From: Terriglobia bacterium
GTDB lineage: Bacteria; Acidobacteriota; Terriglobia; Terriglobales; Acidobacteriaceae
Direction: 5' to 3'
Assembly: GCA_020073565.1 (NCBI GenBank)
Contig: JAIQEY010000001.1
Location: 171,434-235,433, forward strand
Length of the DNA stretch: 64,000 nucleotides
Shown: piece by piece, positions 1 through 64,000 of the stretch
Layout of the letters: the number at the start of each line of letters is the position of its first letter
How positions within the stretch are numbered: the first letter of the stretch is position 1
Program-made: the position numbers and the translations under genes
Notes under the pieces: generated by a model
The model's input: only the letters and a program-made list of their open reading frames with translations
Told to the model about the DNA's origin: nothing
Databases searched by the model: none

Positions 1-415
1 GGATGGGGCGGTTCGAAACCGAGCGGAGCGTCCACTTCCAATCGTCATCATCGGCGGGGCCGCGCAACGGGCCAAGCTGCATCGCCTCGAAGAGAGTGGT
101 CAGCGTCACATTGACCATGAGTTTGGAATCGGGACGGATGCCGATTCTCTCGCGTAACGAGGGCAGAAACGAGGGCGCGCTCACTTTCAGCGTGTAGGTG
201 CCCGGAAGAACGTTGGCGAGCGAGTAGAACCCCTTGTCGTCGGTGAAAACCTTCAGAGTCTGAAGCGCGGAGCCGAGGACTTCCACGGCCGCGCCCATCT
301 GAGGCACACCGGTGGAATTGCGAACGAACCCGGAGATCGAGCCTGGTCGGGCAGCGGACCAGGCCGGAAGCGCCAGGCTCACAGCGACCATGAGGAACCC
401 GAGCTTACGGATCAT
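1..415 (-). CDS. Carboxypeptidase-regulatory-like domain protein, C-terminus cut by window edge
   Basis: The minus strand is open from an ATG at 415 to the window edge, giving 138 residues. Residues 1-21 form a signal peptide (MIRKLGFLMVAVSLALPAWS, then A). The segment from about residue 25 (PGSISGFVRNSTGVPQ) to about 85 has the beta-sandwich pattern of the CarboxypepD_reg family: GxVRNSTGVPQxGAxVEV, then TDDKGFYS, then LPGTYTLKV. An Asp-rich patch (PADDDDW) follows. The AGAGGTGAT just upstream is an excellent ribosome binding site. It lies 30 bp downstream of the GWxTD gene on the same strand, so the two are probably co-transcribed. The protein is likely exported and cell-surface or periplasmic; the rest of the protein and its specific role cannot be seen. 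Confidence 0.75.
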   Translation of the reverse strand, partial: MIRKLGFLMVAVSLALPAWSAARPGSISGFVRNSTGVPQMGAAVEVLGSALQTLKVFTDDKGFYSLANVLPGTYTLKVSAPSFLPSLRERIGIRPDSKLMVNVTLTTLFEAMQLGPLRGPADDDDWKWTLRSVSNRPI

Positions 416-445
416 CTCCTATCACCTCTGGGGGCAGGCAGGCGG

Positions 446-2170
446 CTATTCTACAGCAAAAGTCGCCGTGGGATCGACCGTCTGCTTGGAAACGTTGTCG
501 TTCACCTTGATCTGGATCTTGTACAAACCCGGCTGCAAATTCGCCGCAGAGAGTGTTTTCTGCAACGTGACCTGCTCGCCAACGTTGCCCATCGTGTCGG
601 TGGACTCGACCGTGTGGATGACCGCCTTGTTGTTGGCATCCGTCACGTCGTACTCGATGGTGGCCGAGGCTTTGTGGGTCTTCTCGTCCACACCGAGATT
701 GTATACCTGCATCCAGAAATTCAACTTCTGATTGCGTTTGAAGGAAACCGGCTTGCCATCGGAGGGCGGAACGCGCGGACGGACCTTGGTGGTGCCGATG
801 ACAAAGTTTCCAGTGCCTACATTCTTGGCCGCTACCGGTTCCATCTGGTCGGCCACGATCAAAGTGGAGTTGCTGAGGCGGTCCTCGCTGAACTCGGGCA
901 CCGTGACACCGCGGCTCCAGGAGCCCTTGCGGTCTCCGTTTACGTCTTTGACCACGATGTCGAAGCGATAGAGGCCGGGCTTCAGCGGAAGCGCTTTCCA
1001 GTAGACCGACGAGTTTTCGGCCGTCCTGGGAAGAAGTTCGGCGGGGACGTCGACCTGGACCGTGTCTTCGAAGGTCTGGGCAATGCGCCCGCTCAGGGTG
1101 GTGACACGGCCGAAGATGTTCACCGTGCCGCGCTCAACGCCGTCTTTGTTCTGGAATGTTACGTCGCGGTTCTTGATCTGGATGGTGACGGGAACCAGCA
1201 CCGTGTCGCTAGTGACCTTCACGAAATCAGCCCGCACGTCGAAGGGCATCAGATTGACGTTGATCTTGTGAGTGACGACTTCTTCCAGGTCTTTGAACTT
1301 TACGGCCGGCGCCCGGCTGAGCTTGGCGAACTGTTCGAGGCGGTCAAATTGCTTGGTCTGCAGATCGTTGTTAAACGGCCCTGTCCCCAATTGCTCAAGG
1401 CCGCCGCCCTGAAAGCGGGAAGTCTTGTTGGCCATGCCCATCTGCTCGTAAAGAGTGAGACCCGCGTTCGGCGTGTACTTGAGCGCGTCTTTTTCGGAGC
1501 GGTCCATCGTCATGTGGTAATCGCCGCACATGCAGGTATCTACAAACTCGATAATAACTTCCTGGCCAATGCCTTCAAGGTACCGATAGCGCCACTGCTC
1601 GAAGGGGTAGGTCGAGGTCTCGCCGCCGCCTTCTTCCATGGGCCGATTATAGCTGCCGCCGGAGGGGTGCGACTCGATCTCGTCAGCCTTGCCGAAGACA
1701 ATATAGATGCGGCCGCGATCGGACTTCCAGCCGGGGATGCCCGCGGCAAAATGCTCGTTCGCGTAGGCGATGCGGGCGTAGTGCTCTTCTTTGAATTCGT
1801 TCTCTTCCGTGTCAGGGGTGGGATCGCGGCGCCCCCAGAAGGCCTCGATGAACTGGTCGCGCTCTTCGTCATTGGAGAGCTGCATGAAGGCGGAGCGCTC
1901 CTCGTCGGTGATGATCCAGCGGACGTCCTCGTCGAGCCACTTCCTAAACGTCTTGGAAAGCTCCTGCCGCAGGGACTTGGCGTTGGCCTTCTTCTGCTTT
2001 TCCGTGAGTGAGCGCTTCATCGGGTCAGCCTTGGTTCCCTCGGCAGACCCCTGCTCGCTGGAATCCTTCTTGTCCTGATCCTGGGCGAACGAGGTGAGCG
2101 GGAAGATCATGACCATCAGACCGGCCAGCACACTACTCAAAAAGCTATTGCGAAAACCTGTGGAGAGCAT
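446..2170 (-). CDS. GWxTD domain-containing secreted protein
   Basis: The protein has about 574 residues and a signal peptide (NSFLSSVLAGLMVMIFPLTSFAQ). It is followed by a charged linker and the GWxTD domain: WIITDEERSAFMQLSNDEER, then EAFWGRRDPTP, then GIPGWKSDRGRIYIVFGKAD. The namesake motif appears as GWKSD. The C-terminal half is beta-rich and repetitive, as in other Acidobacteriota GWxTD proteins. The ATG at 2170 places the signal peptide at the N-terminus; an in-frame TTG at 2191 is possible but has no better ribosome binding site. GWxTD proteins are common in Acidobacteriota and relatives, have no established biochemical role, and are presumed periplasmic or surface-associated. It probably forms an operon with the truncated gene downstream. 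Confidence 0.9.
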   Translation of the reverse strand: MLSTGFRNSFLSSVLAGLMVMIFPLTSFAQDQDKKDSSEQGSAEGTKADPMKRSLTEKQKKANAKSLRQELSKTFRKWLDEDVRWIITDEERSAFMQLSNDEERDQFIEAFWGRRDPTPDTEENEFKEEHYARIAYANEHFAAGIPGWKSDRGRIYIVFGKADEIESHPSGGSYNRPMEEGGGETSTYPFEQWRYRYLEGIGQEVIIEFVDTCMCGDYHMTMDRSEKDALKYTPNAGLTLYEQMGMANKTSRFQGGGLEQLGTGPFNNDLQTKQFDRLEQFAKLSRAPAVKFKDLEEVVTHKINVNLMPFDVRADFVKVTSDTVLVPVTIQIKNRDVTFQNKDGVERGTVNIFGRVTTLSGRIAQTFEDTVQVDVPAELLPRTAENSSVYWKALPLKPGLYRFDIVVKDVNGDRKGSWSRGVTVPEFSEDRLSNSTLIVADQMEPVAAKNVGTGNFVIGTTKVRPRVPPSDGKPVSFKRNQKLNFWMQVYNLGVDEKTHKASATIEYDVTDANNKAVIHTVESTDTMGNVGEQVTLQKTLSAANLQPGLYKIQIKVNDNVSKQTVDPTATFAVE

Positions 2171-2561
2171 AGAAGGGTCAAACCTCGCCAAACACTTCGA
2201 TGGGTTAATTCTATGTTCTCTGGATGCAACATAGCAAGGAAAAGTGGCCTGAGCTCAGCAATTTCCCTGATCCGGCAGCTTGTTTCTAAGCCGCTGAGGA
2301 GAGACGTGTTGCGAGCCGCAAGCGAGGTTCTGCCGGGCGGGAAAATGGCCTTGGGCAAGCTATAATGGAACGGGCTATGATTCCGACTCCTGGCCTTCTA
2401 GCTGCATGGCGCGGCCAGGTTGGCCGATTTGGGAACTTTCTCGCTGGTTGAAGCGTATCTATTCATGCGCAACCGGTGCGGGCTTCGCCGTTCTTTCACC
2501 AGGACTAGCGGGGCGAGGGGGTGCCTCGCGGGAGTTGGAAACCGGGCTCTCTGGAATCGCG
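2171..2561. other. Divergent intergenic region between GWxTD gene and adaptor gene
   Basis: About 390 bp lie between two divergently transcribed genes. A TATAAT hexamer at 2361-2366 could be the -10 element for the rightward gene, but no good -35 sits 16-18 bp upstream. The longest rightward reading frame begins at 2406. The adaptor protein itself starts convincingly only at 2562, where a membrane-anchor sequence begins. No conserved operator is visible. Confidence 0.4.
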
Positions 2562-3944
2562 ATGAAGACCTGGAAGAAAGTTCTGATTGGAATCGGCATT
2601 GCGCTCGCCCTTGGCATCATGGTCGGCGTGACCGTGTACCAGAGCCGGAAGAACCTGGTCACAGTGCAAACGGGCAAGGCGCAGAAGCAGGATCTGGCAT
2701 CGGTGGTCAGCGCGTCGGGTGAAGTCAAACCCAAGACGTACGTCAACATCGGCGCCAACGGTTTCGGCAAGATTATCGAGTTGCGGGTCAAGGAGGGTGA
2801 CCGCGTGAAGAAGGGGCAGTTATTGGCGCAGTTGGAGAACGTGCAGTCCTCCGCCGACGTCAATGCGACTCGAGCCTCCGTGCAGGCTGCCGAGACGGAC
2901 TCCGTCGCCGCCGACGCCGCCTTGCGAACTTCGCTCGCCGACCTGAATCGGGCCCGGTCCGATGCCGACCACGCCAAGCTGGATTGGGAACGCGCCCAAG
3001 GTCTTTACAAAGACGCGCTGATCGCCAAACAGGAGTACGACGCCAAGAAGGCGGTCTGGGAGTCTGCCGATGCGGGATTAGCTCAGGCGCAAGCGCGCGT
3101 TGCCCAAGCCAAGGCTCAGAAAGACTCCTCCGACAAACACATCGCGCAAAATCGCGCGAACCTGACGCGGGTCTCCGACGTATTACAAAAAACGACCTAT
3201 GTCGCGCCTTATGACGGCATTGTCACCAACCTTCCGGTTCGGCAGGGAGAGACGGTGGTCATGGGAATTCAGAATGCGCCGGGCAGCACGCTGATGACGA
3301 TCGCGGACATGTCGGTCATCACTTCGGAAGTAAAGGTGGATGAGACCGACATTGTGAATGTGAAGCTGGGCCAAACAGCCGAGGTGACGATCGATGCCAT
3401 CCCGCGCAAAGTGTTTCATGGGGTCGTGACCGAAATCGGCAATAACGCTATCGTGCGGTCGACCGGGGTGTCCACTTCTCAACAGACCTCGACCAGCCAG
3501 GAAGCCAAGGATTTCAAGGTGGTCGTAACGCTGCAGGATCCACCGTCTGATTTGCGCCCCGGGCTTTCGACGACCGCCAAGATCACGACCGCCACGCGCA
3601 GCAACGTGGTGACGATTCCCATTCAGGCGCTCACCGTCCGAAACAAGGCTGATTTGGAGCCGAAGGATGCGGGCAAGGGATCAGTGCAGGCGGCGAGCGC
3701 GCCTGTGGAGGCATCGAAGGAAAAAGACGAGATCCAAGGTGTGTTCGTAATCCGCCAAAAGAAGGCGGAATTCGTGCCGGTGGACACGGGCATTAGCGGC
3801 ACCACTGACATCGAGGTCATCAAGGGCCTGCAACCCGGGGATGAAGTCATCACTGGCAGCTACAAGGTTTTGCGCACCCTGAAGCCGGGGACGAGTGTCA
3901 AAGTAGATAACTCGACCCCGAAAAAAGAAGAAGAAAGCAGCTAG
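2562..3944 (+). CDS. HlyD/MacA-type efflux periplasmic adaptor
   Basis: The protein has 460 residues. An N-terminal membrane anchor (VLIGIGIALALGIMVGVTVY) precedes a membrane-fusion-protein core. The first half of the lipoyl domain is GEVKPKTYVNIGANGFGKI, then VKEGDRVKKGQLLAQLE. A long alpha-helical hairpin rich in Ala, Gln and Lys spans about residues 95-200. The returning lipoyl half is YVAPYDGIVTNLPVRQGETV, followed by a beta-barrel domain and a C-terminal membrane-proximal domain. Such adaptors bridge an inner-membrane transporter to an outer-membrane channel. The ATG at 2562 is preferred because it directly begins the anchor; the reading frame extends upstream to 2406 without a signal sequence. 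The ABC ATPase 130 bp downstream suggests a MacA-like role, but no permease follows. Confidence 0.9.
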   Translation: MKTWKKVLIGIGIALALGIMVGVTVYQSRKNLVTVQTGKAQKQDLASVVSASGEVKPKTYVNIGANGFGKIIELRVKEGDRVKKGQLLAQLENVQSSADVNATRASVQAAETDSVAADAALRTSLADLNRARSDADHAKLDWERAQGLYKDALIAKQEYDAKKAVWESADAGLAQAQARVAQAKAQKDSSDKHIAQNRANLTRVSDVLQKTTYVAPYDGIVTNLPVRQGETVVMGIQNAPGSTLMTIADMSVITSEVKVDETDIVNVKLGQTAEVTIDAIPRKVFHGVVTEIGNNAIVRSTGVSTSQQTSTSQEAKDFKVVVTLQDPPSDLRPGLSTTAKITTATRSNVVTIPIQALTVRNKADLEPKDAGKGSVQAASAPVEASKEKDEIQGVFVIRQKKAEFVPVDTGISGTTDIEVIKGLQPGDEVITGSYKVLRTLKPGTSVKVDNSTPKKEEESS

Positions 3945-4074
3945 ATAACGTTCTGCCTGCACAGACAGGGATTGCCGCGGCTGTACAGCCGGCGTCTAAC
4001 CTCTATCCGGCTGGAACGTCCAAGATAAGACGGCCATAGGAGAGCGCGTGCCCCAGCCGGAAAAGGAGAAGAAA

Positions 4075-4824
4075 ATGGCGACTGCCGAAATGCTCCCGAT
4101 CGAGAAACCAGCAGACTGGGCCGCGCCCAACTCGAGCATGATTTTGACCGAGGACCTGTGGAAGACCTACGACATGGGCTCGGAGCAGCAGGTGCATGCG
4201 CTGCGCGGAGTGAACCTCCGCATCCAGAGCAACGAATACGTTGCCATCATGGGTCCGTCGGGCTCGGGCAAGTCGACCCTGATGAACCTGATCGGCTGTC
4301 TCGACTCGCCCTCCAAGGGCCAGTACTGGCTGAACGGGCAACTCGTAAGCGAACTCGATGACGACGAGTTGGCCCGCATCCGCAATAAAGAGATTGGATT
4401 CGTGTTCCAGACGTTCAACCTGCTGGCCCGTGCTACCTCGCTGCACAACGTGGAACTGCCGCTGATCTACGCCGGTATGCCGGCGGAACAGAGAACTGCG
4501 CGCGCGAAAGAGGCTCTGACCGCGGTGGGCATGGAATCCCGTATGACCCACAAGCCCAACGAACTTTCCGGCGGACAGCGCCAGCGCGTGGCCATCGCCC
4601 GCGCTCTGGTGAACAAGCCCGCCATCATCCTGGCCGACGAACCCACCGGTAACCTCGACTCGCAAACTGGCAACGAGATCATGGCGTTGTTCGATCGTCT
4701 GCACGCCGAAGGCAATACGATCGTGCTGGTGACGCATGAACACGACATTGCCGAGTACGCCCACCGCATCGTCTCCATCCGCGACGGCGTGGTTGCCAAG
4801 GATGAGGTCAAGGGGCGTCGTTAA
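4075..4824 (+). CDS. ABC transporter ATP-binding protein, MacB/LolD-type
   Basis: The protein has about 249 residues. Walker A is GPSGSGKST (about residue 60), the Q-loop is VFQTFNLL, the signature is [10 protein letters not shown], Walker B is [13 protein letters not shown], and the switch His is LVTHEHD. This pattern ([19 protein letters not shown]) is that of the MacB/LolD/FtsE-like export ATPases. ATG at 4075 has GGAG six bases upstream. A GTG at 4048 with AGGAG five bases upstream is an equally well-formed alternative adding nine residues (MPQPEKEKK). It follows the adaptor gene with no intervening terminator. The expected FtsX/MacB-type permease is missing from the next 400 bp and the next gene is on the other strand, so the partner must be elsewhere. 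Confidence 0.93.
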
Positions 4825-5226
4825 CGTTCAGCCGAGCCTTACTGGCTAAGCGCCTGCCCAAACTGTTGCAGGTGCGAACACTCTCTAGCCGACAACCGGT
4901 CTTGGAAGTTTTGGCGGAAGCGTGTGCGAGTCGAATCAGCACACAAACGTAGTTTCAAGAACTTGCGGAGCACGGGCGAGTGGCCCAGACGATCGAGGGT
5001 GCCCCACTCATTCGCGTTCTTTGCGAATGAGTGGGCGACTGCTGACCTCGACAAAACCCTCGACAGCACGACGCTTGATGTTCAACGCAGGTGCCCCAGG
5101 TCTCGCGGCTGTCGAGAATTGGGATTCCACGGTCGCGTCAGTTGGGCTTTGGTTTTAGGTCGTCGGGGAAACGGGGTGAACAGACCGTCTGCGTGGGATT
5201 CGATTACACGGATTTAATAAGGACTC
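4825..5226. other. Gene-free gap with one strong hairpin repeat
   Basis: About 400 bp lie between convergent genes, the ABC ATPase (plus) and the transpeptidase (minus). The only clear structure is the hairpin at 5003-5035, listed separately. The overlapping open frames of 78-97 codons here have no recognisable protein character. No permease remnant was recognised. Confidence 0.5.
5003..5035. repeat. REP-like hairpin, copy 1
   Basis: A perfect 13-bp stem (CCCACTCATTCGC pairing with GCGAATGAGTGGG) closes a 7-nt loop and is preceded by GGGTGC. A diverged copy with the same leading GGGTGCCCC and the same CTCAT/ATGAG core lies at 15031-15060. With no T-run after it, it is a poor intrinsic terminator but could act as a 3' mRNA-stabilising or convergent-transcription barrier element. 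Confidence 0.75.
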
Positions 5227-6462
5227 TTACTGCTGCTGTGTCGGCGGGGTGCTGACTTTCTCCAGATCCGGGGTGGGAGTTGTACCCGCGGCCCCGGCGA
5301 CGAAGAAGTTGTGGTCGTAGAGGTTGCGGTACATGCGTCCGGCGATTTCGGCGGCCTTGGGGCCGAAGGTAGGACGTCCGCCTTGGAGGAAGACGACCGT
5401 CACAATGCGTCCGATGTCGGTGTTGGCGTAGGAAGCGAACCATCCAAAGCGCGTACCGGCGTGCGAGCAGGTCCCAGTCTTGCCGAGAATGGATTCCTCA
5501 TTGAAATTCAGCCGCACGCTTCGAGCCGTGCCGTATTCGACCGCGCCCGCCATGCCGTCGGAGAGTTCTGGAATTGCGGGCTGGATGTCGAGATGCCGCT
5601 TGACCCGGGGCTGAAAGTTCGCGACCTCATCCGGCGTGTTAGGGTGCTGCAGGTAATAGAGCGTGCCGCCGTTTGAAATAGCCGTGACCAGCGCGCCCAG
5701 TTGCAGCGGGGTCATGGAGATGCCCTCGCCAAAGGAGCACATCTTGCCGACGCCGCCCAGCTTGGGCGAGATCTCTTCTTCCGGGTAAGCTCCGATGTGT
5801 TCGCCCGCGACGTGATAGCCGGCCAATTCGCCCAGTCCGTATTGATGCGCGTAGTAGCTGACCTTGTCGAAACCAAGTTTGCGTCCGACGGCCTCGAAGT
5901 ACGCATTGTTGGAGTGCGCCAGAGCTTCCGTGAGATTCATGCGGCTGCGGCGGCCAAGCTTTACTTCGGTGTCTTTGTCGATCAGGCCTTCGCTGAGCGC
6001 GGCCAGAGCCACGGAGAGCTTGATGGTGGAGCAGGGCTGGGCGCCGCTGGAGAGCGCGAGCTTCTGATTCACCATGGCCACGATGCGTCCGCTGGTCGGC
6101 TCGATCGCGACCACGGTGCCGTTCATGTTGCCGAGCGCGTCGATTGCAGCCTGGCGCACCGTTGGATCTTCACCCGCGGTGACGTCGCCTTCGGTAATCT
6201 CGGACGCGAACGAACTGGTGTGGAACCGCTCGTAATAACGATGGCGGCGGCGATGGGCAGTGGCCGAGGTCGAGCGCGGTGCGCGCCCGCGGGCAAGGCT
6301 CCGCATGTGCTTCCGGGCGTGCTGACTTTCGGTGACCGCGTGAGACTTGGAGCGCGGTGTAAGTGCGCGCGGATTTACGCTGGCGGCGATGGCTCCCGCT
6401 TCCAGCAATAAGGTCAACCCTAGAAACAGTGCAAGACTGTAGAACCAGCGTGCGAACTTCAC
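5227..6462 (-). CDS. Small penicillin-binding transpeptidase-domain protein
   Basis: The protein has 411 residues with an N-terminal hydrophobic anchor or signal (YSLALFLGLTLLLEAGAIAA) and a basic, Ser/Arg/His-rich linker to about residue 80. A transpeptidase domain follows with all three active-site motifs in order: S145-T-I-K148, S184-N-N186 and K328-T-G330. The large N-terminal PBP dimerisation domain of class B PBPs is absent. This makes it similar in size to class D beta-lactamase-like or short elongation-type transpeptidases. It presumably acts on peptidoglycan in the periplasm; beta-lactamase activity cannot be excluded from sequence. The start is GTG at 6462 with a weak ribosome binding site. 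It is monocistronic, 2.3 kb from the ftsZ end of the division cluster. Confidence 0.85.
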   Translation of the reverse strand: MKFARWFYSLALFLGLTLLLEAGAIAASVNPRALTPRSKSHAVTESQHARKHMRSLARGRAPRSTSATAHRRRHRYYERFHTSSFASEITEGDVTAGEDPTVRQAAIDALGNMNGTVVAIEPTSGRIVAMVNQKLALSSGAQPCSTIKLSVALAALSEGLIDKDTEVKLGRRSRMNLTEALAHSNNAYFEAVGRKLGFDKVSYYAHQYGLGELAGYHVAGEHIGAYPEEEISPKLGGVGKMCSFGEGISMTPLQLGALVTAISNGGTLYYLQHPNTPDEVANFQPRVKRHLDIQPAIPELSDGMAGAVEYGTARSVRLNFNEESILGKTGTCSHAGTRFGWFASYANTDIGRIVTVVFLQGGRPTFGPKAAEIAGRMYRNLYDHNFFVAGAAGTTPTPDLEKVSTPPTQQQ

Positions 6463-6861
6463 TTAGAACCGTCCCCGGAAGTACTTGCCCAATCTATTGT
6501 GTGCAAGAATCTCGCCAATTGCCAAGGCAGCAGCGGTACTTGCAACTATTCGATAGTAGGGGAGTTAGGGGCCAGAGCGCAATCGCAAAATATACCCGCG
6601 TTCGCCTCTCATTAGCGGATGTAAGTTGTTGAATCAAATATCGTTATTGCGATTGAATCGAGGTACGAACCCTTTGGTAACATAGGCTTCAGGTTACCTT
6701 CCAAGGTACCCCCGTACGCTGAAACGAATTGCACACCCGGTGTGGACCCGAGAGCCATGCCGGGTTGGGACGTCCAAGAAAACTGGCGCGGATGGCAAAC
6801 CGTTGCACTAGCCTGCAAGTTTTCTGAACATTTTCTGACAAACCAATTCTTCGAGGATTTC
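6463..6861. other. Divergent intergenic region upstream of DUF885 gene
   Basis: About 400 bp separate two divergent genes. The frame of the rightward gene opens at 6742, but the encoded first 40 residues are not signal-like; the true start is at 6862. An imperfect palindrome (GGTAAC and GGTTACC arms with a short spacer) lies around 6675-6700. Nothing else recognisable. Confidence 0.4.
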
Positions 6862-8682
6862 ATGGTGCGAATATCGCTGGTGGTGGCATCGATGAGTCTG
6901 CTGGTTCCGGCGCTTGCTTATGGCGCGGCACAGAGTCTGGAGGAGCGGCGGGCGCAATTGCAGCGCTTGCTGGCCGACGAATGGGAGTACACGCTTCGCA
7001 CTCAGCCAGAGCTGGCGACGCACGTAGGCGACGATCGCTACAACGATCGGCTCAGCGATTTCTCAGACAAGGCAATTGCCGATGATCTGCAGCACGCCCG
7101 CAATGTCTTGCGTCGTTTTCAGGCGATCGACGTCACCGGGTTCCCGGAACAGGAGGTGCTCAACCGCGAGCTGATGGCTCGGCAGTTGGCGGAGACTCTG
7201 AAAGTCGCGCAGTTCAAAGACTGGGAGATGCCCGCGACGCAGTTCGAAGGTGTCCACCTGAGGTACGCTTCCCTGCCCTTCGACACTCCGTTTCGCAACG
7301 TGAAGGACTACGAAAACTATCGCGCGCGCCTGCAGCAGATTCCGCGCGTGCTCGAACAGGCGACCGACCACATGCGGCAAGGGCTGCGCGACCACCTGAT
7401 GCCGCCGAAATATCTGCTGGAGAAAGTAGCCGGGCAGGCCCAGGGAATCGCGGATAGTCCGCTGGACAAGAGTCCGTTCACGAGCCCGCTGAGGAAATCT
7501 CCCGACACAATTTCTGAACCGGAACGAACGCGGCTCCGCGAAAGCATTGAGAGTGTGGTGAAGAGCGAGGTTGCGCCGGCCTATGCGAAGTTCGCCAAGT
7601 TTGTTCGAGAGGAGTACGCGCCTCACGGGCGGCCGGAGGCAGGCATCTGGGCGTTGCCCAATGGCGACGTTCGGTACGCCGTGGCGGTGGAACACCAGAC
7701 AACCAGTAAATTGACGCCGGAGCAGATTCACCAGTTGGGCTTAAAGAGCGTGGCGCAGATCGAAGCCGACATGCTCAAGATCGCCCAGGCTCAAGGCTTC
7801 AAGGATCTGAGATCCTTCAACGCGCATATCCGGCAGGACCCGGCCCTGCGCGCGAAATCGGGACAGCAACTGCTCGATCTGTACACCCAATATCGCGATC
7901 AGATGTACAAGAAGCTGCCGGAAATTTTCGGCAGACTTCCCAAGAACAAGCTGGACGTGGTGCCGATGGAATCGTTTCGCAGCGCCGACAGCGTGCCCGC
8001 GGATTACTCGATCGGCGCAGGAGATGGATCGCGGCCGGGAAGAATTAATGTCAACGAATACGCGCCGGAGAAGCGACTGTTGCTAAACGTGGAGGCGATC
8101 GCGTACCACGAAGGCGTGCCGGGGCATCACCTGCAATTTTCAATTGCGCAGGAACTTACGGACCTGCCGCCGTTCCGCAAATATGACCTCGACGTGAACG
8201 CCTACACCGAAGGATGGGCGTTCTACTCCGAGCGCCTGGGAAAAGAGTTGGGCTTCTATACCGACCCGTACAGCGAATACGGACGGCTCGAAAACGAGAT
8301 GTGGCGAGCAGTGCGGTGGGTGGTCGATACCGGTGTGCACTCCAAACACTGGTCGCGGCAGAAGATGGTGGACTTCTTCCACGAGCGCACGGCCATGGAC
8401 GATCAGAATATTGAGACAGAGGTCGATCGTTACATCGCGTGGCCGGCCCAGGCGCTCTCCTACAAAATGGGACAGATGAAGATCATGGAACTGCGAGGCA
8501 AGGCGCACCGCGAGTTGGGCGAGAAATTCGATCTGCGCAGATTCCATGACGCGGTGCTCGACCAAGGGCCGCTGCCACTCGACATTCTGGAAACGAAGAT
8601 CAACGCGTGGATCGCGGCGACGCAAGCAGCGCCTGCACAACCCGTGACTCCGGCATCGCAGCCAGCACCGGCAATGCAGTGA
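6862..8682 (+). CDS. DUF885 family secreted metallopeptidase-like protein
   Basis: The protein has 606 residues. The signal peptide is MVRISLVVASMSLLVPALAYGAAQ. The mature part matches the DUF885 family: DDRYNDRLSDFSD near the N-terminus, and the family's metal-binding-like helix AYHEGVPGHHLQ near residue 420. It is followed by YTEGWAFYSERL and later MVDFFHERTAM with CG-free YIAWPAQALSYKMG. The HEGVPGHH block resembles an HExxxxH zinc site and the family is treated as a putative peptidase, though activity is little studied. The start at 6862 (GAGG five bases upstream) is chosen because it begins the signal peptide. A short Ala/Pro/Gln-rich tail (QAAPAQPVTPASQPAPAMQ) ends the protein. It is not obviously in an operon. 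Confidence 0.9.
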   Translation: MVRISLVVASMSLLVPALAYGAAQSLEERRAQLQRLLADEWEYTLRTQPELATHVGDDRYNDRLSDFSDKAIADDLQHARNVLRRFQAIDVTGFPEQEVLNRELMARQLAETLKVAQFKDWEMPATQFEGVHLRYASLPFDTPFRNVKDYENYRARLQQIPRVLEQATDHMRQGLRDHLMPPKYLLEKVAGQAQGIADSPLDKSPFTSPLRKSPDTISEPERTRLRESIESVVKSEVAPAYAKFAKFVREEYAPHGRPEAGIWALPNGDVRYAVAVEHQTTSKLTPEQIHQLGLKSVAQIEADMLKIAQAQGFKDLRSFNAHIRQDPALRAKSGQQLLDLYTQYRDQMYKKLPEIFGRLPKNKLDVVPMESFRSADSVPADYSIGAGDGSRPGRINVNEYAPEKRLLLNVEAIAYHEGVPGHHLQFSIAQELTDLPPFRKYDLDVNAYTEGWAFYSERLGKELGFYTDPYSEYGRLENEMWRAVRWVVDTGVHSKHWSRQKMVDFFHERTAMDDQNIETEVDRYIAWPAQALSYKMGQMKIMELRGKAHRELGEKFDLRRFHDAVLDQGPLPLDILETKINAWIAATQAAPAQPVTPASQPAPAMQ

Positions 8683-8690
8683 GAAAGTCC

Positions 8691-8757
8691 CAGGTGTCAG
8701 GTGTCAGGTCACAGGTCACACCTTCTGCTCTGGGCTGGCCTTTCCTGAGACCTGAAA
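8691..8757. repeat. Iterated CAGGTGT/CAGGTCA repeat
   Basis: The gap between the DUF885 gene and ftsZ (convergent) holds four tandem-like units, CAGGTGT twice then CAGGTCA twice, at 8691-8722. A partial inverted counterpart (CTGAGACCTGAAACC) lies at 8745-8757. It is one of several iterated-heptamer repeats in this window. Confidence 0.55.
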
Positions 8758-8766
8758 CCCTTGTGT

Positions 8767-10032
8767 TTACATCACATCATTGCGCTTGCGCATGAACGCG
8801 GGAACGTCGAGATCCTCAGGCGAATAGCTGGGCGGAGGCGTGCGCATTGCGTCGAGTGAGATCACTTCCGCGTGGGGATGGCTGACAGGCGGCGGCCCGG
8901 GCAAATCCTGAAACGCTGCCGGCATGGGATCTGGCTCAAACGCGGGCTCGAACACCGGCTCCGGCTGAGCGACCGATTCGGGCGCATGGAAGCGGTCATG
9001 ATGGCGGGACATAATGACCGGATCGTAGCTTTCGCGGTTGCGCGAACTGCGAATATCGCTTTCTTGAAATCCCGTCGCGATCACGGTGATCTTGACCGAG
9101 TCTTTCATCTTCTCGTCGAGAACAGCGCCAAAGATGATGTTGGCGTCGTCGTGCGCGGCGCCCTGGATGATGGTGCAAGCCTGCTGCACTTCGGCGAGCT
9201 TGAGCGAACTTGATCCGGTGATGTTAATGAGAATGCCGCGCGCGCCGTCGATGGCGCCCGCTTCAAGCAGCGGCGAAGCAATCGCACGCTGAGCGGCTTC
9301 GGTCGTGCGGTGCTCGCCAGCCGAGGTCGCAGTGCCCATCACCGCGTAGCCCATGCCGGCCATGATGGCCTTCACGTCGGCAAAATCGCGGTTGATGATG
9401 CCGGGAATGGTGATGATGTCGGCGATGCCCTGGACGCCTTGCCGCAGGATATCGTCCGCGATGCGGAAGGACTCGAAGAAGCCGGCGTTCTCGGCCACGC
9501 CGAGCAGCTTTTCATTCGGAATGACGATGGTGGTGTCGATCGACTCCATCAGTTCCGAGATGCCGCGCTCGGCTTGCTGCATGCGCCGTTTGCCTTCGAA
9601 TGCGAAGGGCTTGGTCACGACGGCCACCGTGAGCGCACCCATCTCACTGGCGAGGGACGCGATGATCGGGGCAGCGCCGGTCCCGGTACCACCACCAAGT
9701 CCGGCGGTGACGAAGATCATGTCGGCGCCTTCGAGGGCCTCAATGATCTTGTCGGAATCCTCGAGCGCGGCCTTGCGACCGATTTCCGGATTCGCACCCG
9801 CACCGAGGCCATTGGTCAACTTCACGCCGAGTTGAATCTTGGTGGCGGCGCGCGACATCCGCAGAGCCTGCAGGTCCGTGTTGGCCACGATGAACTCGAT
9901 GTGCTCCATGCCCGAGTCGATCATGCGATTGACGGCGTTGTTGCCGCCCCCACCGATACCGATGACTTTAATGCGTGCGTCGTTGCGGGCTTCTTCGTTG
10001 AAGCTGATGCGGAGTCCGTTGTCCTCGATCAT
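8767..10032 (-). CDS. ftsZ: Cell division GTPase FtsZ
   Basis: The protein has 421 residues. The tubulin-like GTPase domain has the nucleotide-binding [13 protein letters not shown], the signature [10 protein letters not shown], the T7 loop ([14 protein letters not shown]) and [15 protein letters not shown] variable linker of about 90 residues rich in Pro and Glu leads to the conserved C-terminal peptide [14 protein letters not shown], which in FtsZ binds FtsA and other tethers. It polymerises into the cytokinetic Z-ring. The ATG at 10032 with GAGGTG upstream is the start. The frame is open further upstream (to 10122) only because it crosses a repeat-filled gap. It is the last gene of the division cluster, directly after ftsA. 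Confidence 0.98.
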
Positions 10033-10050
10033 TTGAACACCTCGTAGAAT

Positions 10051-10117
10051 CAGTTGCCGGTTCCCAGTTGCCGGTTGCGAGTCAGTACCCACCACTTTCG
10101 CGGACAGGAATGTCCGC
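10051..10117. repeat. Iterated and palindromic repeats between ftsA and ftsZ
   Basis: Two 14-bp-spaced copies of CAGTTGCCGGTT (10051-10075) are followed by a perfect hairpin, GCGGACA (10100-10106), loop GGAA, TGTCCGC (10111-10117). On the transcribed strand they fall in the ftsA-ftsZ intercistronic mRNA, upstream of the ftsZ ribosome binding site. Confidence 0.6.
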
Positions 10118-10126
10118 GCCACACAT

Positions 10127-11347
10127 TCAGGCGCCTTTCTTTGCGAACAGTGCTTTCATTCGCGAACCGAAGCCTGGCTCTTGCAGACCGCGGGCCAGGC
10201 GGGCTCGGTGGCCGTAGTACACCATGCCGAGCACGGTCGCAAATTCCGGTTCCGCCAGGAGGGCCGGCATCCGCGCCATGGGCGTGGGAAACGCAAAACG
10301 CGCAGCTTTGCGCAGCACCGATTCAGCCACATCCAGAATGCCGGGTAGGCGCGAAGCGCCGCCGCTGAGCACGAATCCCGCGATGCAATGATCGAAAACT
10401 CCTGCATGGCGCAGGTTCTCGCGCAGCAGTTCAAACAGTTCACGGGCGCGGGGCTCGAGAATCTCACCTACCATGCGCTGCGGCATCATGCGCGAAGCAC
10501 GATCGCCCACCGACGGCACTTCGACCTGGTTGCCCTCCGGAATCAGCGTCACCACCGCGTTGCCAAAATTCTTCTTAAGCACCTCGGCTTCCGCAAGCGC
10601 CGTGCACATGCCGACAGAAAGATCGCTGGTGAAGTGGTCGCCGCCGATTGGAATTACGGCGGTGTGCGCAACCGCGCCTTGCTGGAAAACAATCAGATCG
10701 CAGGAGCCGGCGCCCAGATCAGCCAAGCACACGCCGAGGTCGCGCTCGTCCGACCGCAATACTGAATCCGCGCAGGCCAGCGGCTCAAAAACTGTGTCGT
10801 CGACATGGACCCCCGCTTTGTTCACCGCGCTGATCACATTCTGCGCGGTGCTCGCCGAGGCCGTTACGATGTGAACGCGAACTTCCAGCCGAGTCGCCAT
10901 CATGCCGGAGGGATTCTGCACGCCGGGCTGATCGTCGAGAATAAATTCCTGGGGAAGCAGATGGAGAATTTCGCGGTCGGCGGGCAGGGGGATGGTGCGC
11001 GCCTTGTCCACTGCCTGCCGGATTTCGTCGCGCCCTATTTCGCGAGAACGCGCGCCAAAAGCGATGCCCCCGTGACTGTTCACGCCCCGAATATGCGCCC
11101 CGGCAATGCCCACCATCGCATGCTCCACCGCGATTCCGGCGGCGTCTTCCGCCTTCTCGACCGCCTTCTGGATGCTACTGACCGCTTTGTCGAGTTCCGT
11201 GATCACGCCCTTGCGCATTCCGCGAGACTCGCTGATACCGTGCCCGCGATAGCGCAGTCCGTTGTCGCTGAGTTCGGCAACCAGGACACAGATCTTGGAA
11301 CTGCCTACGTCGATCGCGGTAATGAAGTTGGGCAGATGGCTTGGCAT
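10127..11347 (-). CDS. ftsA: Cell division protein FtsA
   Basis: The protein has 406 residues with an actin-like fold. The phosphate-1 motif is [13 protein letters not shown]. The 1C domain follows ([24 protein letters not shown], then [15 protein letters not shown]). Phosphate-2 is [14 protein letters not shown] and the adenosine motif is [14 protein letters not shown]. The C-terminus ([15 protein letters not shown]) has the amphipathic basic helix expected of the membrane-targeting sequence. FtsA tethers FtsZ filaments to the inner membrane. The start codon begins one base after the ftsQ stop codon, indicating translational coupling. Confidence 0.97.
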
Positions 11348-11348
11348 G

Positions 11349-12680
11349 TCAGTTCTGCGCAGTCTCCTTGGGAATTGCGGCGCTGGGTTTCTTTTGGCCT
11401 CTCGCCGGGGCGGCCGGCGCTGGCGAAGGCAAACGCGGCGAAGCCTGCGCGGCTGCCGGCTTCACAGGTGGTCCAGCAACCGGTGGTGGGGCCTTCAGCA
11501 CGGGCACTGGATGATTCTTCGAAGGGGCAGCGGCCGCTGGTTTCCCTCTCGCTTTTTGCGCCTTGTGAGCAGCCTTTGTCCAGGCATGCTTCGCAGGCGC
11601 TTTGTGAGCAGCCTTGGCGGAATTCACGGGAGCGGGTGCCGGCGGATGCGCCACGTACTTCTCGTAATTCACGATGGCCGTCTGCTTCACCCCCGCAGCG
11701 ATGGCAGCCTTGGCCGCTGCTGGAGTCAACGCGGGCTGGCGCGGCATCCCTTCCAGGTCCGGATTGACGATGATCTGTCCGTCGTACCGCAGATCAACCG
11801 ATTCCAGTTTGCTGAACTGCTGACGCCACTGCTGCACATGCGTGACGTAGGTTCTGTAGCGCTGCAGGTAGTTGCCCGACCCGAGGTGCACCAGCACTTC
11901 GCCGTTCGCATCCGCGGGCACGACCTTGACATCGTCAGTGTCAGTGAGATCGACTTCGCTGAGTTCCTGAGAAAAGTTGGCGCCATCGGAATCAAGCTGG
12001 CGAAGCAATTCGTTGTAATTCTTCATGCGGGCCGCACGAGTGGCGTGCGGTTCTCCGGTATTCATCCCCGTGATCACAGGGAACGAGTACTTGCCCTTCC
12101 CGCCGGGAGTGAGTTCCATCAGTGTGCCGCCCGCATCGATCAGGGAAACACGCGCTCCGATGCGGGCAAACGCTACTGGCGTGCGCTCGTGAATCTCGAT
12201 GCGCAGACGGTTGGGCACGAAGCGCATCACACTGGCGGATTCGACCCATGGAATCTGCTCGAGTTGCTGTTTGCGCTGAGCCAGTGGGACGAAGAAGATG
12301 TTGCGGCCAATGTCGCCTCCCATCACCTCCAGGATCTGCGAGTGCGCCACGTGCTGTGCACCGGAGACTTCGATCTGGTCGCTGGAATTGATACGAAAAC
12401 GCCAGGAGTGCTTGCCGTAGGAATAAAGACTGCTGCCGATGGCGGCCAGGATCGTGAGTACAACCAGGGCTGCGACAACCCATGTCAGGCGAATCGCGGT
12501 CTTTTTGGGGAGGGTATTGCGCCGGGCCGAGACCCGCTTCTGCGCCCGCAGAAAGGGCGATTCCTGATCGGCTTCTAAGTCGACCAGACGCGAGTCGTCG
12601 AAAGGCTCGCGCTCAGCAGCCTCGCCGGGAAGCGGGTACAAGTCTTCCTGAACGAAAATGGAACCTGATTTCCGCGCCAC
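11349..12680 (-). CDS. ftsQ: Cell division protein FtsQ with long basic C-terminal tail
   Basis: The protein has 443 residues. A cytoplasmic N-terminus of about 65 residues is followed by one transmembrane helix (WVVAALVVLTILAAIGSSLY). Next come a POTRA domain (FRINSSDQIEVSGAQHVAHS, then GRNIFFVPL) and the FtsQ/DivIB beta domain (RLRIEIHERTPVAFARIG, then VDLRYDGQIIVNP). After about residue 315 comes an unusual tail of about 130 residues rich in Ala, Pro and Lys, with near-repeats of KAAHKA/KHAWTKAAHKA. FtsQ recruits FtsB/FtsL to the divisome; the tail would lie in the periplasm, where it could contact peptidoglycan. The start is GTG at 12680 with no strong ribosome binding site. It is coupled to ftsA downstream. 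Confidence 0.93.
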   Translation of the reverse strand: MARKSGSIFVQEDLYPLPGEAAEREPFDDSRLVDLEADQESPFLRAQKRVSARRNTLPKKTAIRLTWVVAALVVLTILAAIGSSLYSYGKHSWRFRINSSDQIEVSGAQHVAHSQILEVMGGDIGRNIFFVPLAQRKQQLEQIPWVESASVMRFVPNRLRIEIHERTPVAFARIGARVSLIDAGGTLMELTPGGKGKYSFPVITGMNTGEPHATRAARMKNYNELLRQLDSDGANFSQELSEVDLTDTDDVKVVPADANGEVLVHLGSGNYLQRYRTYVTHVQQWRQQFSKLESVDLRYDGQIIVNPDLEGMPRQPALTPAAAKAAIAAGVKQTAIVNYEKYVAHPPAPAPVNSAKAAHKAPAKHAWTKAAHKAQKARGKPAAAAPSKNHPVPVLKAPPPVAGPPVKPAAAQASPRLPSPAPAAPARGQKKPSAAIPKETAQN

Positions 12681-12832
12681 TCGTTCGAGTCAGTTGTCGA
12701 CAGAAAACCGCTGAGCATAATCACTATAACGGGATTTCGCGAATTGAGACAGTACAAAGTTTGGTGGCGGGAAAACGAATGGACTAATCGGTCTCGTTCC
12801 CGGAAATCTGAGAGCCTTTTTGTATGCGGACC

Positions 12833-13297
12833 CTAGAAATTATCGCCAACCTGGACGTCCGGGAGTCCGGCGTCGACTGAGATTCTCGCCCCGGTCTTCG
12901 GGCAGACCAAAGTGATTCGGCGGCTCGCCGCAGTGGTCAGCTTAAATTGCGCCCGCCTGCGCCAGCGGATCTGCTCGATCTGCGAGCGCTGCAGCTCGGC
13001 TTGGGCGCGAACCAGATCGGCCTGGGCGCGAACCTGCTCCCGCACAAGCTCGGCTTGGGCCAATTCCCGGTCGCGGGCCGAGGCTAGCAAGTCGTCGACC
13101 GCGAAGGGCTGAGGCGTGGTCAGAACTCGTGCCAGTGCGACGGTCCGCTCGGCGCGAGAGACGAGCCGGCAAACCGTAGACTCGGCGTGATCCGCAAGGC
13201 GATGAATCGCGGGAAACCTTCCATTGTGGTATTCGCTATGCAGCCCCAGGGCAAATACTCCAAGTACAACCCAATACAAGACTTTGTTCGTGTTCAT
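12833..13297 (-). CDS. Unrecognised small membrane-anchored coiled-coil protein
   Basis: The protein has 154 residues and no family was recognised. It has an N-terminal hydrophobic segment (VLYWVVLGVFALGL), then helical sequence. A strongly heptad-like stretch lies around residues 72-110, where AQAELVREQVRAQADLVRAQ is followed by further AELQRSQIEQIR-type repeats. A beta-like end follows (RRITLVCPKTGARISVDAG). The ribosome binding site GGGGGAG precedes the ATG at 13297, so the gene is probably real. It sits between the large unknown membrane gene and ftsQ on the same strand, where murB and ddl often lie. A role in the cell envelope is suggested by position and membrane anchor only. Confidence 0.7.
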   Translation of the reverse strand: MNTNKVLYWVVLGVFALGLHSEYHNGRFPAIHRLADHAESTVCRLVSRAERTVALARVLTTPQPFAVDDLLASARDRELAQAELVREQVRAQADLVRAQAELQRSQIEQIRWRRRAQFKLTTAASRRITLVCPKTGARISVDAGLPDVQVGDNF

Positions 13298-13451
13298 AGC
13301 AGCTCCCCCGCCTTTGCCAAATTGGACGGGCAGGGAGGAAAAAGGTCAACAGAACAGTTGCGGATGCCATGAACGCACGATCTTTACTGCTGGTGGTGGA
13401 GTCCGGGCTTTCCCGCCCCGCGGAACGGGCCGTCGGCTCGAAGTCCGCTGG

Positions 13452-14894
13452 CTACCCTTTGGGCACAAGTCGAAACCTGTCGATGGCGATCTTTGCACTC
13501 TTATCGCCACGCCACCATTTCAGACGGTACCGCACCGTCAATTCGTCGAAACTGTCGATCTTGATTTGGCTGGGCACTCGAAAGCTGAGGGTCTGTACCG
13601 CGGGCACGCCCCGATTCATTCCCGCTGGAACCGACACTTCCCGCAAACCGAGCGATTCGGAGGGCTTGCCCGGGAGCATCGTATTCCGCACTTGCAACTC
13701 CATGGCCACCGTTCCCGGAAAAGCATCGGCGTTGTCGATTACGATCTCGATGGCGCTATAGGATCCAAGGCCGACCGCCGCCCCCAGGTTTTGTCGCGCT
13801 TCCATCCATAACGGCGCGCCGTCAAGGGATCGGAAAGTCTGAACCGCCGGACTGCCATGCCGGAGCACCGAAGTTGGAGGTGGCCGATCCGCTGGAGGCC
13901 GCCAGAACCAGTAGACGCCATCAAACGGTATGCTGAGAGGATCGGAGCGCGCGCTGCCAAAGCCTTCTCGGGTGCGGTTCAGGGTCGGCGCCACCAGCTT
14001 CAAGTGAGACTCGACTTCGGGGTAGAGAAGCACACCGGTGAAGACGGTATCGATCACGACCGGATAGGTGCCTTCCCTCGTATTCCGGTCCCGGTTAGGG
14101 AGAGTCCTGACCCTACCTGCGGGGAGCGCAAACGTCGAGCCGAGAAGACGCCTGCCAGCAGCGAAGGAATTTCCCCCAATCCCCGAACCTCCGGCGCCGA
14201 GAGAATAGGGCAGCCACGCGAACGCGATCACGAATGTCACGACGACAAGCTCGGTAAGACTCCGCGATGCTGGGCTAGGGTGTTGGGACGCTGGCGAGTC
14301 GCGAATCATCTGCACGCCGCGATGCACAAGCGCCCCAGTACCCACGACCAAGAGCAGGTCAGTAAGAATGGGGCGGTTGTCAATGGCCGCAACCACGGCC
14401 GCTTGGATCGCAACCGAGCCAAGAACGCTGCCAAGTCCAGAAACGAAGGGCTGGCTGTGGACTGCGAACATGCGGTCCGGAAACGGGAGTTCCAGAGTCG
14501 CGAGGCCGTCGTCCTCGGAGATCCCTCTGACGAATGCAATCAAACGGCCCACTTCAACAGCCAGCACGACCCAGATGACCAACGCGAACCAGGACCTCTG
14601 GGCAGAAAACATCAGCAGGGGTGGCAGCCATAAGGCAGGTGATGCGGTGCGAAGGGCGATTTCTGCAAGATCGGCAGCCTGCCGATGAATCATGATCCGC
14701 AAGCTGCAAAGCGTCGTGATCGCGCCTGCGGCAAACACCAGTAACGTGTAGGCCGTTGCCCGCGCCAGCAAGCCGGACACGGTGACCAGATGACGAGGCG
14801 CAACCGCGGAGCCGAGACTCGCCGCGACCAGCGCTGCGATGAGACCCATCGCCACGGATACTAACTGCCGGTTCCGCGCGATCCACGCTTTCAT
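13452..14894 (-). CDS. Unrecognised polytopic membrane protein inside the division cluster
   Basis: The protein has 480 residues and no family was recognised. The N-terminal half (about 1-250) has about six to seven hydrophobic helices, for example LVSVAMGLIAALVAASLG, TAYTLLVFAAGAITTLCSL and LVIWVVLAVEVGRLIAFV. The C-terminal 230 residues are soluble and beta-rich, ending in SQIKIDSFDELTVRYRLKWW then KIAIDRFRLVPKG, and would lie outside the membrane. The ATG at 14894 is chosen because it begins the first membrane helix; the frame runs to 14975. It lies between murC and the coiled-coil gene in the same orientation. Codon usage looks like its neighbours. It may be a permease-like or sensor protein; no function is assigned. 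Confidence 0.7.
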   Translation of the reverse strand: MKAWIARNRQLVSVAMGLIAALVAASLGSAVAPRHLVTVSGLLARATAYTLLVFAAGAITTLCSLRIMIHRQAADLAEIALRTASPALWLPPLLMFSAQRSWFALVIWVVLAVEVGRLIAFVRGISEDDGLATLELPFPDRMFAVHSQPFVSGLGSVLGSVAIQAAVVAAIDNRPILTDLLLVVGTGALVHRGVQMIRDSPASQHPSPASRSLTELVVVTFVIAFAWLPYSLGAGGSGIGGNSFAAGRRLLGSTFALPAGRVRTLPNRDRNTREGTYPVVIDTVFTGVLLYPEVESHLKLVAPTLNRTREGFGSARSDPLSIPFDGVYWFWRPPADRPPPTSVLRHGSPAVQTFRSLDGAPLWMEARQNLGAAVGLGSYSAIEIVIDNADAFPGTVAMELQVRNTMLPGKPSESLGLREVSVPAGMNRGVPAVQTLSFRVPSQIKIDSFDELTVRYRLKWWRGDKSAKIAIDRFRLVPKG

Positions 14895-15030
14895 CTCTGC
14901 GGCACCTGTGCGCGTTAACCGCCAAGTCGGTTCAGCGCAAACAACTCCCAGGGATCCTAGGCATTTGGACACCACCGATTATGCAAAGGTTCCGAGCGAA
15001 TTGCTGAGCGAGGAAAGGAACACGGGGTGC

Positions 15031-15060
15031 CCCGCTCATCGCGCTTTTTGCATGAGTGGG
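15031..15060. repeat. REP-like hairpin, copy 2
   Basis: This is a diverged copy of the 5003-5035 element. The lead GGGTGC is the same, the stem is CCCGCTCAT with ATGAGTGGG (one G-T pair), and the loop holds CTTTTT. It lies just downstream of murC in the murC to unknown-gene gap. The retained pairing despite base changes indicates a structure under constraint. Confidence 0.6.
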
Positions 15061-15090
15061 ATTCACGACGAACCCGGCACGCGAGTCCGG

Positions 15091-16488
15091 CTAGCGCCCC
15101 TTCTCCAGCTTCTCCAGAATCATGGGCCCCAGCTGCGAGACGCTGCCCGCCCCCAAGGTCAGGATCATGTCGCCCGGCCGGGCTTGGGCTGCCACCGCAC
15201 TGGCCGCGTCGGCGAAGGAAGGCACGTAAGCTGCGGCCCGGTGCCCTTTCTCGGCAATCCGGCGAGCCAGAACTTCTGCTGTGATGCCTTCGATAGGCTT
15301 CTCGCTGGCGGCATAAATATCGAGCACGAAAAGGGTGTCAGCATCGGTAAAGGCAGTGGCGAACTCATCCATCAGGTCGCGGGTGCGCGTGTAGCGGTGT
15401 GGCTGGAAGACGGCGTGGATGCGACGGAACCCGCACTGGCGCGCAGCGGCGAGCGTGGCCCGAATCTCGGTGGGATGGTGGCCGTAGTCGTCAATGACAC
15501 TGACGTCCGCGGCCTTGCCCTTCAGTTGGAAGCGGCGGTCCACGCCCCGGAAGCTGTCGAGGGCCGCGCGAATCTGGTCGGCGGAAATGTCGAGCGCCGT
15601 TCCCACGGCAATGGCAGCCGTGGCGTTCAGCACATTGTGGATTCCCGGAACATGCAGGCTGAACACACCCAGGTCTTTTCCCTTGTACGTGACGCCAAAT
15701 CGGCTGAGCGGGCGCTGGTCGGCGGACGAGCCCAGCGGCGATGTCTCCAGCCGAATCAGGAAGTCGGAGCCGCGGCTCGTGCCGTACGTAGTCACGCGCC
15801 GATGAGCCCGAGGCAACAGGCGGCGGAGAGTACGGTCATCATTGCATCCCACGACCAGCCCGTAGAACGGAACGCGCGCCATGAACTCGAGGAAGGTGCG
15901 GCGAACGTCGCGCATGTCGCGGTAGCAGTCCATGTGCTCACGGTCGACGTTGGTCACGACCGAGACAATCGGCGAAAGCTTCAGAAAAGACCGGTCGCTT
16001 TCGTCGGCCTCGGCGACGAGGTACTGTGACTTGCCCAGCCGGGCATTCGAGCCAAGGGCGTCCACGCGCCCGCCAACCACCACGGTGGGATCGAGACCAC
16101 CAGCAGCCAGCACGGTCGCCACCATCGAGGTAGTCGTGGTCTTGCCGTGCATGCCGGCGATGGCGATGCCGTATTTCAAGCGCATCAACTCGGCCAGCAT
16201 CTCCGCGCGCTGAATCACGGGAATGTGCAGGCGCCGGGCTTCCGCAACTTCGGGATTGACGACGGAAATAGCGGAACTGGTGACAACGACATCGGCGCCG
16301 GTGACGTTGGCCGCCGCGTGGCCTTCGAACGTCTGCGCACCGAGAGCGGCCAGACGCTGCGTGACTGGCGAAGTCCTGAGATCAGAACCAGAGATCTTGT
16401 AGCCGAGGTTCAGCAGGACTTCGGCAATACCGCTCATACCGATACCGCCGATGCCAACGAAATGAATGCGCTGAATCTTTGCGAACAT
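15091..16488 (-). CDS. murC: UDP-N-acetylmuramate--L-alanine ligase MurC
   Basis: The protein has 465 residues. The N-terminal UDP-binding motif is [17 protein letters not shown], the ATP-binding loop is [13 protein letters not shown] (about residue 112), the central motif is [14 protein letters not shown], and the C-domain motif is [16 protein letters not shown]. It adds L-Ala to UDP-MurNAc in the cytoplasm, the first amino-acid step of peptidoglycan precursor synthesis. Length and motifs are complete. It follows murG by 48 bp. In many bacteria murB and ddl follow murC; here two unrecognised genes and then ftsQ follow instead. Confidence 0.98.
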
Positions 16489-16536
16489 GCGAAGGCTGAT
16501 GATAAAGCATCTCGCCGCCGAAAAAAGCTCAAAGGT

Positions 16537-17607
16537 CTACTGAGGTTCAACGAGCTTGTTCACCATGTCCGCAATTTCTTCGAGCGCCTTGGGATGAGCC
16601 AGCGACTTCGCCGCTGCCGACATGGATTGCAGACGGGAGGGATCAGCCAGAAGGGCCGAGATCGTATCGACCAGATAAGCGGCGCCCAGATTCGATTCTT
16701 CCACCACGACCGCGGCTCCGGCTCGCTCCAAAGCGCGGGCGTTGACGTTCTGGTGATCGTCGGCCGCGCGAGGGAACGGAACGAAGATCGCGGGCTTGCC
16801 GGCCGCCGTGATTTCGCCCACGGTGCTCGCACCGGAACGACAAATCAGCAAATCGGAACGGGCGAAGGTTCTCGGCATGTCGTCGATGAACTGGTGCACC
16901 TCGCCATAGATTCCTGACTGCTGGTAAGCCGCGAGCACGTTGTCGAAGTCGCGCTGGCCGGTTTGGTGGATGATCTGGAGGCCTGGAATCTTCTGTCTCA
17001 GGCCGCCGAGGGATTCGATCATGGCTTGATTGATGGCACGCGCGCCTTGACTGCCTCCGAACACGAGCAGCGTTGGGCGTCGTGAGAGCAGGGGGCTCGG
17101 CGGAATGTCAAAAAAGGCCTGCCGCACCGGAACACCCGTCACCCGGCAGTGGGGAAAGTATTCGCAGGTTTCTTCAAAGTGCACCGCCGCAGCCGAAACC
17201 CAGCGGGCAACAAGTCGATTCGCAAATCCGGGAACGACGTTGGGTTCGAAGGCGAGCGTCGGAATACGGCGGCGAATTGCCGCCAGCATCGCAGGACCGG
17301 AAGCATAGCCCCCCACGCCAATCACCACGTCGGGATTGAAATCGGAAAGCACACGGCCCGAGGTCCAGAGAGCGCGTGGCAAGTCGAACATCGTTTTTGC
17401 GCGGGTCAGGAGGCTGACATTCTTTAGCGCGCCAACCTTGATCAGTTCGAGCGGGAATCCGGCTTGCGGGACGAGCCGTGTCTCAATGCCGCGGGCCGTG
17501 CCGATGAAGAGCACCTCGGCGGCGAACTGCTTTTTGAGTTGCTGAGCGATGGCGAGGGCGGGGATGACATGTCCACCAGTACCGCCGCCTGCGATGACGA
17601 TGCGCAT
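16537..17607 (-). CDS. murG: UDP-GlcNAc--lipid I GlcNAc transferase MurG
   Basis: The protein has 356 residues in the GT-B fold. The Gly-rich loop is [17 protein letters not shown], followed by [15 protein letters not shown]. The second Gly-rich motif is [17 protein letters not shown] and the nucleotide-sugar site is [20 protein letters not shown], followed by [11 protein letters not shown]. It converts lipid I to lipid II on the inner face of the cytoplasmic membrane. It is preceded by ftsW across a 110-bp gap holding two palindromes, and followed by murC. Confidence 0.98.
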
Positions 17608-17648
17608 GAATGTCAGCGCCTAAGGGCGCAAGCAGAGTGTCGCACAGC

Positions 17649-17716
17649 GGCATCGCTAAAGCGATGCCATGATACGATTCCCAGCGCGACGATTGCCGGC
17701 GAGGCGCCGGCGCTAC
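17649..17716. repeat. Palindromic repeats between ftsW and murG
   Basis: GGCATCGCT, AA, AGCGATGCC (17649-17668) is a perfect 9-bp stem with a two-base loop, followed by ATGATACGATTC. A second copy with the same tail is at 26764-26797. Next to it, GCCGGCG and CGCCGGC units at 17694-17716 match, in reverse complement, the element near 27655 at the 3' end of rsmH. Two separate dispersed families are thus joined here. Confidence 0.7.
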
Positions 17717-17718
17717 AA

Positions 17719-18810
17719 CTACTCCGCCTGTTTTGTAATGTTCAGCAGGACCCCCACGCATGCCAGCGTTACAAACAGCGACGAACCGCCGTAAGAGACA
17801 AACGGCAGCGGGATGCCCTTCGTCGGCATCATGCCGAGCACCACGCTGATATTGATGAAGGCCTGGAGCACGATCATGCTGGTGACTCCAACGGCGAGAA
17901 AGCGGCCGAAGTTGTCCTGGGTGCGCAGTGCGGCGCGCGTTCCACGCCACAGAAAGATCGCAAACAAGATGATGACGGCCAAGGCGCCGACCATACCCAA
18001 CTCTTCCGCCGTGACCGCGAAGATGAAATCCGTGTGCGGCTCCGGCAGGTAAAACAGTTTCTGCTTACCCTCCATCAGGCCGAGGCCAGTCACGCCGCCG
18101 GTTGATACCGCAATCAGCGACTGAATCATGTGGAAGCCGCGTCCCTGCGGGTCGGAATAGGGATTCAGAAAGGCCAGGATGCGGTCGCGCCGGTAGGCCA
18201 CGTGGAAGATCAGAATGTAAAGCGGCAGCAGCGAGGCCAGAAAAGCGTATCCGAAGTAGCGCAGACGGATCCCCGCGACAAACAGAATGCACGCGGTGAT
18301 GCCGGCGCAAGCAATCGCTGTGCCTAGGTCGGGCTGAAAGACAATCAGTCCGAGAAAAACAACGGTGGGCGCGATCGCTGGCAGCAACGTGTTACGCCAG
18401 TCGTCGATCGCTTTGGTTTTCGCCTCGAGAAACCAGGCAAGAAACAGAATGATGGCCGGCTTGGCCAACTCCGACGGCTGAAACGATACCGGCCCCAGAT
18501 GGAACCAGCGATGCGTGCCGTGGGTGCGGTCGAGGAAAAAGACTGAAATCAACAGGATCGTGGTTGCGCCCAGCAGAGTGAAAACGACCGCCGGGTGCTT
18601 CAGTTTGCGATAGTCGAGTTTCATGGCGAGGAGCATCGCCACCAATCCCGCGATTGCCCACGCCAGTTGCCGGAAGAGAAATGTGTAGGCGGACCCGAAG
18701 CGCTCTTTAGCCATCACGGCTGATGCGCTGAACACCATGACCAGCCCAATGAACACGAGGATCAAGGTCACCGTGAACATCCAGCCATCGACACTGACGC
18801 GCTTCGCCAT
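17719..18810 (-). CDS. ftsW: Lipid II glycan polymerase FtsW (SEDS family)
   Basis: The protein has 363 residues with about ten transmembrane segments. SEDS signatures are present: VMVFSASAVMAKERF in helix 1, FQPSELAKPAIILFLAWFLE, and the large periplasmic loop with YSDPQGRGFHMIQSLIAVSTGG, then EELGMVGA and near the end KGIPLPFVSYGGSSL. FtsW polymerises glycan strands with its cognate class B PBP, here FtsI in the same cluster. No cytoplasmic extension is present. The order murD-ftsW-murG is the common one. Confidence 0.97.
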   Translation of the reverse strand: MAKRVSVDGWMFTVTLILVFIGLVMVFSASAVMAKERFGSAYTFLFRQLAWAIAGLVAMLLAMKLDYRKLKHPAVVFTLLGATTILLISVFFLDRTHGTHRWFHLGPVSFQPSELAKPAIILFLAWFLEAKTKAIDDWRNTLLPAIAPTVVFLGLIVFQPDLGTAIACAGITACILFVAGIRLRYFGYAFLASLLPLYILIFHVAYRRDRILAFLNPYSDPQGRGFHMIQSLIAVSTGGVTGLGLMEGKQKLFYLPEPHTDFIFAVTAEELGMVGALAVIILFAIFLWRGTRAALRTQDNFGRFLAVGVTSMIVLQAFINISVVLGMMPTKGIPLPFVSYGGSSLFVTLACVGVLLNITKQAE

Positions 18811-18907
18811 GGAAATTCCATTTCATCACGGAGCGGGGATGGGGCCTGTTGATTGTCGGTGGATAAATGTTGATGGTTCTGGTTCCCTGGTAGTGAGCGC
18901 CGGGAGA

Positions 18908-20275
18908 TCAGGACTTCACGGCCGCATCCGCCAGCGAGTACACGGCTTCCTTAAAAACCCGCCCTCGATGTTCGTAACTCTGGAACTGGTCGAAGCTGGC
19001 GCAGGCTGGCGCGAGCAGCACGACATCGCCCGCAGCGGCGGATTCACTCGCCCGGCGGATGGCGACCTCCAAAGTTTCTGCGTGATCCACCTCCGCAGCG
19101 CCCCGAATCTGCGATTCGATCTTCGTCGCGGCCGCTCCGATGGTGTACACGCGCTTCACACGCTGGCGCAGCAACTCGTTGAGCACCGTGTAGTCACTGC
19201 CCTTGTCCTTGCCGCCCAGGATCAGATGGATGTTGGCGGGAAACGACTCCAGCGCCTTAATGGTCGCGTCCACGTTAGTGGCCTTGGAATCGTTGTAGTA
19301 GTCCACGCCCGCGATCTTCGTTACAAATTCGAGGCGATGCTCCACGGCTTTGAAGTTCCGGACGGCTTCGCGAATCTGGCCCGGCTCACAGCCCACCAGC
19401 GCGCCGATGGCAACCCCCGCCAGCACATTCTCCAGATTGTGAGCGCCTTTCAGCGGGATTTCGGCGAGTGGCATGATCTCGCGCTCGCGTTGGCCGTCTC
19501 GGAAAAAGATGTGTGCCTCGCGGACGAAGGCCCCTTTCTCAACGGTCTTCTTCCGGCTGAACCAGTACAGTTGAGCCCGCATACGGTCTGCTAATCCGGC
19601 AGTGGTCGCGTCGTCGGTGTCGAGGACGGTGAAATCGTCCGGCTTCTGATTCTCGAAGATGCGCGCCTTGGCGTTTACGTAATTTGCAAACGTCTTGTGT
19701 CGGTCGAGATGATCGGGCGTGATGTTCAGGATTACCGAAATGCGCGGATGGAAGGTGACGATCGTCTCCAGTTGAAAGCTGGAAACCTCGAGCACGATCC
19801 AGGTTTGGGACTTGGCTTGATCGACAAACGTAATTGCCGGGGTGCCGATGTTGCCGCCAACCAGCGTCGGGAATTTCCCGGCTGCGATAATCTCCCCGGC
19901 GAGCGAAGTGGTAGTGGTCTTGCCGTTCGCGCCGGTGATCGCGACGATGGGGCCGGCCAGAAACTGGGCGGCCAGTTCCAGTTCGCCGATGACCGGTTCT
20001 CCCATAGCGCGCGCCTGCTCCAATTGCGGCGCATCGAATGGCACGCCCGGGCTGACGACGATCAGGTCCTGTCCGCGGAACGTGCGATCGCCGTGGCCGC
20101 CAGTTTCCACCGTGATTCCATGGTCCAGCAACAGGAGAATTTCATTGCGGAGCTCTGCCTCGGGCTTCGAGTCGGAAACCGTGACCCGAGCGCCGCGCGA
20201 CTTCAGAAACAGAGCCGACGCCACTCCGGACTTGCCCAAGCCGACAACGAGGACGCGTTTGTTCGTGAGTTCCAT
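18908..20275 (-). CDS. murD: UDP-MurNAc-L-Ala--D-Glu ligase MurD
   Basis: The protein has 455 residues. It has the N-terminal Rossmann-like VLVVGLGKSGVASALFL, the ATP loop ITGANGKTTTTSLAG (about residue 115), NITPDHLDRHKTFANYVNAK, and the C-domain VDYYNDSKATNVDATIKAL followed by HLILGGKDKGSDY. It adds D-Glu to UDP-MurNAc-L-Ala in the cytoplasm. The ATG at 20275 is taken as the start; a TTG immediately before it (20278) is in frame. A 28-bp perfect inverted repeat separates it from mraY. Confidence 0.97.
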   Translation of the reverse strand: MELTNKRVLVVGLGKSGVASALFLKSRGARVTVSDSKPEAELRNEILLLLDHGITVETGGHGDRTFRGQDLIVVSPGVPFDAPQLEQARAMGEPVIGELELAAQFLAGPIVAITGANGKTTTTSLAGEIIAAGKFPTLVGGNIGTPAITFVDQAKSQTWIVLEVSSFQLETIVTFHPRISVILNITPDHLDRHKTFANYVNAKARIFENQKPDDFTVLDTDDATTAGLADRMRAQLYWFSRKKTVEKGAFVREAHIFFRDGQREREIMPLAEIPLKGAHNLENVLAGVAIGALVGCEPGQIREAVRNFKAVEHRLEFVTKIAGVDYYNDSKATNVDATIKALESFPANIHLILGGKDKGSDYTVLNELLRQRVKRVYTIGAAATKIESQIRGAAEVDHAETLEVAIRRASESAAAGDVVLLAPACASFDQFQSYEHRGRVFKEAVYSLADAAVKS

Positions 20276-20286
20276 CAAACCTATTT

Positions 20287-20364
20287 CACCACAGAGTCAC
20301 AGAGACACAGAGAAAAACCAATCAAGGCTCTTGGGGTTCTCTGTGTCTCTGTGACTCTGTGGTG
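20287..20364. repeat. 28-bp perfect inverted repeat between mraY and murD
   Basis: Left arm 20287-20314 (starts CACCACAGAGTCACAGAG) is perfectly complementary to right arm 20337-20364 (ends CTCTGTGACTCTGTGGTG) around a 22-nt loop. Each arm is built of iterated ACAGAG units. A related single arm lies at 45319-45351 near hfq. In the cluster transcript this would fold into a long hairpin between two essential cistrons, with no U-tract. Confidence 0.85.
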
Positions 20365-20368
20365 CAAT

Positions 20369-21502
20369 CTACCTTAGTTTCAGCGTCGTCAGGGCGAACA
20401 GCGCGAACACCAGCGATGCGATCCAGAAGCGCACAATCACTTTCGATTCCGACCAGCCCAGCAGCTCAAAATGGTGATGGATGGGCGCCATCTTGAAGAT
20501 ACGCTTCTTGCGCAGTTTATAGGAACCGACCTGCAGGATCACCGAGAGCGCCTCAATCACAAAAATTCCGCCTATAAAGGGCAGCAACAGCTCTTGCTTG
20601 ATCATGACGGCCACGGTTCCGATCGCCCCACCCAGCGCCAACGAACCGACGTCGCCCATGAACACTTCCGCGGGATGCGCGTTATACCACAGGAATCCGA
20701 TGGATGATCCGACCATAGCGCCGCAGAAGATCGCAAGTTCGCCGATCTGCGGCATGCGTGGGAGTTCCAGATACGTGGCAAACGTGGCATGACCACTGAC
20801 GTAGGTCAGAACCGCGAGCGCTCCGGCAGCGATCACCGTACAGCCGATGGCCAGGCCATCGAGGCCGTCGGTAAGATTCACAGCATTGCTGGAACCGACG
20901 ATTACGAGCACGACGAAAGCGACAAAGGGGGCGAATGCCAGCGGCCAGAGTTGCGGGTGAGCGGCCCACCTTTCGATCACCAGATCGGGCCGGAACTGCT
21001 TGAAGAACGGGACTACCAGCTTGGTCGAGTACAGTCCGCGGTATTGCAGGGCGATGAGGGCAATCGCAATCAAGACGCTGGTGCCAATCTGGTAGCCGAG
21101 CTTGGCGCGTCCGGTTAAGCCGAGGTTGCGGCGATGGACAACTTTGGTGTAGTCATCGGCAAAACCGATGGCGGCAAAAGCCGATGTCGAAAGCACGGCA
21201 ATCCAGACAAACGGATTGCTCAGGTCGGCCCAGAGCAGCGTCGGAACCAGGATGGCAATGGCGATCAGCAGGCCGCCCATGGTGGGCGTGCCGGCCTTTT
21301 TCTGGTGCGCCTGCGGGCCTTCTTCGCGGATGTACTGGCCGATCTGAAAATCACGCAGCCGCCGTATCACGATGGGGCCAACGATCAGGCCCGTAAAAAG
21401 CGCAGTAAGACTGGCGAAGGCAGTGCGAAACGTGAGATACCGGAAAATGCGGAAGGGCGGAAAATAGTGAAAGAGCTTCAGATAGAGCAGCCAGTAGAGC
21501 AA
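20369..21502 (-). CDS. mraY: Phospho-MurNAc-pentapeptide transferase MraY
   Basis: The protein has about 377 residues and ten membrane helices. Active-site motifs are GTPTMGG, then GFADDYTKV (the catalytic Asp pair), NLTDGLDGLAIGC, and the MAPIHHHFELLGWSE His cluster. It makes lipid I from UDP-MurNAc-pentapeptide and undecaprenyl phosphate. The start is taken as TTG at 21502, preceded by GGAGG four bases upstream, giving the typical N-terminus LLYWLLYLKLF. The frame is open to a GTG at 21547, but those 15 codons are translated iterated repeat (ENRELRTGV) and have no homologous character. It is separated from murF by that repeat. Confidence 0.96.
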   Translation of the reverse strand: MLYWLLYLKLFHYFPPFRIFRYLTFRTAFASLTALFTGLIVGPIVIRRLRDFQIGQYIREEGPQAHQKKAGTPTMGGLLIAIAILVPTLLWADLSNPFVWIAVLSTSAFAAIGFADDYTKVVHRRNLGLTGRAKLGYQIGTSVLIAIALIALQYRGLYSTKLVVPFFKQFRPDLVIERWAAHPQLWPLAFAPFVAFVVLVIVGSSNAVNLTDGLDGLAIGCTVIAAGALAVLTYVSGHATFATYLELPRMPQIGELAIFCGAMVGSSIGFLWYNAHPAEVFMGDVGSLALGGAIGTVAVMIKQELLLPFIGGIFVIEALSVILQVGSYKLRKKRIFKMAPIHHHFELLGWSESKVIVRFWIASLVFALFALTTLKLR

Positions 21503-21512
21503 TCCGCCTCCG

Positions 21513-21543
21513 ACTCCAGTTCTCAGTTCTCGGTTCTCAGTTT
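21513..21543. repeat. Iterated TTCTCAG repeat overlapping the murF stop codon
   Basis: AGTTCTCAGTTCTCGGTTCT plus CAGTTT forms four near-identical 7-8-bp units. The murF stop codon (21537-21539) lies inside the array, and the array supplies the DNA just upstream of the mraY ribosome binding site. Confidence 0.65.
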
Positions 21544-22934
21544 CCACCGCCTAGGGCGGAGGGAACGCCGATTTTTTGTTGCCACACTTCGAGAGCTTTT
21601 TCCAGTTTCACGCCGCGGGAGGCCTTCAGCAATACGGCGTCGCCATCTCGCGTTTCACGAGCGAGCCACTCACCCGCTTCCTCAGGCGTTGGAACAAACT
21701 CTGCCTTCATACCCGCTGCTAGGGCAGCTTCCACCATCGGCTTTGCCAAGCCGCGCACGCCTAGCAAGAACTCGAGTTTACAGCCGGCGATGTAGCGCCC
21801 GCAGTCACGATGCAATTGCTCGCCCGATGTACCGAGTTCCAGCATCTCTCCGGCGACAACAATCCGGCGCCGAGCGGGCATCGCTGCCAGAGTGTCCACC
21901 GCCGCCGCCAGCGCCCTCGGACTGGAATTGTAGCAATCGTACAGCACCGTGATATTACCCACTTGGACGACCTGCCCGCGTTTGTCGGCAGCTTGAAGAG
22001 ACGGCAAAGCACTTGCAACCTCTGACTCCGTGACGCCATGCTCGACGGCAACCGCAGCGGCGGCAAGAACGTTGCACACATTGTGCTGGCCCAGCAGCGG
22101 GCTGCACACGGGCTGTCGTACGCCATGACAAACCAGATCGAAGCTGGTGCCTTCCGCACCGATCACCTTGATGTTTTCCGCGCGGATGTCGGCCGCAGCG
22201 TTCAGACCAAATAGAATGACTCTGCCTTTGAAATCGCGGCCAAACTGGGAAACGTATTCGTCATCCGCATTCAGAACGGCTGTGCCTCCGTGTGGAAGCG
22301 CCTCGATCAGTTCGTACTTGGCGCGTGCGATTCCGGCGATGGAATCAAAGTACTCCAGATGCACGGGGGCGACCGTGGTCACAACTCCTTCGTTGGGCCG
22401 CGCAATGCGGGCCAGCGCTGCGATCTCGCCGGCATGCGACATCCCCATCTCGATCACCGACAGATCGTACTCCGGCTCCAGTGTCAGCAAGCCCAGCGGA
22501 AGACCAAAGTGATTGTTGAAGTTGCCCTTGGTGCGGTGCACACGATGCCGCACCGAAAGCAGATGGGCCATCGCTTCCTTGGTAGTGGTCTTGCCCATCG
22601 AGCCGGTGATACCGATGGCGGTCTTGCCCCACAGTTTTCGCACGGCTGTGGCAAGCGTCTGCAGCGCAACCAGCGTGTCATCGACCGCCAGCAGGCCCTT
22701 GCGCGACGAATAACGCGGCCACTGATCTTTTCGGACGACCGCTCCGATGGCCCCCACGCTCAACGCCTGGTCGACAAAGTCGTGCCCGTCGAAACGTTCG
22801 CCCTTGACCGCAAAAAAAAGTTCGTCCGTCTGCACCGTGCGGGAGTCGATCGAATATCCCAGCGCGATGGCGCGAGCGTCGTAATCGCCGGTGGCAGCAA
22901 CGAATTCCGCGATTCGCGCCAGAGACAGCTTCAT
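21537..22934 (-). CDS. murF: UDP-MurNAc-tripeptide--D-Ala-D-Ala ligase MurF
   Basis: The protein has 465 residues. It contains SRTVQTDELFFAVKGERFDGH, the ATP loop ITGSMGKTTTKEAMAHLL (about residue 110), KGNFNNHFGLPLGLL, VIEMGMSHAGEI, and the C-domain LYDCYNSSPRALAAAVDTLA. It adds D-Ala-D-Ala to the UDP-MurNAc tripeptide. Its start codon overlaps the murE stop by four bases (ATGA), implying translational coupling. Its stop codon lies within an iterated repeat. Confidence 0.97.
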   Translation of the reverse strand: MKLSLARIAEFVAATGDYDARAIALGYSIDSRTVQTDELFFAVKGERFDGHDFVDQALSVGAIGAVVRKDQWPRYSSRKGLLAVDDTLVALQTLATAVRKLWGKTAIGITGSMGKTTTKEAMAHLLSVRHRVHRTKGNFNNHFGLPLGLLTLEPEYDLSVIEMGMSHAGEIAALARIARPNEGVVTTVAPVHLEYFDSIAGIARAKYELIEALPHGGTAVLNADDEYVSQFGRDFKGRVILFGLNAAADIRAENIKVIGAEGTSFDLVCHGVRQPVCSPLLGQHNVCNVLAAAAVAVEHGVTESEVASALPSLQAADKRGQVVQVGNITVLYDCYNSSPRALAAAVDTLAAMPARRRIVVAGEMLELGTSGEQLHRDCGRYIAGCKLEFLLGVRGLAKPMVEAALAAGMKAEFVPTPEEAGEWLARETRDGDAVLLKASRGVKLEKALEVWQQKIGVPSALGGGN

Positions 22935-24460
22935 GCTCTCGTCCCCGCGCCGCTGGCCCGGACCGCGTTTTCACAGTCATAGCCAAGGGCTTTGAGCGTT
23001 TCGCGCGCGACCTCGACATCGTCAAAAGGAATCGTGCCTTCCTTGGTGACCTGCACTTTCTCATGTCCCTTGCCGGCCAGGAGGACGATATCGCCCGGCC
23101 CCGCTTGTTGCAGCGCCATGCCGATCGCCTTGCGTCGATCTGGTTCGATCACGTACTTCGTGCCGGACTTTTGCAGTCCAACCAGCGCGTCATTCATGAT
23201 GGCGAGCGGATCCTCCGAGCGCGGGTTGTCGGAGGTCAATACCACAAAATCGCTTCCCTTCCCAGCAGCATCCCCCATCAGTGGGCGCTTGGTGCGATCG
23301 CGATCGCCGCCGCAGCCGAAAAGGGTAATGACTTTGCCTTTGAGTCCTGCGCGCACGACAAAATCACGGGACAGGGCAGTCAGGTTACGGAGCGCATCGT
23401 CGGTGTGAGCGTAGTCCACCGCGACCGTGAACGGCTGTCCGCAGTCCACGCGCTCAAAGCGTCCGGGGACCCGCGTGAGTTCGAACACGCCTTTCGCAAT
23501 GGCCTCCACAGGACAGTTGCGCGCGTACCCGGCTGCCGAGGCCGCGAGGATGTTGTACACATTCACGTTGCCGATCAGCGGCGACCACACGGCAATCACT
23601 CCTCCGGGCGTTACCATCTGAAAGCGCGTGCCGTGTGACGTGATTTCAACCGCCTCGGCGTGGAAGTCGCCGGAGGTCAACCCGTAGGAGAGCACCTGCG
23701 AGCTATTCTTCTTACTAACCGCCAGCAATTGCCGTCCGGAGTCGTCTTCAATATTGATGATGGCGGTGCGCGGCGGCTCAGTCCCGCAGCCTTCAAACAG
23801 CACCTGCTTCGCCCGGAAATATTCGTTCATCGTGCCGTGGTAGTCGAGATGATCGCGGGTGAGGTTGGTAAACACGGCGACATCGAACGGAATTCCGAAG
23901 ATCCTTTGCTGGTCGAGCGCGTGCGAAGAAACCTCCATCACCGATTCGGTCACACCCTCGCTCAATCCGTCGGCGAGGAGGCGGCTCAGTTCGAGCGCTT
24001 CCGGAGTGGTGTGCGGCGCGGGAAGAACTTTCCCGGCAACGTGGTATTCGATCGTCCCCACCAGCGCGGTCTTGCGTCCGGCGGCACGGAGAATGGAGTC
24101 GATCAGGAAAGCAGTAGTGCTCTTGCCGTTGGTCCCCGTGATTCCCGTGTTCGCGATGCGTTCGGCAGGCCGCTTGCAGAAATTCGCGCTCAGGCGGGCT
24201 AGCGCGCGCCGTCCGTGCGGAACTTGTGCCCAAGCGACTCCGGGACGCGGTTGCTCATTGGCGGAGTCCGTGACGATCGCGACGGCTCCGGCTGCGAGGG
24301 CTTGATCGATGTAGCGATTGCCGTCGCTGGTTTCGCCCTTCATGGCGACGAAAACGCTCCCCTGCTTAACGCAGCGGGAATCGTACTCCACTCCACTGAC
24401 GGCGGGATTGCCGCTTTGGGAGAGGATTTCCGCGCCCTCGAGCAGTTGTCGGAAAGTCAT
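22931..24460 (-). CDS. murE: UDP-MurNAc-dipeptide--meso-DAP ligase MurE
   Basis: The protein has 509 residues. It contains YDSRCVKQGSVFVAMKGETSDG, the ATP loop ITGTNGKSTTAFLIDSIL, MEVSSHALDQQRIFGI, NLTRDHLDYHGTM, VDYAHTDDALRNL and the amino-acid specificity motif LTSDNPRSEDP. DNPR at this place is the signature of enzymes adding meso-diaminopimelate rather than lysine, so the organism should have DAP-type peptidoglycan. It overlaps murF by four bases and follows ftsI by 53 bp. Confidence 0.98.
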   Translation of the reverse strand: MTFRQLLEGAEILSQSGNPAVSGVEYDSRCVKQGSVFVAMKGETSDGNRYIDQALAAGAVAIVTDSANEQPRPGVAWAQVPHGRRALARLSANFCKRPAERIANTGITGTNGKSTTAFLIDSILRAAGRKTALVGTIEYHVAGKVLPAPHTTPEALELSRLLADGLSEGVTESVMEVSSHALDQQRIFGIPFDVAVFTNLTRDHLDYHGTMNEYFRAKQVLFEGCGTEPPRTAIINIEDDSGRQLLAVSKKNSSQVLSYGLTSGDFHAEAVEITSHGTRFQMVTPGGVIAVWSPLIGNVNVYNILAASAAGYARNCPVEAIAKGVFELTRVPGRFERVDCGQPFTVAVDYAHTDDALRNLTALSRDFVVRAGLKGKVITLFGCGGDRDRTKRPLMGDAAGKGSDFVVLTSDNPRSEDPLAIMNDALVGLQKSGTKYVIEPDRRKAIGMALQQAGPGDIVLLAGKGHEKVQVTKEGTIPFDDVEVARETLKALGYDCENAVRASGAGTRA

Positions 24461-24513
24461 TGGAGTGATTATAAACAGCCGCGCTTCGCGGCACGTTGGT
24501 TGACCGCAAGGGG

Positions 24514-26682
24514 CTATCTTCCAAATCGCACGGTGACGCGCGATCCGGCTGCAACGTGCGATCCGGGCAAAGGCGACTGCTCCTGCGCGATCCCGCTGCC
24601 AATCGCGTCGAGATCCAGGCCGGCGTCTTGAGCCGCCTCAACTGCAGCGCGCACACTCTTTCCCAGGAACGAAGGGACCGCGATTCCACCCTCCTCCACT
24701 TCCAGGACTACGGTTCCGCTGGTTGGCAGGTTCGGAACCGGAGAGTCATCCGGTTTTGAGGATGGCGTTGCAGGCCCGGCTGAAGCCAGCACCGTCGGAT
24801 CTTTTTGTGTCAGAGATGCGGGTATGACCTGCGTCATAGTCGCGGACGGCTTCGCAGTTGCCGGCGCGTTCGATGGTTCGCCAGCCTCCGCCATATCCAG
24901 CGGCGCACCCAAGTGATCCGGCGAACTTTCTTCCAGATTGGTGTCACTGGCTTTGCGCTGCGCTAACAGAACCTGGCGGCTGGGCGGTAGTTCGACGTCG
25001 TGCGGTACGTGCAGATATTCGAGCACCTGTTGCGTGATCCGCTGGAATACCGGAGCGGAAACCTGGCCGCCCTGGTGCAAGCCGACCGCGGAATCGAGAA
25101 TCACCGCCACAGCAATCTGTGGATTATTGATAGGGGCAAATCCGGCAAACGAGGCAACGTACTTCGTCTTCGAGTAAGTGCCGGTAGCGGGATCCACTTT
25201 TTGCGCAGTCCCGGTCTTACCCGCCGCACTGTAGCCTTCCAGCAGCGCCCGGCGGCCCGTGCCGTGCAACACCACGCCCTGCAACATTTGGCGCATTTGC
25301 GCAGCGGTCAGCGACGAGATGACGCGCACCCCGTCCGCCGGCTGGAAGGAAATTCTTTGCGGAGTAGTCTGCGGCTCAATCGTCCCCGCAACGATGCGCG
25401 GCGGAATACGAACTCCGTCGTTGGCAATGGTCGAGACGAGTGAAGTCAATTGCAGCGGCGAGATCCCGATCTCTTGGCCCATCGAAATAGCCCCGATGGA
25501 TACTTTCGACCAGCGGCTCACCGGCTTGGTCAAGCCCGGAGTTTCTCCCGGAAGCTCGATCCCCGTCCGCTGGCCGAAGCCGAAGGCGCGAATGTATTTG
25601 TAGAATCGATCCTCTCCCAGCCGCAGCGCAACCTTGATCGCGCCCACGTCGCTCGACTCCGCCAGAATGTCGGCGACCGAAAGCACACCGTGCGGCTTGC
25701 TGTCGTGGATGCGCATGCCGTTGATGACAATCGACCCCATCTGGCAATCGAACATTTCGTCCGGGTGCGTGACTTTTTCTTCGAGGCCGGCTGAGATCGT
25801 CACAGTCTTGAACGTTGAGCCGGGCTCGTAAACGTCGCTGACCGCGCGGTTCTTCAATGCTTCGTTGCGGATTTCTTTCCGGATGTTGGGATTGAACGTA
25901 GGCCGGTTGGCCAGCGCCAGGATTTCGCCGGTGTGCGGGTTTTCCACGATCACCGTGCCCGCGATGGCATGCGTTTCATCCATCGCACGCTCCAGTTCGC
26001 GTTCGGCGACGTACTGGATATTCTGATCAATCGTCAGGACTACATTGTTGCCCGCCTCCGGCTGCTTTTCGACGCTCGCGAACCAGCGCTTGCGCGCATC
26101 GACGGAAATCATCAGCTTGCCAGGCTTGCCCTGGAGTTCGGAGTTGAACTGCCGTTCGATGCCGCTCAGCCCCTGATCGTCGGTGCCGACATAACCGAGC
26201 ACCTGAGCCGCCAGATCTCGCTTGGGATAGAAACGCTTGGGCTCCTTCTGGAAGTGGATGCCTTGCAGGTTGAGCGAGCGCATCCGCTCGACACTTTCGG
26301 CATCGGCTTTGCGAGCAACCCAGCAAAAAGTCTTGTGCGCCCGGCAATCCGCCAACACCACACGCGGGTCATCCTTTGTAATGCGCGTAATCAGGCTGAC
26401 GGTGTTGGGAAGGTCGGGAATCTCCGTGGGCACGGCGAAGACCGAATCCACCTGGATCGACATGGCCAACTCGCGGCCCGCCCGGTCGTAAATGATTCCC
26501 CGCTTCGGCGAGAGGTCAAAGCTGCGCTGTTGCTGGTGCTGGGCGCGGTGCTGGAAATCTCCGTAGCAGAAAATCTGCAGGTAGACCAACCGCAGGCAAA
26601 TAGCCAGCAGCCACAGGCAGAGCAATCCGGACAAGGCGTAGAGCCTGAAGCGCGCGCCGGTGGGATACGGGTTTGCGGCCAC
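24514..26682 (-). CDS. ftsI: Division transpeptidase FtsI (class B PBP) with C-terminal PASTA domain
   Basis: The protein has 722 residues. A membrane anchor (LYALSGLLCLWLLAICLRLVYL) is followed by the PBP dimerisation region beginning RGIIYDRAGRELA. The transpeptidase domain carries S289-T-F-K292, S343-S-D345 and K489-T-G491. A linker of about 90 residues rich in Pro, Ser and Ala leads to a single PASTA domain (VPSFLGKSVRAAVEAAQDAG, then ending SRVTVRFGR). It crosslinks septal peptidoglycan with FtsW. The second motif has Asp where SxN is usual. PASTA domains are more typical of Gram-positive PBPs and of SpoVD-type enzymes. The start is GTG at 26682 with AGGAA upstream. Confidence 0.96.
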   Translation of the reverse strand: MAANPYPTGARFRLYALSGLLCLWLLAICLRLVYLQIFCYGDFQHRAQHQQQRSFDLSPKRGIIYDRAGRELAMSIQVDSVFAVPTEIPDLPNTVSLITRITKDDPRVVLADCRAHKTFCWVARKADAESVERMRSLNLQGIHFQKEPKRFYPKRDLAAQVLGYVGTDDQGLSGIERQFNSELQGKPGKLMISVDARKRWFASVEKQPEAGNNVVLTIDQNIQYVAERELERAMDETHAIAGTVIVENPHTGEILALANRPTFNPNIRKEIRNEALKNRAVSDVYEPGSTFKTVTISAGLEEKVTHPDEMFDCQMGSIVINGMRIHDSKPHGVLSVADILAESSDVGAIKVALRLGEDRFYKYIRAFGFGQRTGIELPGETPGLTKPVSRWSKVSIGAISMGQEIGISPLQLTSLVSTIANDGVRIPPRIVAGTIEPQTTPQRISFQPADGVRVISSLTAAQMRQMLQGVVLHGTGRRALLEGYSAAGKTGTAQKVDPATGTYSKTKYVASFAGFAPINNPQIAVAVILDSAVGLHQGGQVSAPVFQRITQQVLEYLHVPHDVELPPSRQVLLAQRKASDTNLEESSPDHLGAPLDMAEAGEPSNAPATAKPSATMTQVIPASLTQKDPTVLASAGPATPSSKPDDSPVPNLPTSGTVVLEVEEGGIAVPSFLGKSVRAAVEAAQDAGLDLDAIGSGIAQEQSPLPGSHVAAGSRVTVRFGR

Positions 26683-26728
26683 CTTTGTTCCTAGATAACT
26701 TCGGCGGCCCCGAAGAGCCGCCGCGAAG

Positions 26729-26797
26729 CAGCCCCTGAAGGGGCTGTGTAACCTACGCTCAACGGCATCGCTAAAGCGATACCCTGATACGAATCAA
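26729..26797. repeat. Two palindromic repeats between ftsL and ftsI
   Basis: CAGCCCCT, GA, AGGGGCTG (26729-26746) is a perfect 8-bp stem. GGCATCGCT, AA, AGCGATACC (26764-26783) followed by CTGATACGAATC is the second copy of the element at 17649, with one stem mismatch. A further GGCGGACA/TGTCCGCC pair at about 26806-26844 flanks CTGAGCAAGGTCGAAAGG. Confidence 0.65.
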
Positions 26798-26855
26798 GAG
26801 CGGCGGACAGAGCCTGCCCTGAGCAAGGTCGAAAGGAGTGTCCGCCCTACACAAA

Positions 26856-27308
26856 CTACCTGGCCGAAACCACCGACACTGGCGTCACGCTTGCCATTAC
26901 CGGTGTCGCAGTGTCGTCGCTCGCATCCATGCGGATCACCTGACCGGGTTGCGGCGACTGCAGGCCCAGCTTGCGAGCCATCACGTCGATTCGCTCCGGA
27001 TCGCGCAGCGACGCTTCTTCCAGGCGCAGGGCCCGGTTCATTTCCGTAAGGCCATCTCGCTCAGCTCGTAGCGACTCGATCTTGTACCCGTATTCAATGG
27101 CTCGAAAATGTTGCAATGCGTATCCCATCACCAGCAGGAATAGCAAGCAAAGCGCGATGCCAAAGTGCTTCATCTCGCGGGCCCGGCGCGGATCTTCGAC
27201 TTTCACCAGGCGTGAGTTGTCGATGGTTTTGCGAAAGTAAATCTCAGGAGTTCCGAGCCAGCAGGACTGGCGCCCGGTGCGAGAATAAGCGATGGCTGCG
27301 GCGTTCAT
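26856..27308 (-). CDS. ftsL: FtsL-type cell division protein
   Basis: The protein has 150 residues. A cytoplasmic N-terminus of about 47 residues is followed by one transmembrane helix (FGIALCLLFLLVMGYALQHF) and a periplasmic coiled coil (YGYKIESLRAERDGLTEMNR, ALRLEEASLRDPERIDVMAR) with the FtsL-like close KLGLQSPQPGQVIRMD. Size, topology and position between rsmH and ftsI are those of FtsL, which with FtsB and FtsQ activates FtsWI. Sequence conservation in this family is low, so the call rests mainly on architecture and position. Confidence 0.88.
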   Translation of the reverse strand: MNAAAIAYSRTGRQSCWLGTPEIYFRKTIDNSRLVKVEDPRRAREMKHFGIALCLLFLLVMGYALQHFRAIEYGYKIESLRAERDGLTEMNRALRLEEASLRDPERIDVMARKLGLQSPQPGQVIRMDASDDTATPVMASVTPVSVVSAR

Positions 27309-27311
27309 AGG

Positions 27312-27467
27312 TTATGCCACTCCGACGAGTCTGGAATCGTGGTTTGTGTTGCGCTGAACGGAATGGAACCGGGGTTCGATCTCCGTCATGTCGAGGTCTG
27401 GCGCTTTCGCTTCGGCGCGTTCCACCGTCGCGATCAGATCTTCAATCAGAGTGCCTGTAAACGTCAT
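27312..27467 (-). CDS. Small unrecognised ORF between rsmH and ftsL
   Basis: The ORF has 51 codons starting MTFTGTLIEDLIATVERAEA and ending SRLVGVA. It begins at an ATG at 27467 and stops three bases before the ftsL start. An AGGAA lies ten bases upstream of the ATG. The frame is open further to 27587, but the extra sequence (Arg/Lys-rich) does not look like protein. The first 30 residues are amphipathic-helical and acidic. The tight spacing to ftsL suggests either a real small protein or a coupling leader; no family recognised. Confidence 0.45.
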   Translation of the reverse strand: MTFTGTLIEDLIATVERAEAKAPDLDMTEIEPRFHSVQRNTNHDSRLVGVA

Positions 27468-27654
27468 GTTCAAAGTGTTCCTGTTTTTCTTCCGGACGCG
27501 GCCTTGTTTTGTCTGGCTTGGCCGCTCCGGAAAAACTCCACCACAGAGTTGCGACCTGTCCTTGCGGGACTTCGGTCGCCCTACCAAAATCTTTACCCGG
27601 CACGCTTTACAATCACCGCACCGGGAAGCCCGGCAGTTTCTCCGGACAAAATCA

Positions 27655-27680
27655 AGTAGCGCCGGCGTCTCGCCGGCAAC
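27655..27680. repeat. GCCGGCG-type palindrome at the 3' end of rsmH
   Basis: GTAGCGCCGGCG, TCT, CGCCGGCAAC is a short palindrome just beyond the rsmH stop codon. It is the reverse-complement counterpart of the element at 17694-17716. Confidence 0.5.
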
Positions 27681-27684
27681 GCTG

Positions 27685-28668
27685 CTACACTCTCTCCGCC
27701 GCGCGCATCTTCGCGCTGCGCGACCGCGGATTGCGATCGATCTCTTCTTCCGTGGCCGTCACCGGCTTTTTCGTCAGCAGCCGGTACAGCCCCTGCTTCA
27801 CGGCGTCTCGCAGCGCATCCTTGACGATCCTGTCTTCGAGCGAGTGAAAGCTGATCACCACCAGCCTTCCGCCCGGCTTCAGCACGCGAGGCGCCGCCGC
27901 CAGCAGTGCTTTCAGATCGTCCAGTTCATGGTTTACGAAGATTCGGAGAGCCTGAAAGGTACGGGTCGCCGGATGAATCCGCTCATGTTTCATTGGCCGG
28001 GCCGCGGCTGATATCACGTCCACGAGTTGCCTCGTAGTCTGTATCGGCCGCGACCGGACAATGGCTCTGGCGATTCTCCGCGACCTCCTTTCCTCACCGA
28101 ATTCGTAAATCACATCGGCCAGCTCACGCTCGTCGATGTGGTTTACCACTTGTTCGGCGGTCTCGCCCGACATCGGATTCATCCGCATGTCGAGCGGTCC
28201 TTCCGCCTGAAAACTGAATCCCCGCGCTGGGTCCTGGAGCTGCAAGCTGCTGACTCCGAGGTCCGCCAGAATCCCGTCGATGGTCGCTGGTCGTTGGTCG
28301 TTCGCAAGGTCTGCAAACGATCCATGCAGCAACGTGATCAGCGGCCAATCCGATCGTTGGTCGTCAGTCGCTAGTCGTTCGGAGACTGACTCCCCAACGA
28401 CCAACGACTGACGACTAACGACCGGCGCAAGATTCTTTTGCGCCACCGCCAGCGCCGCCGGATCCTTATCGAAGCCAATCAAATGTCCCGGTGCGCCGAG
28501 GCGTTTTGCGATTTCGCAGCTGTGCCCGCCCAGGCCCACCGTGGCATCCAGGTAAGTTCCGCCACGCTGTACGGCCAGAAAATCGATCGCTTCTTTTAAA
28601 AGAACTGGGACATGGCCAACCGCTCCATGCCCACCCCGCTCGGGGGTGTCTGTTGTGTCCGTGCGCAC
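27685..28668 (-). CDS. rsmH: 16S rRNA m4C1402 methyltransferase RsmH with a repeat-derived insert
   Basis: The protein has 327 residues. SAM-binding motif I is YLDATVGLGGHSCEIAKRLG, then GFDKDPAALAVAQKNL. The conserved LLHGSFADL, DGILADLGVSSLQLQDPARG and FSFQAEGPLDMRM follow, then ARAIVRSRP and FQALRIFVNHELDDL and PGGRLVVISFHSLEDRIVK. It methylates N4 of C1402 in 16S rRNA. Residues about 84-105 (VSRQSLVVGESVSERLATDD and QR) interrupt the normally short link between the NL and LLHG motifs. They are encoded by a 66-bp palindrome. The start GTG at 28668 shares a base with the mraZ stop (TAGTG). Confidence 0.96.
   Translation of the reverse strand: MRTDTTDTPERGGHGAVGHVPVLLKEAIDFLAVQRGGTYLDATVGLGGHSCEIAKRLGAPGHLIGFDKDPAALAVAQKNLAPVVSRQSLVVGESVSERLATDDQRSDWPLITLLHGSFADLANDQRPATIDGILADLGVSSLQLQDPARGFSFQAEGPLDMRMNPMSGETAEQVVNHIDERELADVIYEFGEERRSRRIARAIVRSRPIQTTRQLVDVISAAARPMKHERIHPATRTFQALRIFVNHELDDLKALLAAAPRVLKPGGRLVVISFHSLEDRIVKDALRDAVKQGLYRLLTKKPVTATEEEIDRNPRSRSAKMRAAERV
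28355..28420. repeat. 66-bp palindromic element inside the rsmH coding region
   Basis: Left arm 28355-28382 and right arm 28393-28420 are complementary at 24 of 28 positions around a 10-nt loop. Both are built of iterated CGTTGGT/CGTCAGT-type heptamers. The element is exactly 22 codons long, so its presence keeps the rsmH frame. A further single-arm fragment of the same heptamer (GGTCGCTGGTCGTTGGTCGT) occurs at 28282-28301, encoding the segment NDQRPAT. Confidence 0.8.
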
Positions 28669-29108
28669 TAGATGCCCAATTCGTCGAGCGTCTTAATGTC
28701 TTCATCCGTGAACGCTTGCTCTTTGATCTCCTTGCCGAACGCTTCCAGGTTCCGGACTTCCAGGTAGGTCAGATTGCCGAGCACTGCCACTTCGCCGCGA
28801 ATCTGCGCCGACTCGCGCAGGATTTGCGGGACCAGCAGGCGCCCCTGCCCGTCCATCTCCACGACCTGCCCGTAATAGTTCACGCGATTCAAGAACTTCT
28901 TCTTCGTGGGATTGAAGGTCGACAGCGATGCCAGCTTCGCCTCGATCCGCTCCCATTCCTCGAAGGGATATACCTGAGCAACATTTCCATCCAGACTTGT
29001 GATGTAGAATCGCTGCGCATATTTCTCGTCGATCACCCGCTTGAATTCGGCGGGGACCTTGAGACGCCCCTTTTCGTCCACGCGAGTTGGATGGTTGCCG
29101 CGAAACAT
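28668..29108 (-). CDS. mraZ: Transcriptional regulator MraZ
   Basis: The protein has 146 residues with two AbrB-like SpoVT units. The first has DEKGRLKVPAEFKRVI; the second has MDGQGRLLVPQILRESAQI. MraZ forms a ring that binds repeated boxes at its own promoter and usually represses the division cluster; it also binds nucleoid DNA. AGGA sits close to the ATG at 29108. It is the first gene of the cluster, about 200 nt downstream of a well-formed promoter carrying three 10-bp-spaced boxes. Its stop codon overlaps the rsmH start. Confidence 0.98.
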   Translation of the reverse strand: MFRGNHPTRVDEKGRLKVPAEFKRVIDEKYAQRFYITSLDGNVAQVYPFEEWERIEAKLASLSTFNPTKKKFLNRVNYYGQVVEMDGQGRLLVPQILRESAQIRGEVAVLGNLTYLEVRNLEAFGKEIKEQAFTDEDIKTLDELGI

Positions 29109-29290
29109 GCGTCCTGCTCTTGGCTGGGCGTCGTTTAGTTACGGCTGCTACCACAGCCAGCACGAGGGAGGTAAAAGCAGTCACAAGAACAGTGGATCCG
29201 GGTTCGTTGGGCCTCTTTTTGCGGGTGTCAGTCTCTGAAACCACTGGCGCCTCGAAACTTAGCGTTCTTGCCCACGACCTCTAATGCTTA

Positions 29291-29320
29291 CTCCACTTTC
29301 GACCACTTTTGTCCACATCC
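29291..29320 (-). promoter_or_regulatory. MraZ box: three GTGG units at 10-bp period
   Basis: On the transcribed strand GTGGACAAAA, GTGGTCGAAA, GTGGAGTAAG follow each other. In plus coordinates the CCAC cores are at 29293-29296, 29303-29306 and 29313-29316, a spacing of exactly one helical turn. This matches the known MraZ operator design (short G-rich boxes separated by about 5 bp). The array overlaps and immediately follows the -10 element, as expected for autorepression. Confidence 0.8.
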
Positions 29321-29344
29321 TACGCCTAACTGGTTTATTGTCAA
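29317..29344 (-). promoter_or_regulatory. Promoter of the division cluster
   Basis: The -35 TTGACA (29344-29339), a 16-bp spacer and -10 TAGGAT (29322-29317) face mraZ. The predicted start, about 29310, gives a 5' leader of about 200 nt. The first MraZ unit touches the -10 element. Confidence 0.75.
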
Positions 29345-29589
29345 CAGGAAAGTTTCAGGTTGAGACGACCGGGGAAAGCTCAAGCCGCAAAACACGATAT
29401 CTTGTAGTTAACCAACTCGATGACCACTAGGGGTTGCGTTTAGAAGATTGGTTCGACCTCACCTCTTCCGAACCGCATCTGACGCTTCACCCGGCCCGTC
29501 TGTGGAAATCCTCTCGTCGCGAAGAAAGTGCATCGCGCCCTGCATCCGGCTCATCCAAATTTTTGCTGCGATCAATCTGTTTTACGGAT

Positions 29590-29619
29590 TGGACACAGCG
29601 CTGCAAATCCGCGTAGAGT
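29590..29619 (+). promoter_or_regulatory. Candidate promoter of the sulfur-assimilation operon
   Basis: -35 TGGACA (29590-29595), 18-bp spacer, -10 TAGAGT (29614-29619). Predicted transcription start is near 29626, about 27 nt before the leader-peptide ATG. The hexamers are imperfect, so this is a moderate prediction based also on position. The 245 bp between it and the mraZ promoter hold nothing else I recognise. Confidence 0.4.
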
Positions 29620-29652
29620 AACGGGACGATGTTGGGGAATAAGGGCAACTCG

Positions 29653-29712
29653 ATGCTGTGCTGTTGTTGTTGCGCCAACGTGTGTTCTGGCGCAAGGGGG
29701 TTGCTGATCTAG
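29653..29712 (+). CDS. Cysteine-rich leader peptide of the sulfur operon
   Basis: The ORF has 19 codons, MLCCCCCANVCSGARGLLI, with AAGGG seven bases before the ATG. Cys occupies positions 3-7 and 11 (6 of 19). Five consecutive Cys codons (TGC TGT TGT TGT TGC at 29659-29673) are extremely unlikely by chance. Mixed codons argue for selection on amino acid, not on a DNA repeat. It lies upstream of genes for sulfate/sulfite reduction. The following RNA can form two exclusive folds, one a terminator. It therefore has all the features of an attenuation leader peptide sensing charged tRNA-Cys. The peptide itself probably has no other role. Confidence 0.82.
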   Translation: MLCCCCCANVCSGARGLLI

Positions 29713-29771
29713 TTTTCATTTAAAGTTTCGGCATACATCAAACCCATCGCCAGAAAAATGGCGGTGGGTTT
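29670..29771 (+). promoter_or_regulatory. Cysteine-responsive transcription attenuator (segments 1-4)
   Basis: Segment 1 (29670-29677, TTGCGCCA) overlaps the last Cys codon of the run. Segment 2 (29688-29702, TGGCGCAAGGGGGTT) pairs perfectly with segment 1 over 8 bp. Segment 2 can alternatively pair with segment 3 (29741-29752, AACCCATCGCCA) through TGGCG:CGCCA and GGGTT:AACCC. Segment 3 otherwise pairs with segment 4 (29759-29771) to form the terminator. A ribosome stalled on the Cys codons would mask segment 1, favour 2:3 and allow read-through. A moving ribosome allows 3:4 and termination. This is the trp/his-type attenuation logic applied to cysteine. Confidence 0.78.
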
Positions 29772-29779
29772 TTGTTTTT
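29740..29779 (+). terminator. Intrinsic terminator of the attenuator
   Basis: Stem AAACCCATCGCCA (29740-29752) with TGGCGGTGGGTTT (29759-29771), 13 pairs including one G-U, loop GAAAAA. It is followed by a run of T broken by a single G (29769-29779). The reductase ribosome binding site GGGGAA starts right after the T-run and its ATG is at 29790, so this terminator cannot belong to an upstream gene; it must be regulatory. Confidence 0.88.
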
Positions 29780-29789
29780 GGGGAACAAA

Positions 29790-31487
29790 ATGGCGACGAA
29801 AGAATCGAAAGCGCAACGCGTCGAGCGATTGAAGCGCGAGAAGAATCCGTGGGAGGCGCTGGAGGAAATTCGCGGATTCGCGCGCACCGGCTTCCCGGCA
29901 ATTCCTCCCGAATGGCTGGGCACGTATCTGCGCTGGTGGGGGGTGTATACCCAAGGCGATGGCGCTGGCGTGGTGGGCGGACAAAACGGCGAAGGCAAAG
30001 CCCTTCCCTACTTCATGGTTCGGATCCGCATTCCGAATGGCATTCTGCGCGCGGCGCAAGTCCGAGCCATTGCCGATCTCTCCAGGCGCTTCGGACGCGG
30101 GGTTGCCGACATCACTGTGCGGCAAAACATTCAGCTGCATTGGGTGACGCCCGAATCCCTCCCCGAAGTTCTCGAAACACTGGATCAGCACGGCCTCACC
30201 ACTTTGGGCGCGTGCGGCGATGTGGTCCGCAATATTACTGGATGCCCGGTGGCTGGCGTCGATGCCGACGAAATCTGCGACCCTTCTCCGTTGGCGCTGG
30301 AAGCTTCGCGCCTGCTTGCGGGCAATTCTGAGTTCTATAACCTGCCACGCAAGTTCAAAGTTTCGCTTACCGGCTGCCGCGCCTGGTGCTCGTATCCCGA
30401 GATCAATGACGTCGGCTTGACGGCGGTCACGCGCAGTGTTGGCGGACAACTCGAAACCGGCTTCTCACTGCGGGTCGGTGGTGGACTCTCGACCGATCCT
30501 CACCTAGCGGTCCGCCTCAACGCCTTCGTGCGCTGGCATCAGGTGGTGGACGTGATTCGCGGAGTCGCCGAGCTATTCCGCTCTGCAACGTCTCTCCGCG
30601 AACACCGCGAGCGCGCCCGCCTGAAGTTTCTGTTTCTGCGTGAAGGCTGGACTGCGGAGACTTTCCAGGGCGAACTCGAACGCGTGCTGGGCTTTCAGTT
30701 CGATCCCGCCGAACCAGAGCATCCTCCCCAGGACATCTATCGCGACCACGTCGGAATTCACCCGCAAAAACAAGAAGGCCTCTCCTTTGTGGGCGCGGCC
30801 GTTCTGCGGGGCCGCGTCAGTTGGGAACAGCTCCACGCGGCAGCCGAACTCTCGGAACGCTACGCCTCCGGAGATCTGCGAACCACCGCTATGCAGAACC
30901 TGCTGATCGTAAATGTGCTGTACCAGAAAGCCGACGCGCTTGCGAAGGAACTCGACGCCATCGGCTTCCCTGTTCAGGCCTCCCCGTTTGTGCGCGGCAC
31001 TATTGCGTGCAGCGGAACCGAATTCTGCAAGCTGGCAATCACGGAAACCAAGGGCTTCTCACGCTGGCTGACTGAAGAACTCGACGAGCGCCTCCCCGGT
31101 TTCGATCAGGACTTCAAGCTGCACGTAACGGGCTGCCCCAACAGTTGCGGCCAGCACTGGATCGCCGACATCGGTCTGGAAGGCAAGAAGCTTAAAGTCA
31201 ACGGCTCATTCGTGGACGCCTACTACTTCTCTGTAGGAGGTGCGGTCGGTTTGTTCCCGACCATTGCGCGCCCGGTTGGCTACCGCTGCACGGCGCAGCA
31301 GGTGCCTGATGCTATCGAGCGCCTCCTGCGTACCTACCGCGCAACCCGAGAGTCGGGCGAGAACCTACGCCGTTTCTTCGGACGGCACACTGACGCGGAA
31401 CTCCGGCAATTTCTGGCTGGTGAACAGGTCGAGCCCGTGGAACGCGATCGGCCGGCCGCTCCCGTGCCCCACGCGGTGGAGGGCTGA
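29790..31487 (+). CDS. Ferredoxin-type assimilatory sulfite (or nitrite) reductase
   Basis: The protein has 565 residues with the duplicated NiR/SiR architecture. The siroheme-[4Fe-4S] ligands are C407-SGTEF-C413 and C449-PNS-C453, followed by GQHWIADIGLEGKK. The first half has VADITVRQNIQLHWV and GCRAWCSYPEINDVG. It reduces sulfite to sulfide (six electrons, ferredoxin donor). Nitrite reductases share this fold, but the operon with APS reductase and the poly-Cys leader favour sulfite. Start ATG 29790 is used rather than TTG 29772, which lies inside the terminator T-run. The first gene of a four-gene operon including siroheme synthesis. Confidence 0.9.
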   Translation: MATKESKAQRVERLKREKNPWEALEEIRGFARTGFPAIPPEWLGTYLRWWGVYTQGDGAGVVGGQNGEGKALPYFMVRIRIPNGILRAAQVRAIADLSRRFGRGVADITVRQNIQLHWVTPESLPEVLETLDQHGLTTLGACGDVVRNITGCPVAGVDADEICDPSPLALEASRLLAGNSEFYNLPRKFKVSLTGCRAWCSYPEINDVGLTAVTRSVGGQLETGFSLRVGGGLSTDPHLAVRLNAFVRWHQVVDVIRGVAELFRSATSLREHRERARLKFLFLREGWTAETFQGELERVLGFQFDPAEPEHPPQDIYRDHVGIHPQKQEGLSFVGAAVLRGRVSWEQLHAAAELSERYASGDLRTTAMQNLLIVNVLYQKADALAKELDAIGFPVQASPFVRGTIACSGTEFCKLAITETKGFSRWLTEELDERLPGFDQDFKLHVTGCPNSCGQHWIADIGLEGKKLKVNGSFVDAYYFSVGGAVGLFPTIARPVGYRCTAQQVPDAIERLLRTYRATRESGENLRRFFGRHTDAELRQFLAGEQVEPVERDRPAAPVPHAVEG

Positions 31488-31489
31488 TC

Positions 31490-32113
31490 GTGAGCACGGC
31501 GCCTCTATTCCCGATGTTCCTAAAGCTCGAGGGACGCCCCTGCCTTGTCGTCGGGGCAGGCAGCATCGGGGAACCAAAGATTCACAGCCTCGTCGACTGC
31601 GGAGCGCACGTCCACGTCGTCGCTCCATTGGCAGCAGCCGCGGTCGCGGAGGCTGCGAGCCGGGGCACGCTCGCCTGGTCGCAAAGAGAGTTCGAGCCGT
31701 CTGATCTCGACGGCGTCTTTCTCGTGGTAGCCGCAACCTCGTCGGCAGAAGTAAATCACGCGATCTACCGGGAGGCGCAGCGGCGAGGCATTCTCTGCAA
31801 CGTCGTCGATGATCCGCCGCACTGCGATTTCTTCTATCCGGCGGTGGTTCGTCGCGGCCATTTCCAGATTGCAATTTCGACCAACGGACTCAGCCCTGCC
31901 CTCGCGCAGCGCGTCCGCAAGCAGTTCGAAGAAGAATTCCCGCCTATCTACGGCGTTTGGCTCGAAGAGCTGGGCAAGAAGCGGGCGGCGTTGTTCCAGA
32001 ACGGCTGTGAGCCTGAGCTGCGGCGCACATTGCTCCACCAGTTCGTCACGCCGGAAGCATTCGCCGAGTTCGAGCACGATCGGGTAGTTGAAACAGGAAA
32101 GGACCTTTTGTGA
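31490..32113 (+). CDS. Precorrin-2 dehydrogenase / sirohydrochlorin ferrochelatase-type protein (CysG N-domain)
   Basis: The protein has 207 residues. An NAD-binding fold begins MFLKLEGRPCLVVGAGSIGE, then VHVVAPLAAAAVAEAASRG, LVVAATSSAEVNHAIYREA, CNVVDDPPHCDFFYPAVVRRGH and FQIAISTNGLSPALAQRVRK. These are the blocks of the CysG/Met8/SirC family, which oxidises precorrin-2 and may insert iron to give siroheme, the cofactor of the reductase upstream. The dinucleotide motif is GAGSIGEPKI rather than the more usual GGGxVAxRK. The GTG start follows the reductase stop by two bases; its end overlaps SUMT by four bases (GTGA). Confidence 0.92.
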   Translation: MSTAPLFPMFLKLEGRPCLVVGAGSIGEPKIHSLVDCGAHVHVVAPLAAAAVAEAASRGTLAWSQREFEPSDLDGVFLVVAATSSAEVNHAIYREAQRRGILCNVVDDPPHCDFFYPAVVRRGHFQIAISTNGLSPALAQRVRKQFEEEFPPIYGVWLEELGKKRAALFQNGCEPELRRTLLHQFVTPEAFAEFEHDRVVETGKDLL

Positions 32114-32931
32114 ACGGTAAAGTCTATCTCGTTGGCGCGGGCCCCGGTGATCCGGAGTTGCTCACGCTGAAAGCACTTCGCATCCTCCGCCAGGCCGATG
32201 CAGTCTTGCACGACGACTTGGTCTCGCCTCAGATTCTGAGCCATGCGCCCAAGAAGGCTCGCATTTATGACGTAGGCAAGCGCTGCGGCCAGAAGAGCAC
32301 GCGCCAGGAGGCGATCCACTTCCTCATGATCGAACTCGCCCGGCAGGGCCTGCAGGTCGTGCGGCTCAAGGGCGGCGATCCGCTTGTCTTCGGCCGCGCT
32401 GGAGAAGAGATCCAGGCACTGCGGGAGGCTGACATCGAGTTCGAGGTCGTGCCCGGCGTAACCTCAGTCTTGGCCGCGGCCGCGGCCGCGGAAATCTCGC
32501 TGACCATGCGCGCAACCGCTTCGTCGCTGCTGATCATGACCGGCCGTTTTGCTGACGACCGGCCCCTTCCCGATCTCCGCTCCCTCGTCGCTTCGGGCAC
32601 AACCATCGCTCTGTACATGCCCGGCCCAGACGCGCATATGACGGTGAGGAAGCTCGCAGCGGCTGGCCTCACCTTACAAACACCTGTCGCGCTCGTGGCG
32701 CGCGCCAGCACCCCGGGACAACAAATGATCTTGACCACGTTAAAGGAGCTTCCCGAGATTTCCATGCAAGCCAAACCGTCCATCCTCATCATCGGGGACG
32801 TCGTCCGTCTCTCACAACCTGACCGGCTCCGGCTCGAAACGCTCTACGGCCAGCCAATTCCTCTGCCAGCACCCACACATCGCAAAGAACGCGATGTGTG
32901 GGGCACCCTGCAGGCGGTGAATCATGAGTGA
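32110..32931 (+). CDS. cobA: Uroporphyrinogen-III C-methyltransferase (SUMT)
   Basis: The protein has 273 residues in the class III methyltransferase fold. It contains VYLVGAGPGDPELLTLKALR, ADAVLHDDLVSPQIL, VGKRCGQKSTRQEAI, VRLKGGDPLVFGRAGEEIQAL and FEVVPGVTSVLAAAAAAEIS. It converts uroporphyrinogen III to precorrin-2 for siroheme. The segment that is normally near GIPLTHR reads EISLTMRATASS, and the preceding Ala run is encoded by iterated GCGGCC. The GTG start overlaps the previous gene by four bases, and the end overlaps cysH by eight. Together with the preceding gene it supplies the functions of a fused CysG. Confidence 0.95.
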   Translation: MNGKVYLVGAGPGDPELLTLKALRILRQADAVLHDDLVSPQILSHAPKKARIYDVGKRCGQKSTRQEAIHFLMIELARQGLQVVRLKGGDPLVFGRAGEEIQALREADIEFEVVPGVTSVLAAAAAAEISLTMRATASSLLIMTGRFADDRPLPDLRSLVASGTTIALYMPGPDAHMTVRKLAAAGLTLQTPVALVARASTPGQQMILTTLKELPEISMQAKPSILIIGDVVRLSQPDRLRLETLYGQPIPLPAPTHRKERDVWGTLQAVNHE

Positions 32932-33646
32932 GCGCAACTGGCTGCGAACCATGCAAGGTTTCGCCGAGTCCTGGACTGCCGAGGAACTGCTCGACTGGTC
33001 GCTGCACCGCTTCGGAAAGCGGATCGCGGTTGCGTCCGCGTTTGGCCCTGAAGGAATCGCCCTCATCGACATTGCGATGCGCTTGCGCACGGACGTCCGA
33101 GTATTCACGCTCGATACGGGCCTCTTCTTCCCCGAAACCTACGAACTCATGGCCAAGATCGAGCGCCGGTATGGCATTGAAGTCGAGCGCCTGAAACCCG
33201 CGTTAACGGTCGACGAGCAGAATCAGAAGCACGGGCCCTCGTTGTGGCTGAATAGCCCGGACCGCTGCTGCTACATGCGGAAGGTCGAACCGCTGCGGGC
33301 AAAGTTATCTACGCTGGAGGCATGGATTGCCGCCATCCGCCGCGATCAAACGCCGGATCGAGCTCATGCTCAAAAGGTGGATTGGGATGCGAAGTTTGGA
33401 CTGATCAAGATCAATCCGCTGTGCGACTGGACCAACGACATGGTCTGGGATTACTTGCGCAGCAACGATCTTCCGTACAACCCGCTGCATGACCGCGGCT
33501 ATCCCAGCATCGGCTGCCAACCGTGCACACGACCGGTCGAGAACGGCGATGATCCGCGCTCGGGACGGTGGGCAGGCTTCGCCAAAACAGAGTGCGGACT
33601 CCATCAGCGTCCGGAACCCGGCCCATTCACGGTGTTGCAGGATTGA
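32924..33646 (+). CDS. cysH: Adenylyl-sulfate (APS) reductase, thioredoxin-dependent
   Basis: The protein has 240 residues. The PP-loop-like region is AVASAFGPEGIALIDIA, followed by FTLDTGLFFPETYELM. C115-C116 and C198-QP-C201 are the four ligands of a [4Fe-4S] cluster typical of APS reductases rather than PAPS reductases. The catalytic Cys is in KTEC224GLH. The enzyme reduces APS to sulfite using thioredoxin, feeding the sulfite reductase three genes upstream. ATP sulfurylase and O-acetylserine sulfhydrylase genes are not in the window. It is the last gene of the attenuator-controlled operon. Confidence 0.95.
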   Translation: MSERNWLRTMQGFAESWTAEELLDWSLHRFGKRIAVASAFGPEGIALIDIAMRLRTDVRVFTLDTGLFFPETYELMAKIERRYGIEVERLKPALTVDEQNQKHGPSLWLNSPDRCCYMRKVEPLRAKLSTLEAWIAAIRRDQTPDRAHAQKVDWDAKFGLIKINPLCDWTNDMVWDYLRSNDLPYNPLHDRGYPSIGCQPCTRPVENGDDPRSGRWAGFAKTECGLHQRPEPGPFTVLQD

Positions 33647-33685
33647 GCATGCTATTCATTGGGCGTTGCGCCGGGGTGTGACGCG

Positions 33686-33744
33686 GTCATCCTAAGCAAA
33701 GCGAAGGACCTACGTACCTCGCTCCGAGATACACAGGTCCTTCG
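33686..33744. repeat. GTCATCCTAAGC-type dispersed repeat
   Basis: GTCATCCTAAGCAAAGCGAA begins the element. Arms CGAAGGACCT (33702-33711) and AGGTCCTTCG (33735-33744) are perfectly inverted, 10 bp. Elements of this sequence type (GTCATxCTGAGCGAAGCGAAG) are widespread intergenic repeats in several phyla. It follows cysH and could close the operon transcript. Confidence 0.7.
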
Positions 33745-33772
33745 TCCATGCAGGGGTCATCAGGAGGAACCA

Positions 33773-34513
33773 CTACTCGCTGTCCTTCACAAACACCCGG
33801 CGTGGAACCGCACCGACGATCATGCCAACCAGAAGTGCGCCCAGGAAACTATAGCCGCCCTCGATCCACATCAACTGCGGAGTGACATTGGATCGAGTCG
33901 CCAGCATGATCCCAGCCACTACCACCAGCCAGAGCGAGAGTGCGATCTGGAGACCGCTGAACAGCGTGCGTCTCCCAAACCACGCGACCAGCGCGCCAAC
34001 GGCATAGGCAAACAGGAGACAGGCGGCTACCGTCAGTAGGTGTGGTGTCCACATCTCGGCTACGACCCGCGTATCGTGATCGCTCAGGTTCGTGGCGTTC
34101 ATCCATAGGGGACGAAACAGATACTCGGAATGCCACGCCATGCCCAGCACCCAGGCCGCAGCCGCTGCGAGAAACACCGGCAGGTGACAGATTCTCTTGG
34201 TTTGCGGTGATGCGGCGCGCACCAACGCAATCGGCGCGTTCTTTTCGGCATCCGGGATGCATTCCTGTCCACAATCTGCGTGCACCGGCCAGCGCGAGCA
34301 CTCGGCCAGGCGCAGTGTCGGTTTGCCGCTCAGGCCGGTAAAAGCAGCGCGCAGGGCGCGGAAGCGAACCGCAACGGTCGCATGCGTCTCGGGGCAGGTC
34401 GCCGTGCGCGTGCCACGGTACGTGTTATAGATCTGCTTGCCCCAAAGTGCCGGCATCAGCAGGATCAGACATCCGCCGACCACGAAGAGAACAAACCAGA
34501 ACAGCAGTAACAT
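33773..34513 (-). CDS. Unrecognised membrane protein with Cys-rich N-terminal loop
   Basis: The protein has 246 residues and strong GGAGG upstream of the ATG at 34513. One N-terminal helix (LFWFVLFVVGGCLILLMPAL) is followed by a soluble segment of about 90 residues with Cys at ATCPETHATV, LAECSRW, DCGQEC and KRICHLP. Four more helices occupy the C-terminal half (FLAAAAAWVLGMAWH, LTVAACLLFAYAVGALVAWF, LSLWLVVVAGIMLA, GALLVGMIVGAVP). The Cys pattern could bind metal or form disulfides. No family recognised; monocistronic, convergent with the sulfur operon. Confidence 0.75.
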   Translation of the reverse strand: MLLLFWFVLFVVGGCLILLMPALWGKQIYNTYRGTRTATCPETHATVAVRFRALRAAFTGLSGKPTLRLAECSRWPVHADCGQECIPDAEKNAPIALVRAASPQTKRICHLPVFLAAAAAWVLGMAWHSEYLFRPLWMNATNLSDHDTRVVAEMWTPHLLTVAACLLFAYAVGALVAWFGRRTLFSGLQIALSLWLVVVAGIMLATRSNVTPQLMWIEGGYSFLGALLVGMIVGAVPRRVFVKDSE

Positions 34514-34778
34514 GACGCGCCTCCTTGCCCCGCGCTCGCGGCGGGCGGACGGTCTTGCGAGTCCGGCGTCGTTCGACTCAGGCGAGTCGAAGGCAAATTT
34601 AGACTAATCTGGCCTCGGACACGCCGCTGTGAGACTCATCACTAACCCTCGTGACGTGCGGGCGTTCCGGTAGCATCTGCTGCACAAGTAGACTCCCCCT
34701 CTACAAAACTGCAGAAAACATGCCGGCCGGGAGTACACTTGTGCCCGAACAAACATCAGTTCGCAAGGGGAGGGCGAA

Positions 34779-35198
34779 ATGAAGGTGAATCAGGCTCGGA
34801 TATGGATTGGAGGGATTGCGGGTGGAGTGGTCTGGAATGCGTGGAGTTTTCTCCTCTACACGCGGCAGGCGCCGTTCTACGAGGCGATGCAGAAGGCAGG
34901 GTTATTCCTGAAACAACCGCGCTATCCATTCTTTCAGTGGCAGTGGATTCTGCTGCTGTTCGTGATGTCCATTCTGCTGGCCTATCTCTACGCCTGGAGC
35001 CGCGCCACCGCAGGCGCTGGGCCGAAGACGGCGGCCAAGATCGGAATGCTGGTCGGTTTTTGTGCCGGTGTGCCGGGCAACTTCGCTCAGGCAACCTGGT
35101 CGCCGGTGCCACGGATGCTGCCCCTCGGATGGATGCTCGAGCTGTGGATTGGAGCAATCCTGGCGTCGCTGGTAGCGGGGTTCTTGTACAAAGAATAA
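34779..35198 (+). CDS. Unrecognised small membrane protein
   Basis: The protein has 139 residues with strong AAGGGGAGG upstream of the ATG. It has four hydrophobic helices: IWIGGIAGGVVWNAWSFLLY, WILLLFVMSILLAYLYAW, IGMLVGFCAGVPGNFAQATW, and LWIGAILASLVAGFLY. It resembles conserved hypothetical inner-membrane proteins of Acidobacteriota in style, but I recognise no family. The 265 bp upstream show nothing beyond a possible TACACT -10 near 34733. Monocistronic. Confidence 0.75.
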   Translation: MKVNQARIWIGGIAGGVVWNAWSFLLYTRQAPFYEAMQKAGLFLKQPRYPFFQWQWILLLFVMSILLAYLYAWSRATAGAGPKTAAKIGMLVGFCAGVPGNFAQATWSPVPRMLPLGWMLELWIGAILASLVAGFLYKE

Positions 35199-35275
35199 TC
35201 GGTGGCTGCGAACCACAAGCTTCGAGCGACCTAAGCATCTCAAGTCCCCGCCCGTCACTCTGTCGAAAATTGCTC

Positions 35276-35292
35276 GCTCGTAGCTCGCAGCT
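35276..35292. repeat. GCTCGTAGCTCGCAGCT unit, copy 1
   Basis: A 17-bp sequence built of iterated GCTCGTA/GCTCGCA units. An identical copy is at 57906-57922, again just beyond the 3' end of a minus-strand gene. Confidence 0.55.
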
Positions 35293-35298
35293 GCACCT

Positions 35299-35664
35299 CT
35301 AGCGTGCTTGCTCGACGAAGACGGCGGTCCCATACGCCAGCACTTCGGTGACGCCCTGCATCACCTCGGTCGCGTCGTAGCGCGCGCCGACCACGGCATT
35401 GGCCCCGATCTCAGCGGCATGTTGCAGCATGAGGTCGAATGCCTCCGCGCGCGTCTTCTCGCACAGATTGGTGAGCAGCGTAATATTGCCGCCGACCAGC
35501 GTCTGTAAACCGGCCCCGATCGTTCCAAAGATGGAGCGCGAGCGCACGGTAATTCCGCGCACCACACCGAGCGTGCGCACCACCCGAAAGCCATCAATTT
35601 CGAACTGCGTGGTCACCATGTTATGCGGGACCATGCGTCCCGCGGCCGCGGAATAGTTGCCCAT
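35299..35664 (-). CDS. YbjQ/DUF74 family protein
   Basis: The protein has 121 residues. The family core runs from IDGFRVVRTLGVVRGITVRS to AEIGANAVVGARYDATEVMQ and VLAYGTAVFV. YbjQ proteins (about 105 residues) form pentameric rings; the role is unknown and an older metal-binding suggestion is unproven. This version has about 15 extra N-terminal residues, but GGGAGGAG directly upstream supports the ATG at 35664. A CPXCG-type protein gene lies just upstream on the same strand. Confidence 0.93.
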   Translation of the reverse strand: MGNYSAAAGRMVPHNMVTTQFEIDGFRVVRTLGVVRGITVRSRSIFGTIGAGLQTLVGGNITLLTNLCEKTRAEAFDLMLQHAAEIGANAVVGARYDATEVMQGVTEVLAYGTAVFVEQAR

Positions 35665-35701
35665 TGCTCCTCCCAGAAAATCGTTGATTACGTCAACGCC
35701 C

Positions 35702-35881
35702 TCATTCTAATTCAGCGAAGATCGTGAACTCCGTGACATCCGGTTCCCATTGCACCCGCAGCACGTTCGGCTTACAGCAGACCTGGCAGTCCTCGACGTA
35801 GCTCTGACGAATGCCGGCCGCCTCGTCCACGTCCGTTTCATTCCACGCCCCACAACCGGCGCATTGAAAACCTGCAATCAT
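35702..35881 (-). CDS. CPXCG-type Cys-rich small protein
   Basis: The ORF has 59 codons from the ATG at 35881. It contains FQCAGCGAWNETDVDEAAG, SYVEDCQVCCKPNVLRVQWE and ends FTIFAELE. The CxxC near the N-terminus, the following acidic segment and YVEDCQVCCxP are the hallmarks of the Cys-rich CPXCG family, where CPYCG is here CAGCG. The four to five Cys residues probably bind zinc. Function unknown; the family is a widespread small conserved protein. It is too short for many ORF callers. It is 37 bp upstream of the YbjQ gene and likely co-transcribed. Confidence 0.9.
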   Translation of the reverse strand: MIAGFQCAGCGAWNETDVDEAAGIRQSYVEDCQVCCKPNVLRVQWEPDVTEFTIFAELE

Positions 35882-35968
35882 CGCTTCATTCTAAGGCTCG
35901 CAGCCTGGCTCCGAAATTGTTCGACGGCCATGCAAACGGGCAGGGCGCATGACTTCGCCGACTATCTC

Positions 35969-35974
35969 TATAAT
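35969..35974 (+). promoter_or_regulatory. Possible -10 element of the M24 peptidase gene
   Basis: TATAAT at 35969-35974, 23 bp before the TTG start at 35997; no convincing -35 is seen at the right distance. Confidence 0.35.
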
Positions 35975-35996
35975 GATCACTTTCCTGGAGGTCCCA

Positions 35997-37283
35997 TTGT
36001 TCTCCCGTCGCCGATTCCTCAAGGCCGGTTCTTTCGCCGCTGGTGTTGGCACGGTTCTGCCAGGACTAGCCGGAGCGTCCGCAGGCGATCAACAACTACC
36101 GCCGTCGATCGCTGCCCTTAAGTCCGTGCGCAGCGAAGCGAAGCCCATCATTCTCGACGAGCGCAGCCAGCGCCAGGAGAAAGCGCGGCAACTTATGCGT
36201 GAGAACAACCTGTCCGCCATCCTGCTCGCCGAGGGCACCTCGCTCAACTACTTCACCGGCATCCGCTGGTGGGGCGGCGAACGCCTCTTTGCGATGGTGC
36301 TGCCCGCCAAGGGCGAGAGCTTTTACGTCTCACCCGCATTCGAGGAAGGACGCGCGCGCGAACAGATTGCTCAATCGCCCGATGGCGCTCATGCCGACGT
36401 TCGCATCTGGCAGGAAAATGAAAGTCCCTACGAACGCGTAGCCCAAGGACTGAGCGACCGCGGCATTGCCGGCGGCACGCTCGGCATCGAAGAGACCATG
36501 AAGTTCGTTTTCAGCAACAACCTGAAGAAAGCCGCCGCCAGTGCGACCTTCACCAGCGCGACGCCGGCCACCGCTGGATGCCGCATGGTCAAGAGCGCGC
36601 ACGAAATCGAACTGATGCGCCTGGCTTCGAAAGTCACGCTCGCTGCCTACCAGGCAACCTATCGCGCGCTCAAAATCGGCATGACCCACCACGACGTTGC
36701 GGACCTGGTCGAGGCTGCGCACCGCCAATTGGGGTTCGAAGGCGACGCCCTGGTTTTGCTCGGAGAATTCTCCGCGTTTCCCCACGGCTCGGTCACGCCG
36801 CAGGTGATCCGCGAAGGGACGATCATCCTGATCGATGGCGGCTGCCGAGCAGAAGGATATTCTTCCGACATCACCCGCACGTTCGTAATCGGAAAAGCCA
36901 GCGACAAAATGAAACAGGTTTTCGAGATCGTGCACCGCGCCCAGAGTTCGGCACTAGCCGCAGCCAAGCCCGGCGTCGAGGCCGCTTCGGTCGACGCCGC
37001 CGCGCGAAAGGTCATTACGGACGCAGGCTACGGCCCAGACTACAAATACTTCACGCACCGCCTCGGCCACGGCATGGGCATGGATGGCCACGAGTGGCCG
37101 TACCTCGTGCGCGGCAATCCCACAAAACTCCAACCCCAGATGACCTTCAGCGATGAACCCGGCATCTACATCCGTGGAGAATTCGGTATCCGTCTGGAAG
37201 ACGATATGCACATTACGGAAAACGGCGCAGAGTTGTTTACTCCGCAGTGCCCGTCGCTCGAAGAGCCGTTCGGGATCGCTTAG
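35997..37283 (+). CDS. Tat-exported M24 (Xaa-Pro) peptidase
   Basis: The protein has 428 residues. The N-terminus FSRRRFLKAGSFAAGVGTVL is a twin-arginine signal. An aminopeptidase-P N-domain is followed by the pita-bread M24 domain with metal ligands in LIDGGCRAEGYSSDITRTFV (two Asp), HRLGHGMGMDGHE (His), FSDEPGIYI (Glu) and GIRLEDDMHI (Glu). It is expected to cleave Xaa-Pro bonds of peptides in the periplasm. The start is taken as TTG at 35997: GGAGG lies exactly five bases upstream and the Tat motif begins at once. The frame is open to 35949, but upstream ATGs have no ribosome binding site and would lie upstream of or within the -10. Confidence 0.93.
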   Translation: MFSRRRFLKAGSFAAGVGTVLPGLAGASAGDQQLPPSIAALKSVRSEAKPIILDERSQRQEKARQLMRENNLSAILLAEGTSLNYFTGIRWWGGERLFAMVLPAKGESFYVSPAFEEGRAREQIAQSPDGAHADVRIWQENESPYERVAQGLSDRGIAGGTLGIEETMKFVFSNNLKKAAASATFTSATPATAGCRMVKSAHEIELMRLASKVTLAAYQATYRALKIGMTHHDVADLVEAAHRQLGFEGDALVLLGEFSAFPHGSVTPQVIREGTIILIDGGCRAEGYSSDITRTFVIGKASDKMKQVFEIVHRAQSSALAAAKPGVEAASVDAAARKVITDAGYGPDYKYFTHRLGHGMGMDGHEWPYLVRGNPTKLQPQMTFSDEPGIYIRGEFGIRLEDDMHITENGAELFTPQCPSLEEPFGIA

Positions 37284-37366
37284 CCGTTAGTCGAAATACT
37301 CTGGTCTCAAACAGAACACCACGATTCTCAGAACGGCGACTTGCACCCAATCCCACGTGTAAGGAC

Positions 37367-37372
37367 TATAAT
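37367..37372 (+). promoter_or_regulatory. Possible -10 element for the two small membrane genes
   Basis: TATAAT at 37367-37372, 32 bp before the ATG at 37404. TTGCAC lies 20 bp upstream, a spacing too long for a standard promoter. Confidence 0.35.
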
Positions 37373-37403
37373 TCCAGCCTGGAACTGATTGCGGAGCGCG
37401 CCC

Positions 37404-37754
37404 ATGAGCCCTCATAGCATCGTTTTCGTAATCGTGCTGGTCCTATCGATTTTGCTTGTAGTGTGGGTTGACCGGCTACTGCGTCCCGGGTTGCGCGGTC
37501 TGCTGGAGCAGATCGTGGCGTTGCCCGCCGCAACAGAATTCTATCTGCGCGCATTCGCCACGGTCATTGTGTTCGTGGCCCTTGCAGCCGTCCTGGGCAC
37601 CCATCCTGATCTCAAAGATGGCGCCCGATTCATGGAGTATGTCTGGGCCATCGCCGCCCGCCTGCAGGACGTCTTCCAAAACCTGCTCGTTGTTCTTCTC
37701 GTGTATGTGGGGCTGATCACGGTATTGATGGCCGCTCTGAGGCGTAAGCAGTGA
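37404..37754 (+). CDS. Unrecognised small membrane protein
   Basis: The protein has 116 residues and three hydrophobic helices: SIVFVIVLVLSILLVVWV, FYLRAFATVIVFVALAAVLG and LLVVLLVYVGLITVLMAAL. Start ATG 37404 has GGAG eight bases upstream; a TTG at 37389 is in frame. The stop overlaps the next gene start (GTGA), so the two are coupled and probably form a complex. No family recognised. Confidence 0.75.
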   Translation: MSPHSIVFVIVLVLSILLVVWVDRLLRPGLRGLLEQIVALPAATEFYLRAFATVIVFVALAAVLGTHPDLKDGARFMEYVWAIAARLQDVFQNLLVVLLVYVGLITVLMAALRRKQ

Positions 37755-38149
37755 ACAATGAACACTATCTGATCGTGTCCTATTTCCTGGTGGGCCTGGT
37801 ATCGCTCTGCCTTGGAATGGCGGTGTACCGCGTGCTTCGAGCACCTTTCGCGGCCATCGCAGAAGCAGCGGCCGGAAAATTGTGGAGCGGAGTTCTGTCG
37901 CGGGCGCTCGGCGCCTGCATGGCCTTAGCCGCAGTTCTTGGATTTGTGAGCGTGACCTACACCCAGAAAGGCTGTATGAACTATGAAGCGGTCGTCAAGA
38001 ACCGCGACTACCTGGTGCAGATCAACCAACAGCAGCTTCAGAGAACGGCAGACGGGATTGTTGCGGCGGTATTTCTTTGGTGTTTTGTCGTCCTGCTTTG
38101 CCTCGTTGCGCTGCGCAGCGCCCATGCCAACGGCCCCGACAGGACTTAG
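37751..38149 (+). CDS. Unrecognised small membrane protein, coupled to the gene upstream
   Basis: The protein has 132 residues and three hydrophobic helices (YFLVGLVSLCLGMAVYRVL, LGACMALAAVLGFVSVTYT, GIVAAVFLWCFVVLLCLVAL). A short segment of about 35 residues between helices 2 and 3 (QKGCMNYEAVVKNRDYLVQI) would be periplasmic. The GTG start overlaps the previous stop by four bases. No family recognised. Confidence 0.75.
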   Translation: MNNEHYLIVSYFLVGLVSLCLGMAVYRVLRAPFAAIAEAAAGKLWSGVLSRALGACMALAAVLGFVSVTYTQKGCMNYEAVVKNRDYLVQINQQQLQRTADGIVAAVFLWCFVVLLCLVALRSAHANGPDRT

Positions 38150-38156
38150 GCGCGCG

Positions 38157-38603
38157 TCACTCTTTCACCGGAACGCTGTAGTGCGACGCAACAACTTGCC
38201 AGCGCCCGTCCAGCTTCATCCATACATCGGTCAGCCGGTCGTGATACTCATAGCGTTTGCCGTTCGACTCGCCTTTCTCGTAGTAGGCGCCGGTCACCAC
38301 CGCCGTGTTTCCGTGCATCCGAACCTTGAGGTCAGAAATCTGCGCTACTTCCACGTGAACTGACGTATCGGCGGTATGGCTGATGTAGCCTGCTTTGCTG
38401 TAGATGTGGCCATCCTCGACAGTGATCACGAAATCGTCCGCCAGGAGCGATGACAGGATGTCGATCCGGCGCTGCTGATACGATTCCGTCCATTTCTCTT
38501 CGAGCTTCCGAATGTGTGCGGCGGCACCTTCCGAGCCTTGCGCAGCCATTGTCGAACCGGCGAGCAGGAGAACCACCAGCGTTGACATCAAGCGAACGTG
38601 CAT
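38157..38603 (-). CDS. Secreted SnoaL-like/DUF4440 protein
   Basis: The protein has 148 residues. Signal peptide MHVRLMSTLVVLLLAGSTMA then a cystatin-like alpha+beta domain: EGAAAHIRKLEEKWTESYQQ, LSSLLADDFVITVEDGHIYS, VHVEVAQISDLKVRMHGNTA, YEYHDRLTDVWMKLDGRWQV. This is the DUF4440 (NTF2-like) pattern. Function is unknown. The ATG at 38603 begins the signal peptide; the frame continues upstream to 38780 without protein character. It is 58 bp beyond the end of the aminotransferase gene on the same strand. Confidence 0.9.
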   Translation of the reverse strand: MHVRLMSTLVVLLLAGSTMAAQGSEGAAAHIRKLEEKWTESYQQRRIDILSSLLADDFVITVEDGHIYSKAGYISHTADTSVHVEVAQISDLKVRMHGNTAVVTGAYYEKGESNGKRYEYHDRLTDVWMKLDGRWQVVASHYSVPVKE

Positions 38604-38661
38604 GGCGTTTATGTCACACAATTTTCGGAGTTCCGGCAAGTTCCTTCTGTGGGCCACACCC

Positions 38662-39942
38662 TCAATCGAACACGTGCTGATCGACCGGGCGATCGTATCC
38701 CGGGTGAAGCCTGGCCCACTGCTTCTTGATCGCCACGCCGAGGCGCCGAATCCCCTCTGTGATTTGCTCAGGCGACGCATTGGAGAAGTTCAGCCGGAAG
38801 TGCCGCCGCCCTTCGTCGGCGTGCCCGTTGCTCGCGTAGAAAGATTCCCCCGGAACGAACGCCACATTTTCTTTGATCGCAGCTTCGAACAACTCGTGGC
38901 AATCCATCCCTTCGGGCAGTGTCACCCACAGGAACAGTCCACCCTGCGGCCGGGTCCAGGTGACCTCGGACGGGAAGTTTTCCTCCATTGCGCGCAGCAT
39001 TACATCGCGCCGTTCACCATACACACGGCGGATCAGCTTGATGTGCTCATCCAGAAAATTGTCGCGCGCCACTTCGTACGCCACCATCTGAACAAAGGTC
39101 GAGGTGTGCAAGTCGGCGCCCTGTTTCAACTGCACCAGCTTGCTGATGACTTCCGGCGGCGCGACGATCCAACCCAGCCGCAGGCCCGGCGCCAGCGTCT
39201 TTGAGAATGTGCTGAGATAAATCACGTTGCCGATGGAGTAGCCGTCATCCCGGCGCAGGTTCTCGCGATCGAGCACGATCAGCGGCGTGAGGTGCTCGCC
39301 TTCATAGCGCAACTGCCCGTAGGGATCGTCTTCGATGATAGGGATACCGTAGCGGTCGGCGAGGAGCACCAACTCATGGCGGCGGCCTTCTGCCAGCGTG
39401 GTGCCACCGGGATTCTGGAAGTTGGGCAGCACATACATGAATTTCGGACCCAACCGCAGAGACGCTTCCAGTAAGTCGGAGCGCAGGCCATCGTCGTCAC
39501 TGGGCACAGAGACGTACTCTGCGCCATAAACATTGAACGCCTGCAGCGCGCCCAGATATGTCGGCGCCTCCACCAGCACGCGATCGCCAGAGTTGATCAT
39601 CAGCTTGCCGATCAGGTCCAGCGCCTGCTGCGAGCCGGACGTGAGCAGAACATTTTCCGGCTTCGCCTTCACACCGTAGCGGGAGGTATGGCGCGCGATC
39701 ATCTCGCGCAAGGGCTCGTAGCCTTCCGTCGCGCCGTACTGCAGCGCCAGCCGCGCCTGCTTTTCCAGGACTCGGTCGCAGGCCTCGCGGAAGCGTTCGG
39801 TCGGAAACACTTCCGGCGCAGGCAGTCCGCCCGCGAAAGAAATGATCTTGGGGTTTTGGGTGATTTTCAGCAGTTCACGGATGGCCGAGCTTTTGATGCT
39901 CTTCGCGCGCTGCGAGTAACGGGAAGTCCAAGCAGTGGACAT
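38662..39942 (-). CDS. PLP-dependent aminotransferase, class I/II (2-aminoadipate aminotransferase-like)
   Basis: The protein has 426 residues of fold-type I. It has IISFAGGLPAPEVFP, LQYGATEGYEPLREMIARH, LLTSGSQQALDLIGKLMI, VLPNFQNPGG, IIEDDPYGQLRY and the Schiff-base Lys248 in YLSTFSKTLAPGLRLGWI, followed by RPQGGLFLWVTLP. These match the LysN/2-aminoadipate or aromatic aminotransferase group of the MocR-like lineage, but there is no DNA-binding domain. Substrate cannot be set from sequence. GGAGGG six bases upstream supports ATG 39942. Confidence 0.93.
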   Translation of the reverse strand: MSTAWTSRYSQRAKSIKSSAIRELLKITQNPKIISFAGGLPAPEVFPTERFREACDRVLEKQARLALQYGATEGYEPLREMIARHTSRYGVKAKPENVLLTSGSQQALDLIGKLMINSGDRVLVEAPTYLGALQAFNVYGAEYVSVPSDDDGLRSDLLEASLRLGPKFMYVLPNFQNPGGTTLAEGRRHELVLLADRYGIPIIEDDPYGQLRYEGEHLTPLIVLDRENLRRDDGYSIGNVIYLSTFSKTLAPGLRLGWIVAPPEVISKLVQLKQGADLHTSTFVQMVAYEVARDNFLDEHIKLIRRVYGERRDVMLRAMEENFPSEVTWTRPQGGLFLWVTLPEGMDCHELFEAAIKENVAFVPGESFYASNGHADEGRRHFRLNFSNASPEQITEGIRRLGVAIKKQWARLHPGYDRPVDQHVFD

Positions 39943-40270
39943 TAGTACCCTCCCGTTAATCGAGTGTACCAATGTCTGGACTGTTGCGCGGTGACCTTGG
40001 CACTACCCCCGGTGACCAAGATCACACGCAGAAGATGACCGGGAGACAACTGACAGGCTGGAGAAATGGCGGCAAGACTGTATCGCGAATCAGTGGCACT
40101 CGTATGGTGGACATTAGGCCAGCCGCGGAGCGGCGGCATTCGTTAGCCCAGCGCGCAAGCGCTGGGGACGCGGAACGATCGATTTGCGAGCCCCGAAGGG
40201 GCGGCGCACGAGTGGCGACACAATCTCGCCCCTTCAACTGGGTGGGCGCCCGGCGCTCCATCAGACTAAA
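39943..40270. other. Intergenic gap upstream of aminotransferase, with three hairpin repeats
   Basis: About 330 bp without a gene. It holds short hairpins at 40122-40134 (GCCGC/GCGGC), 40147-40166 (CCCAGCGC, GCAA, GCGCTGGG) and 40190-40202 (GCCCC, GAA, GGGGC). They form a cluster of REP-like units just beyond the end of the response-regulator gene. No ORF of interest. Confidence 0.6.
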
Positions 40271-41680
40271 TTACTCCGCCGTGGTTCGGATCCCGTACTT
40301 ATTCAGCTTGTACGCCAGCGCACTGCGCGAGAGCCCCATGCGGCGCGCGGCTTCCGCTTGTGCGCCGTTCGTCGATCCCAGCGTGCGCAGGATCAGTTCT
40401 TTCTCGGTGCCTTCCAGGAAACCTGTCAGGTCGAACGGCTCGGCCGGTAACCGCATGTTCGAAGTTTGCGGAGTTGCGTGGCCGTTGGTGGGCGCGACCA
40501 CCATCGGCAGATCGGACACGCGCGGCATGGGAAAATTTTCGGGCCCGATCTCTTCTCTGTTCGAAAGAATATACGCGCGCTCAATCAAGTTCCGCAGTTC
40601 GCGAATGTTCCCAGGAAAATCGTATTGCTCAAGACTCTGCATCGCCAGCGGGCTCAACTTCCGCGACGGCAGGCTCAACTCGGTCGCCGTCCGTTTGGCG
40701 AACATCTCAGCCAGCAGCGGAATGTCTTCGCGCCGCTCGCGCAGCGGGTTGATGTGGATCGGCACGACCGCCAGCCGGTAATAGAGGTCCTCGCGGAACA
40801 GACCATCCCGCACGCGCTGCTGCAAATTGCGATGGGTGGCGACGAGCACCCGGACATCCACAGTGCGAGGTTTCGTCGATCCGACGCGCAGCAACTGGCC
40901 ATCCGTCAAAATGCGTAGCAGTTTGGCCTGGGCCGCCGGAGACATCTCGCCCGCCTCGTCCAGAAATAGCGTGCCCTCATGCGCCGCCTCGAACAGTCCC
41001 TGGCGCGCGCGATCGGCGCCGGTGAAAGCTCCTTTTTCGTGGCCAAACAACTCGCTTTCGAGCAGCGTTTCTGTGAAGGCGGCACAATTGACGGCGACAA
41101 ACGGCTTACTAGCCCGCGGGCTGTGGCGATGGAGCGCCCGCGCCACCAGTTCCTTGCCCGTGCCCGTCTCGCCCGTAATCAGCACGGTCGCGTTCGTCGG
41201 AGCGACGCGGTTGATGGTCTCGCGCACCTTCTGGATCGCCGCGCTCACGCCAAAGATTTCGGACTTGCCCTCCAGCCGAACCACGGTTCCCTTCAACAGT
41301 GCGTTCTCGCGCAACAGCACGGCATGCTGGGCCGCGCGATTCGCGGCCGCGCGCACCACTTCCGGCTGGAAGGGCTTGGTCAGGAAATCGAATGCCCCCT
41401 GCCGCATGCTCTCCACTGCGAGCTCAATGCTGGCCACCGCGGTCAACATGATGACCGGGATGGTGGCGTTGCTCTCGCGAACCACCGCTAATACGTCCAG
41501 GCCCTCGCCGTCCGGCATCCTCTGGTCAGTGAAAACCACGTCAAAGTCGTTCCCACTCAGCGTGGCGCGAGCTTCTTCGACCCCGGCCGCTTCTGCAATC
41601 TCGTGTTTGTCTTGCCGCAAATTGGAGGCGAGGATGCGCCGCATGTGCGGTTCATCATCGACGATCAGAATTCGAGACAT
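40271..41680 (-). CDS. Sigma-54-dependent response regulator (NtrC family)
   Basis: The protein has 469 residues. The receiver domain has Asp8-Asp9, phosphoacceptor D52 in VVFTDQRMPDGEG and K102 in FLTKPFQP. The AAA+ domain has Walker A GETGTGKE (170-177), the sigma-54-contacting GAFTGA (about 235), and Walker B GTLFLDEAGEM. The C-terminal Fis-type helix-turn-helix is AEAARRMGLSRSALAYKLNK. It activates sigma-54 promoters after phosphorylation by the kinase encoded immediately upstream (26-bp overlap). No target gene or -24/-12 promoter was identified nearby. Confidence 0.96.
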   Translation of the reverse strand: MSRILIVDDEPHMRRILASNLRQDKHEIAEAAGVEEARATLSGNDFDVVFTDQRMPDGEGLDVLAVVRESNATIPVIMLTAVASIELAVESMRQGAFDFLTKPFQPEVVRAAANRAAQHAVLLRENALLKGTVVRLEGKSEIFGVSAAIQKVRETINRVAPTNATVLITGETGTGKELVARALHRHSPRASKPFVAVNCAAFTETLLESELFGHEKGAFTGADRARQGLFEAAHEGTLFLDEAGEMSPAAQAKLLRILTDGQLLRVGSTKPRTVDVRVLVATHRNLQQRVRDGLFREDLYYRLAVVPIHINPLRERREDIPLLAEMFAKRTATELSLPSRKLSPLAMQSLEQYDFPGNIRELRNLIERAYILSNREEIGPENFPMPRVSDLPMVVAPTNGHATPQTSNMRLPAEPFDLTGFLEGTEKELILRTLGSTNGAQAEAARRMGLSRSALAYKLNKYGIRTTAE

Positions 41681-43136
41681 GTCGGTCCTTTGTCACCTCG
41701 TCGGCGACCACCTTCGCAGCCGGCAGCCGCAGGCAAAAACAAATGTTGTCGGGTTGGTTCGAACAAATCGAAAGATCTCCGCCGTGCGCCCGCGCGATGT
41801 TCCGCGCAATCGCCAGCCCCAGCCCGGTTCCGCGCGCCCTGGTTGTAAAAAACGGCTCGAAGATCCGCGGCAGAACCGCATCCGGAATCTGCGCTCCCCT
41901 GTTTGTTACCCAAACCCTCACCTCAGAAAATCCGTCCCAGTCCGATTCGAGCCGGACCTTCCCTCCACGGGGAGAAGCATCCACCGCATTCATCACCAGG
42001 TTCAGCAGCGCCTGCTGAATCTGGGCGGGATCCAGTTCCGCTTCCAGCGATTCCGCTGCCTCGACCTCGATAGTTACTTGCCGCTCCACCGCGTGGGCGC
42101 GGCACACACTGGCCACATACGCCAGCGTGTCGAGCACCACGGTCGGTGAGGTCTCCGCGGGCCGCGGCCGCGCATAGCTCAGAAAGTCGGTGGTCAGTTT
42201 CTCCAGCCGGTCCGCCTCACGCGCGGCGATCTCACACATCTCATCCCGCTGCTCGGTGTCGATGGCCGATCTCTTTGCCATGGCAAGAGAGCTCGAAATC
42301 ATGGCCACCGGATTCCGAATCTCGTGGGCAATCGCGCTGGAAAGCCGTCCCACCGCGGCCAGTGTCTCTTCTTCCAGAAGCTTCTCTTTCGCCTGCTTCA
42401 GTTCAAGCAGGTTTCGTGCCAGATTGTTTTCATGCTCCCGGATCTGTCTCACCAGCAGCGAAACCAACAGTCCCGCGATCGCGAAGATCAGGGAACTGAT
42501 CCCCGCCTCGATAAACTCGCCAAAATCCGCCGGAGAATGATGCCGGAAAAAATAATCCACTGAGGCAAGATTCAGAAACGTTGCGACCCCGACCACGCCC
42601 GCCAGCGCGGGAAGGGAAAGACGAAATGCCGCCACCAGCACCGGCACGATCGCGATCGCGAAATAGGGACTATCTTCATGGTCGACCAGCGCGGCAAGCA
42701 ATCCGGCCACCGCCAGGTTCAGGCAAATCGAACTCCATGTGAGCAGCGTCAGCGTCCACGGCTTCGGTTGCTGCCTGAGGCCTCGCACCCAAACCAACTC
42801 CACCGCGTTAATCAGAATCGCCACGCCCGCTACGGCTACCAGTGCGGCCGTGGGGCGCCCCCAAAACGCGAAAACGGAGTGCACCGTCAGCAGTAGCGCC
42901 AGAAGACCGATGTTAAGGAGAATGAATACGGTCTCCTGACGCCGGAACGAGGGCAGATCGGACGCGGTGAACGACGACCTCGTGTACAGTTTCTCGATCA
43001 CAGAAGGCCCCTTGGACTGTCGAAATTTCTTTACACGCGGGCTGCTCGGCAAGTCTACCCGTTGCCGAACTCCGACGCTGTGATCCGGGGTTGATTCTTG
43101 TCTATCCGATTGAATTGTCTGGACTTGCCGCCGCAT
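41655..43136 (-). CDS. Membrane sensor histidine kinase, NtrB/ZraS-like
   Basis: The protein has 493 residues. The N-terminal cytoplasmic stretch (about 65 residues) is followed by six hydrophobic helices (about 70-230) with only short loops, so the signal is likely sensed in or at the membrane. A coiled linker (LARNLLELKQAKEKLLEEET) leads to the HisKA phosphoacceptor H271 in AIAHEIRNPVAMIS. The ATPase domain has the N box LLNLVMNAVDASPRGG, then FEPFFTTRARGTGLGLAIARNIARAHGG. Its end overlaps the response regulator start. GTG or ATG starts nearer the first helix are possible. Confidence 0.94.
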   Translation of the reverse strand: MRRQVQTIQSDRQESTPDHSVGVRQRVDLPSSPRVKKFRQSKGPSVIEKLYTRSSFTASDLPSFRRQETVFILLNIGLLALLLTVHSVFAFWGRPTAALVAVAGVAILINAVELVWVRGLRQQPKPWTLTLLTWSSICLNLAVAGLLAALVDHEDSPYFAIAIVPVLVAAFRLSLPALAGVVGVATFLNLASVDYFFRHHSPADFGEFIEAGISSLIFAIAGLLVSLLVRQIREHENNLARNLLELKQAKEKLLEEETLAAVGRLSSAIAHEIRNPVAMISSSLAMAKRSAIDTEQRDEMCEIAAREADRLEKLTTDFLSYARPRPAETSPTVVLDTLAYVASVCRAHAVERQVTIEVEAAESLEAELDPAQIQQALLNLVMNAVDASPRGGKVRLESDWDGFSEVRVWVTNRGAQIPDAVLPRIFEPFFTTRARGTGLGLAIARNIARAHGGDLSICSNQPDNICFCLRLPAAKVVADEVTKDRHVSNSDRR

Positions 43137-43283
43137 CTTTTCTCGCAGCCAGGGTTCCTGGTGGAGTCAGAACGCGCGCCCCACGCCGTTGGCAGCACTG
43201 ATTACTGCAGCTTTCGCGCCATCCGAGAGGCTGGCAAAGTGGGCTGTTTCCGGGCTGCGCCGGCGCAAGTAAAGGAGCCGTAA

Positions 43284-43303
43284 AGACGCGGCTTGCCGCG
43301 TCT
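43284..43303. repeat. AGACGCGGC palindrome
   Basis: AGACGCGGC, TT, GCCGCGTCT: perfect 9-bp stem between the 3' end of hflX and the start of the histidine kinase gene. It has the sequence of a commonly dispersed hairpin repeat, and on the minus strand it is the first strong structure about 95 bp after hflX. Confidence 0.6.
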
Positions 43304-43395
43304 CCCCACCCGCGAAAGCCCTGATGGCCTCCGTTGCTCCTCGTCGTGACAGTGGCGCTGGTTTCTTGCCTGCTAAGAGACTTCTCTCGAGGAAC

Positions 43396-44820
43396 TTACT
43401 CAACCACCCATTCCCGCATCTTCCGCAGAAGCGAATCGGGCGCTTCTGCCTCGAGTTCCACAAGTCCGTCCTGGTACCGACGGGAATAGATGCGTGCCCG
43501 CGCCTGCAGAAGGGCGAGCGCCTTGCCTTCCTTCTGGGGAATGCGCAGACGAACGCGGCTGGGGCGATCCTCCTCAAGCAGCGCATCGATTCGACCCAGC
43601 AGAGTAGTCAGCCCGATTCCCTTGGCCGCTGAGACATGAATGGATTGGTCGTCGTCGCGCAGCGACTCGCGCTGTTTGGCGGGCAGCAAATCGATCTTGT
43701 TCATCACGCGCAGCCGCGGCTTTTTGTCGGCTTCCAGTTCCTTTAGCACACTTTCCACCTGCGCGTCCTGCTCGGCGGAGATCGGGCTGCTCGCATCCGA
43801 CACCTGCAGAATCAGCGCCGCCCGCTGCACTTCTTCTAGCGTCGCCCGAAAGGCCGACACCAGCGTGTGCGGCAGATGGCGGATGAATCCGACCGTATCC
43901 GACAATAGCACTCTGCGTTTCGACGGTAATTCCGCACCGCGAATCGTCGGATCCAGCGTGGCGAACATGCGCGGCGAAGTCAGCACGTCCGCCTTGGTGA
44001 GTGCATTGAACAAAGTCGATTTGCCTGCGTTCGTATATCCCACCAGCGCAACCGTCGCCACCGGAACCGACTCGCGCCGCTGCCGCTGCTGCGCCCGAAT
44101 GCGACGCACATTCTCGATTTGCTGTTTCACGTGCCGGATGCGCCGGTAGATCTTGCGGCGGTCGGTTTCGAGCTGCGTTTCGCCCGGTCCGCGAGTGCCG
44201 ATCCCGCCGCCCAGCTGCGACATTTCCACGCCGCGTCCCGCCAGCCGCGGCAGCAGATACTCCAGCTGCGCCAGTTCCACCTGCATCTGGCCCTCACGCG
44301 TGCGAGCGTGCTTCGCAAAGATGTCGAGAATGAGCTGCGTCCGGTCGATGACGCGCGTGTTTACGACGCGCTCGATATTGCGCTGCTGGGACGGCGAAAG
44401 ATCGTGGTCGAACAGAATGACGTCGGCGGAAACTGAGGCGGCTGCGCCCGCAATTTCTTCCAGCTTGCCTTTGCCGATCAGGGTGGCTGGATCAGGCCGG
44501 TCGCGGCGCTGCATGAATTCGCCGGCGATCCGCGCGCCCGCGCTCGTTGCCAGTGCGCGCAGCTCATCCAGCGACTCTTCCGAACTGAAATCAGGCGAGT
44601 CCGCCGGCAACGATGCCGCCGTACTGGTGGCGTGATCCCGGGCCGCCTGCGCTCCCGCCGTGAGCGAGACGGACGCAGTTTTCCCGGCGCCACGGCGGCT
44701 CGTGCGAAACTCCACCCCCACCAGAAAGGCCGCTTCCTGTCGCTGCGCGGGATTGAGCACCGGCTTTAGCGCTTTCCGCGAGGTGTCCCAGCCTGTCAGT
44801 CTGGAATTGTTTCGAGGCAA
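43396..44820 (-). CDS. hflX: Ribosome-associated GTPase HflX
   Basis: The protein has 474 residues. The N-terminal HflX domain has [58 protein letters not shown] and [20 protein letters not shown]. The G domain has G1 [11 protein letters not shown]3 [11 protein letters not shown] and G4 MNKIDLLP. HflX splits stalled 70S or 100S ribosomes and associates with 50S. The first 60 or so residues are less conserved, and the assigned start is TTG at 44820 without a strong ribosome binding site. It follows hfq by 12 bp, the classical hfq-hflX arrangement. Confidence 0.96.
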
Positions 44821-44832
44821 GCGGGGCTCATT

Positions 44833-45135
44833 TCATCCTTCGGTGCCGGAAGCGGAATTCGCACTGGCCGCCTCTGCCTGGGAAGACACTACCGTCGGCT
44901 TGGGCTCCAGATGGCCGTGCGCTCCCCGCCCCATCACCACCGTTGAAATTGCATGTTTGAAGATGAGTTGCTCCTGATTACTGGTTTCGAGCACCACCGA
45001 ATACTTGTCAAACGATCGGATCCGGCCTGTCAACTTCACGCCGCTGACCAGGTAAATCGTGATGTTGTGCCGTTCCTTTCGAGCGGTATTGAGGAAGGAA
45101 TCTTGAATGTTCTGTTGTGCCGGCTTGGTTTCCAT
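44833..45135 (-). CDS. hfq: RNA chaperone Hfq
   Basis: The protein has 100 residues. The Sm1 motif is [21 protein letters not shown], and the Sm2 core is [11 protein letters not shown]. The N-terminus [20 protein letters not shown] carries the proximal-face Gln and Phe residues. A Ser/Ala-rich C-terminal tail of about 25 residues follows. Hfq hexamers bind small RNAs and mRNAs. AAGGAGAT precedes the ATG at 45135. A sigma-70-like promoter lies about 80 bp upstream. Confidence 0.98.
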
Positions 45136-45215
45136 CTGCCGATCTCCTTCTTTTTTGGACGCCGCACCACAGTTTGGCCAGGGAACTGACGACGGCTCTT
45201 TCTCCTGCGATTCTT

Positions 45216-45244
45216 ACAATACGGCGTTACTCCAAGGTTTTCAA
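45216..45244 (-). promoter_or_regulatory. Promoter of hfq-hflX
   Basis: -35 TTGAAA (45244-45239), 17-bp spacer, -10 TATTGT (45221-45216), giving a leader of about 75 nt before hfq. Confidence 0.65.
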
Positions 45245-45318
45245 CTTTTCGGCCCAACATAGTTGCGAGAGATGGGTCCGCCCTCGCCGCGCCCGACGCC
45301 CGATTCCGATCTACATGG

Positions 45319-45351
45319 TTTCCCTTGTGCTCTCTGTGTCCTCGGTGGTGA
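45319..45351. repeat. Single arm of the CTCTGTGT/GGTGGTG repeat
   Basis: TTTCCCTTGTGCTCTCTGTG then TCCTCGGTGGTGA resembles one arm of the long inverted repeat at 20287-20364. It is followed by CCACCAC, so that GTGGTG can form a small hairpin. It lies in the 306-bp hfq to PuuD-like divergent gap, which otherwise holds only the hfq promoter. Confidence 0.5.
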
Positions 45352-45441
45352 AGATCCACCACATCGCTTATCCATGCTCACTTGGTGTTCCATTTCAGAC
45401 GCCGCCCATCTACAATCGTCCCTCTCAGAACAGGAGATCGC

Positions 45442-46170
45442 ATGAACCTCGTCAGCCTTCCCACTGACTTCCAAACGAACCTGCTTATGCTGCTTCGTTG
45501 GGTACACTTTGTGGCCGGCATTACCTGGATCGGCTTGCTGTATTTCTTCAACCTGGTCAATGTCCCCTTTGTGAAAGGACTAGATCCGGCGACCAAGGGC
45601 AAGGTCCTGCCCAGCCTGATGTCGCGTGCGTTGTGGTGGTTTCGCTGGGCATCGATCGTTACCGTTTTCATGGGCTTCGGCTATTGGCAAAGTATCGTAG
45701 GCTCCGATGCGCACAATGGCGGTGGGACCACCGGCGGCGTTATGGCGACTTTCTTCGGCATCTGGACCGTCACTTGGGCGTTGATGTACGTATGCCTTAT
45801 CCCCGGCAAAGGCGCGCTCGATAAAGGACCCGTGCTAGCGGTGATCTACATCGTCGTAGTGGCCGTGGCCGCGTGGCTCTTTCTTCACCTCAACAGCCGC
45901 GGATGGGAGAGCAATCGCTTGCTCGCCATTGGAGTCGGTGGAGGGTTCGGATGGATGATGATGCTGAACGTCTGGGGCGTAATCTGGCGCATCCAGAAAA
46001 AGATCATCCGCTGGACCGCCGACAACGCTGCCAACGGAACGCCCATGCCCGAGCAAGCGAAATATCTAGCGCGCCAGGCCTTCCTGTGCTCTCGCACGAA
46101 TTTCTACTTGTCGTTCCCGATGCTTTTCCTGATGGGAGCGGCCAGCCACTATCCGATGTTCGGGAAATAG
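45442..46170 (+). CDS. PuuD-like (urate oxidase N-domain type) membrane protein
   Basis: The protein has 242 residues with about seven helices. It has LLRWVHFVAGITWIGLLYFF, MSRALWWFRWASIVTVFMGF, GIWTVTWALMYVCLIPGKG, MMMLNVWGVIWRIQKKIIRW and NFYLSFPMLFLMGAASHYPM. The His and Trp residues in the first helix and the overall pattern match the membrane domain of PuuD-type urate hydroxylases (PF06181-like). The C-terminal cytochrome c domain of PuuD is absent; a separate cytochrome P460 gene follows by 91 bp. AGGAG precedes the ATG at 45442. Substrate use is not known; no purine genes are nearby. Confidence 0.82.
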   Translation: MNLVSLPTDFQTNLLMLLRWVHFVAGITWIGLLYFFNLVNVPFVKGLDPATKGKVLPSLMSRALWWFRWASIVTVFMGFGYWQSIVGSDAHNGGGTTGGVMATFFGIWTVTWALMYVCLIPGKGALDKGPVLAVIYIVVVAVAAWLFLHLNSRGWESNRLLAIGVGGGFGWMMMLNVWGVIWRIQKKIIRWTADNAANGTPMPEQAKYLARQAFLCSRTNFYLSFPMLFLMGAASHYPMFGK

Positions 46171-46261
46171 CTGCTAACCACCGTTGGGAGGCTGCGTCTA
46201 GACACAAGGCAGCCTCAAACACTTTGTCGCATAGAATGCAGGCCACTGAGGAGACAATTCC

Positions 46262-46882
46262 ATGTTGCGCTTTTGCGTCGTGCTCTGCCTGACTACGTTG
46301 CTACTAGCTCAGGATGCCTCGAAACCCGCGCCCAACAACTCCACCGCACCGGTATATACCGCGGACGGGCGGCTCGTGTTCCCGGCAAATTATCGTGAAT
46401 GGATCTACCTGACCACCGGCATGGATATGGACTACAACCCGGATATCGCGATGGCCGGGCATTCCATGTTCGACAACGTTTTCGTCAATCCAGAAGCCTA
46501 CAAGGCGTTTGTCGCGACCGGCACCTGGCCTGACAAGACCATGCTCGTGCTCGAAGGCCGGATGGCTGCCAACAAGGGCTCGATCAACAAGAGCGGACAT
46601 TACCAGACCGGCGACGTGATGATGCAGTCCGTCCACATCAAGGACGAGTCGCGCTTCCCCGGCAAATGGGCTTTTTTCGGTTTTGACGGAGGCAAGCCTT
46701 CCAAGCAGATTCCGAAAGAAGCCGTGTGTTACTCGTGCCACGAGCAGCACGGCGCCGTCGATACCACATTTGTGCAGTTCTATCCCACGCTGCTCGAGAT
46801 CGCGAAAAAGAAAGGCACGCTGGCCCCAGGCTACATGAAAGAAGAAACCGCAACTGCAGTAGAAGGCTCCGAGAAGAAGTAG
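46262..46882 (+). CDS. Cytochrome P460 family protein
   Basis: The protein has 206 residues. Signal peptide MLRFCVVLCLTTLLLAQDAS. The P460 domain has FPANYREWIYLTTGMDMDYN, VFVNPEAYKAFVATGTWPDK, TGDVMMQSVHIKDESRFPGK and WAFFGFDGG. The heme c motif is C156-YS-C159-H160, followed by EQHGAVDTTFVQFYPTLLEI. The Lys crosslink residue of true P460 chromophores cannot be confirmed by eye. It is periplasmic, and GGAGA precedes the ATG. Paired with the PuuD-like membrane protein, it may act as electron acceptor or redox enzyme. Confidence 0.93.
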   Translation: MLRFCVVLCLTTLLLAQDASKPAPNNSTAPVYTADGRLVFPANYREWIYLTTGMDMDYNPDIAMAGHSMFDNVFVNPEAYKAFVATGTWPDKTMLVLEGRMAANKGSINKSGHYQTGDVMMQSVHIKDESRFPGKWAFFGFDGGKPSKQIPKEAVCYSCHEQHGAVDTTFVQFYPTLLEIAKKKGTLAPGYMKEETATAVEGSEKK

Positions 46883-46902
46883 CCAGTCACTGGTTCGTGT
46901 GG

Positions 46903-46975
46903 GGACGGGCGCCCTCGCCCGTCCAGTTCGCGTAGGGACAGCCGCCCTCGGCTGTCCAGCGGGGCGAAGCCCCGC
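46903..46975. repeat. Three tandem hairpins with compensatory stem changes
   Basis: Hairpin 1: GGACGGGCG (46903-46911), loop CCCT, CGCCCGTCC. Hairpin 2: GGACAGCCG (46936-46944), the same loop CCCT, CGGCTGTCC. Hairpin 3: GCGGGGC (46959-46965), GAA, GCCCCGC. Hairpins 1 and 2 differ at two stem positions and both arms have changed to keep pairing. They lie downstream of the cytochrome P460 gene without a T-run. Confidence 0.8.
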
Positions 46976-47031
46976 AGCGCACCGCCGTAATCTCGCCCCG
47001 ACCGCCCACCCTTTCTACAATTGATTCCAGC

Positions 47032-47658
47032 ATGCGACAGTACCTCGACTCACTTGTGGAGTGGTCCGGCTCCCGAGAAGGCTGGCGGCGCCCAATCTCG
47101 CGCCCAGCCGTCGTGGCGTGGCTCGCCTTCTACGTCGTCTTCCTGATCTATGCATTCAGTAAGCACGGCGGCTACCTGTTCATCGATTCCGCCAACCTCG
47201 TCGTCCACGAAGGCGGCCACCTGCTCTTTGGGTGGTTCGGCCCAACCCTAGGCCTGTGGGGAGGAACGATTCTGCAGTGGCTGGTCCCGCTCCTGCTGGC
47301 AGCCTATTTCTTTCGCGAACGCCAGCCTGCGGCCTTCGTGTTCTGCATGTTCTTCTTCTTCGAGAACTGGCTCTACACCGCCATTTACATGGCCGACGCC
47401 CGCGCCATGGCCTTGCCCCTGGTGACCACAGGAGATTCCGACTACGTCGAGCACGACTGGAACACGATCTTTTCGAGTCTCGGACTTCTGCCGTATGACA
47501 CCAGGATCGCCGCCATCGTCCGCTCCATGGGATGGGGCGGAATGCTGGCCTGCACAGCCTGGCTCGGGGCGCGCCTGACCAAGATCGAGGTCTCTGACGA
47601 CGGAAAGCACGTCGAGTCCGGCACAAGCGCTCGTCCCGGCGCGCAGGGCAGCTTCTAG
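47032..47658 (+). CDS. Polytopic membrane protein with HEGGH motif
   Basis: The protein has 208 residues and about five hydrophobic segments: VVAWLAFYVVFLIYAF, LILQ-like LWGGTILQWLVPLLLAAYFF, AAFVFCMFFFFENWLYTAIY, and AIVRSMGWGGMLACTAWLGA. In the first loop LVVHEGGHLLFGWFGP has H59-E-G-G-H63, an HExxH zinc-ligand pattern set at a membrane helix as in site-2 or M50-like proteases. A D/E further on (EHDWNTIFSSLG) could supply a third ligand. It may be a membrane metalloprotease, but the family was not recognised and the motif alone is not proof. Confidence 0.75.
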   Translation: MRQYLDSLVEWSGSREGWRRPISRPAVVAWLAFYVVFLIYAFSKHGGYLFIDSANLVVHEGGHLLFGWFGPTLGLWGGTILQWLVPLLLAAYFFRERQPAAFVFCMFFFFENWLYTAIYMADARAMALPLVTTGDSDYVEHDWNTIFSSLGLLPYDTRIAAIVRSMGWGGMLACTAWLGARLTKIEVSDDGKHVESGTSARPGAQGSF

Positions 47659-47730
47659 CTCATGCACCAAGAGCTCGTGTCCATTTTTCAGCCTATTGTC
47701 AAAATCCGCCGAGGTAGTTTTCGGTGTCCG

Positions 47731-47764
47731 AAGCAAAACCGCCTGCGGGGTTGCCGCAGGCGGT
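47731..47764 (-). terminator. Intrinsic terminator of the TonB-dependent receptor gene
   Basis: Perfect 11-bp stem ACCGCCTGCGG with CCGCAGGCGGT, 5-nt loop, followed on the minus strand by TTTTGCTT. It lies 43 bp beyond the receptor stop codon. Confidence 0.8.
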
Positions 47765-47806
47765 GAAGTGGGACAGAGGGCGGAGGGTCCGCCCGAACAC
47801 CTCGCG

Positions 47807-50800
47807 TCAGAAGGTATATTTCGCGAAGAGCCGAATGTTGCGCCCTCCAACTCTCGTGACGTCAGTATTTAGGAACGTGCCAGAAAGGAGATTCCCACTT
47901 ACACTCGGGATACCGTTCTCCCCGCCACCCAGATTGGGATGATTGAACGGGTTGAAAGCTTCAAGCCGGAATAGCAGGGCATGCTGCTCCCGGCCTGGCA
48001 GTTTGAACTCCCGCTGTACCGCCAAGGTCCAATCTTGTCTGCCCGGATTGTAGAAGCTGTTCCTGCCAATATTTCCGTTCTGTCCGACGACAACAAAATA
48101 CTTAAAATCCGAGGCTGTGGCTGTGAAGTTCCCGGTAGCAGGATCGAATCCAAACGAAGAGAACCAATCGACAAAGGTGACACCGTCAAAGCTGAATCCA
48201 AAGCCAGTATTACAAGTGCCAGCGGGGTCCTTGCAAGCTGAACTAAAGTTAATGGGCACCTTGGGGTTACCCAGCGAAGGGCGGTCGTTAAACCCAGAAA
48301 GGTCGCCGTTAATGTCGGCGCCCTCTAGATGCAGTGTTTCAGGAGCACCCGATTCAAATTGGGCAGTCCCAGAGACCTGCCAGCCCTTGGTTCCAAACTT
48401 CAGAGCTCGTCCGAATCCGGAGTCGCCACCAACGCTCGGGATCTGGTAGACCCACGTTAGCGCCAGCCGCTGCTTGCGATCGAAAGCGGAAGGACCGCGG
48501 TCCCCGCGGAAGGAAAACTGATTCTGCGCTCTGGTGCTACCGCCCGAGGTAACAAAGATTTCAGAACCGTTGTCGATTGACCGCGACCAAGTATAGGCGC
48601 CGCGGAAGAGGAGGCCCTTCGTGAACCTTCGTTCCGCTTTAAGTTGCAGACCATGGTAATTCGAGTCGCCGTGGTTTCCGCGGGCAAAGATCCCACCGCG
48701 ATCGGGGTTAAGCCTGACACTATCCACACCGGGGTTCAGCTCCTGATTCAGGAATAGCCGCTCCCCTCGAGTCCCGACGTAAGCGACCGTCGCGAGCCAA
48801 TTTCCAGGGAGCTCCCGTTGAACGTTCAGGTTCCACTGATACGTGAGCGGATTGCGCAGGTTGGAAACCGCAGTCGTAACGCTATCCGATGGTGATAGTT
48901 GCGGCGTGATCGAAGGAATGACAGCTGACAAAGCCGTTTGCCCCCGGTCGTCCTTATTGCCCGAAACCGTCCCTATAACAGTGCCCCCGGTGACGTTCGG
49001 GGTGGACGAAGCAGTATTGTCCAAAATATTCGCAAATAGAGCGTCGTAAAATACGCCTACGCCGGCTCGAATTGCAGTCTTGTCTTGGCCGAAGAGTCCA
49101 GTCCAGAAGTGGGGTGTGTAGGAAATTCCAAGGCGCGGACCAAAATTATTCCGATCCGGTTTTTGCTTTACACTTAGAGTCAGCGAGTCGGTTAGAGCGG
49201 TACTTGGGTTCACGGTCGGAAACGGAAGAACGTTAAAAGGTGTGCCTTGATATTCGTAGCGTAGGCCATAGGTTACAGCTAGATTTGGCCGGACCTTCCA
49301 GTCATCCTGGAAATAATAGGCCTGCTGAGTTTGGGCCACAGTAACCTGCGAGACACCAAAATTAATCGTCGCGCTACCGCCATCACCACTAAAATCATCG
49401 ATGTAATTCGCCAAGCCAGTGCAGCTGACTGACACGGGTATCCCGATTGCGGAACAGTCGCCGCCCGCGTTATAAGTCAATGCTCCACGGGAGTTGAATG
49501 GAACTCCATCGGAAATACCCAAGTGTGCAATATCGGCCCCGAATTTGAAGGTGTGGTGGCCTTTGGTCATAGAGAAAGCATCCTGGTACTGAAAAACCAG
49601 GTGGTTCCGATCTTGCGGAAAACCGACAGCAAGACCGCCAAAAATGGTTCCCTCCATCTCCGTAATTCCGATCTGTGGGACTGTCTCGGCAAAGGGGTTA
49701 TTTGCGGTTCCGGGCGTCGGATCAAATCCAAAATCCAAGGTTTGCGCGGTAAAACGCAACTCATTGATTGCGCGTTCGCTGATCACGTGGGTCCAGTTCA
49801 CGCCCAAGTTTCGAGAGGGGCCTGATTGCTTCGTGTCAACACCTGGAAGCGCGTTGGGATTGGCAAACAGATCTGGAGTTAGCGAACTGAAGGAACCGAG
49901 CCACCGCGCGGTAACAGTGTCCTTGGAATTTGCCACATAGTCAGCACGAACATCGTATTCGTAAGCGTTGGACAGTTGAGAGGGAGAGCGTTGGAACGTT
50001 CCTAGTTCCACGACGCAAGCGGGGCAACCGGTTCTATTGCCAATCTCAACATTACCGACATCAGCCTGTGGTGCCACAGCGCCGCCCAACGATGCCAGCA
50101 AAATTTGGACGTTGGTGTTACTTGCACTGAGCGATTGCAAAGTCGCCACACCAGCAGCGGTCGGAATTACGACCTGCGCCCCGAATTCGGCACCACGAAT
50201 CCTGTCCCACTGTGACGTTCCAAAAATAAACAGCTTGTCTTTTACGATCGGCCCGCCAAATTTGAAGCCGAAAGTATTTTCACGATAGGGCACCTGAGAG
50301 GCAACGGCATTGAATCCACCTGTGGTGTACCGCTCCCAAATGCCTCCATGATAGTGACTCGTGCCGCCGGCGTAGATGACGTTGGTGAGAGACGCTCCAC
50401 CGCGGCCATACTCAGCGGAATACGAATTCGTCTGGATGGAAACTTCGCTCACGGCTTCCAGGTTTTGCGGCTGAATTGCCTGCCCGGCAATTCCGTTATC
50501 GTTGTTGTCGAATCCATCAATCAAGAAGTTATTGCCACGGGGACGCAAGCCGTCCACCGCGAAACCTACGCCGTTCGTGAAGCCGTCTCTCTGGCTCACC
50601 CTCACCACGCCGGGCTCGGTCAACGCCAGCGAGATCGGGTTAAGGGAGGCAATGGGCAACTGCTGAATTTCCACAGTCGGGAGAGTAGCACTTAACTCGG
50701 CAGTCTCCGTCTGAACACGGTTCGAAGTAGCTTCCACTTGCACAGTCTCAGACACTGGGCCAGGGTTCAGCTTGACGTTCCAAGGAGTGACGGCGGATGC

Positions 50801-51097
50801 GCGGACATCATAATTTGCCACGGAAACAGCTGCGAAACCCTTCGCGGAAACAGTTAAGTCGTACGGCCCCGGATTGATAGCCTCGATGCGAAATTCCCCG
50901 AAGTCGCCGGTTGCCACCGTCCTCGACTCACCGCCGGTTGAAGCCTTGGCAGTTACCGTTGCGCCGGCAACAGCGGCGCCTGTTGAATCGGTCACGGTTC
51001 CCGCAATGGTTCCTTTGCTGGTCTGACCGTACGCGGCAGCCGAAAGCAAGATGGCCGCCAGTAGGCAATAGAACGAGAAATTGCGATTCGTTAACAT
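47807..51097 (-). CDS. TonB-dependent receptor-like outer-membrane protein with N-terminal carboxypeptidase-regulatory domain
   Basis: The protein has 1096 residues. The signal peptide FYCLLAAILLSAAAYGQ is followed by a CarboxypepD_reg domain (KGTIAGTVTDSTGAAVAGAT to DLTVSAKGFAAVSVANYDVR), a plug domain (VEIQQLPIASLNPISLALTE, GFAVDGLRPRGNNFLIDGFD, SAEYGRGGASLTNVIYAGGT), and a large beta-barrel ending in FAKYTF with terminal Phe. This is the large oligosaccharide/protein-import-like receptor type abundant in Acidobacteriota. No TonB box is evident. ATG 51097 has GGAGGAG upstream; an in-frame ATG at 51208 also has GAGGAG. Base composition looks lower in GC than its neighbours. Confidence 0.93.
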   Translation of the reverse strand: MLTNRNFSFYCLLAAILLSAAAYGQTSKGTIAGTVTDSTGAAVAGATVTAKASTGGESRTVATGDFGEFRIEAINPGPYDLTVSAKGFAAVSVANYDVRASAVTPWNVKLNPGPVSETVQVEATSNRVQTETAELSATLPTVEIQQLPIASLNPISLALTEPGVVRVSQRDGFTNGVGFAVDGLRPRGNNFLIDGFDNNDNGIAGQAIQPQNLEAVSEVSIQTNSYSAEYGRGGASLTNVIYAGGTSHYHGGIWERYTTGGFNAVASQVPYRENTFGFKFGGPIVKDKLFIFGTSQWDRIRGAEFGAQVVIPTAAGVATLQSLSASNTNVQILLASLGGAVAPQADVGNVEIGNRTGCPACVVELGTFQRSPSQLSNAYEYDVRADYVANSKDTVTARWLGSFSSLTPDLFANPNALPGVDTKQSGPSRNLGVNWTHVISERAINELRFTAQTLDFGFDPTPGTANNPFAETVPQIGITEMEGTIFGGLAVGFPQDRNHLVFQYQDAFSMTKGHHTFKFGADIAHLGISDGVPFNSRGALTYNAGGDCSAIGIPVSVSCTGLANYIDDFSGDGGSATINFGVSQVTVAQTQQAYYFQDDWKVRPNLAVTYGLRYEYQGTPFNVLPFPTVNPSTALTDSLTLSVKQKPDRNNFGPRLGISYTPHFWTGLFGQDKTAIRAGVGVFYDALFANILDNTASSTPNVTGGTVIGTVSGNKDDRGQTALSAVIPSITPQLSPSDSVTTAVSNLRNPLTYQWNLNVQRELPGNWLATVAYVGTRGERLFLNQELNPGVDSVRLNPDRGGIFARGNHGDSNYHGLQLKAERRFTKGLLFRGAYTWSRSIDNGSEIFVTSGGSTRAQNQFSFRGDRGPSAFDRKQRLALTWVYQIPSVGGDSGFGRALKFGTKGWQVSGTAQFESGAPETLHLEGADINGDLSGFNDRPSLGNPKVPINFSSACKDPAGTCNTGFGFSFDGVTFVDWFSSFGFDPATGNFTATASDFKYFVVVGQNGNIGRNSFYNPGRQDWTLAVQREFKLPGREQHALLFRLEAFNPFNHPNLGGGENGIPSVSGNLLSGTFLNTDVTRVGGRNIRLFAKYTF

Positions 51098-51521
51098 CAG
51101 TATGACTCCTCCGTGGGATCTCGCTTTGGTCCCAAAACTTTGTTTGCCGGGCTCCTCGGCAGGGCCGAACAAGGCTGCGGCGGAGGAGAAAATCTTGATT
51201 GCTCTCATATCATCTCCTCGGTGTATTATCCAACGTGAGCGCCACAGACAGAGGAAGCGGTACAGGCAAAGGCCCACCCGCTCCCCCTTCATTTCCAAGA
51301 ATCGTGCCCCGCAAGAGAGCATCGGGGCTTGGTAGGGATGTGACGTTCTGCGCGCTCAAGGTCAATGTGCAGCAACTTGCACTCCAAAAAGAGCGCAAGC
51401 TAACTTATTTTGTTTGTGTTACTTACTAAAAAAACATATATAAAATACTGTTTTTGGAATAACAGGTCCAGGTGGAATATGAGGAATCGTAGCGAGGAGC
51501 CCAAACCCTACTCTTAGAACC
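51098..51521. other. AT-rich upstream region of the TonB receptor gene
   Basis: About 420 bp upstream of the receptor gene. Around 51400-51470 is a strongly AT-rich island (TAAAAAAACATATATAAAAT lies in it), unlike the GC-rich surroundings. The receptor frame is open upstream to 51322 with a second start at 51208 preceded by GAGGAG; its translation is MRAIKIFSSAAALFGPAEEP and further. The island may hold the receptor promoter; no clear -35/-10 pair was chosen. Confidence 0.45.
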
Positions 51522-51878
51522 GTGCCCGAAGACAACCTCCGATGCGGCCTGACGCTGTTCAACTCCGCCCGCTTCTTTGAGGCTCACGAGGCGCTCGAGG
51601 ACGTCTGGCGAGCTCAGCCCCGCACCTCCGCCGCGAAGAAGCATCTGCAGGGACTGGTCCAGCTGGCCGTCGCTTTCCACCATGAGTCGCGCGGCAATCT
51701 GCGCGGCGCGCGCTCGGTGCTTGACCGGGCACTGCGGAATCTGACCGGCGCAGAAATGTCGTTCTCCACACTCGACCTCGGCCAGCTCCGCGCCGAGTTG
51801 GCGGATTGGCAACGGTATCTCGCCGGCGCCGGCTCCCGGCCAAAGACGCTGCCCCAACTCGCCGCGCACAAGTCCTAG
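51522..51878 (+). CDS. DUF309 family protein
   Basis: The protein has 118 residues. TLFNSARFFEAHEALEDVWR, KHLQGLVQLAVAFHHESRGN and LRGARSVLDRALRNL match the all-helical DUF309 family, whose HExxE-like stretch (AHEALEDVW) and His-rich HH (FHHESRGN) are conserved. Function unknown. Start GTG 51522 with no strong ribosome binding site. It lies 68 bp upstream of the DegT-type aminotransferase and may be co-transcribed. Confidence 0.92.
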   Translation: MPEDNLRCGLTLFNSARFFEAHEALEDVWRAQPRTSAAKKHLQGLVQLAVAFHHESRGNLRGARSVLDRALRNLTGAEMSFSTLDLGQLRAELADWQRYLAGAGSRPKTLPQLAAHKS

Positions 51879-51945
51879 CCTTGAGGAACTTCTCTGCCCC
51901 CTTGTGCTGTGGTTGCTTCCGAAGCCCTGCTAAAATCTCGTTCGA

Positions 51946-53124
51946 GTGAAATCCAGTCTCTCGCCAACCCGAACCACAACGCCGGAGTCGGTTCCGCTCC
52001 TCGATCTCCGCCGCCAGTACGAGAGCATTCGCGAGGACGTGCTTACTGCTATCGCCCGCGTCTGTGATTCGCAGAGCTTTATCCTCGGCCCCGAGGTGGA
52101 AGCGCTCGAGCGCGAAATCGCCACGCTCACCGGTGCGGACTGCGCCGTTGGTTGCGCTTCCGGAACTGAGGCTCTGTGGTTAGCGCTGGTCGCCGCCGGC
52201 GTCAAGCCGGGAGACTCGGTGATCACTACGGCCTTCAGCTTCTTCGCCTCGGCCAGTGCTATCGTGCGCGCCGGGGCCACTCCAATCTTGATGGATGTCG
52301 ATCCCGGCACGCTCAATCTCGATCCGGCGCTCGTCGAGCAGCGGCTGCGCACCAAGCCGACGAAGAAAATCGGCGCTGTTCTCCCCGTACATCTTTACGG
52401 CCAGTGCGCCGACGTGGATGCCTTCGTTCGAATCGCGCAGGAATTCCGGCTCGCTATCGTTGAAGACGCCGCCCAGGCCATCGGCGCAGAATGGCGTGGC
52501 CGTCCCGCGGGGTCGCTGGGCGCGGTGGCGGCCTTCAGTTTCTATCCCACCAAAAACCTCAGCGCCTACGGAGACGCCGGCATCGTCACCACTTCCGATC
52601 CCGAGATGGCCGAGCACATGCGTCGCCTGCGCAACCATGGCAGCCCGCGCCGCTACTATCACGAAGAGTTTGGATGGAATGGGCGCATGGACGCGATCCA
52701 GGCCGCCGTGCTCCGCGTGAAGCTGCGACACATCGCGTGTTGGAACGAAAGCCGCCGCCAGCATGCCGGGGCCTACGACCGGCTGCTCGCGGACGCCGGG
52801 CTGTCGGCGCGAGAGTGCAACGCGCCCGTGCAATTACTCACGCGCAGTCCGCACGCAAAACATGTCTTCCATCAGTACGTGATCCGCGCCGAGCGCCGCG
52901 ACGACCTGCGCAAGTTCCTCGCCGACCGGAAAATTGGGACGGAGGTCTACTACCCGCTGCCGCTCCACCTGCAGCCCGCATTCGCCTATCTGGGATTGAA
53001 AGCCGGAGACCTTCCGGTCGCCGAGCGGGCCGCGCAGGAAGTCCTCGCCCTGCCCATGTTTCCGGAGTTGACCGACTCTGAAATTCGCTGGGTGGTGGAG
53101 AATATCGCGGAATTCTATTCATGA
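51946..53124 (+). CDS. DegT/DnrJ/EryC1/StrS-type sugar aminotransferase
   Basis: The protein has 392 residues of fold-type I. It has VPLLDLRRQYESIREDVLTA, FILGPEVEALEREIA, VGCASGTEALWLALVAAGV, PVHLYGQCADVDAF, IVEDAAQAIGAEWRG, and the PLP Lys203 in FSFYPTKNLSAYGDAG followed by RNHG. These enzymes transaminate nucleotide-linked keto-sugars (polysaccharide or LPS sugars). No other sugar-nucleotide genes lie nearby, so the substrate is open. Start GTG 51946. Confidence 0.95.
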   Translation: MKSSLSPTRTTTPESVPLLDLRRQYESIREDVLTAIARVCDSQSFILGPEVEALEREIATLTGADCAVGCASGTEALWLALVAAGVKPGDSVITTAFSFFASASAIVRAGATPILMDVDPGTLNLDPALVEQRLRTKPTKKIGAVLPVHLYGQCADVDAFVRIAQEFRLAIVEDAAQAIGAEWRGRPAGSLGAVAAFSFYPTKNLSAYGDAGIVTTSDPEMAEHMRRLRNHGSPRRYYHEEFGWNGRMDAIQAAVLRVKLRHIACWNESRRQHAGAYDRLLADAGLSARECNAPVQLLTRSPHAKHVFHQYVIRAERRDDLRKFLADRKIGTEVYYPLPLHLQPAFAYLGLKAGDLPVAERAAQEVLALPMFPELTDSEIRWVVENIAEFYS

Positions 53125-53168
53125 GTGGCGTTATGCTGCCTCCCGCTCTGCGCGCTCGCTCCACACTT

Positions 53169-53855
53169 TCAACGATCCGCGTTGAAGGGGATGCTAACCT
53201 CGGTCACCGTCCGCGAACGGCCCCCGGCGTAGACCCACTTCCGGACGGCCGCGATCGCGGCCTCACCCAGAATCGGGTTCCCTCCAAGTAATTCGACGTC
53301 CTCAACCCTGCCGTTCGAGGCAATCGTCACTTTCAGACGCACCGTCCCGCCGATGTGGTTGCTCTGCAGGATGCCTGGATACACGGGTTCGACGCGGGAA
53401 ATGAGCCTTTTTGCTCCGTCGCCCTCCCCTGAATAGACCGCTAAGGTTCGAACGCCCTCGCGCGCCGCCGTGGAACCCACGTACCCAATTGCGCCTCGTG
53501 TGCCAGCTACATAGGCCACCACCTCTTCATCCGAGTGCAGGACCTTCGGCATCGAGCCCTTTCCCGTGAACACCAGACTGCGGTAATGGTTCTGCAGGGC
53601 ATCGTCGGTCTGGCCCAGATACTCCTTCAAGAACGCTGCGTGAGCGGGTCCGCCTTTTGAGAGTACAGGTTCGACGTGCGAGCCGTTGCCCAGAGATCTT
53701 TTCTCTTCGAGGAAGACGCTTCGGAGCTCCGCCGCACTAATCGATTCTGTTCGCACGCTGGGGTTGGCAATGATCTTGACCTCGCCAGCCCACGCGCTCA
53801 TCGAGACGATGGCTACTATGGATCCAGCGACGAGTTGACGTCGCAGATTTGTCAT
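53169..53855 (-). CDS. PstS-like periplasmic domain fused to a TonB C-terminal domain
   Basis: The protein has 228 residues. Signal peptide LVAGSIVAIVSMSAWAGEVK. Residues about 20-140 resemble a short phosphate-binding-protein (PBP-like) domain: IIANPSVRTESISAAELRSV, FLEEKRSLGNG, KGGPAHAAFLKEYLGQTDDA, GSMPKVLHSDEEVVAYVAGT, RGAIGYV. Residues about 150-228 are a TonB C-terminal domain: RVEPVYPGILQSNHIGGTVR, LKVTIASNGRVEDVELLGGN, AAIAAVRKWVY. There is no transmembrane TonB anchor beyond the signal. It lies directly before two beta-barrel genes on the same strand. ATG 53855 has GGAGAA upstream. Confidence 0.85.
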   Translation of the reverse strand: MTNLRRQLVAGSIVAIVSMSAWAGEVKIIANPSVRTESISAAELRSVFLEEKRSLGNGSHVEPVLSKGGPAHAAFLKEYLGQTDDALQNHYRSLVFTGKGSMPKVLHSDEEVVAYVAGTRGAIGYVGSTAAREGVRTLAVYSGEGDGAKRLISRVEPVYPGILQSNHIGGTVRLKVTIASNGRVEDVELLGGNPILGEAAIAAVRKWVYAGGRSRTVTEVSIPFNADR

Positions 53856-53882
53856 GGCTGTTCTCCGTTCCCGCCCCCGCAT

Positions 53883-55139
53883 CTAGAAACTGAACCCGGT
53901 GCGAATTACCAGCGCGTTGGTATTGGGTTGCAGGCCCTTCGGGTTCTGCTGCCCGTAGAATCCCCGGATCGAGTCAAACGCTCCGTACCCATTCATAAAA
54001 TGACCCTCGATCTTCGCGTACCAGTGATTGGTCAAGTCGATGCGCGCCGTCGCAACTCGGTCGTACACATGGTTGCTTGGAGGGGACGGATCTTTCCTCG
54101 CATCTGCGGTGAACCGGGAGTAGTAAGTTCCTAGTTCCAGCCGCTTTGATATCCGGCAAGCGGCCGCTCCGTACCAGGCTCGACTATCCGAGATCGCATC
54201 AAAGGTCACCGCCAGAGTGGTGGAATTGGGTTCCCAGTACCCTACCCACTCATCGCGAAACTCTCTGCGGTATTCGCCGTCCAGCCGCAGCCCGCGCCAG
54301 CTGTACTGGACGTAATACTGGTAATAATCGTCCTTCTTGGAATGCTCCTGTTCCAACGACCCGACCGGCAGTTCGAACAGGCCGGACAAGTAGGTGATCC
54401 CCTCAGTGGATCCAGTGAGAACGCCGTCGCCTGTGATGTGCTGGTTCATGAGCGATGCACCAACCAGCAACCCCTTCACCGGCGTATTCCAGCGCAAGTC
54501 TTCTCCTTGCACCCAGCCGCCATAACTGTGCATGGTGAGCCCGACCGATGCCAGGCCCAAGACAAACCCGCCGTTCGGATCCTGAGGACGCTCTCCCGCA
54601 TAGGTCGTGTAAGAAAGCGTGCCCAGCTTCTTGGGGAGCCTGATTGCGCCGTAGATGTCACCGCCCAAATGGGACATCGTCGATGAGCGCAGATCCAGCG
54701 GATCGATGGACTGGGGAAGAATGGCCCAGGTCTGGAGAAGATCCAGATCCTGCGTGTCGTTATACAAGCCAAGTGCGGTTTTGATTTTGCCGCCGCGAAC
54801 CCCGAACCATTCCTTGAACAGGTAGTCCCCGAACGCCCAATCCAACTCGGGGCGCCATTTGCCAATTTCGCCAATGTTGCGGTCGTAGAACTGCGCCCCG
54901 ATGCGAAACTTGTCGGTGATCTGCACGGAGGCGTTCGCCCCAAAATCAGTGAATTCACCGCTGCCGACGGGACTGGTGTTCATGGTCAGCCAGTTGTTCT
55001 GGTTCGTGTGGACGAATCCCTGCGAGGCGAACCCATGGATTTGGACTTGCCGGTCAAAGAGTCGGAAGTCCTGCGCAGACACAGGCAGCCAAGCCGCGCA
55101 GAGGCAAGTCGATAACACTAAGACACTCCGTCGATTCAT
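53883..55139 (-). CDS. Outer-membrane beta-barrel (porin-like) protein, paralog 1
   Basis: The protein has 418 residues. Signal peptide VLVLSTCLCAAWLPVSAQDF. The mature protein is amphipathic beta strand throughout, with aromatic girdles and a C-terminal Phe (RTGFSF), as in outer-membrane barrels. Conserved blocks shared with paralog 2: FDRQVQIHGFASQGFVHTN, WLTMNTS, FRIGAQFYDRNIGEIGKW, LYNDTQDLDLLQTWAILPQS. GAGGAG precedes the ATG at 55139. It follows (28 bp) and is probably co-transcribed with the PstS-like/TonB-C gene. Substrate unknown. Confidence 0.88.
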   Translation of the reverse strand: MNRRSVLVLSTCLCAAWLPVSAQDFRLFDRQVQIHGFASQGFVHTNQNNWLTMNTSPVGSGEFTDFGANASVQITDKFRIGAQFYDRNIGEIGKWRPELDWAFGDYLFKEWFGVRGGKIKTALGLYNDTQDLDLLQTWAILPQSIDPLDLRSSTMSHLGGDIYGAIRLPKKLGTLSYTTYAGERPQDPNGGFVLGLASVGLTMHSYGGWVQGEDLRWNTPVKGLLVGASLMNQHITGDGVLTGSTEGITYLSGLFELPVGSLEQEHSKKDDYYQYYVQYSWRGLRLDGEYRREFRDEWVGYWEPNSTTLAVTFDAISDSRAWYGAAACRISKRLELGTYYSRFTADARKDPSPPSNHVYDRVATARIDLTNHWYAKIEGHFMNGYGAFDSIRGFYGQQNPKGLQPNTNALVIRTGFSF

Positions 55140-55183
55140 AGTCTCCTCGACCAAGTCGCAAGGCTCGGGGAACGTTAGAAACC

Positions 55184-55260
55184 CTGCAATGAGCCATCTT
55201 AAGTTTTATCGACCCTGGGGCGGCGTTGGCTGAGATCACCAAGGTAGAGGGCGAGCCATT
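55184..55260 (-). promoter_or_regulatory. Conserved leader of barrel paralog 1
   Basis: A block of about 77 bp closely matches 56590-56672 upstream of paralog 2, at the same distance (about 45 bp) from the start codon. On the transcribed strand it reads ATGGCTC (first), then CTCTACC, AGCCAA, GTCGATA, AACTTA and a second ATGGCTC. AGCCA can pair with either TGGCT. Either a promoter/operator or a structured leader. Confidence 0.5.
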
Positions 55261-55302
55261 TGGCAGGAACGTCGTGCTGAATTTTGGTTCGGGTCCCATG
55301 TA

Positions 55303-56544
55303 CTAAAAACTGAAACCGGTTCTGACCACCAGCGCGTTCGTGTTGCGTTTGAAGCCGGCCGGGTTGTCTCCGGGATAAAATCCGTCCGGATAGGGGCCGT
55401 CGCCGTAGCCATCCATGAAGTGACCTTCCAGTTTGACGTTCGAGAACCGGTTCAGATCGATTCTTGCGGAAACCACTTTGTCGTAGATGTGATTCTCGGG
55501 GCGGCTCGGGTCCACGCGCGACGGGAACACTTGGCCCAGGATGCCTCCGTAATGAGTGGTCATCGTGTAGTGGGAGTAGTAGGAGCCCAACTCCAACCGC
55601 TTGGCCAACCGGTACGATCCGGAGACGTACCAGCCGCGCACATCGATCTCGCAGGTACTGGTGCCGTTAAAGTCGACCGCGTCAATATAGGTGCGGCGAT
55701 AACCGAGAGTCAGGCGCAGCGCACCCTTGCTGTACTGACTGTAGTACTGGTTCAGCCAGTAGCGCTTGGTGTATTCCCAGTAGGGAATCTTGCCGGCGGC
55801 GGGATTCCAAAACGGCACGAACGTCCCTTTGCCTTCATCATGCTGGTTCATGCGCGAGATACCGGCCAGCAAGCCCGGGAGCGGGGTCCGCCAGCGCAGG
55901 TCGGCCCCGTACTGGGGGCCTCCATTGCTCGTCAAATTGATCGGTGCGACGGTCTTGCGCAACGCGTAGGGATAGCCGGCATCGTAGCTGTCCCGCCGTC
56001 CGCCTCCATACACCGTATAGGACAGACTCCCGGAGCGATGTCCCAGCGGAACGTCCCCATAGAGGTCTCCTCCCATGTGCGCGATATTGGCATCGTGCAT
56101 GTCGAGCGGGTAGACGCTCTGTGGAAGCAGCGCGAAACTATTCAGGAACTCGTAATCCTGGGTGTCGTTGTACAAGCCGATGACCGTTTTCACCTTGCCG
56201 CCGCGAAAACTGAGCCAGGGCTTGAATCTGTAGTCGGCGAACGCCCAATCCAGGAGCGGATGCCATTCTCCCAAGTTTCCGATGTTGTGGTCGTAACCCT
56301 GCGCTCCGATCCGCAACCGATCGGTGACCTGCATCGAGACATTTGCTCCAAAGTCGGTGAAAGCGAAACTGCCTTGGCTGGTTTTCATGGTCAGCCAGTT
56401 GTTGTTGTTGGTGTAGACGAATCCCTGCGAGGCGAACCCGTGAATTTGGATCTGCCGGTCAAAAAGTCTGAAATCCTGCGCATACCCAGACAACCAAGCC
56501 CCGCAGAGGCAAATCGAAAGCAATAAGACGGTCCGCCGATGCAT
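55303..56544 (-). CDS. Outer-membrane beta-barrel (porin-like) protein, paralog 2
   Basis: The protein has 413 residues and is a tandem paralog of the gene at 53883. Signal peptide TVLLLSICLCGAWLSGYAQD. The same first blocks are FRLFDRQIQIHGFASQGFVY, WLTMKTSQGSFAFTDFGANV, RLRIGAQGYDHNIGNLGEWH, LYNDTQDYEFLNSFALLPQS, and the same C-terminus VVRTGFSF. Divergence is strong in the predicted loops. GAGGGAG precedes the ATG at 56544. It appears to have its own conserved leader, so the pair may be separately expressed although in the same orientation. Confidence 0.88.
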   Translation of the reverse strand: MHRRTVLLLSICLCGAWLSGYAQDFRLFDRQIQIHGFASQGFVYTNNNNWLTMKTSQGSFAFTDFGANVSMQVTDRLRIGAQGYDHNIGNLGEWHPLLDWAFADYRFKPWLSFRGGKVKTVIGLYNDTQDYEFLNSFALLPQSVYPLDMHDANIAHMGGDLYGDVPLGHRSGSLSYTVYGGGRRDSYDAGYPYALRKTVAPINLTSNGGPQYGADLRWRTPLPGLLAGISRMNQHDEGKGTFVPFWNPAAGKIPYWEYTKRYWLNQYYSQYSKGALRLTLGYRRTYIDAVDFNGTSTCEIDVRGWYVSGSYRLAKRLELGSYYSHYTMTTHYGGILGQVFPSRVDPSRPENHIYDKVVSARIDLNRFSNVKLEGHFMDGYGDGPYPDGFYPGDNPAGFKRNTNALVVRTGFSF

Positions 56545-56589
56545 AGTCTCCCTCGACTAAGCTGCTAGACACTTCGAACATCAGGAAGG

Positions 56590-56672
56590 CTGCAATGAAA
56601 AAAGAGCCATCCTAAGTTCTATCGACTCCGGGGTGGATTGGCTTAGAGCACTGCGGTAGAAGCTGAGCCATT
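56590..56672 (-). promoter_or_regulatory. Conserved leader of barrel paralog 2
   Basis: Second copy of the block described at 55184-55260, with 6 extra A/T bases near the 3' end and scattered changes. The outer TGGCT/AGCCA pairing is kept. Located 46 bp before the ATG. Confidence 0.5.
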
Positions 56673-56771
56673 CGTGCAGAGGGGTGGTGGGAATTTACGA
56701 CAAAAGCTATAGAAGTAGCACTTCCGAATGCGGGCAGTGGGATGTTCTCCGGACCTTCATGTCTGACAGGG

Positions 56772-57806
56772 TCATCGCTTCCGCCGCCCGGCCCGTTTCG
56801 GCAATGACACATGCACCGGTTGCTCCCCCGGAGCGTAGACGCGCCGCACGATCGGAGTGTTGAGTTTGTACTTTCGTTCGATAACATTTCCGTTATCGTC
56901 GCGAATCCGAATTACGAACGCCGGCAGCACGCCTTCTTTGTCAAAGTTCTCCTGCGAAACCGTCACCGGCAACACCCCTTGCATGCGCTCGCGGTACGCC
57001 GTCTCATAGCGGTGACGCTTCACATTCCAGGTAAAGACGCGAATCTGGTTGAAGTCAAACGGCAAGCCGTCTTTCGGATCGGTGACCACGGTCAGATACT
57101 GCGAGACTTTCTTGTCCCCATCCTGCACCTGGTTCAACACGAAGAAGGCGACAATGCGTTGCCCCTCGGCATATTGCGCGACCTCGAGCGGCACATCGAG
57201 ATCGACCATTCGGCCGAGCACCCACCCGACGCGATCATGGCTGTCGCGCACCAGCCACCAGTCCTCGATCACCGGCAGCGCCTCTTTCTTTTCGTTCCCT
57301 TTTGCGCCCGGACGAGGCGCCATCACCGCCCCTGGCTTTTCCGCCGTGCCACGCTTCAGCATCGACACTTTCTCACCCAACGAAATCTGATAAAGATGTT
57401 CGGTATCGCGGCCTGGCTCTACGTGCAGGTTAGTGTCGTTGCGCGCTGTCCCCTGCCCCTGCACGGGATCGTTCTGATTCTCCTTCGTCAGCCGCTGCAA
57501 CTGATCGAACACCTGCTGGCTGACCAGGTAACGCTGTTCCATCCAGCCCGTGGCTCCCGTGCCGGTCCTCACCTTGACGAAGCGCCGGTCGTGATCGAGC
57601 ACGTCCACGCGATCACCGTTCTTTACCACCCCGACTTTTTCATACGCCACTGCCACCCGGTCGCGCAGGTTGACCTGAACACCGGAGACATACGCGACCT
57701 CCAGCACGCGTCCCCGGCCGCGATTGCAACCCGCAAGGAACACAACGCCTGCTATGCAGAGGACCACTGCAACTCTTCGGAACAGCCATGTCGGGAGAAA
57801 CGTCAC
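56772..57806 (-). CDS. SH3-domain lipoprotein
   Basis: The protein has about 344 residues. The N-terminus (VTFLPTWLFRRVAVVLCIAG, VVFLAGC) is a lipoprotein signal with lipobox LAGC. Two bacterial SH3-like segments follow: LEVAYVSGVQVNLRDRVAVA to RFVKVRTGTGATGWMEQRYL, and NDTNLHVEPGRDTEHLYQI to LVRDSHDRVGWVLGRMVDLD. The C-terminal third is unassigned and beta-rich, with a basic end (PKRAGRRKR). The GTG at 57806 (AAGG nine bases upstream) places the signal at the N-terminus; the frame is open to 57890. It is likely anchored in the envelope and may bind peptidoglycan. Confidence 0.85.
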   Translation of the reverse strand: MTFLPTWLFRRVAVVLCIAGVVFLAGCNRGRGRVLEVAYVSGVQVNLRDRVAVAYEKVGVVKNGDRVDVLDHDRRFVKVRTGTGATGWMEQRYLVSQQVFDQLQRLTKENQNDPVQGQGTARNDTNLHVEPGRDTEHLYQISLGEKVSMLKRGTAEKPGAVMAPRPGAKGNEKKEALPVIEDWWLVRDSHDRVGWVLGRMVDLDVPLEVAQYAEGQRIVAFFVLNQVQDGDKKVSQYLTVVTDPKDGLPFDFNQIRVFTWNVKRHRYETAYRERMQGVLPVTVSQENFDKEGVLPAFVIRIRDDNGNVIERKYKLNTPIVRRVYAPGEQPVHVSLPKRAGRRKR

Positions 57807-57905
57807 GAGGATTAGCCTTATTACTATAGCGCGGGAAGCAGGGAGAAGGGGTAGCACAGGAGGGACTGCTCTCGGCCCAAAATCGTCCAACGCTCGAAAC
57901 TCGCG

Positions 57906-57922
57906 GCTCGTAGCTCGCAGCT
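57906..57922. repeat. GCTCGTAGCTCGCAGCT unit, copy 2
   Basis: Identical to 35276-35292; it lies right after the pfkA stop codon on the minus strand. Confidence 0.55.
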
Positions 57923-57923
57923 C

Positions 57924-58988
57924 TCAATCTCCAAAACTGATGCCAATCGCCCGCGCCGCGCAGACAATCTCTCCTGCCGGATCAACCGTCTTCAGTTTTC
58001 CGACTGCGTCCGCGATCGTGACCGCGCGAATGGACTCCTGCTGCAGGCACACCATCTTCCCAAAGCCGCCCGCGGCGATCAGCTCCACCGCACCCACGCC
58101 AAAGCGCGTGGCCAGAATGCGGTCGTAAGGCGAGGGCGAACCGCCGCGCTGAATGTGCCCCAGCACGCTGACCCGCACTTCTTTGCGCGACATGATGGCA
58201 ATCGCGTCACCGATCATGTTGCCGACCGAAAAGGTCCGCGACATGTGCCTCATCTCCGGCGGCAGTTTGATGCCCTCGGCCACCACCATGATGGTGAAGC
58301 GCTTGCCGTATTTCTCGCGCGCCGCCAGGTGCTGGCAGATTTTTTCGATGCTGAACGGAATCTCCGGAATCAGGATGATGTGAGCCCCGCCCGCAATGCC
58401 CGCTTCGAGCGCGATCCAGCCCGCATCGCGGCCCATGACCTCCACCACCATCACACGGTGATGCGACTCGGCGGTGGTGTGAATCTTGTCGACCGCATCG
58501 GTCGCGGTGTGGAGCGCGGTGTCGAAGCCGAAGGTGACTTCGGTGGCGCACAGATCGTTGTCAATGGTCTTGGGCACGCCGACAATCGGCATCCCTTTTT
58601 TGAACAGGTCGAGCGCGATCTTCATCGAGCCATCGCCGCCAATCGAAATGATGGCGTCGATGCCCAGCTTCTTCGCGCTGCCAATCACCTGGTCGGAAAT
58701 ATCGCGCACCACTTCCTGGCCGTTTTCGATGGTCTTGTAGTGGAAAGGATCGCCGCGGTTGGTGGTGCCCAGGATCGTGCCGCCACGTGGCAGAATGCCG
58801 CTGACGTCTTTGAGCGTGAGTTCGTGCGAACGCTCCGGCCAGATCAGGCCGTCAAAACCATCGGGAATACCGATGACCTTCCACTTGTATTTGAGGATGG
58901 CAGATTTCACCGCCGCACGAATGACGGCGTTCAGTCCAGGAGCGTCTCCGCCCCCGGTGCAGATTCCTATGCAATTGATGTTCGGCAT
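57924..58988 (-). CDS. pfkA: 6-phosphofructokinase
   Basis: The protein has 354 residues. Motifs are GICTGGGDAPGLNAVIRA, GGTILGTTNRGDPF, ISIGGDGSMKIALDL (117-120 GGDG), VPKTIDNDL (139-145), EVMGRDAGWIALEAGIAGG and VLGHIQRGGSPSPYDRILA. Gly in GGDG suggests ATP use, whereas Lys in PKTIDND is typical of PPi-dependent and group III enzymes; the combination matches the ATP-using group III type found, for example, in actinomycetes. It phosphorylates fructose 6-phosphate in glycolysis. Monocistronic. Confidence 0.95.
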   Translation of the reverse strand: MPNINCIGICTGGGDAPGLNAVIRAAVKSAILKYKWKVIGIPDGFDGLIWPERSHELTLKDVSGILPRGGTILGTTNRGDPFHYKTIENGQEVVRDISDQVIGSAKKLGIDAIISIGGDGSMKIALDLFKKGMPIVGVPKTIDNDLCATEVTFGFDTALHTATDAVDKIHTTAESHHRVMVVEVMGRDAGWIALEAGIAGGAHIILIPEIPFSIEKICQHLAAREKYGKRFTIMVVAEGIKLPPEMRHMSRTFSVGNMIGDAIAIMSRKEVRVSVLGHIQRGGSPSPYDRILATRFGVGAVELIAAGGFGKMVCLQQESIRAVTIADAVGKLKTVDPAGEIVCAARAIGISFGD

Positions 58989-59059
58989 GGCAACCCACGA
59001 TCATAACGCGGGGGCCAAGGAAAGAAACTAGCTAAAGGGTCGTAGCACCGTCTCTCCTG

Positions 59060-59740
59060 CTAGTTAACGTCGACTTCGACGGTGTTGGAAGTGACGGTTC
59101 CCCCTCCGGTTTTGGGGTAGGTCGCAACCACGTCTAATTTCACGGGAGCCGCCGTGGGAGTCAACGTCCCCACGGTGAACCACTGGCCGTTTGCGTCCGT
59201 AACACCCTTCGTCATTCCAGTTTCAACCGTGTTGGTTCCCTGAACGTAGAAGGTCCATGTAGCCGAACCACTAATGTCCTGCGGGCTCCCAGCCACTGTC
59301 CCCTCCGCTTGCAACTCGAAGGTCCCGCTGGTAACGGTCGAGGTATTACTCGGCGATACCGTGATTGCGGTCACGTTCCCGAGCGCTACGGTGAAGGTTG
59401 TTTGACCAGAGATGATGCCGAGAGCGGCAGTAAGAGTGACGGGAGAAGTTGTGGGGGTTGTTCCGCTTAGCTTGCCAACCTTGTCGATGGTTGCGAAACC
59501 GGTCGGGTTCATCGTCCAGGTCACCGATCCCGAGAGATCCTGGGTGGAGTTATCGTCGTACGTGCCCGTGGCTGTCATCTTAGTCGCTGTATCGCCAGTC
59601 ACAACCTGCGGGGTCGCCGGAGTGATCGTGATAGTGGTCAACTTCGGGTCCACGAAGAACCCATTGCAACTGGCCCCAAAAGCCACGACAACCAACACGG
59701 CAAAAGCCAGCATCAACGGCAGTCTACGACCAATCAACAT
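59060..59740 (-). CDS. BIG2-type Ig-like domain lipoprotein
   Basis: The protein has 226 residues. The N-terminus (LMLAFAVLVVVAFGASC) is a lipoprotein signal with lipobox FGASC, followed by NGFFVDPKLTTITITPATPQ. Two bacterial Ig-like (BIG2) repeats follow: the first has TKMTATGTYDDNSTQDLSGS then VTWTMNPTGFATIDKVGKLS; the second has NVTAITVSPSNTSTVTSGTF, FELQAEGTVAGSPQDISGSA. BIG2 lipoproteins are numerous in Acidobacteriota; the role is probably surface or adhesive. ATG 59740 begins the signal; the frame is open to 59836. Confidence 0.88.
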   Translation of the reverse strand: MLIGRRLPLMLAFAVLVVVAFGASCNGFFVDPKLTTITITPATPQVVTGDTATKMTATGTYDDNSTQDLSGSVTWTMNPTGFATIDKVGKLSGTTPTTSPVTLTAALGIISGQTTFTVALGNVTAITVSPSNTSTVTSGTFELQAEGTVAGSPQDISGSATWTFYVQGTNTVETGMTKGVTDANGQWFTVGTLTPTAAPVKLDVVATYPKTGGGTVTSNTVEVDVN

Positions 59741-59884
59741 AACCAATCGCCTCAGATTACTGATTTTACCAGAACGCCCGGACCCCTCCGGGTCGTCGCT
59801 AGTGCATGCCTGGAGTCGTGCCCACACCACGGACATATTGCCCCCAACGTGTTCATCAAAGGAACGCCGAGGAGGGGCCTAACT

Positions 59885-60125
59885 TGCAAGTGATTTTTCG
59901 CCCGACCGCACCTGACAACAACTCGGCTCTCCCGCTGGGGATGCGGGTTCGGGAACCAGGGGATGGTACCCGAGGATTATCAAGAGTAGCCCGCCGGTCT
60001 GGGGGCGTGTTTGCGCTGGCGCAAATAGGGGGAGCCCCAGCGTCGAGCGAAAAGATTTTCGCTCGGGCCTGTAAGGTATTGAAAATGTGCTGTATTTCAG
60101 TGTATGAGGTGTGGCTTCCTTAGGT
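59885..60125 (-). ncRNA. Palindrome-rich region, possible structured RNA or dispersed repeat
   Basis: The 422-bp gap between the BIG2 and DUF2203 genes holds a dense series of palindromes. CGAGCGAAAA/TTTTCGCTCG (60044-60065) is perfect with a 2-nt centre. TTTGCGC/GCGCAAA (60010-60025) is perfect. GGGG/CCCC (60028-60038) and GGTTC/GAACC (59946-59957) are shorter. The many hairpins in a 240-bp stretch suggest either a folded RNA or a composite dispersed repeat. The 142-codon frame that covers part of it runs into the DUF2203 antisense and has no protein character. Confidence 0.3.
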
Positions 60126-60162
60126 CGATAGCAGTTTGGACGCCCAGAGCCCAAAGCCTGGT

Positions 60163-60600
60163 CTACGTCCGCTTCTTGCCGGCGTTGGTGATGCGATCGT
60201 CGATGGGCTTGCGTCCGGCAAAGCCCTCGCTGGTGCCGTGCCAGTGCGTGATCTTTTCCTCGCCCAGCTTCCAGCAGAGCAGGATGATCTCGCCTTCGAC
60301 CTCGCATGGAAAGTCGAGCAGCCCGATATCGAGGTCTTTCACCTGCACGCCGGTGGCGTCGATTTCGGCAAGCGCGTCCTTGATGCGCCGGATGGCCTTC
60401 TCGCGCTCGGCCTTGCGCCGCGCCAGATGAACCACGTTCACCAGCGTGCCACCGTTCAGGAACACGCGGTGCGCGGTCTCCTGCAGTTCGGCGTCCACTT
60501 CTTCAATCAGCTTCTTACCGTGGATCGCCTGCTTGAGCAGCGATTCGAGGATGGGAAGCAGGATCTGCGCTTCGTCGAGGGTGAAAGTGCGGTCGGACAT
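60163..60600 (-). CDS. DUF2203 family protein
   Basis: The protein has 145 residues. FTLDEAQILLPILESLLKQA, GVQVKDLDIGLLDFPCEVEG, EIILLCWKLGEEKITHWHGT and SEGFAGRKPID match the DUF2203 family of small cytoplasmic proteins of unknown role. Length is typical. Start ATG 60600. Monocistronic; a GTTTCAA-type repeat lies just upstream. Confidence 0.94.
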   Translation of the reverse strand: MSDRTFTLDEAQILLPILESLLKQAIHGKKLIEEVDAELQETAHRVFLNGGTLVNVVHLARRKAEREKAIRRIKDALAEIDATGVQVKDLDIGLLDFPCEVEGEIILLCWKLGEEKITHWHGTSEGFAGRKPIDDRITNAGKKRT

Positions 60601-60640
60601 CTGATCTCGAAGTCTATTTTACTGCGTAATGACGAGACAC

Positions 60641-60722
60641 GTTTCAAGGTTTCAAAGTTTCAAGGTTTCAGAGCGAGGTCACCCACTTACACCTTGAAAC
60701 ATTGAACCCTTGAAACTTTGAA
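60641..60722. repeat. Iterated GTTTCAA imperfect inverted repeat
   Basis: Left part 60641-60670: four GTTTCAA-type units. Right part 60693-60722: CTTGAAA-type units in opposite orientation. The whole forms an imperfect palindrome of about 80 bp in the divergent gap between DUF2203 and the MFS gene. Confidence 0.65.
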
Positions 60723-60748
60723 GCCCTTCTTCATGCTATTTTTTCTAG

Positions 60749-62005
60749 GTGCCCCAGGAATCTCCCCCAGAGCAACCGACTCCCCGCAATGTCTATGCCT
60801 TCGGGCTGACGTCGTTCCTGAACGACACGGCGAGCGAGATGGCGTATTGGGTTCTGCCTGCGTTCCTTGCGTCGCTCGGCGCAGGGCCAGCTCAGTTGGG
60901 GATCATCGAGGGCATCGCGGAGAGCGTCGCATCGTTTGCGAAATTGTTCTCCGGGTATCTCTCAGACCGCGTTCCCCGCCGCAAGCCGATCGTGGTGGGC
61001 GGATACTTCGTCGCCAACGCAGTCAAGCCTTTGCTGGCTTTGGTTTCTTCGTGGTGGCAGATCCTGGGCATTCGTTTTGCCGATCGCTTCGCGAAAGGGA
61101 TTCGCGGGACCGCGCGCGATGTGATGGTGGCGGAATCGGTGGACCAGTCGAGGATCGGCTCGGCCTACGGGCTGATTCAGGCGATGGATTCAGCGGGCGC
61201 CATCGTCGGGCCACTGGCTGCGCTGGCGTTGATTGGACACTTCGGCATGCGCGGCGTGTTCGGGGCAGCGGCGGTGCCGGGAGTGCTGTGCGTGTTGGTG
61301 GCATGGTTCGGCATCCGGGAACTGCATCGCGCCGGAAGCGGCGGCACGACTTCAGTTTCCGAGGATGAGCACACCGACGCTCCAGCCAAACCTCATTCTG
61401 TTGCGGTGGGCACGCCGACAGAGACCGCCGCGCGGCTGCGATTGCCGGCCGGATTTTACTATGTGCTCGGGGTGGTCACTCTGTTTTCTCTCGGCAACTC
61501 GAGCGACATGTTTCTGGTGTTGCGGGCGGGAAACGTGGGCATTCCGGCATCGGAAGCGCCATTGCTGGGGTTGGTGTTCAACATCATGTACACCCTGCTC
61601 TCCTGGCCGGCCGGAAAATTCAGCGACCGCTTTTCGCGCTCTACCATTGCGGCCGCCGGATACCTGGTCTTTGCCGGCGTGTATCTCATGTTTGCGATGG
61701 CGCCGTCTCCTCGGGCGATCTGGTTGACGATGGCATGCTACGGACTGTTCTACGCGCTGACCAACCCCGTGCTCAAGGCGCTGGTGGTGGAGACGGTCGC
61801 GCCCGAAGTGCGCGGCCGCGCGCTGGGAATCTACTTTTTCGTGACGAGTTTGACGACCCTGCTGGCTAGCCTGATCACGGGCGCATTGTGGAAGGTATAT
61901 GGAGCGCCCGTGCCATTTTATCTGTCGGCGGGAATCGCGGCTGTGTCGGCGGCGGCGCTGGTGGCACGTCCAGCGGCGGCCAAAGCAGCTCGCCTGAGGC
62001 GCTAA
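60749..62005 (+). CDS. MFS transporter
   Basis: The protein has 418 residues and about twelve transmembrane helices. The loop 2-3 motif is GYLSDRVPRRKPIVVGGY, then DRFAKGIRGTARDVMVAES with the conserved Arg-Gly-rich stretch of the YfkF/RND-like multidrug group. The second half repeats the pattern (GKFSDRFSRSTIAAAGYLVF, then RGRALGIYF). A central cytoplasmic loop of about 45 residues separates helices 6 and 7. Likely drug or metabolite efflux; substrate cannot be read. Start GTG at 60749. Confidence 0.93.
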   Translation: MPQESPPEQPTPRNVYAFGLTSFLNDTASEMAYWVLPAFLASLGAGPAQLGIIEGIAESVASFAKLFSGYLSDRVPRRKPIVVGGYFVANAVKPLLALVSSWWQILGIRFADRFAKGIRGTARDVMVAESVDQSRIGSAYGLIQAMDSAGAIVGPLAALALIGHFGMRGVFGAAAVPGVLCVLVAWFGIRELHRAGSGGTTSVSEDEHTDAPAKPHSVAVGTPTETAARLRLPAGFYYVLGVVTLFSLGNSSDMFLVLRAGNVGIPASEAPLLGLVFNIMYTLLSWPAGKFSDRFSRSTIAAAGYLVFAGVYLMFAMAPSPRAIWLTMACYGLFYALTNPVLKALVVETVAPEVRGRALGIYFFVTSLTTLLASLITGALWKVYGAPVPFYLSAGIAAVSAAALVARPAAAKAARLRR

Positions 62006-62096
62006 GGCGACTTCGAGGGCTTAATGCACGACTGAAGGCGTGCCCTTCCCTTCTCGTGCTCCTCCAAGAGAGTCCGTGGTGAAGGTGAGTCCCTCG

Positions 62097-62567
62097 TCAG
62101 GCGGCTTGTTCGACCGCAGGGGACCGGCGCAGCCAGATGTGGGCGACCAGCAGAAAAACCAAGCCAGCCGCGCTGTCGAGCAAAACGTCCCTGGCGTTGC
62201 CGGTGCGGGACGGAATGAAACTCTGGTGCCATTCATCCATCGAGGCGACGAAGGCGGTCCCAACCCACGCCAGCAGTGCCACGCGCCACATCCACGCATG
62301 CACGTAGCCGAAGGTCGCCGTCCATCCGCGCAGCATCAGCAGGCTCAGCATGCCGTAACCCAGGACATGTCCGGCCTTGCGGAGGTAGTGATGGAAGACA
62401 AGGAAGTGGTGGAAATTGATGTCGCCGAACAGCCGCGTCAGAAGCGCATACAGCATGCTCCCGGTATTTTGCGCCGAGAACAGATCCGTGGATTCGAACG
62501 TGATCAGGCCGATCCAGACCACGGCTGGCCACCAGGCGCGCAGGAGACTAGGACGGGATGCGGGCAA
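62097..62567 (-). CDS. VanZ family protein
   Basis: The protein has 156 residues and four hydrophobic helices. It has WPAVVWIGLITFESTDLFS, FLVFHHYLRKAGHVLGYGML and VASMDEWHQSFIPSRTGNAR, DVLLDSAAG, which are the VanZ-like signatures (the KxxHxxxYxxL helix and the DExxQ/H-PxRxxxxxDxxxN/D-like loop). VanZ confers low-level teicoplanin resistance in enterococci; the general family role is unknown. TTG start at 62567 with GGAG eight bases upstream. It follows guaB by 11 bp, so probably the same transcript. Confidence 0.9.
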   Translation of the reverse strand: MPASRPSLLRAWWPAVVWIGLITFESTDLFSAQNTGSMLYALLTRLFGDINFHHFLVFHHYLRKAGHVLGYGMLSLLMLRGWTATFGYVHAWMWRVALLAWVGTAFVASMDEWHQSFIPSRTGNARDVLLDSAAGLVFLLVAHIWLRRSPAVEQAA

Positions 62568-62578
62568 TCAATTTCTCC

Positions 62579-64000
62579 CTACTCCAGCGCGTAATTGGGG
62601 GCTTCGCGGGTGATGATGACATCGTGCACATGGCTTTCGCGCAGGCCGGACGCGCTGATGCGCACGAAGCGCGCTCTCTGTTGCAGTTCGGTCACGGTTT
62701 GGCAGCCGCAATACCCCATGCCTGATTTCAACCCGCCCACCATCTGGTGCACGATCATGGCCACCGATCCGCGATAGGGCACACGCCCTTCGATGCCTTC
62801 GGGGACAAGTTTCGCCAAACGGTTGGATTCTTCGCCGATGACGGGCATGGCAATGGATGCGTCGCCGTCGGAATTCTGGAAATAGCGCTCGCTCGATCCC
62901 TGCGCCATGGCTCCGAGCGATCCCATGCCGCGATACGACTTGAAGGTACGCCCTTGATAGAGAATCAGTTCACCCGGGCTTTCGTCGGTGCCTGCAAACA
63001 TGGAGCCGATCATCACGGCAGAGGCGCCGGCGGCCAAGGCTTTGACGATATCGCCAGAGTACTTGATGCCTCCGTCGGCAATCACCGGAACACCCGCGTC
63101 GCGGGTGGCGCGTGCAGCTTCGGCGATGGCGGTAATTTGTGGAACGCCGACGCCAGTTACGACGCGCGTGGTGCAAATCGAGCCCGGCCCGATGCCGACT
63201 TTCACGCCATCGACACCGGCTCGCACCAGTTCGCAGGCGCCATCGAAAGTAGCAACGTTGCCGGCGATCAAATCGACTTCCGGCAACTTCGATTTGACTC
63301 TCTTGACCGCTTCGATCACCAGCGTGGAGTGGCCATGCGCGCTGTCGATGGCCAGCACATCGACTTTGGCCTCTGCCAATTCCTGCGCGCGCTCGAGGAA
63401 ATCGCCGGTGGCGCCGATCGCGGCGCTGACCCGCAACCGTCCTTGCGCATCTTTGGCGGCCCCGGGATATTTCAATTTCTTTTGAATGTCCTTAACCGTG
63501 ATCAGGCCCTTGAGGTTGTACTTGTCGTCGACCACGAGAAGTTTTTCGACGCGGTGCTCATGCAGGATCTCTTCGGCTTGCTCGAGGGTCGTTCCGACGG
63601 GGACAGTGATCAGGTTGTCCTTGGTCATCACCTTGCTGATGGGAACGTCGAAACGGGTCTCGAAGCGGAGGTCCCGATTCGTGAGGATGCCAACGAGTTT
63701 GCCGTCCTTCAGCGTGATGGGGACGCCGGAGATCTTGTACTTCTTCATGACCTCGAGCGCGTCGGAAACTTTTGCGTCCGGAGACATGGTGACCGGATCG
63801 ACGATCATGCCGCTTTCGGAGCGTTTCACCTTGTCGACTTCGTTCGCCTGCTGGTCAATGGTCAGGTTGCGGTGAATGATGCCGAGGCCGCCCTGCTGGG
63901 CCATGCCGATCGCCATGTGCGACTCGGTGACGGTGTCCATGGCGGCGCTGATGATGGGAATGTTGAGGGCGATATTGCGCGAGATCTGGGTCTGCGTATT
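62579..64000 (-). CDS. guaB: IMP dehydrogenase, N-terminus beyond window edge
   Basis: The frame is open from the right edge to 62579 (about 473 residues seen). [20 protein letters not shown] opens the visible part, preceded by NIALN. Two CBS domains follow ([40 protein letters not shown]). The catalytic loop is [20 protein letters not shown] with the active-site Cys, then the phosphate site and the flap [20 protein letters not shown]. It oxidises IMP to XMP, the committed step of GMP synthesis. The first 20 or so residues are missing. Confidence 0.98.

What the first reader, a model, noticed from the sequence alone, without database searches (positions are those of the whole stretch)
29653..29790. 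Poly-cysteine leader peptide and attenuator in front of a sulfite/APS-reductase operon
The sequence shows a 19-codon ORF with five consecutive Cys codons plus one more, using mixed TGC/TGT codons. Segment 1 (29670-29677) and segment 2 (29688-29702) pair. Segment 2 can instead pair with segment 3 (29741-29752), and segments 3 and 4 form a 13-bp terminator with a T-run ending just before the reductase ribosome binding site. Ribosome stalling on Cys codons would block segment 1 and free segment 2 to disrupt the terminator. This is the trp/his attenuation logic, applied to cysteine. Poly-Cys leaders are known in mycobacteria upstream of sulfur genes; I know of no description in Acidobacteriota. 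The operon (sulfite reductase, siroheme synthesis, APS reductase) makes exactly the product that would be sensed.
Basis: partly seen in the sequence, partly recalled or inferred. Interest (0 to 1): 0.95.

Follow-up and report, generated by a model that had tools for sequence, protein, structure and literature searches.

The report
Cysteine-codon transcription switch in Acidobacteriota
A short reading frame packed with cysteine codons, followed by a terminator hairpin, sits before the sulfite-reduction genes of a soil-type bacterium and recurs before many sulfur genes in related genomes; it likely acts as a switch that would keep these genes off unless cysteine runs short.

Summary
A Cys5 leader ORF, a 13-bp intrinsic terminator and a competing antiterminator lie before a sulfite reductase-siroheme-cysH operon. 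A dense-Cys short ORF precedes 80 of 126 reductase homologues versus 20 of 3584 control windows.

A covariance model hits 147 of 399 genomes of the class. Of 109 fetched model hits analysed, 82 lie before sulfur genes (sulfite reductase, CysD, sulfurtransferases, siroheme synthase, sulfate/sulfonate binding proteins, TauE, cysteine synthase) with Cys-rich leaders, 15 before aspartokinase/homoserine dehydrogenase with Thr-rich leaders, and 4 before ilvB/ilvC with Val/Ile/Leu-rich leaders. Sensor codons thus match the pathway, which argues strongly for ribosome-mediated attenuation.

Corrections: the leader probably starts at 29629 (27 codons) on a nearly leaderless transcript; pairing 1:2 is weak in the window; Cys codons are mostly TGT, rare elsewhere. 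Terminator covariation is strong, antiterminator covariation modest; in many same-family loci no 2:3 pairing was found.

Cys leaders are known in mycobacteria (translational) and before Rhodobacterales cysS (with terminator). I saw none described for Acidobacteriota in ten library searches. No expression data.

The parts
29590..29595 (+). predicted -35 hexamer TGGACA
   Evidence: many relatives have TTGAC at a similar distance from the leader ATG
29614..29619 (+). predicted -10 hexamer TAGAGT (spacer 18); predicted start of transcription about 29625-29627
   Evidence: inferred spacing, no transcript data
29659..29673 (+). five consecutive Cys codons (TGC TGT TGT TGT TGC); a sixth at 29683-29685
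29670..29676 (+). segment 1 (TTGCGCC), complementary to 29689-29695; weakly supported in the window
29686..29709 (+). segment 2; core CTGGCG 29687-29692, then GGGTT 29698-29702 and GCTGA 29703-29707
29740..29753 (+). segment 3 (AAACCCATCGCCAG): 5' arm of the terminator and partner of segment 2
29759..29771 (+). segment 4 (TGGCGGTGGGTTT): 3' arm of the terminator
29769..29779 (+). T-rich tract at the end of and after the terminator stem
29780..29783 (+). GGGG, likely ribosome binding site of the reductase gene
   Evidence: inference
29790..31487 (+). NirA-like siroheme sulfite reductase gene (closest PDB 1zj8)
31490..32113 (+). siroheme synthase N-terminal (precorrin-2 dehydrogenase-like) gene
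32110..32931 (+). uroporphyrinogen-III C-methyltransferase gene
32924..33646 (+). cysH (APS/PAPS reductase) gene

Best explanation
The element is a leader ORF with five consecutive Cys codons followed by mutually exclusive RNA complementarities ending in a 13-bp terminator-type hairpin, and it likely works as a cysteine-responsive, ribosome-mediated transcription attenuator of the sulfite reductase-siroheme-cysH operon. Predicted sequence of events: transcription starts 2-4 nt before ATG 29629, so a ribosome would load at the very 5' end. When Cys-tRNA is plentiful it would run to the stop codon at 29710 and cover the 3' half of segment 2, so the antiterminator 2:3 would not form, segment 3 would pair with 4, and RNA polymerase would stop near 29775. 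When Cys-tRNA is scarce the ribosome would stall on the Cys codons (mostly TGT, rare in the genes), leave segment 2 free, and 2:3 would form before segment 4 is made, letting polymerase read on. Shown: the ORF, the complementarities, their conservation in relatives and the match of leader codons to pathway. Inferred: promoter, translation, stalling and termination. The element belongs to a sequence family, found mainly in the host's class (named relatives: Terriglobia), whose members carry Cys, Thr or Val/Ile/Leu codons before the matching genes.
For: Leader, terminator and 2:3 complementarity recur in relatives; in the window and L002-L051 the 2:3 duplex is at or below 5 of 100 shuffles in 26 of 41 loci with a terminator (recounted). 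Terminator: on A1 (unfitted, 39 sequences) 97% of cells paired, two-sided changes in 5 of 12 pairs; on A2 (88 sequences, fitted to this helix, so leaning to it) 10 of 12 pairs. Antiterminator 2:3 on A2 (not fitted to it): 27 cells with two-sided change against 15.8 +- 3.2 in shuffles, 2 of 500 as high; score 0.098 against 0.076, 1 of 500. Folding with ribosome positions masked: segment 3 pairs upstream with mean 0.67 when stalled, 0.21 with the ribosome at the stop, stalled > stop in 38 of 38 loci; window 0.66 versus 0.25. Codons follow the pathway (longest ORF ending at the expected place): sulfur genes (n 82) Cys 16%, Thr 5%; aspartokinase/homoserine dehydrogenase (n 15) Thr 17%, Cys 2%; ilvB/ilvC (n 4) V+I+L 34%, Cys 0.8%. 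TGT share of Cys codons: 350 of 549 in 91 leaders, 98 of 897 in the reductase genes. L010 and L026 read the CTGGCG motif in another frame, and L004 is frame-shifted just behind it, yet the RNA motif stays.
Against: No expression or ribosome data. On A1 the antiterminator core is invariant: no two-sided change, and pairing no better than shuffles (91.2% against 91.0%). On A2 the number of pairs with two-sided change (5 against 4.0) and of pair types is not in excess, and the structure slid by one column still has 25 two-sided cells. The 2:3 duplex beats 95% of shuffles in 34 of 79 loci overall and in only 3 of 24 of L121-L152 without L127, which have leader and terminator. Pairing 1:2 of the window is not significant (39 of 200) and the window's segment 3 is paired equally with a stalled and with no ribosome (0.66 both). 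14 of 93 leader loci had no terminator by my scan. Six Cys leaders among the 109 places lie before outer-membrane or porin genes, not an obvious cysteine pathway. Model R1 contains the Cys run, so its hits are biased to Cys leaders. The reductase family also includes nitrite reductases; scores are below NCBIfam cut-offs.
Confidence: 0.9

Rival explanations
1. Translational attenuation as reported for mycobacteria: the stalled ribosome exposes the ribosome binding site of the downstream gene; the hairpin acts mainly by hiding it.
For: Poly-Cys short ORFs, leaderless in mycobacteria and acting on translation, are cited in PMC13236596 and PMC9031893 (passages); here the terminator stem ends 8 nt before GGGG, and the fold of the full leader shows a second small hairpin that pairs part of GGGG.
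Against: A GC-rich stem with a T tract is conserved and covaries, and its 3' end lies 10-124 nt before the estimated gene start in other loci (recounted), often too far to hide it. The terminator stem itself does not include GGGG.
Confidence: 0.05
2. The Cys-rich peptide is itself functional (metal, redox or sulfide sensing) and acts in trans or as an arrest peptide.
For: Cys clusters bind metals in general (established knowledge); some leader peptides act in trans (PMC7298713, start of abstract in the listing).
Against: The Cys codons and the RNA segment are what is conserved; frame-shifted tails occur; Thr and Val/Ile/Leu leaders sit on the same RNA before matching pathways.
Confidence: 0.03
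3. Plain terminator of a short upstream transcript with a chance Cys ORF; no regulation.
For: In the window alone the 1:2 pairing is weak, and one terminator-like site is expected by chance in 700 bases.
Against: Leader, terminator and position recur before sulfur genes of many genomes; codon-pathway match.
Confidence: 0.02

Closest known systems
trp/his/thr/leu-type ribosome-mediated transcription attenuators of Proteobacteria (recalled)
   Same: leader ORF rich in codons for the pathway product, mutually exclusive pairings, intrinsic terminator before the first gene
   Different: senses cysteine; predicted nearly leaderless transcript; other phylum; one related RNA carries Cys, Thr or Val/Ile/Leu codons
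Mycobacterial polycysteine leaderless short ORFs (Canestrari et al. 2020, not held; seen only as cited in PMC13236596, PMC9094748, PMC9031893)
   Same: Cys-codon-rich leaderless short ORFs before cysteine-biosynthesis genes
   Different: those are cited as translational attenuation, and no conserved terminator hairpin was found in mycobacterial cys leaders (PMC1262725 section 6); here an intrinsic terminator is conserved
uORFC-8-2 motif before cysS in Rhodobacterales (PMC8632094, passages)
   Same: Cys codons in a short ORF plus a terminator-type stem, predicted attenuation
   Different: two tandem Cys codons, only before cysS, alpha-Proteobacteria; sequence kinship not tested here
Leaderless leader peptides of Streptomyces lividans, such as TrpL1, LeuL2 and IlvL (PMC8079986, passages)
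   Same: leaderless leader ORF followed by hairpin and uridine tract, transcription attenuation
   Different: no cysteine leader among the eight listed there; Actinobacteria
Cys leaders of Actinobacteria (PMC1262725, section 6 read)
   Same: Cys-run leader ORFs before cys operons and cbs
   Different: no conserved terminators reported for Mycobacterium; mode of regulation called unknown there

Membership tests
ribosome-mediated transcription attenuator | short ORF with codons for the end product of the downstream genes | tested here: met
ribosome-mediated transcription attenuator | intrinsic terminator between leader and first gene | tested here: met
   sequence and covariation; termination itself not measured
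ribosome-mediated transcription attenuator | antiterminator that excludes the terminator | tested here: met
   complementarity and folding; modest covariation; none on A1
ribosome-mediated transcription attenuator | 1:2 pairing (anti-antiterminator) | tested here: inconclusive
   49 of 112 leaders at 5% of shuffles, window 39 of 200
ribosome-mediated transcription attenuator | translation of the leader and amino-acid-dependent read-through | not testable with these tools
   no expression data
mycobacterial polycysteine leaderless attenuator | poly-Cys short ORF before cys genes | tested here: met
mycobacterial polycysteine leaderless attenuator | leaderless transcript | tested here: inconclusive
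   TTGAC 34-46 nt before the chosen ATG in 69 of 91 leaders, window TGGACA; start sites not measured
mycobacterial polycysteine leaderless attenuator | no terminator, control of translation | tested here: not met
   conserved terminator-type hairpin
uORFC-8-2 | upstream of cysS in Rhodobacterales | tested here: not met
   other gene and phylum
T-box or riboswitch families of Rfam 15 | match to an Rfam model | tested here: not met
   no match up to E 1 in 29000-30200

The most novel reading that the evidence does not exclude
Class Terriglobia (Acidobacteriota) uses one modular, nearly leaderless attenuator chassis as a global regulator: sensor codons are swapped (Cys, Thr, Val/Ile/Leu) on the same antiterminator-terminator RNA, so that sulfate and sulfonate uptake, sulfate activation, sulfite reduction, siroheme, sulfurtransferases and cysteine synthase form a single cysteine-tRNA-sensing regulon.
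Probability: 0.7. Interest if true: 0.8.

Novelty: new variant of a known kind. Interest (0 to 1): 0.74.

Why it matters
Acidobacteriota are abundant soil bacteria, and a 2010 survey found that almost none of their predicted attenuators had an associated function (PMC2965389, passages). If right, much of their sulfur assimilation would be controlled by charged Cys-tRNA read out on a 5' leader, with up to six model matches per genome, and the sensed amino acid could be read off the leader codons. Comparing Cys, Thr and Val/Ile/Leu versions of one RNA would show how attenuators change specificity in evolution, and gives a ready sensor design.

Tried and rejected
Rfam scan of the region: no match. 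RNAalifold on the whole alignment A1 gave the terminator and a pairing inside the Cys run that I do not trust, so I tested named helices instead. My terminator scan picked a hairpin upstream of the leader in L005 and found none in L021, L046, L048 and L050. My automatic leader choice took a wrong frame in L252 and L253, counted L276 as Cys although it lies before homoserine dehydrogenase, and counted one place twice (L215 = L239). For minus-strand loci among L114-L139 the first scan read the wrong strand and was redone. Rejected: riboswitch or T-box, chance Cys run, functional Cys peptide. The 2:3 pairing was not found in most of L121-L152; I did not resolve what replaces it.

Rows dropped: a skip list of 12 loci (too short, Ns, duplicate, or no credible leader); A1 holds 39 of the 42 stretches (L015, L031, L051 left out as divergent); A2 leaves out L200 and L239; A3 holds 58 of the 88 stretches; one search tested 112 of 115 leaders given to it, and its input left out further model hits without a promoter call or with fewer than 3 Cys, and a few already among the first set. 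Of model R1's listed hits I fetched 60 of my own choice beside the 30 best; of model R2's I analysed 20 of my own choice, and the 30 that fetched by itself were not analysed. Downstream genes were named by HMM for cluster representatives and by BLAST to seeds for the rest.

Full report
Observation. The frame is open to an ATG at 29629, eight codons upstream. The four genes behind it are contiguous or overlap by a few bases and code for a NirA-like reductase, a siroheme synthase N-terminal protein, a uroporphyrinogen-III methyltransferase and CysH. The closest solved structure is 1zj8, titled a NirA; I recall it as a M. tuberculosis sulfite reductase, and the two residues that I recall as its Tyr-Cys crosslink appear conserved in the alignment.

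Not chance. In the own genome the pattern of four Cys codons occurs 95 times on both strands, against 49 for the reversed control. I held 91 of the 95 places. Of 41 in-frame runs of at least four Cys with a start codon there, two have a terminator-like hairpin within 160 nt: the window's (13 bp) and a weaker one in L170 (8 bp). Among 126 reductase homologues with enough upstream sequence, 80 have an ATG-started short ORF with at least 4 Cys in 14 codons; 20 of 3584 control windows of the same loci do. Of 80 loci found by protein search, 47 have a run of at least 3 Cys upstream (2 have too little upstream sequence); none of the 14 titled Rokubacteria or Methylomirabilota do. L137 and L148 (genus g9) lack it: the reductase there appears to follow another coding sequence closely (read by eye).

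Leader start and promoter. Choosing the in-frame ATG with the best promoter match, 69 of 91 leaders have TTGAC 34-46 nt before the ATG, and in 60 of these 69 the -10 box ends 6-10 nt before it. Because the ATG was chosen by promoter score, the cleaner number is the first-picked ATG: 53 of 86 have TTGAC 33-42 nt upstream against 127 of 9551 for any ATG. The window has TGGACA-18-TAGAGT with 9 nt to ATG 29629 and is not among the 69. Start sites are inferred. Leaderless genes were estimated at 13.3% on average in three Acidobacteria genomes (PMC3160421, passages).

RNA. Alignment A1 (39 sequences): terminator 97.0% of cells paired, two-sided change in 5 of 12 pairs, 0 of 500 shuffles as good. Antiterminator 91.2% of cells paired, but its core does not vary, so there is no two-sided change and no excess over shuffles; the core is shared by competing helices. 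Alignment A2 (88 covariance hits fitted to the terminator only): terminator 96.8% of cells, 10 of 12 pairs with two-sided change, on an alignment that leans to it; antiterminator 82.7% of cells against 81.2% in shuffles (2 of 500), 27 two-sided cells against 15.8 (2 of 500), score 0.098 against 0.076 (1 of 500), but the number of pairs with two-sided change is not in excess (5 against 4.0) and the structure slid by one column keeps 25 such cells with 56.8% paired. As single duplexes, 2:3 is at or below 5 of 100 shuffles in 34 of 79 loci: 26 of 41 for the window and L002-L051, 3 of 24 for L121-L152 without L127. Pairing 1:2 beats 95% of shuffles in 49 of 112 leaders; segment 1 usually lies 10-36 nt before the first Cys pair and resembles segment 3. 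In the window it lies at the end of the Cys run and is not significant (39 of 200).

Ribosome positions. Folding the free RNA up to segment 3 with the ribosome at the Cys run, at the stop, or absent gave mean upstream pairing of segment 3 of 0.67, 0.21 and 0.47 in 38 loci; stalled exceeds stop in 38 of 38 and absent in 33 of 38; the window has 0.66, 0.25 and 0.66. Window energies: antiterminator region -22.3, terminator -22.7 kcal/mol. So the on/off contrast comes from the ribosome's place, and an untranslated leader is not clearly off in the window.

Codons. Leaders use TGT for 350 of 549 Cys codons, the reductase genes for 98 of 897, nine window genes for 3 of 39. Rare codons for the sensed amino acid are known from other attenuators (recalled).

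Regulon. Model R1 has a match at E <= 0.1 in 147 of 399 genomes of the class, and at E <= 0.001 in 16 of 396 drawn from the phylum, 9 of them in the own family. I fetched 90 hits (30 best by the tool, 60 picked by me; 89 distinct): 86 of 90 have at least 3 Cys in 14 codons of a short ORF, 75 at least 4; R1 contains the Cys run and so favours such hits. First downstream ORFs cluster (89 rows, the duplicate included; none for L250) as 23 sulfite reductase-like, 18 two-domain rhodanese, 15 CysD, 5 rhodanese, 4 siroheme synthase, 4 TauE, 3 SsuA-like, 4 outer-membrane, 3 porin-like, 4 aspartokinase, and single DsrC, solute-binding, class-V aminotransferase, homoserine dehydrogenase and two unnamed proteins (representatives named). 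In another family (f84), two Cys leaders with terminators precede a cysteine-synthase-like ORF (L288, L290, read by eye).

Swapped codons. The four aspartokinase loci among the R1 hits have Thr/Ile leaders. A second model of segments 2-4 (R2) hit 71 of 120 genomes of the family. Of the 20 R2 hits that I chose and fetched, 10 lie before aspartokinase or homoserine dehydrogenase with Thr-containing leaders, 4 before ilvB or ilvC with Val/Ile/Leu-containing leaders, one of them in the window's own genome (G000:C60:9274-9376), and 6 before sulfur genes with Cys leaders, among them a cysK above its curated cut-off. Over 109 places the longest ORF ending at the expected place has Cys 16% before sulfur genes (82), Cys 18% before outer-membrane and porin genes (6), Thr 17% and Cys 2% before aspartokinase/homoserine dehydrogenase (15), V+I+L 34% and Cys 0.8% before ilv genes (4), with 2 unassigned. 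V+I+L is 17-21% in the other classes. I consider this match the strongest argument for ribosome-mediated attenuation.

Known work. Searches: (ten, open-licence library only; long lists were cut at 12-20 rows). The nearest are mycobacterial poly-Cys leaderless ORFs (seen as cited), Actinobacterial Cys leaders without conserved terminators (PMC1262725), leaderless Trp, Leu and Ilv leaders with terminators in S. lividans (PMC8079986, passages) and uORFC-8-2 before cysS (PMC8632094, passages). In what I saw of these searches there was no Cys attenuator of Acidobacteriota; subscription papers and supplements were not searched.

Verdict. A real, conserved element; high confidence in the kind of mechanism and no expression proof; new in phylum, breadth and modular design rather than in principle.

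Noticed in passing
L321 = G000:C60:8900-11300 (own genome; hit C60:9274-9376): Same attenuator RNA with a Val/Leu/Ile-containing leader (MTDGRNRHRVSLKIPGVRVSLLRRGVGEAVS) before ilvB.
   Followed up: partly
L270, L271, L272, L244, L323, L325-L328, L330, L333, L336, L337: Thr/Ile/Met-containing leaders with the same segment 2-4 RNA before aspartokinase; L276 and L334 before homoserine dehydrogenase.
   Followed up: partly
L288, L290 (family f84, same phylum): Cys leaders plus terminator before a cysteine-synthase-like ORF outside the window's family (read by eye).
   Followed up: partly
L121-L152 (mostly same family f1): Cys leaders, often with CC-x-CC spacing, and a short GCCCAC...GTGGGC terminator, but 2:3 pairing supported in only 3 of 24 (L127 left out); the antiterminator may have been replaced.
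   Followed up: partly
L137, L148 (G313, G179): Orthologous reductase without a Cys leader, apparently close behind another coding sequence.
   Followed up: no
L204, L206, L207, L238, L215, L259: Cys attenuators before outer-membrane beta-barrel or porin genes, which may hint at a role in uptake of a sulfur compound.
   Followed up: no
L156 (G395, family f22): Cys-rich ORF with a different strong terminator before a distant reductase homologue.
   Followed up: no
window 28668-29108: The gene upstream of the attenuator, on the minus strand, is mraZ-like; by their sequence the ORFs further upstream look like a division/cell-wall cluster (not searched).
   Followed up: no
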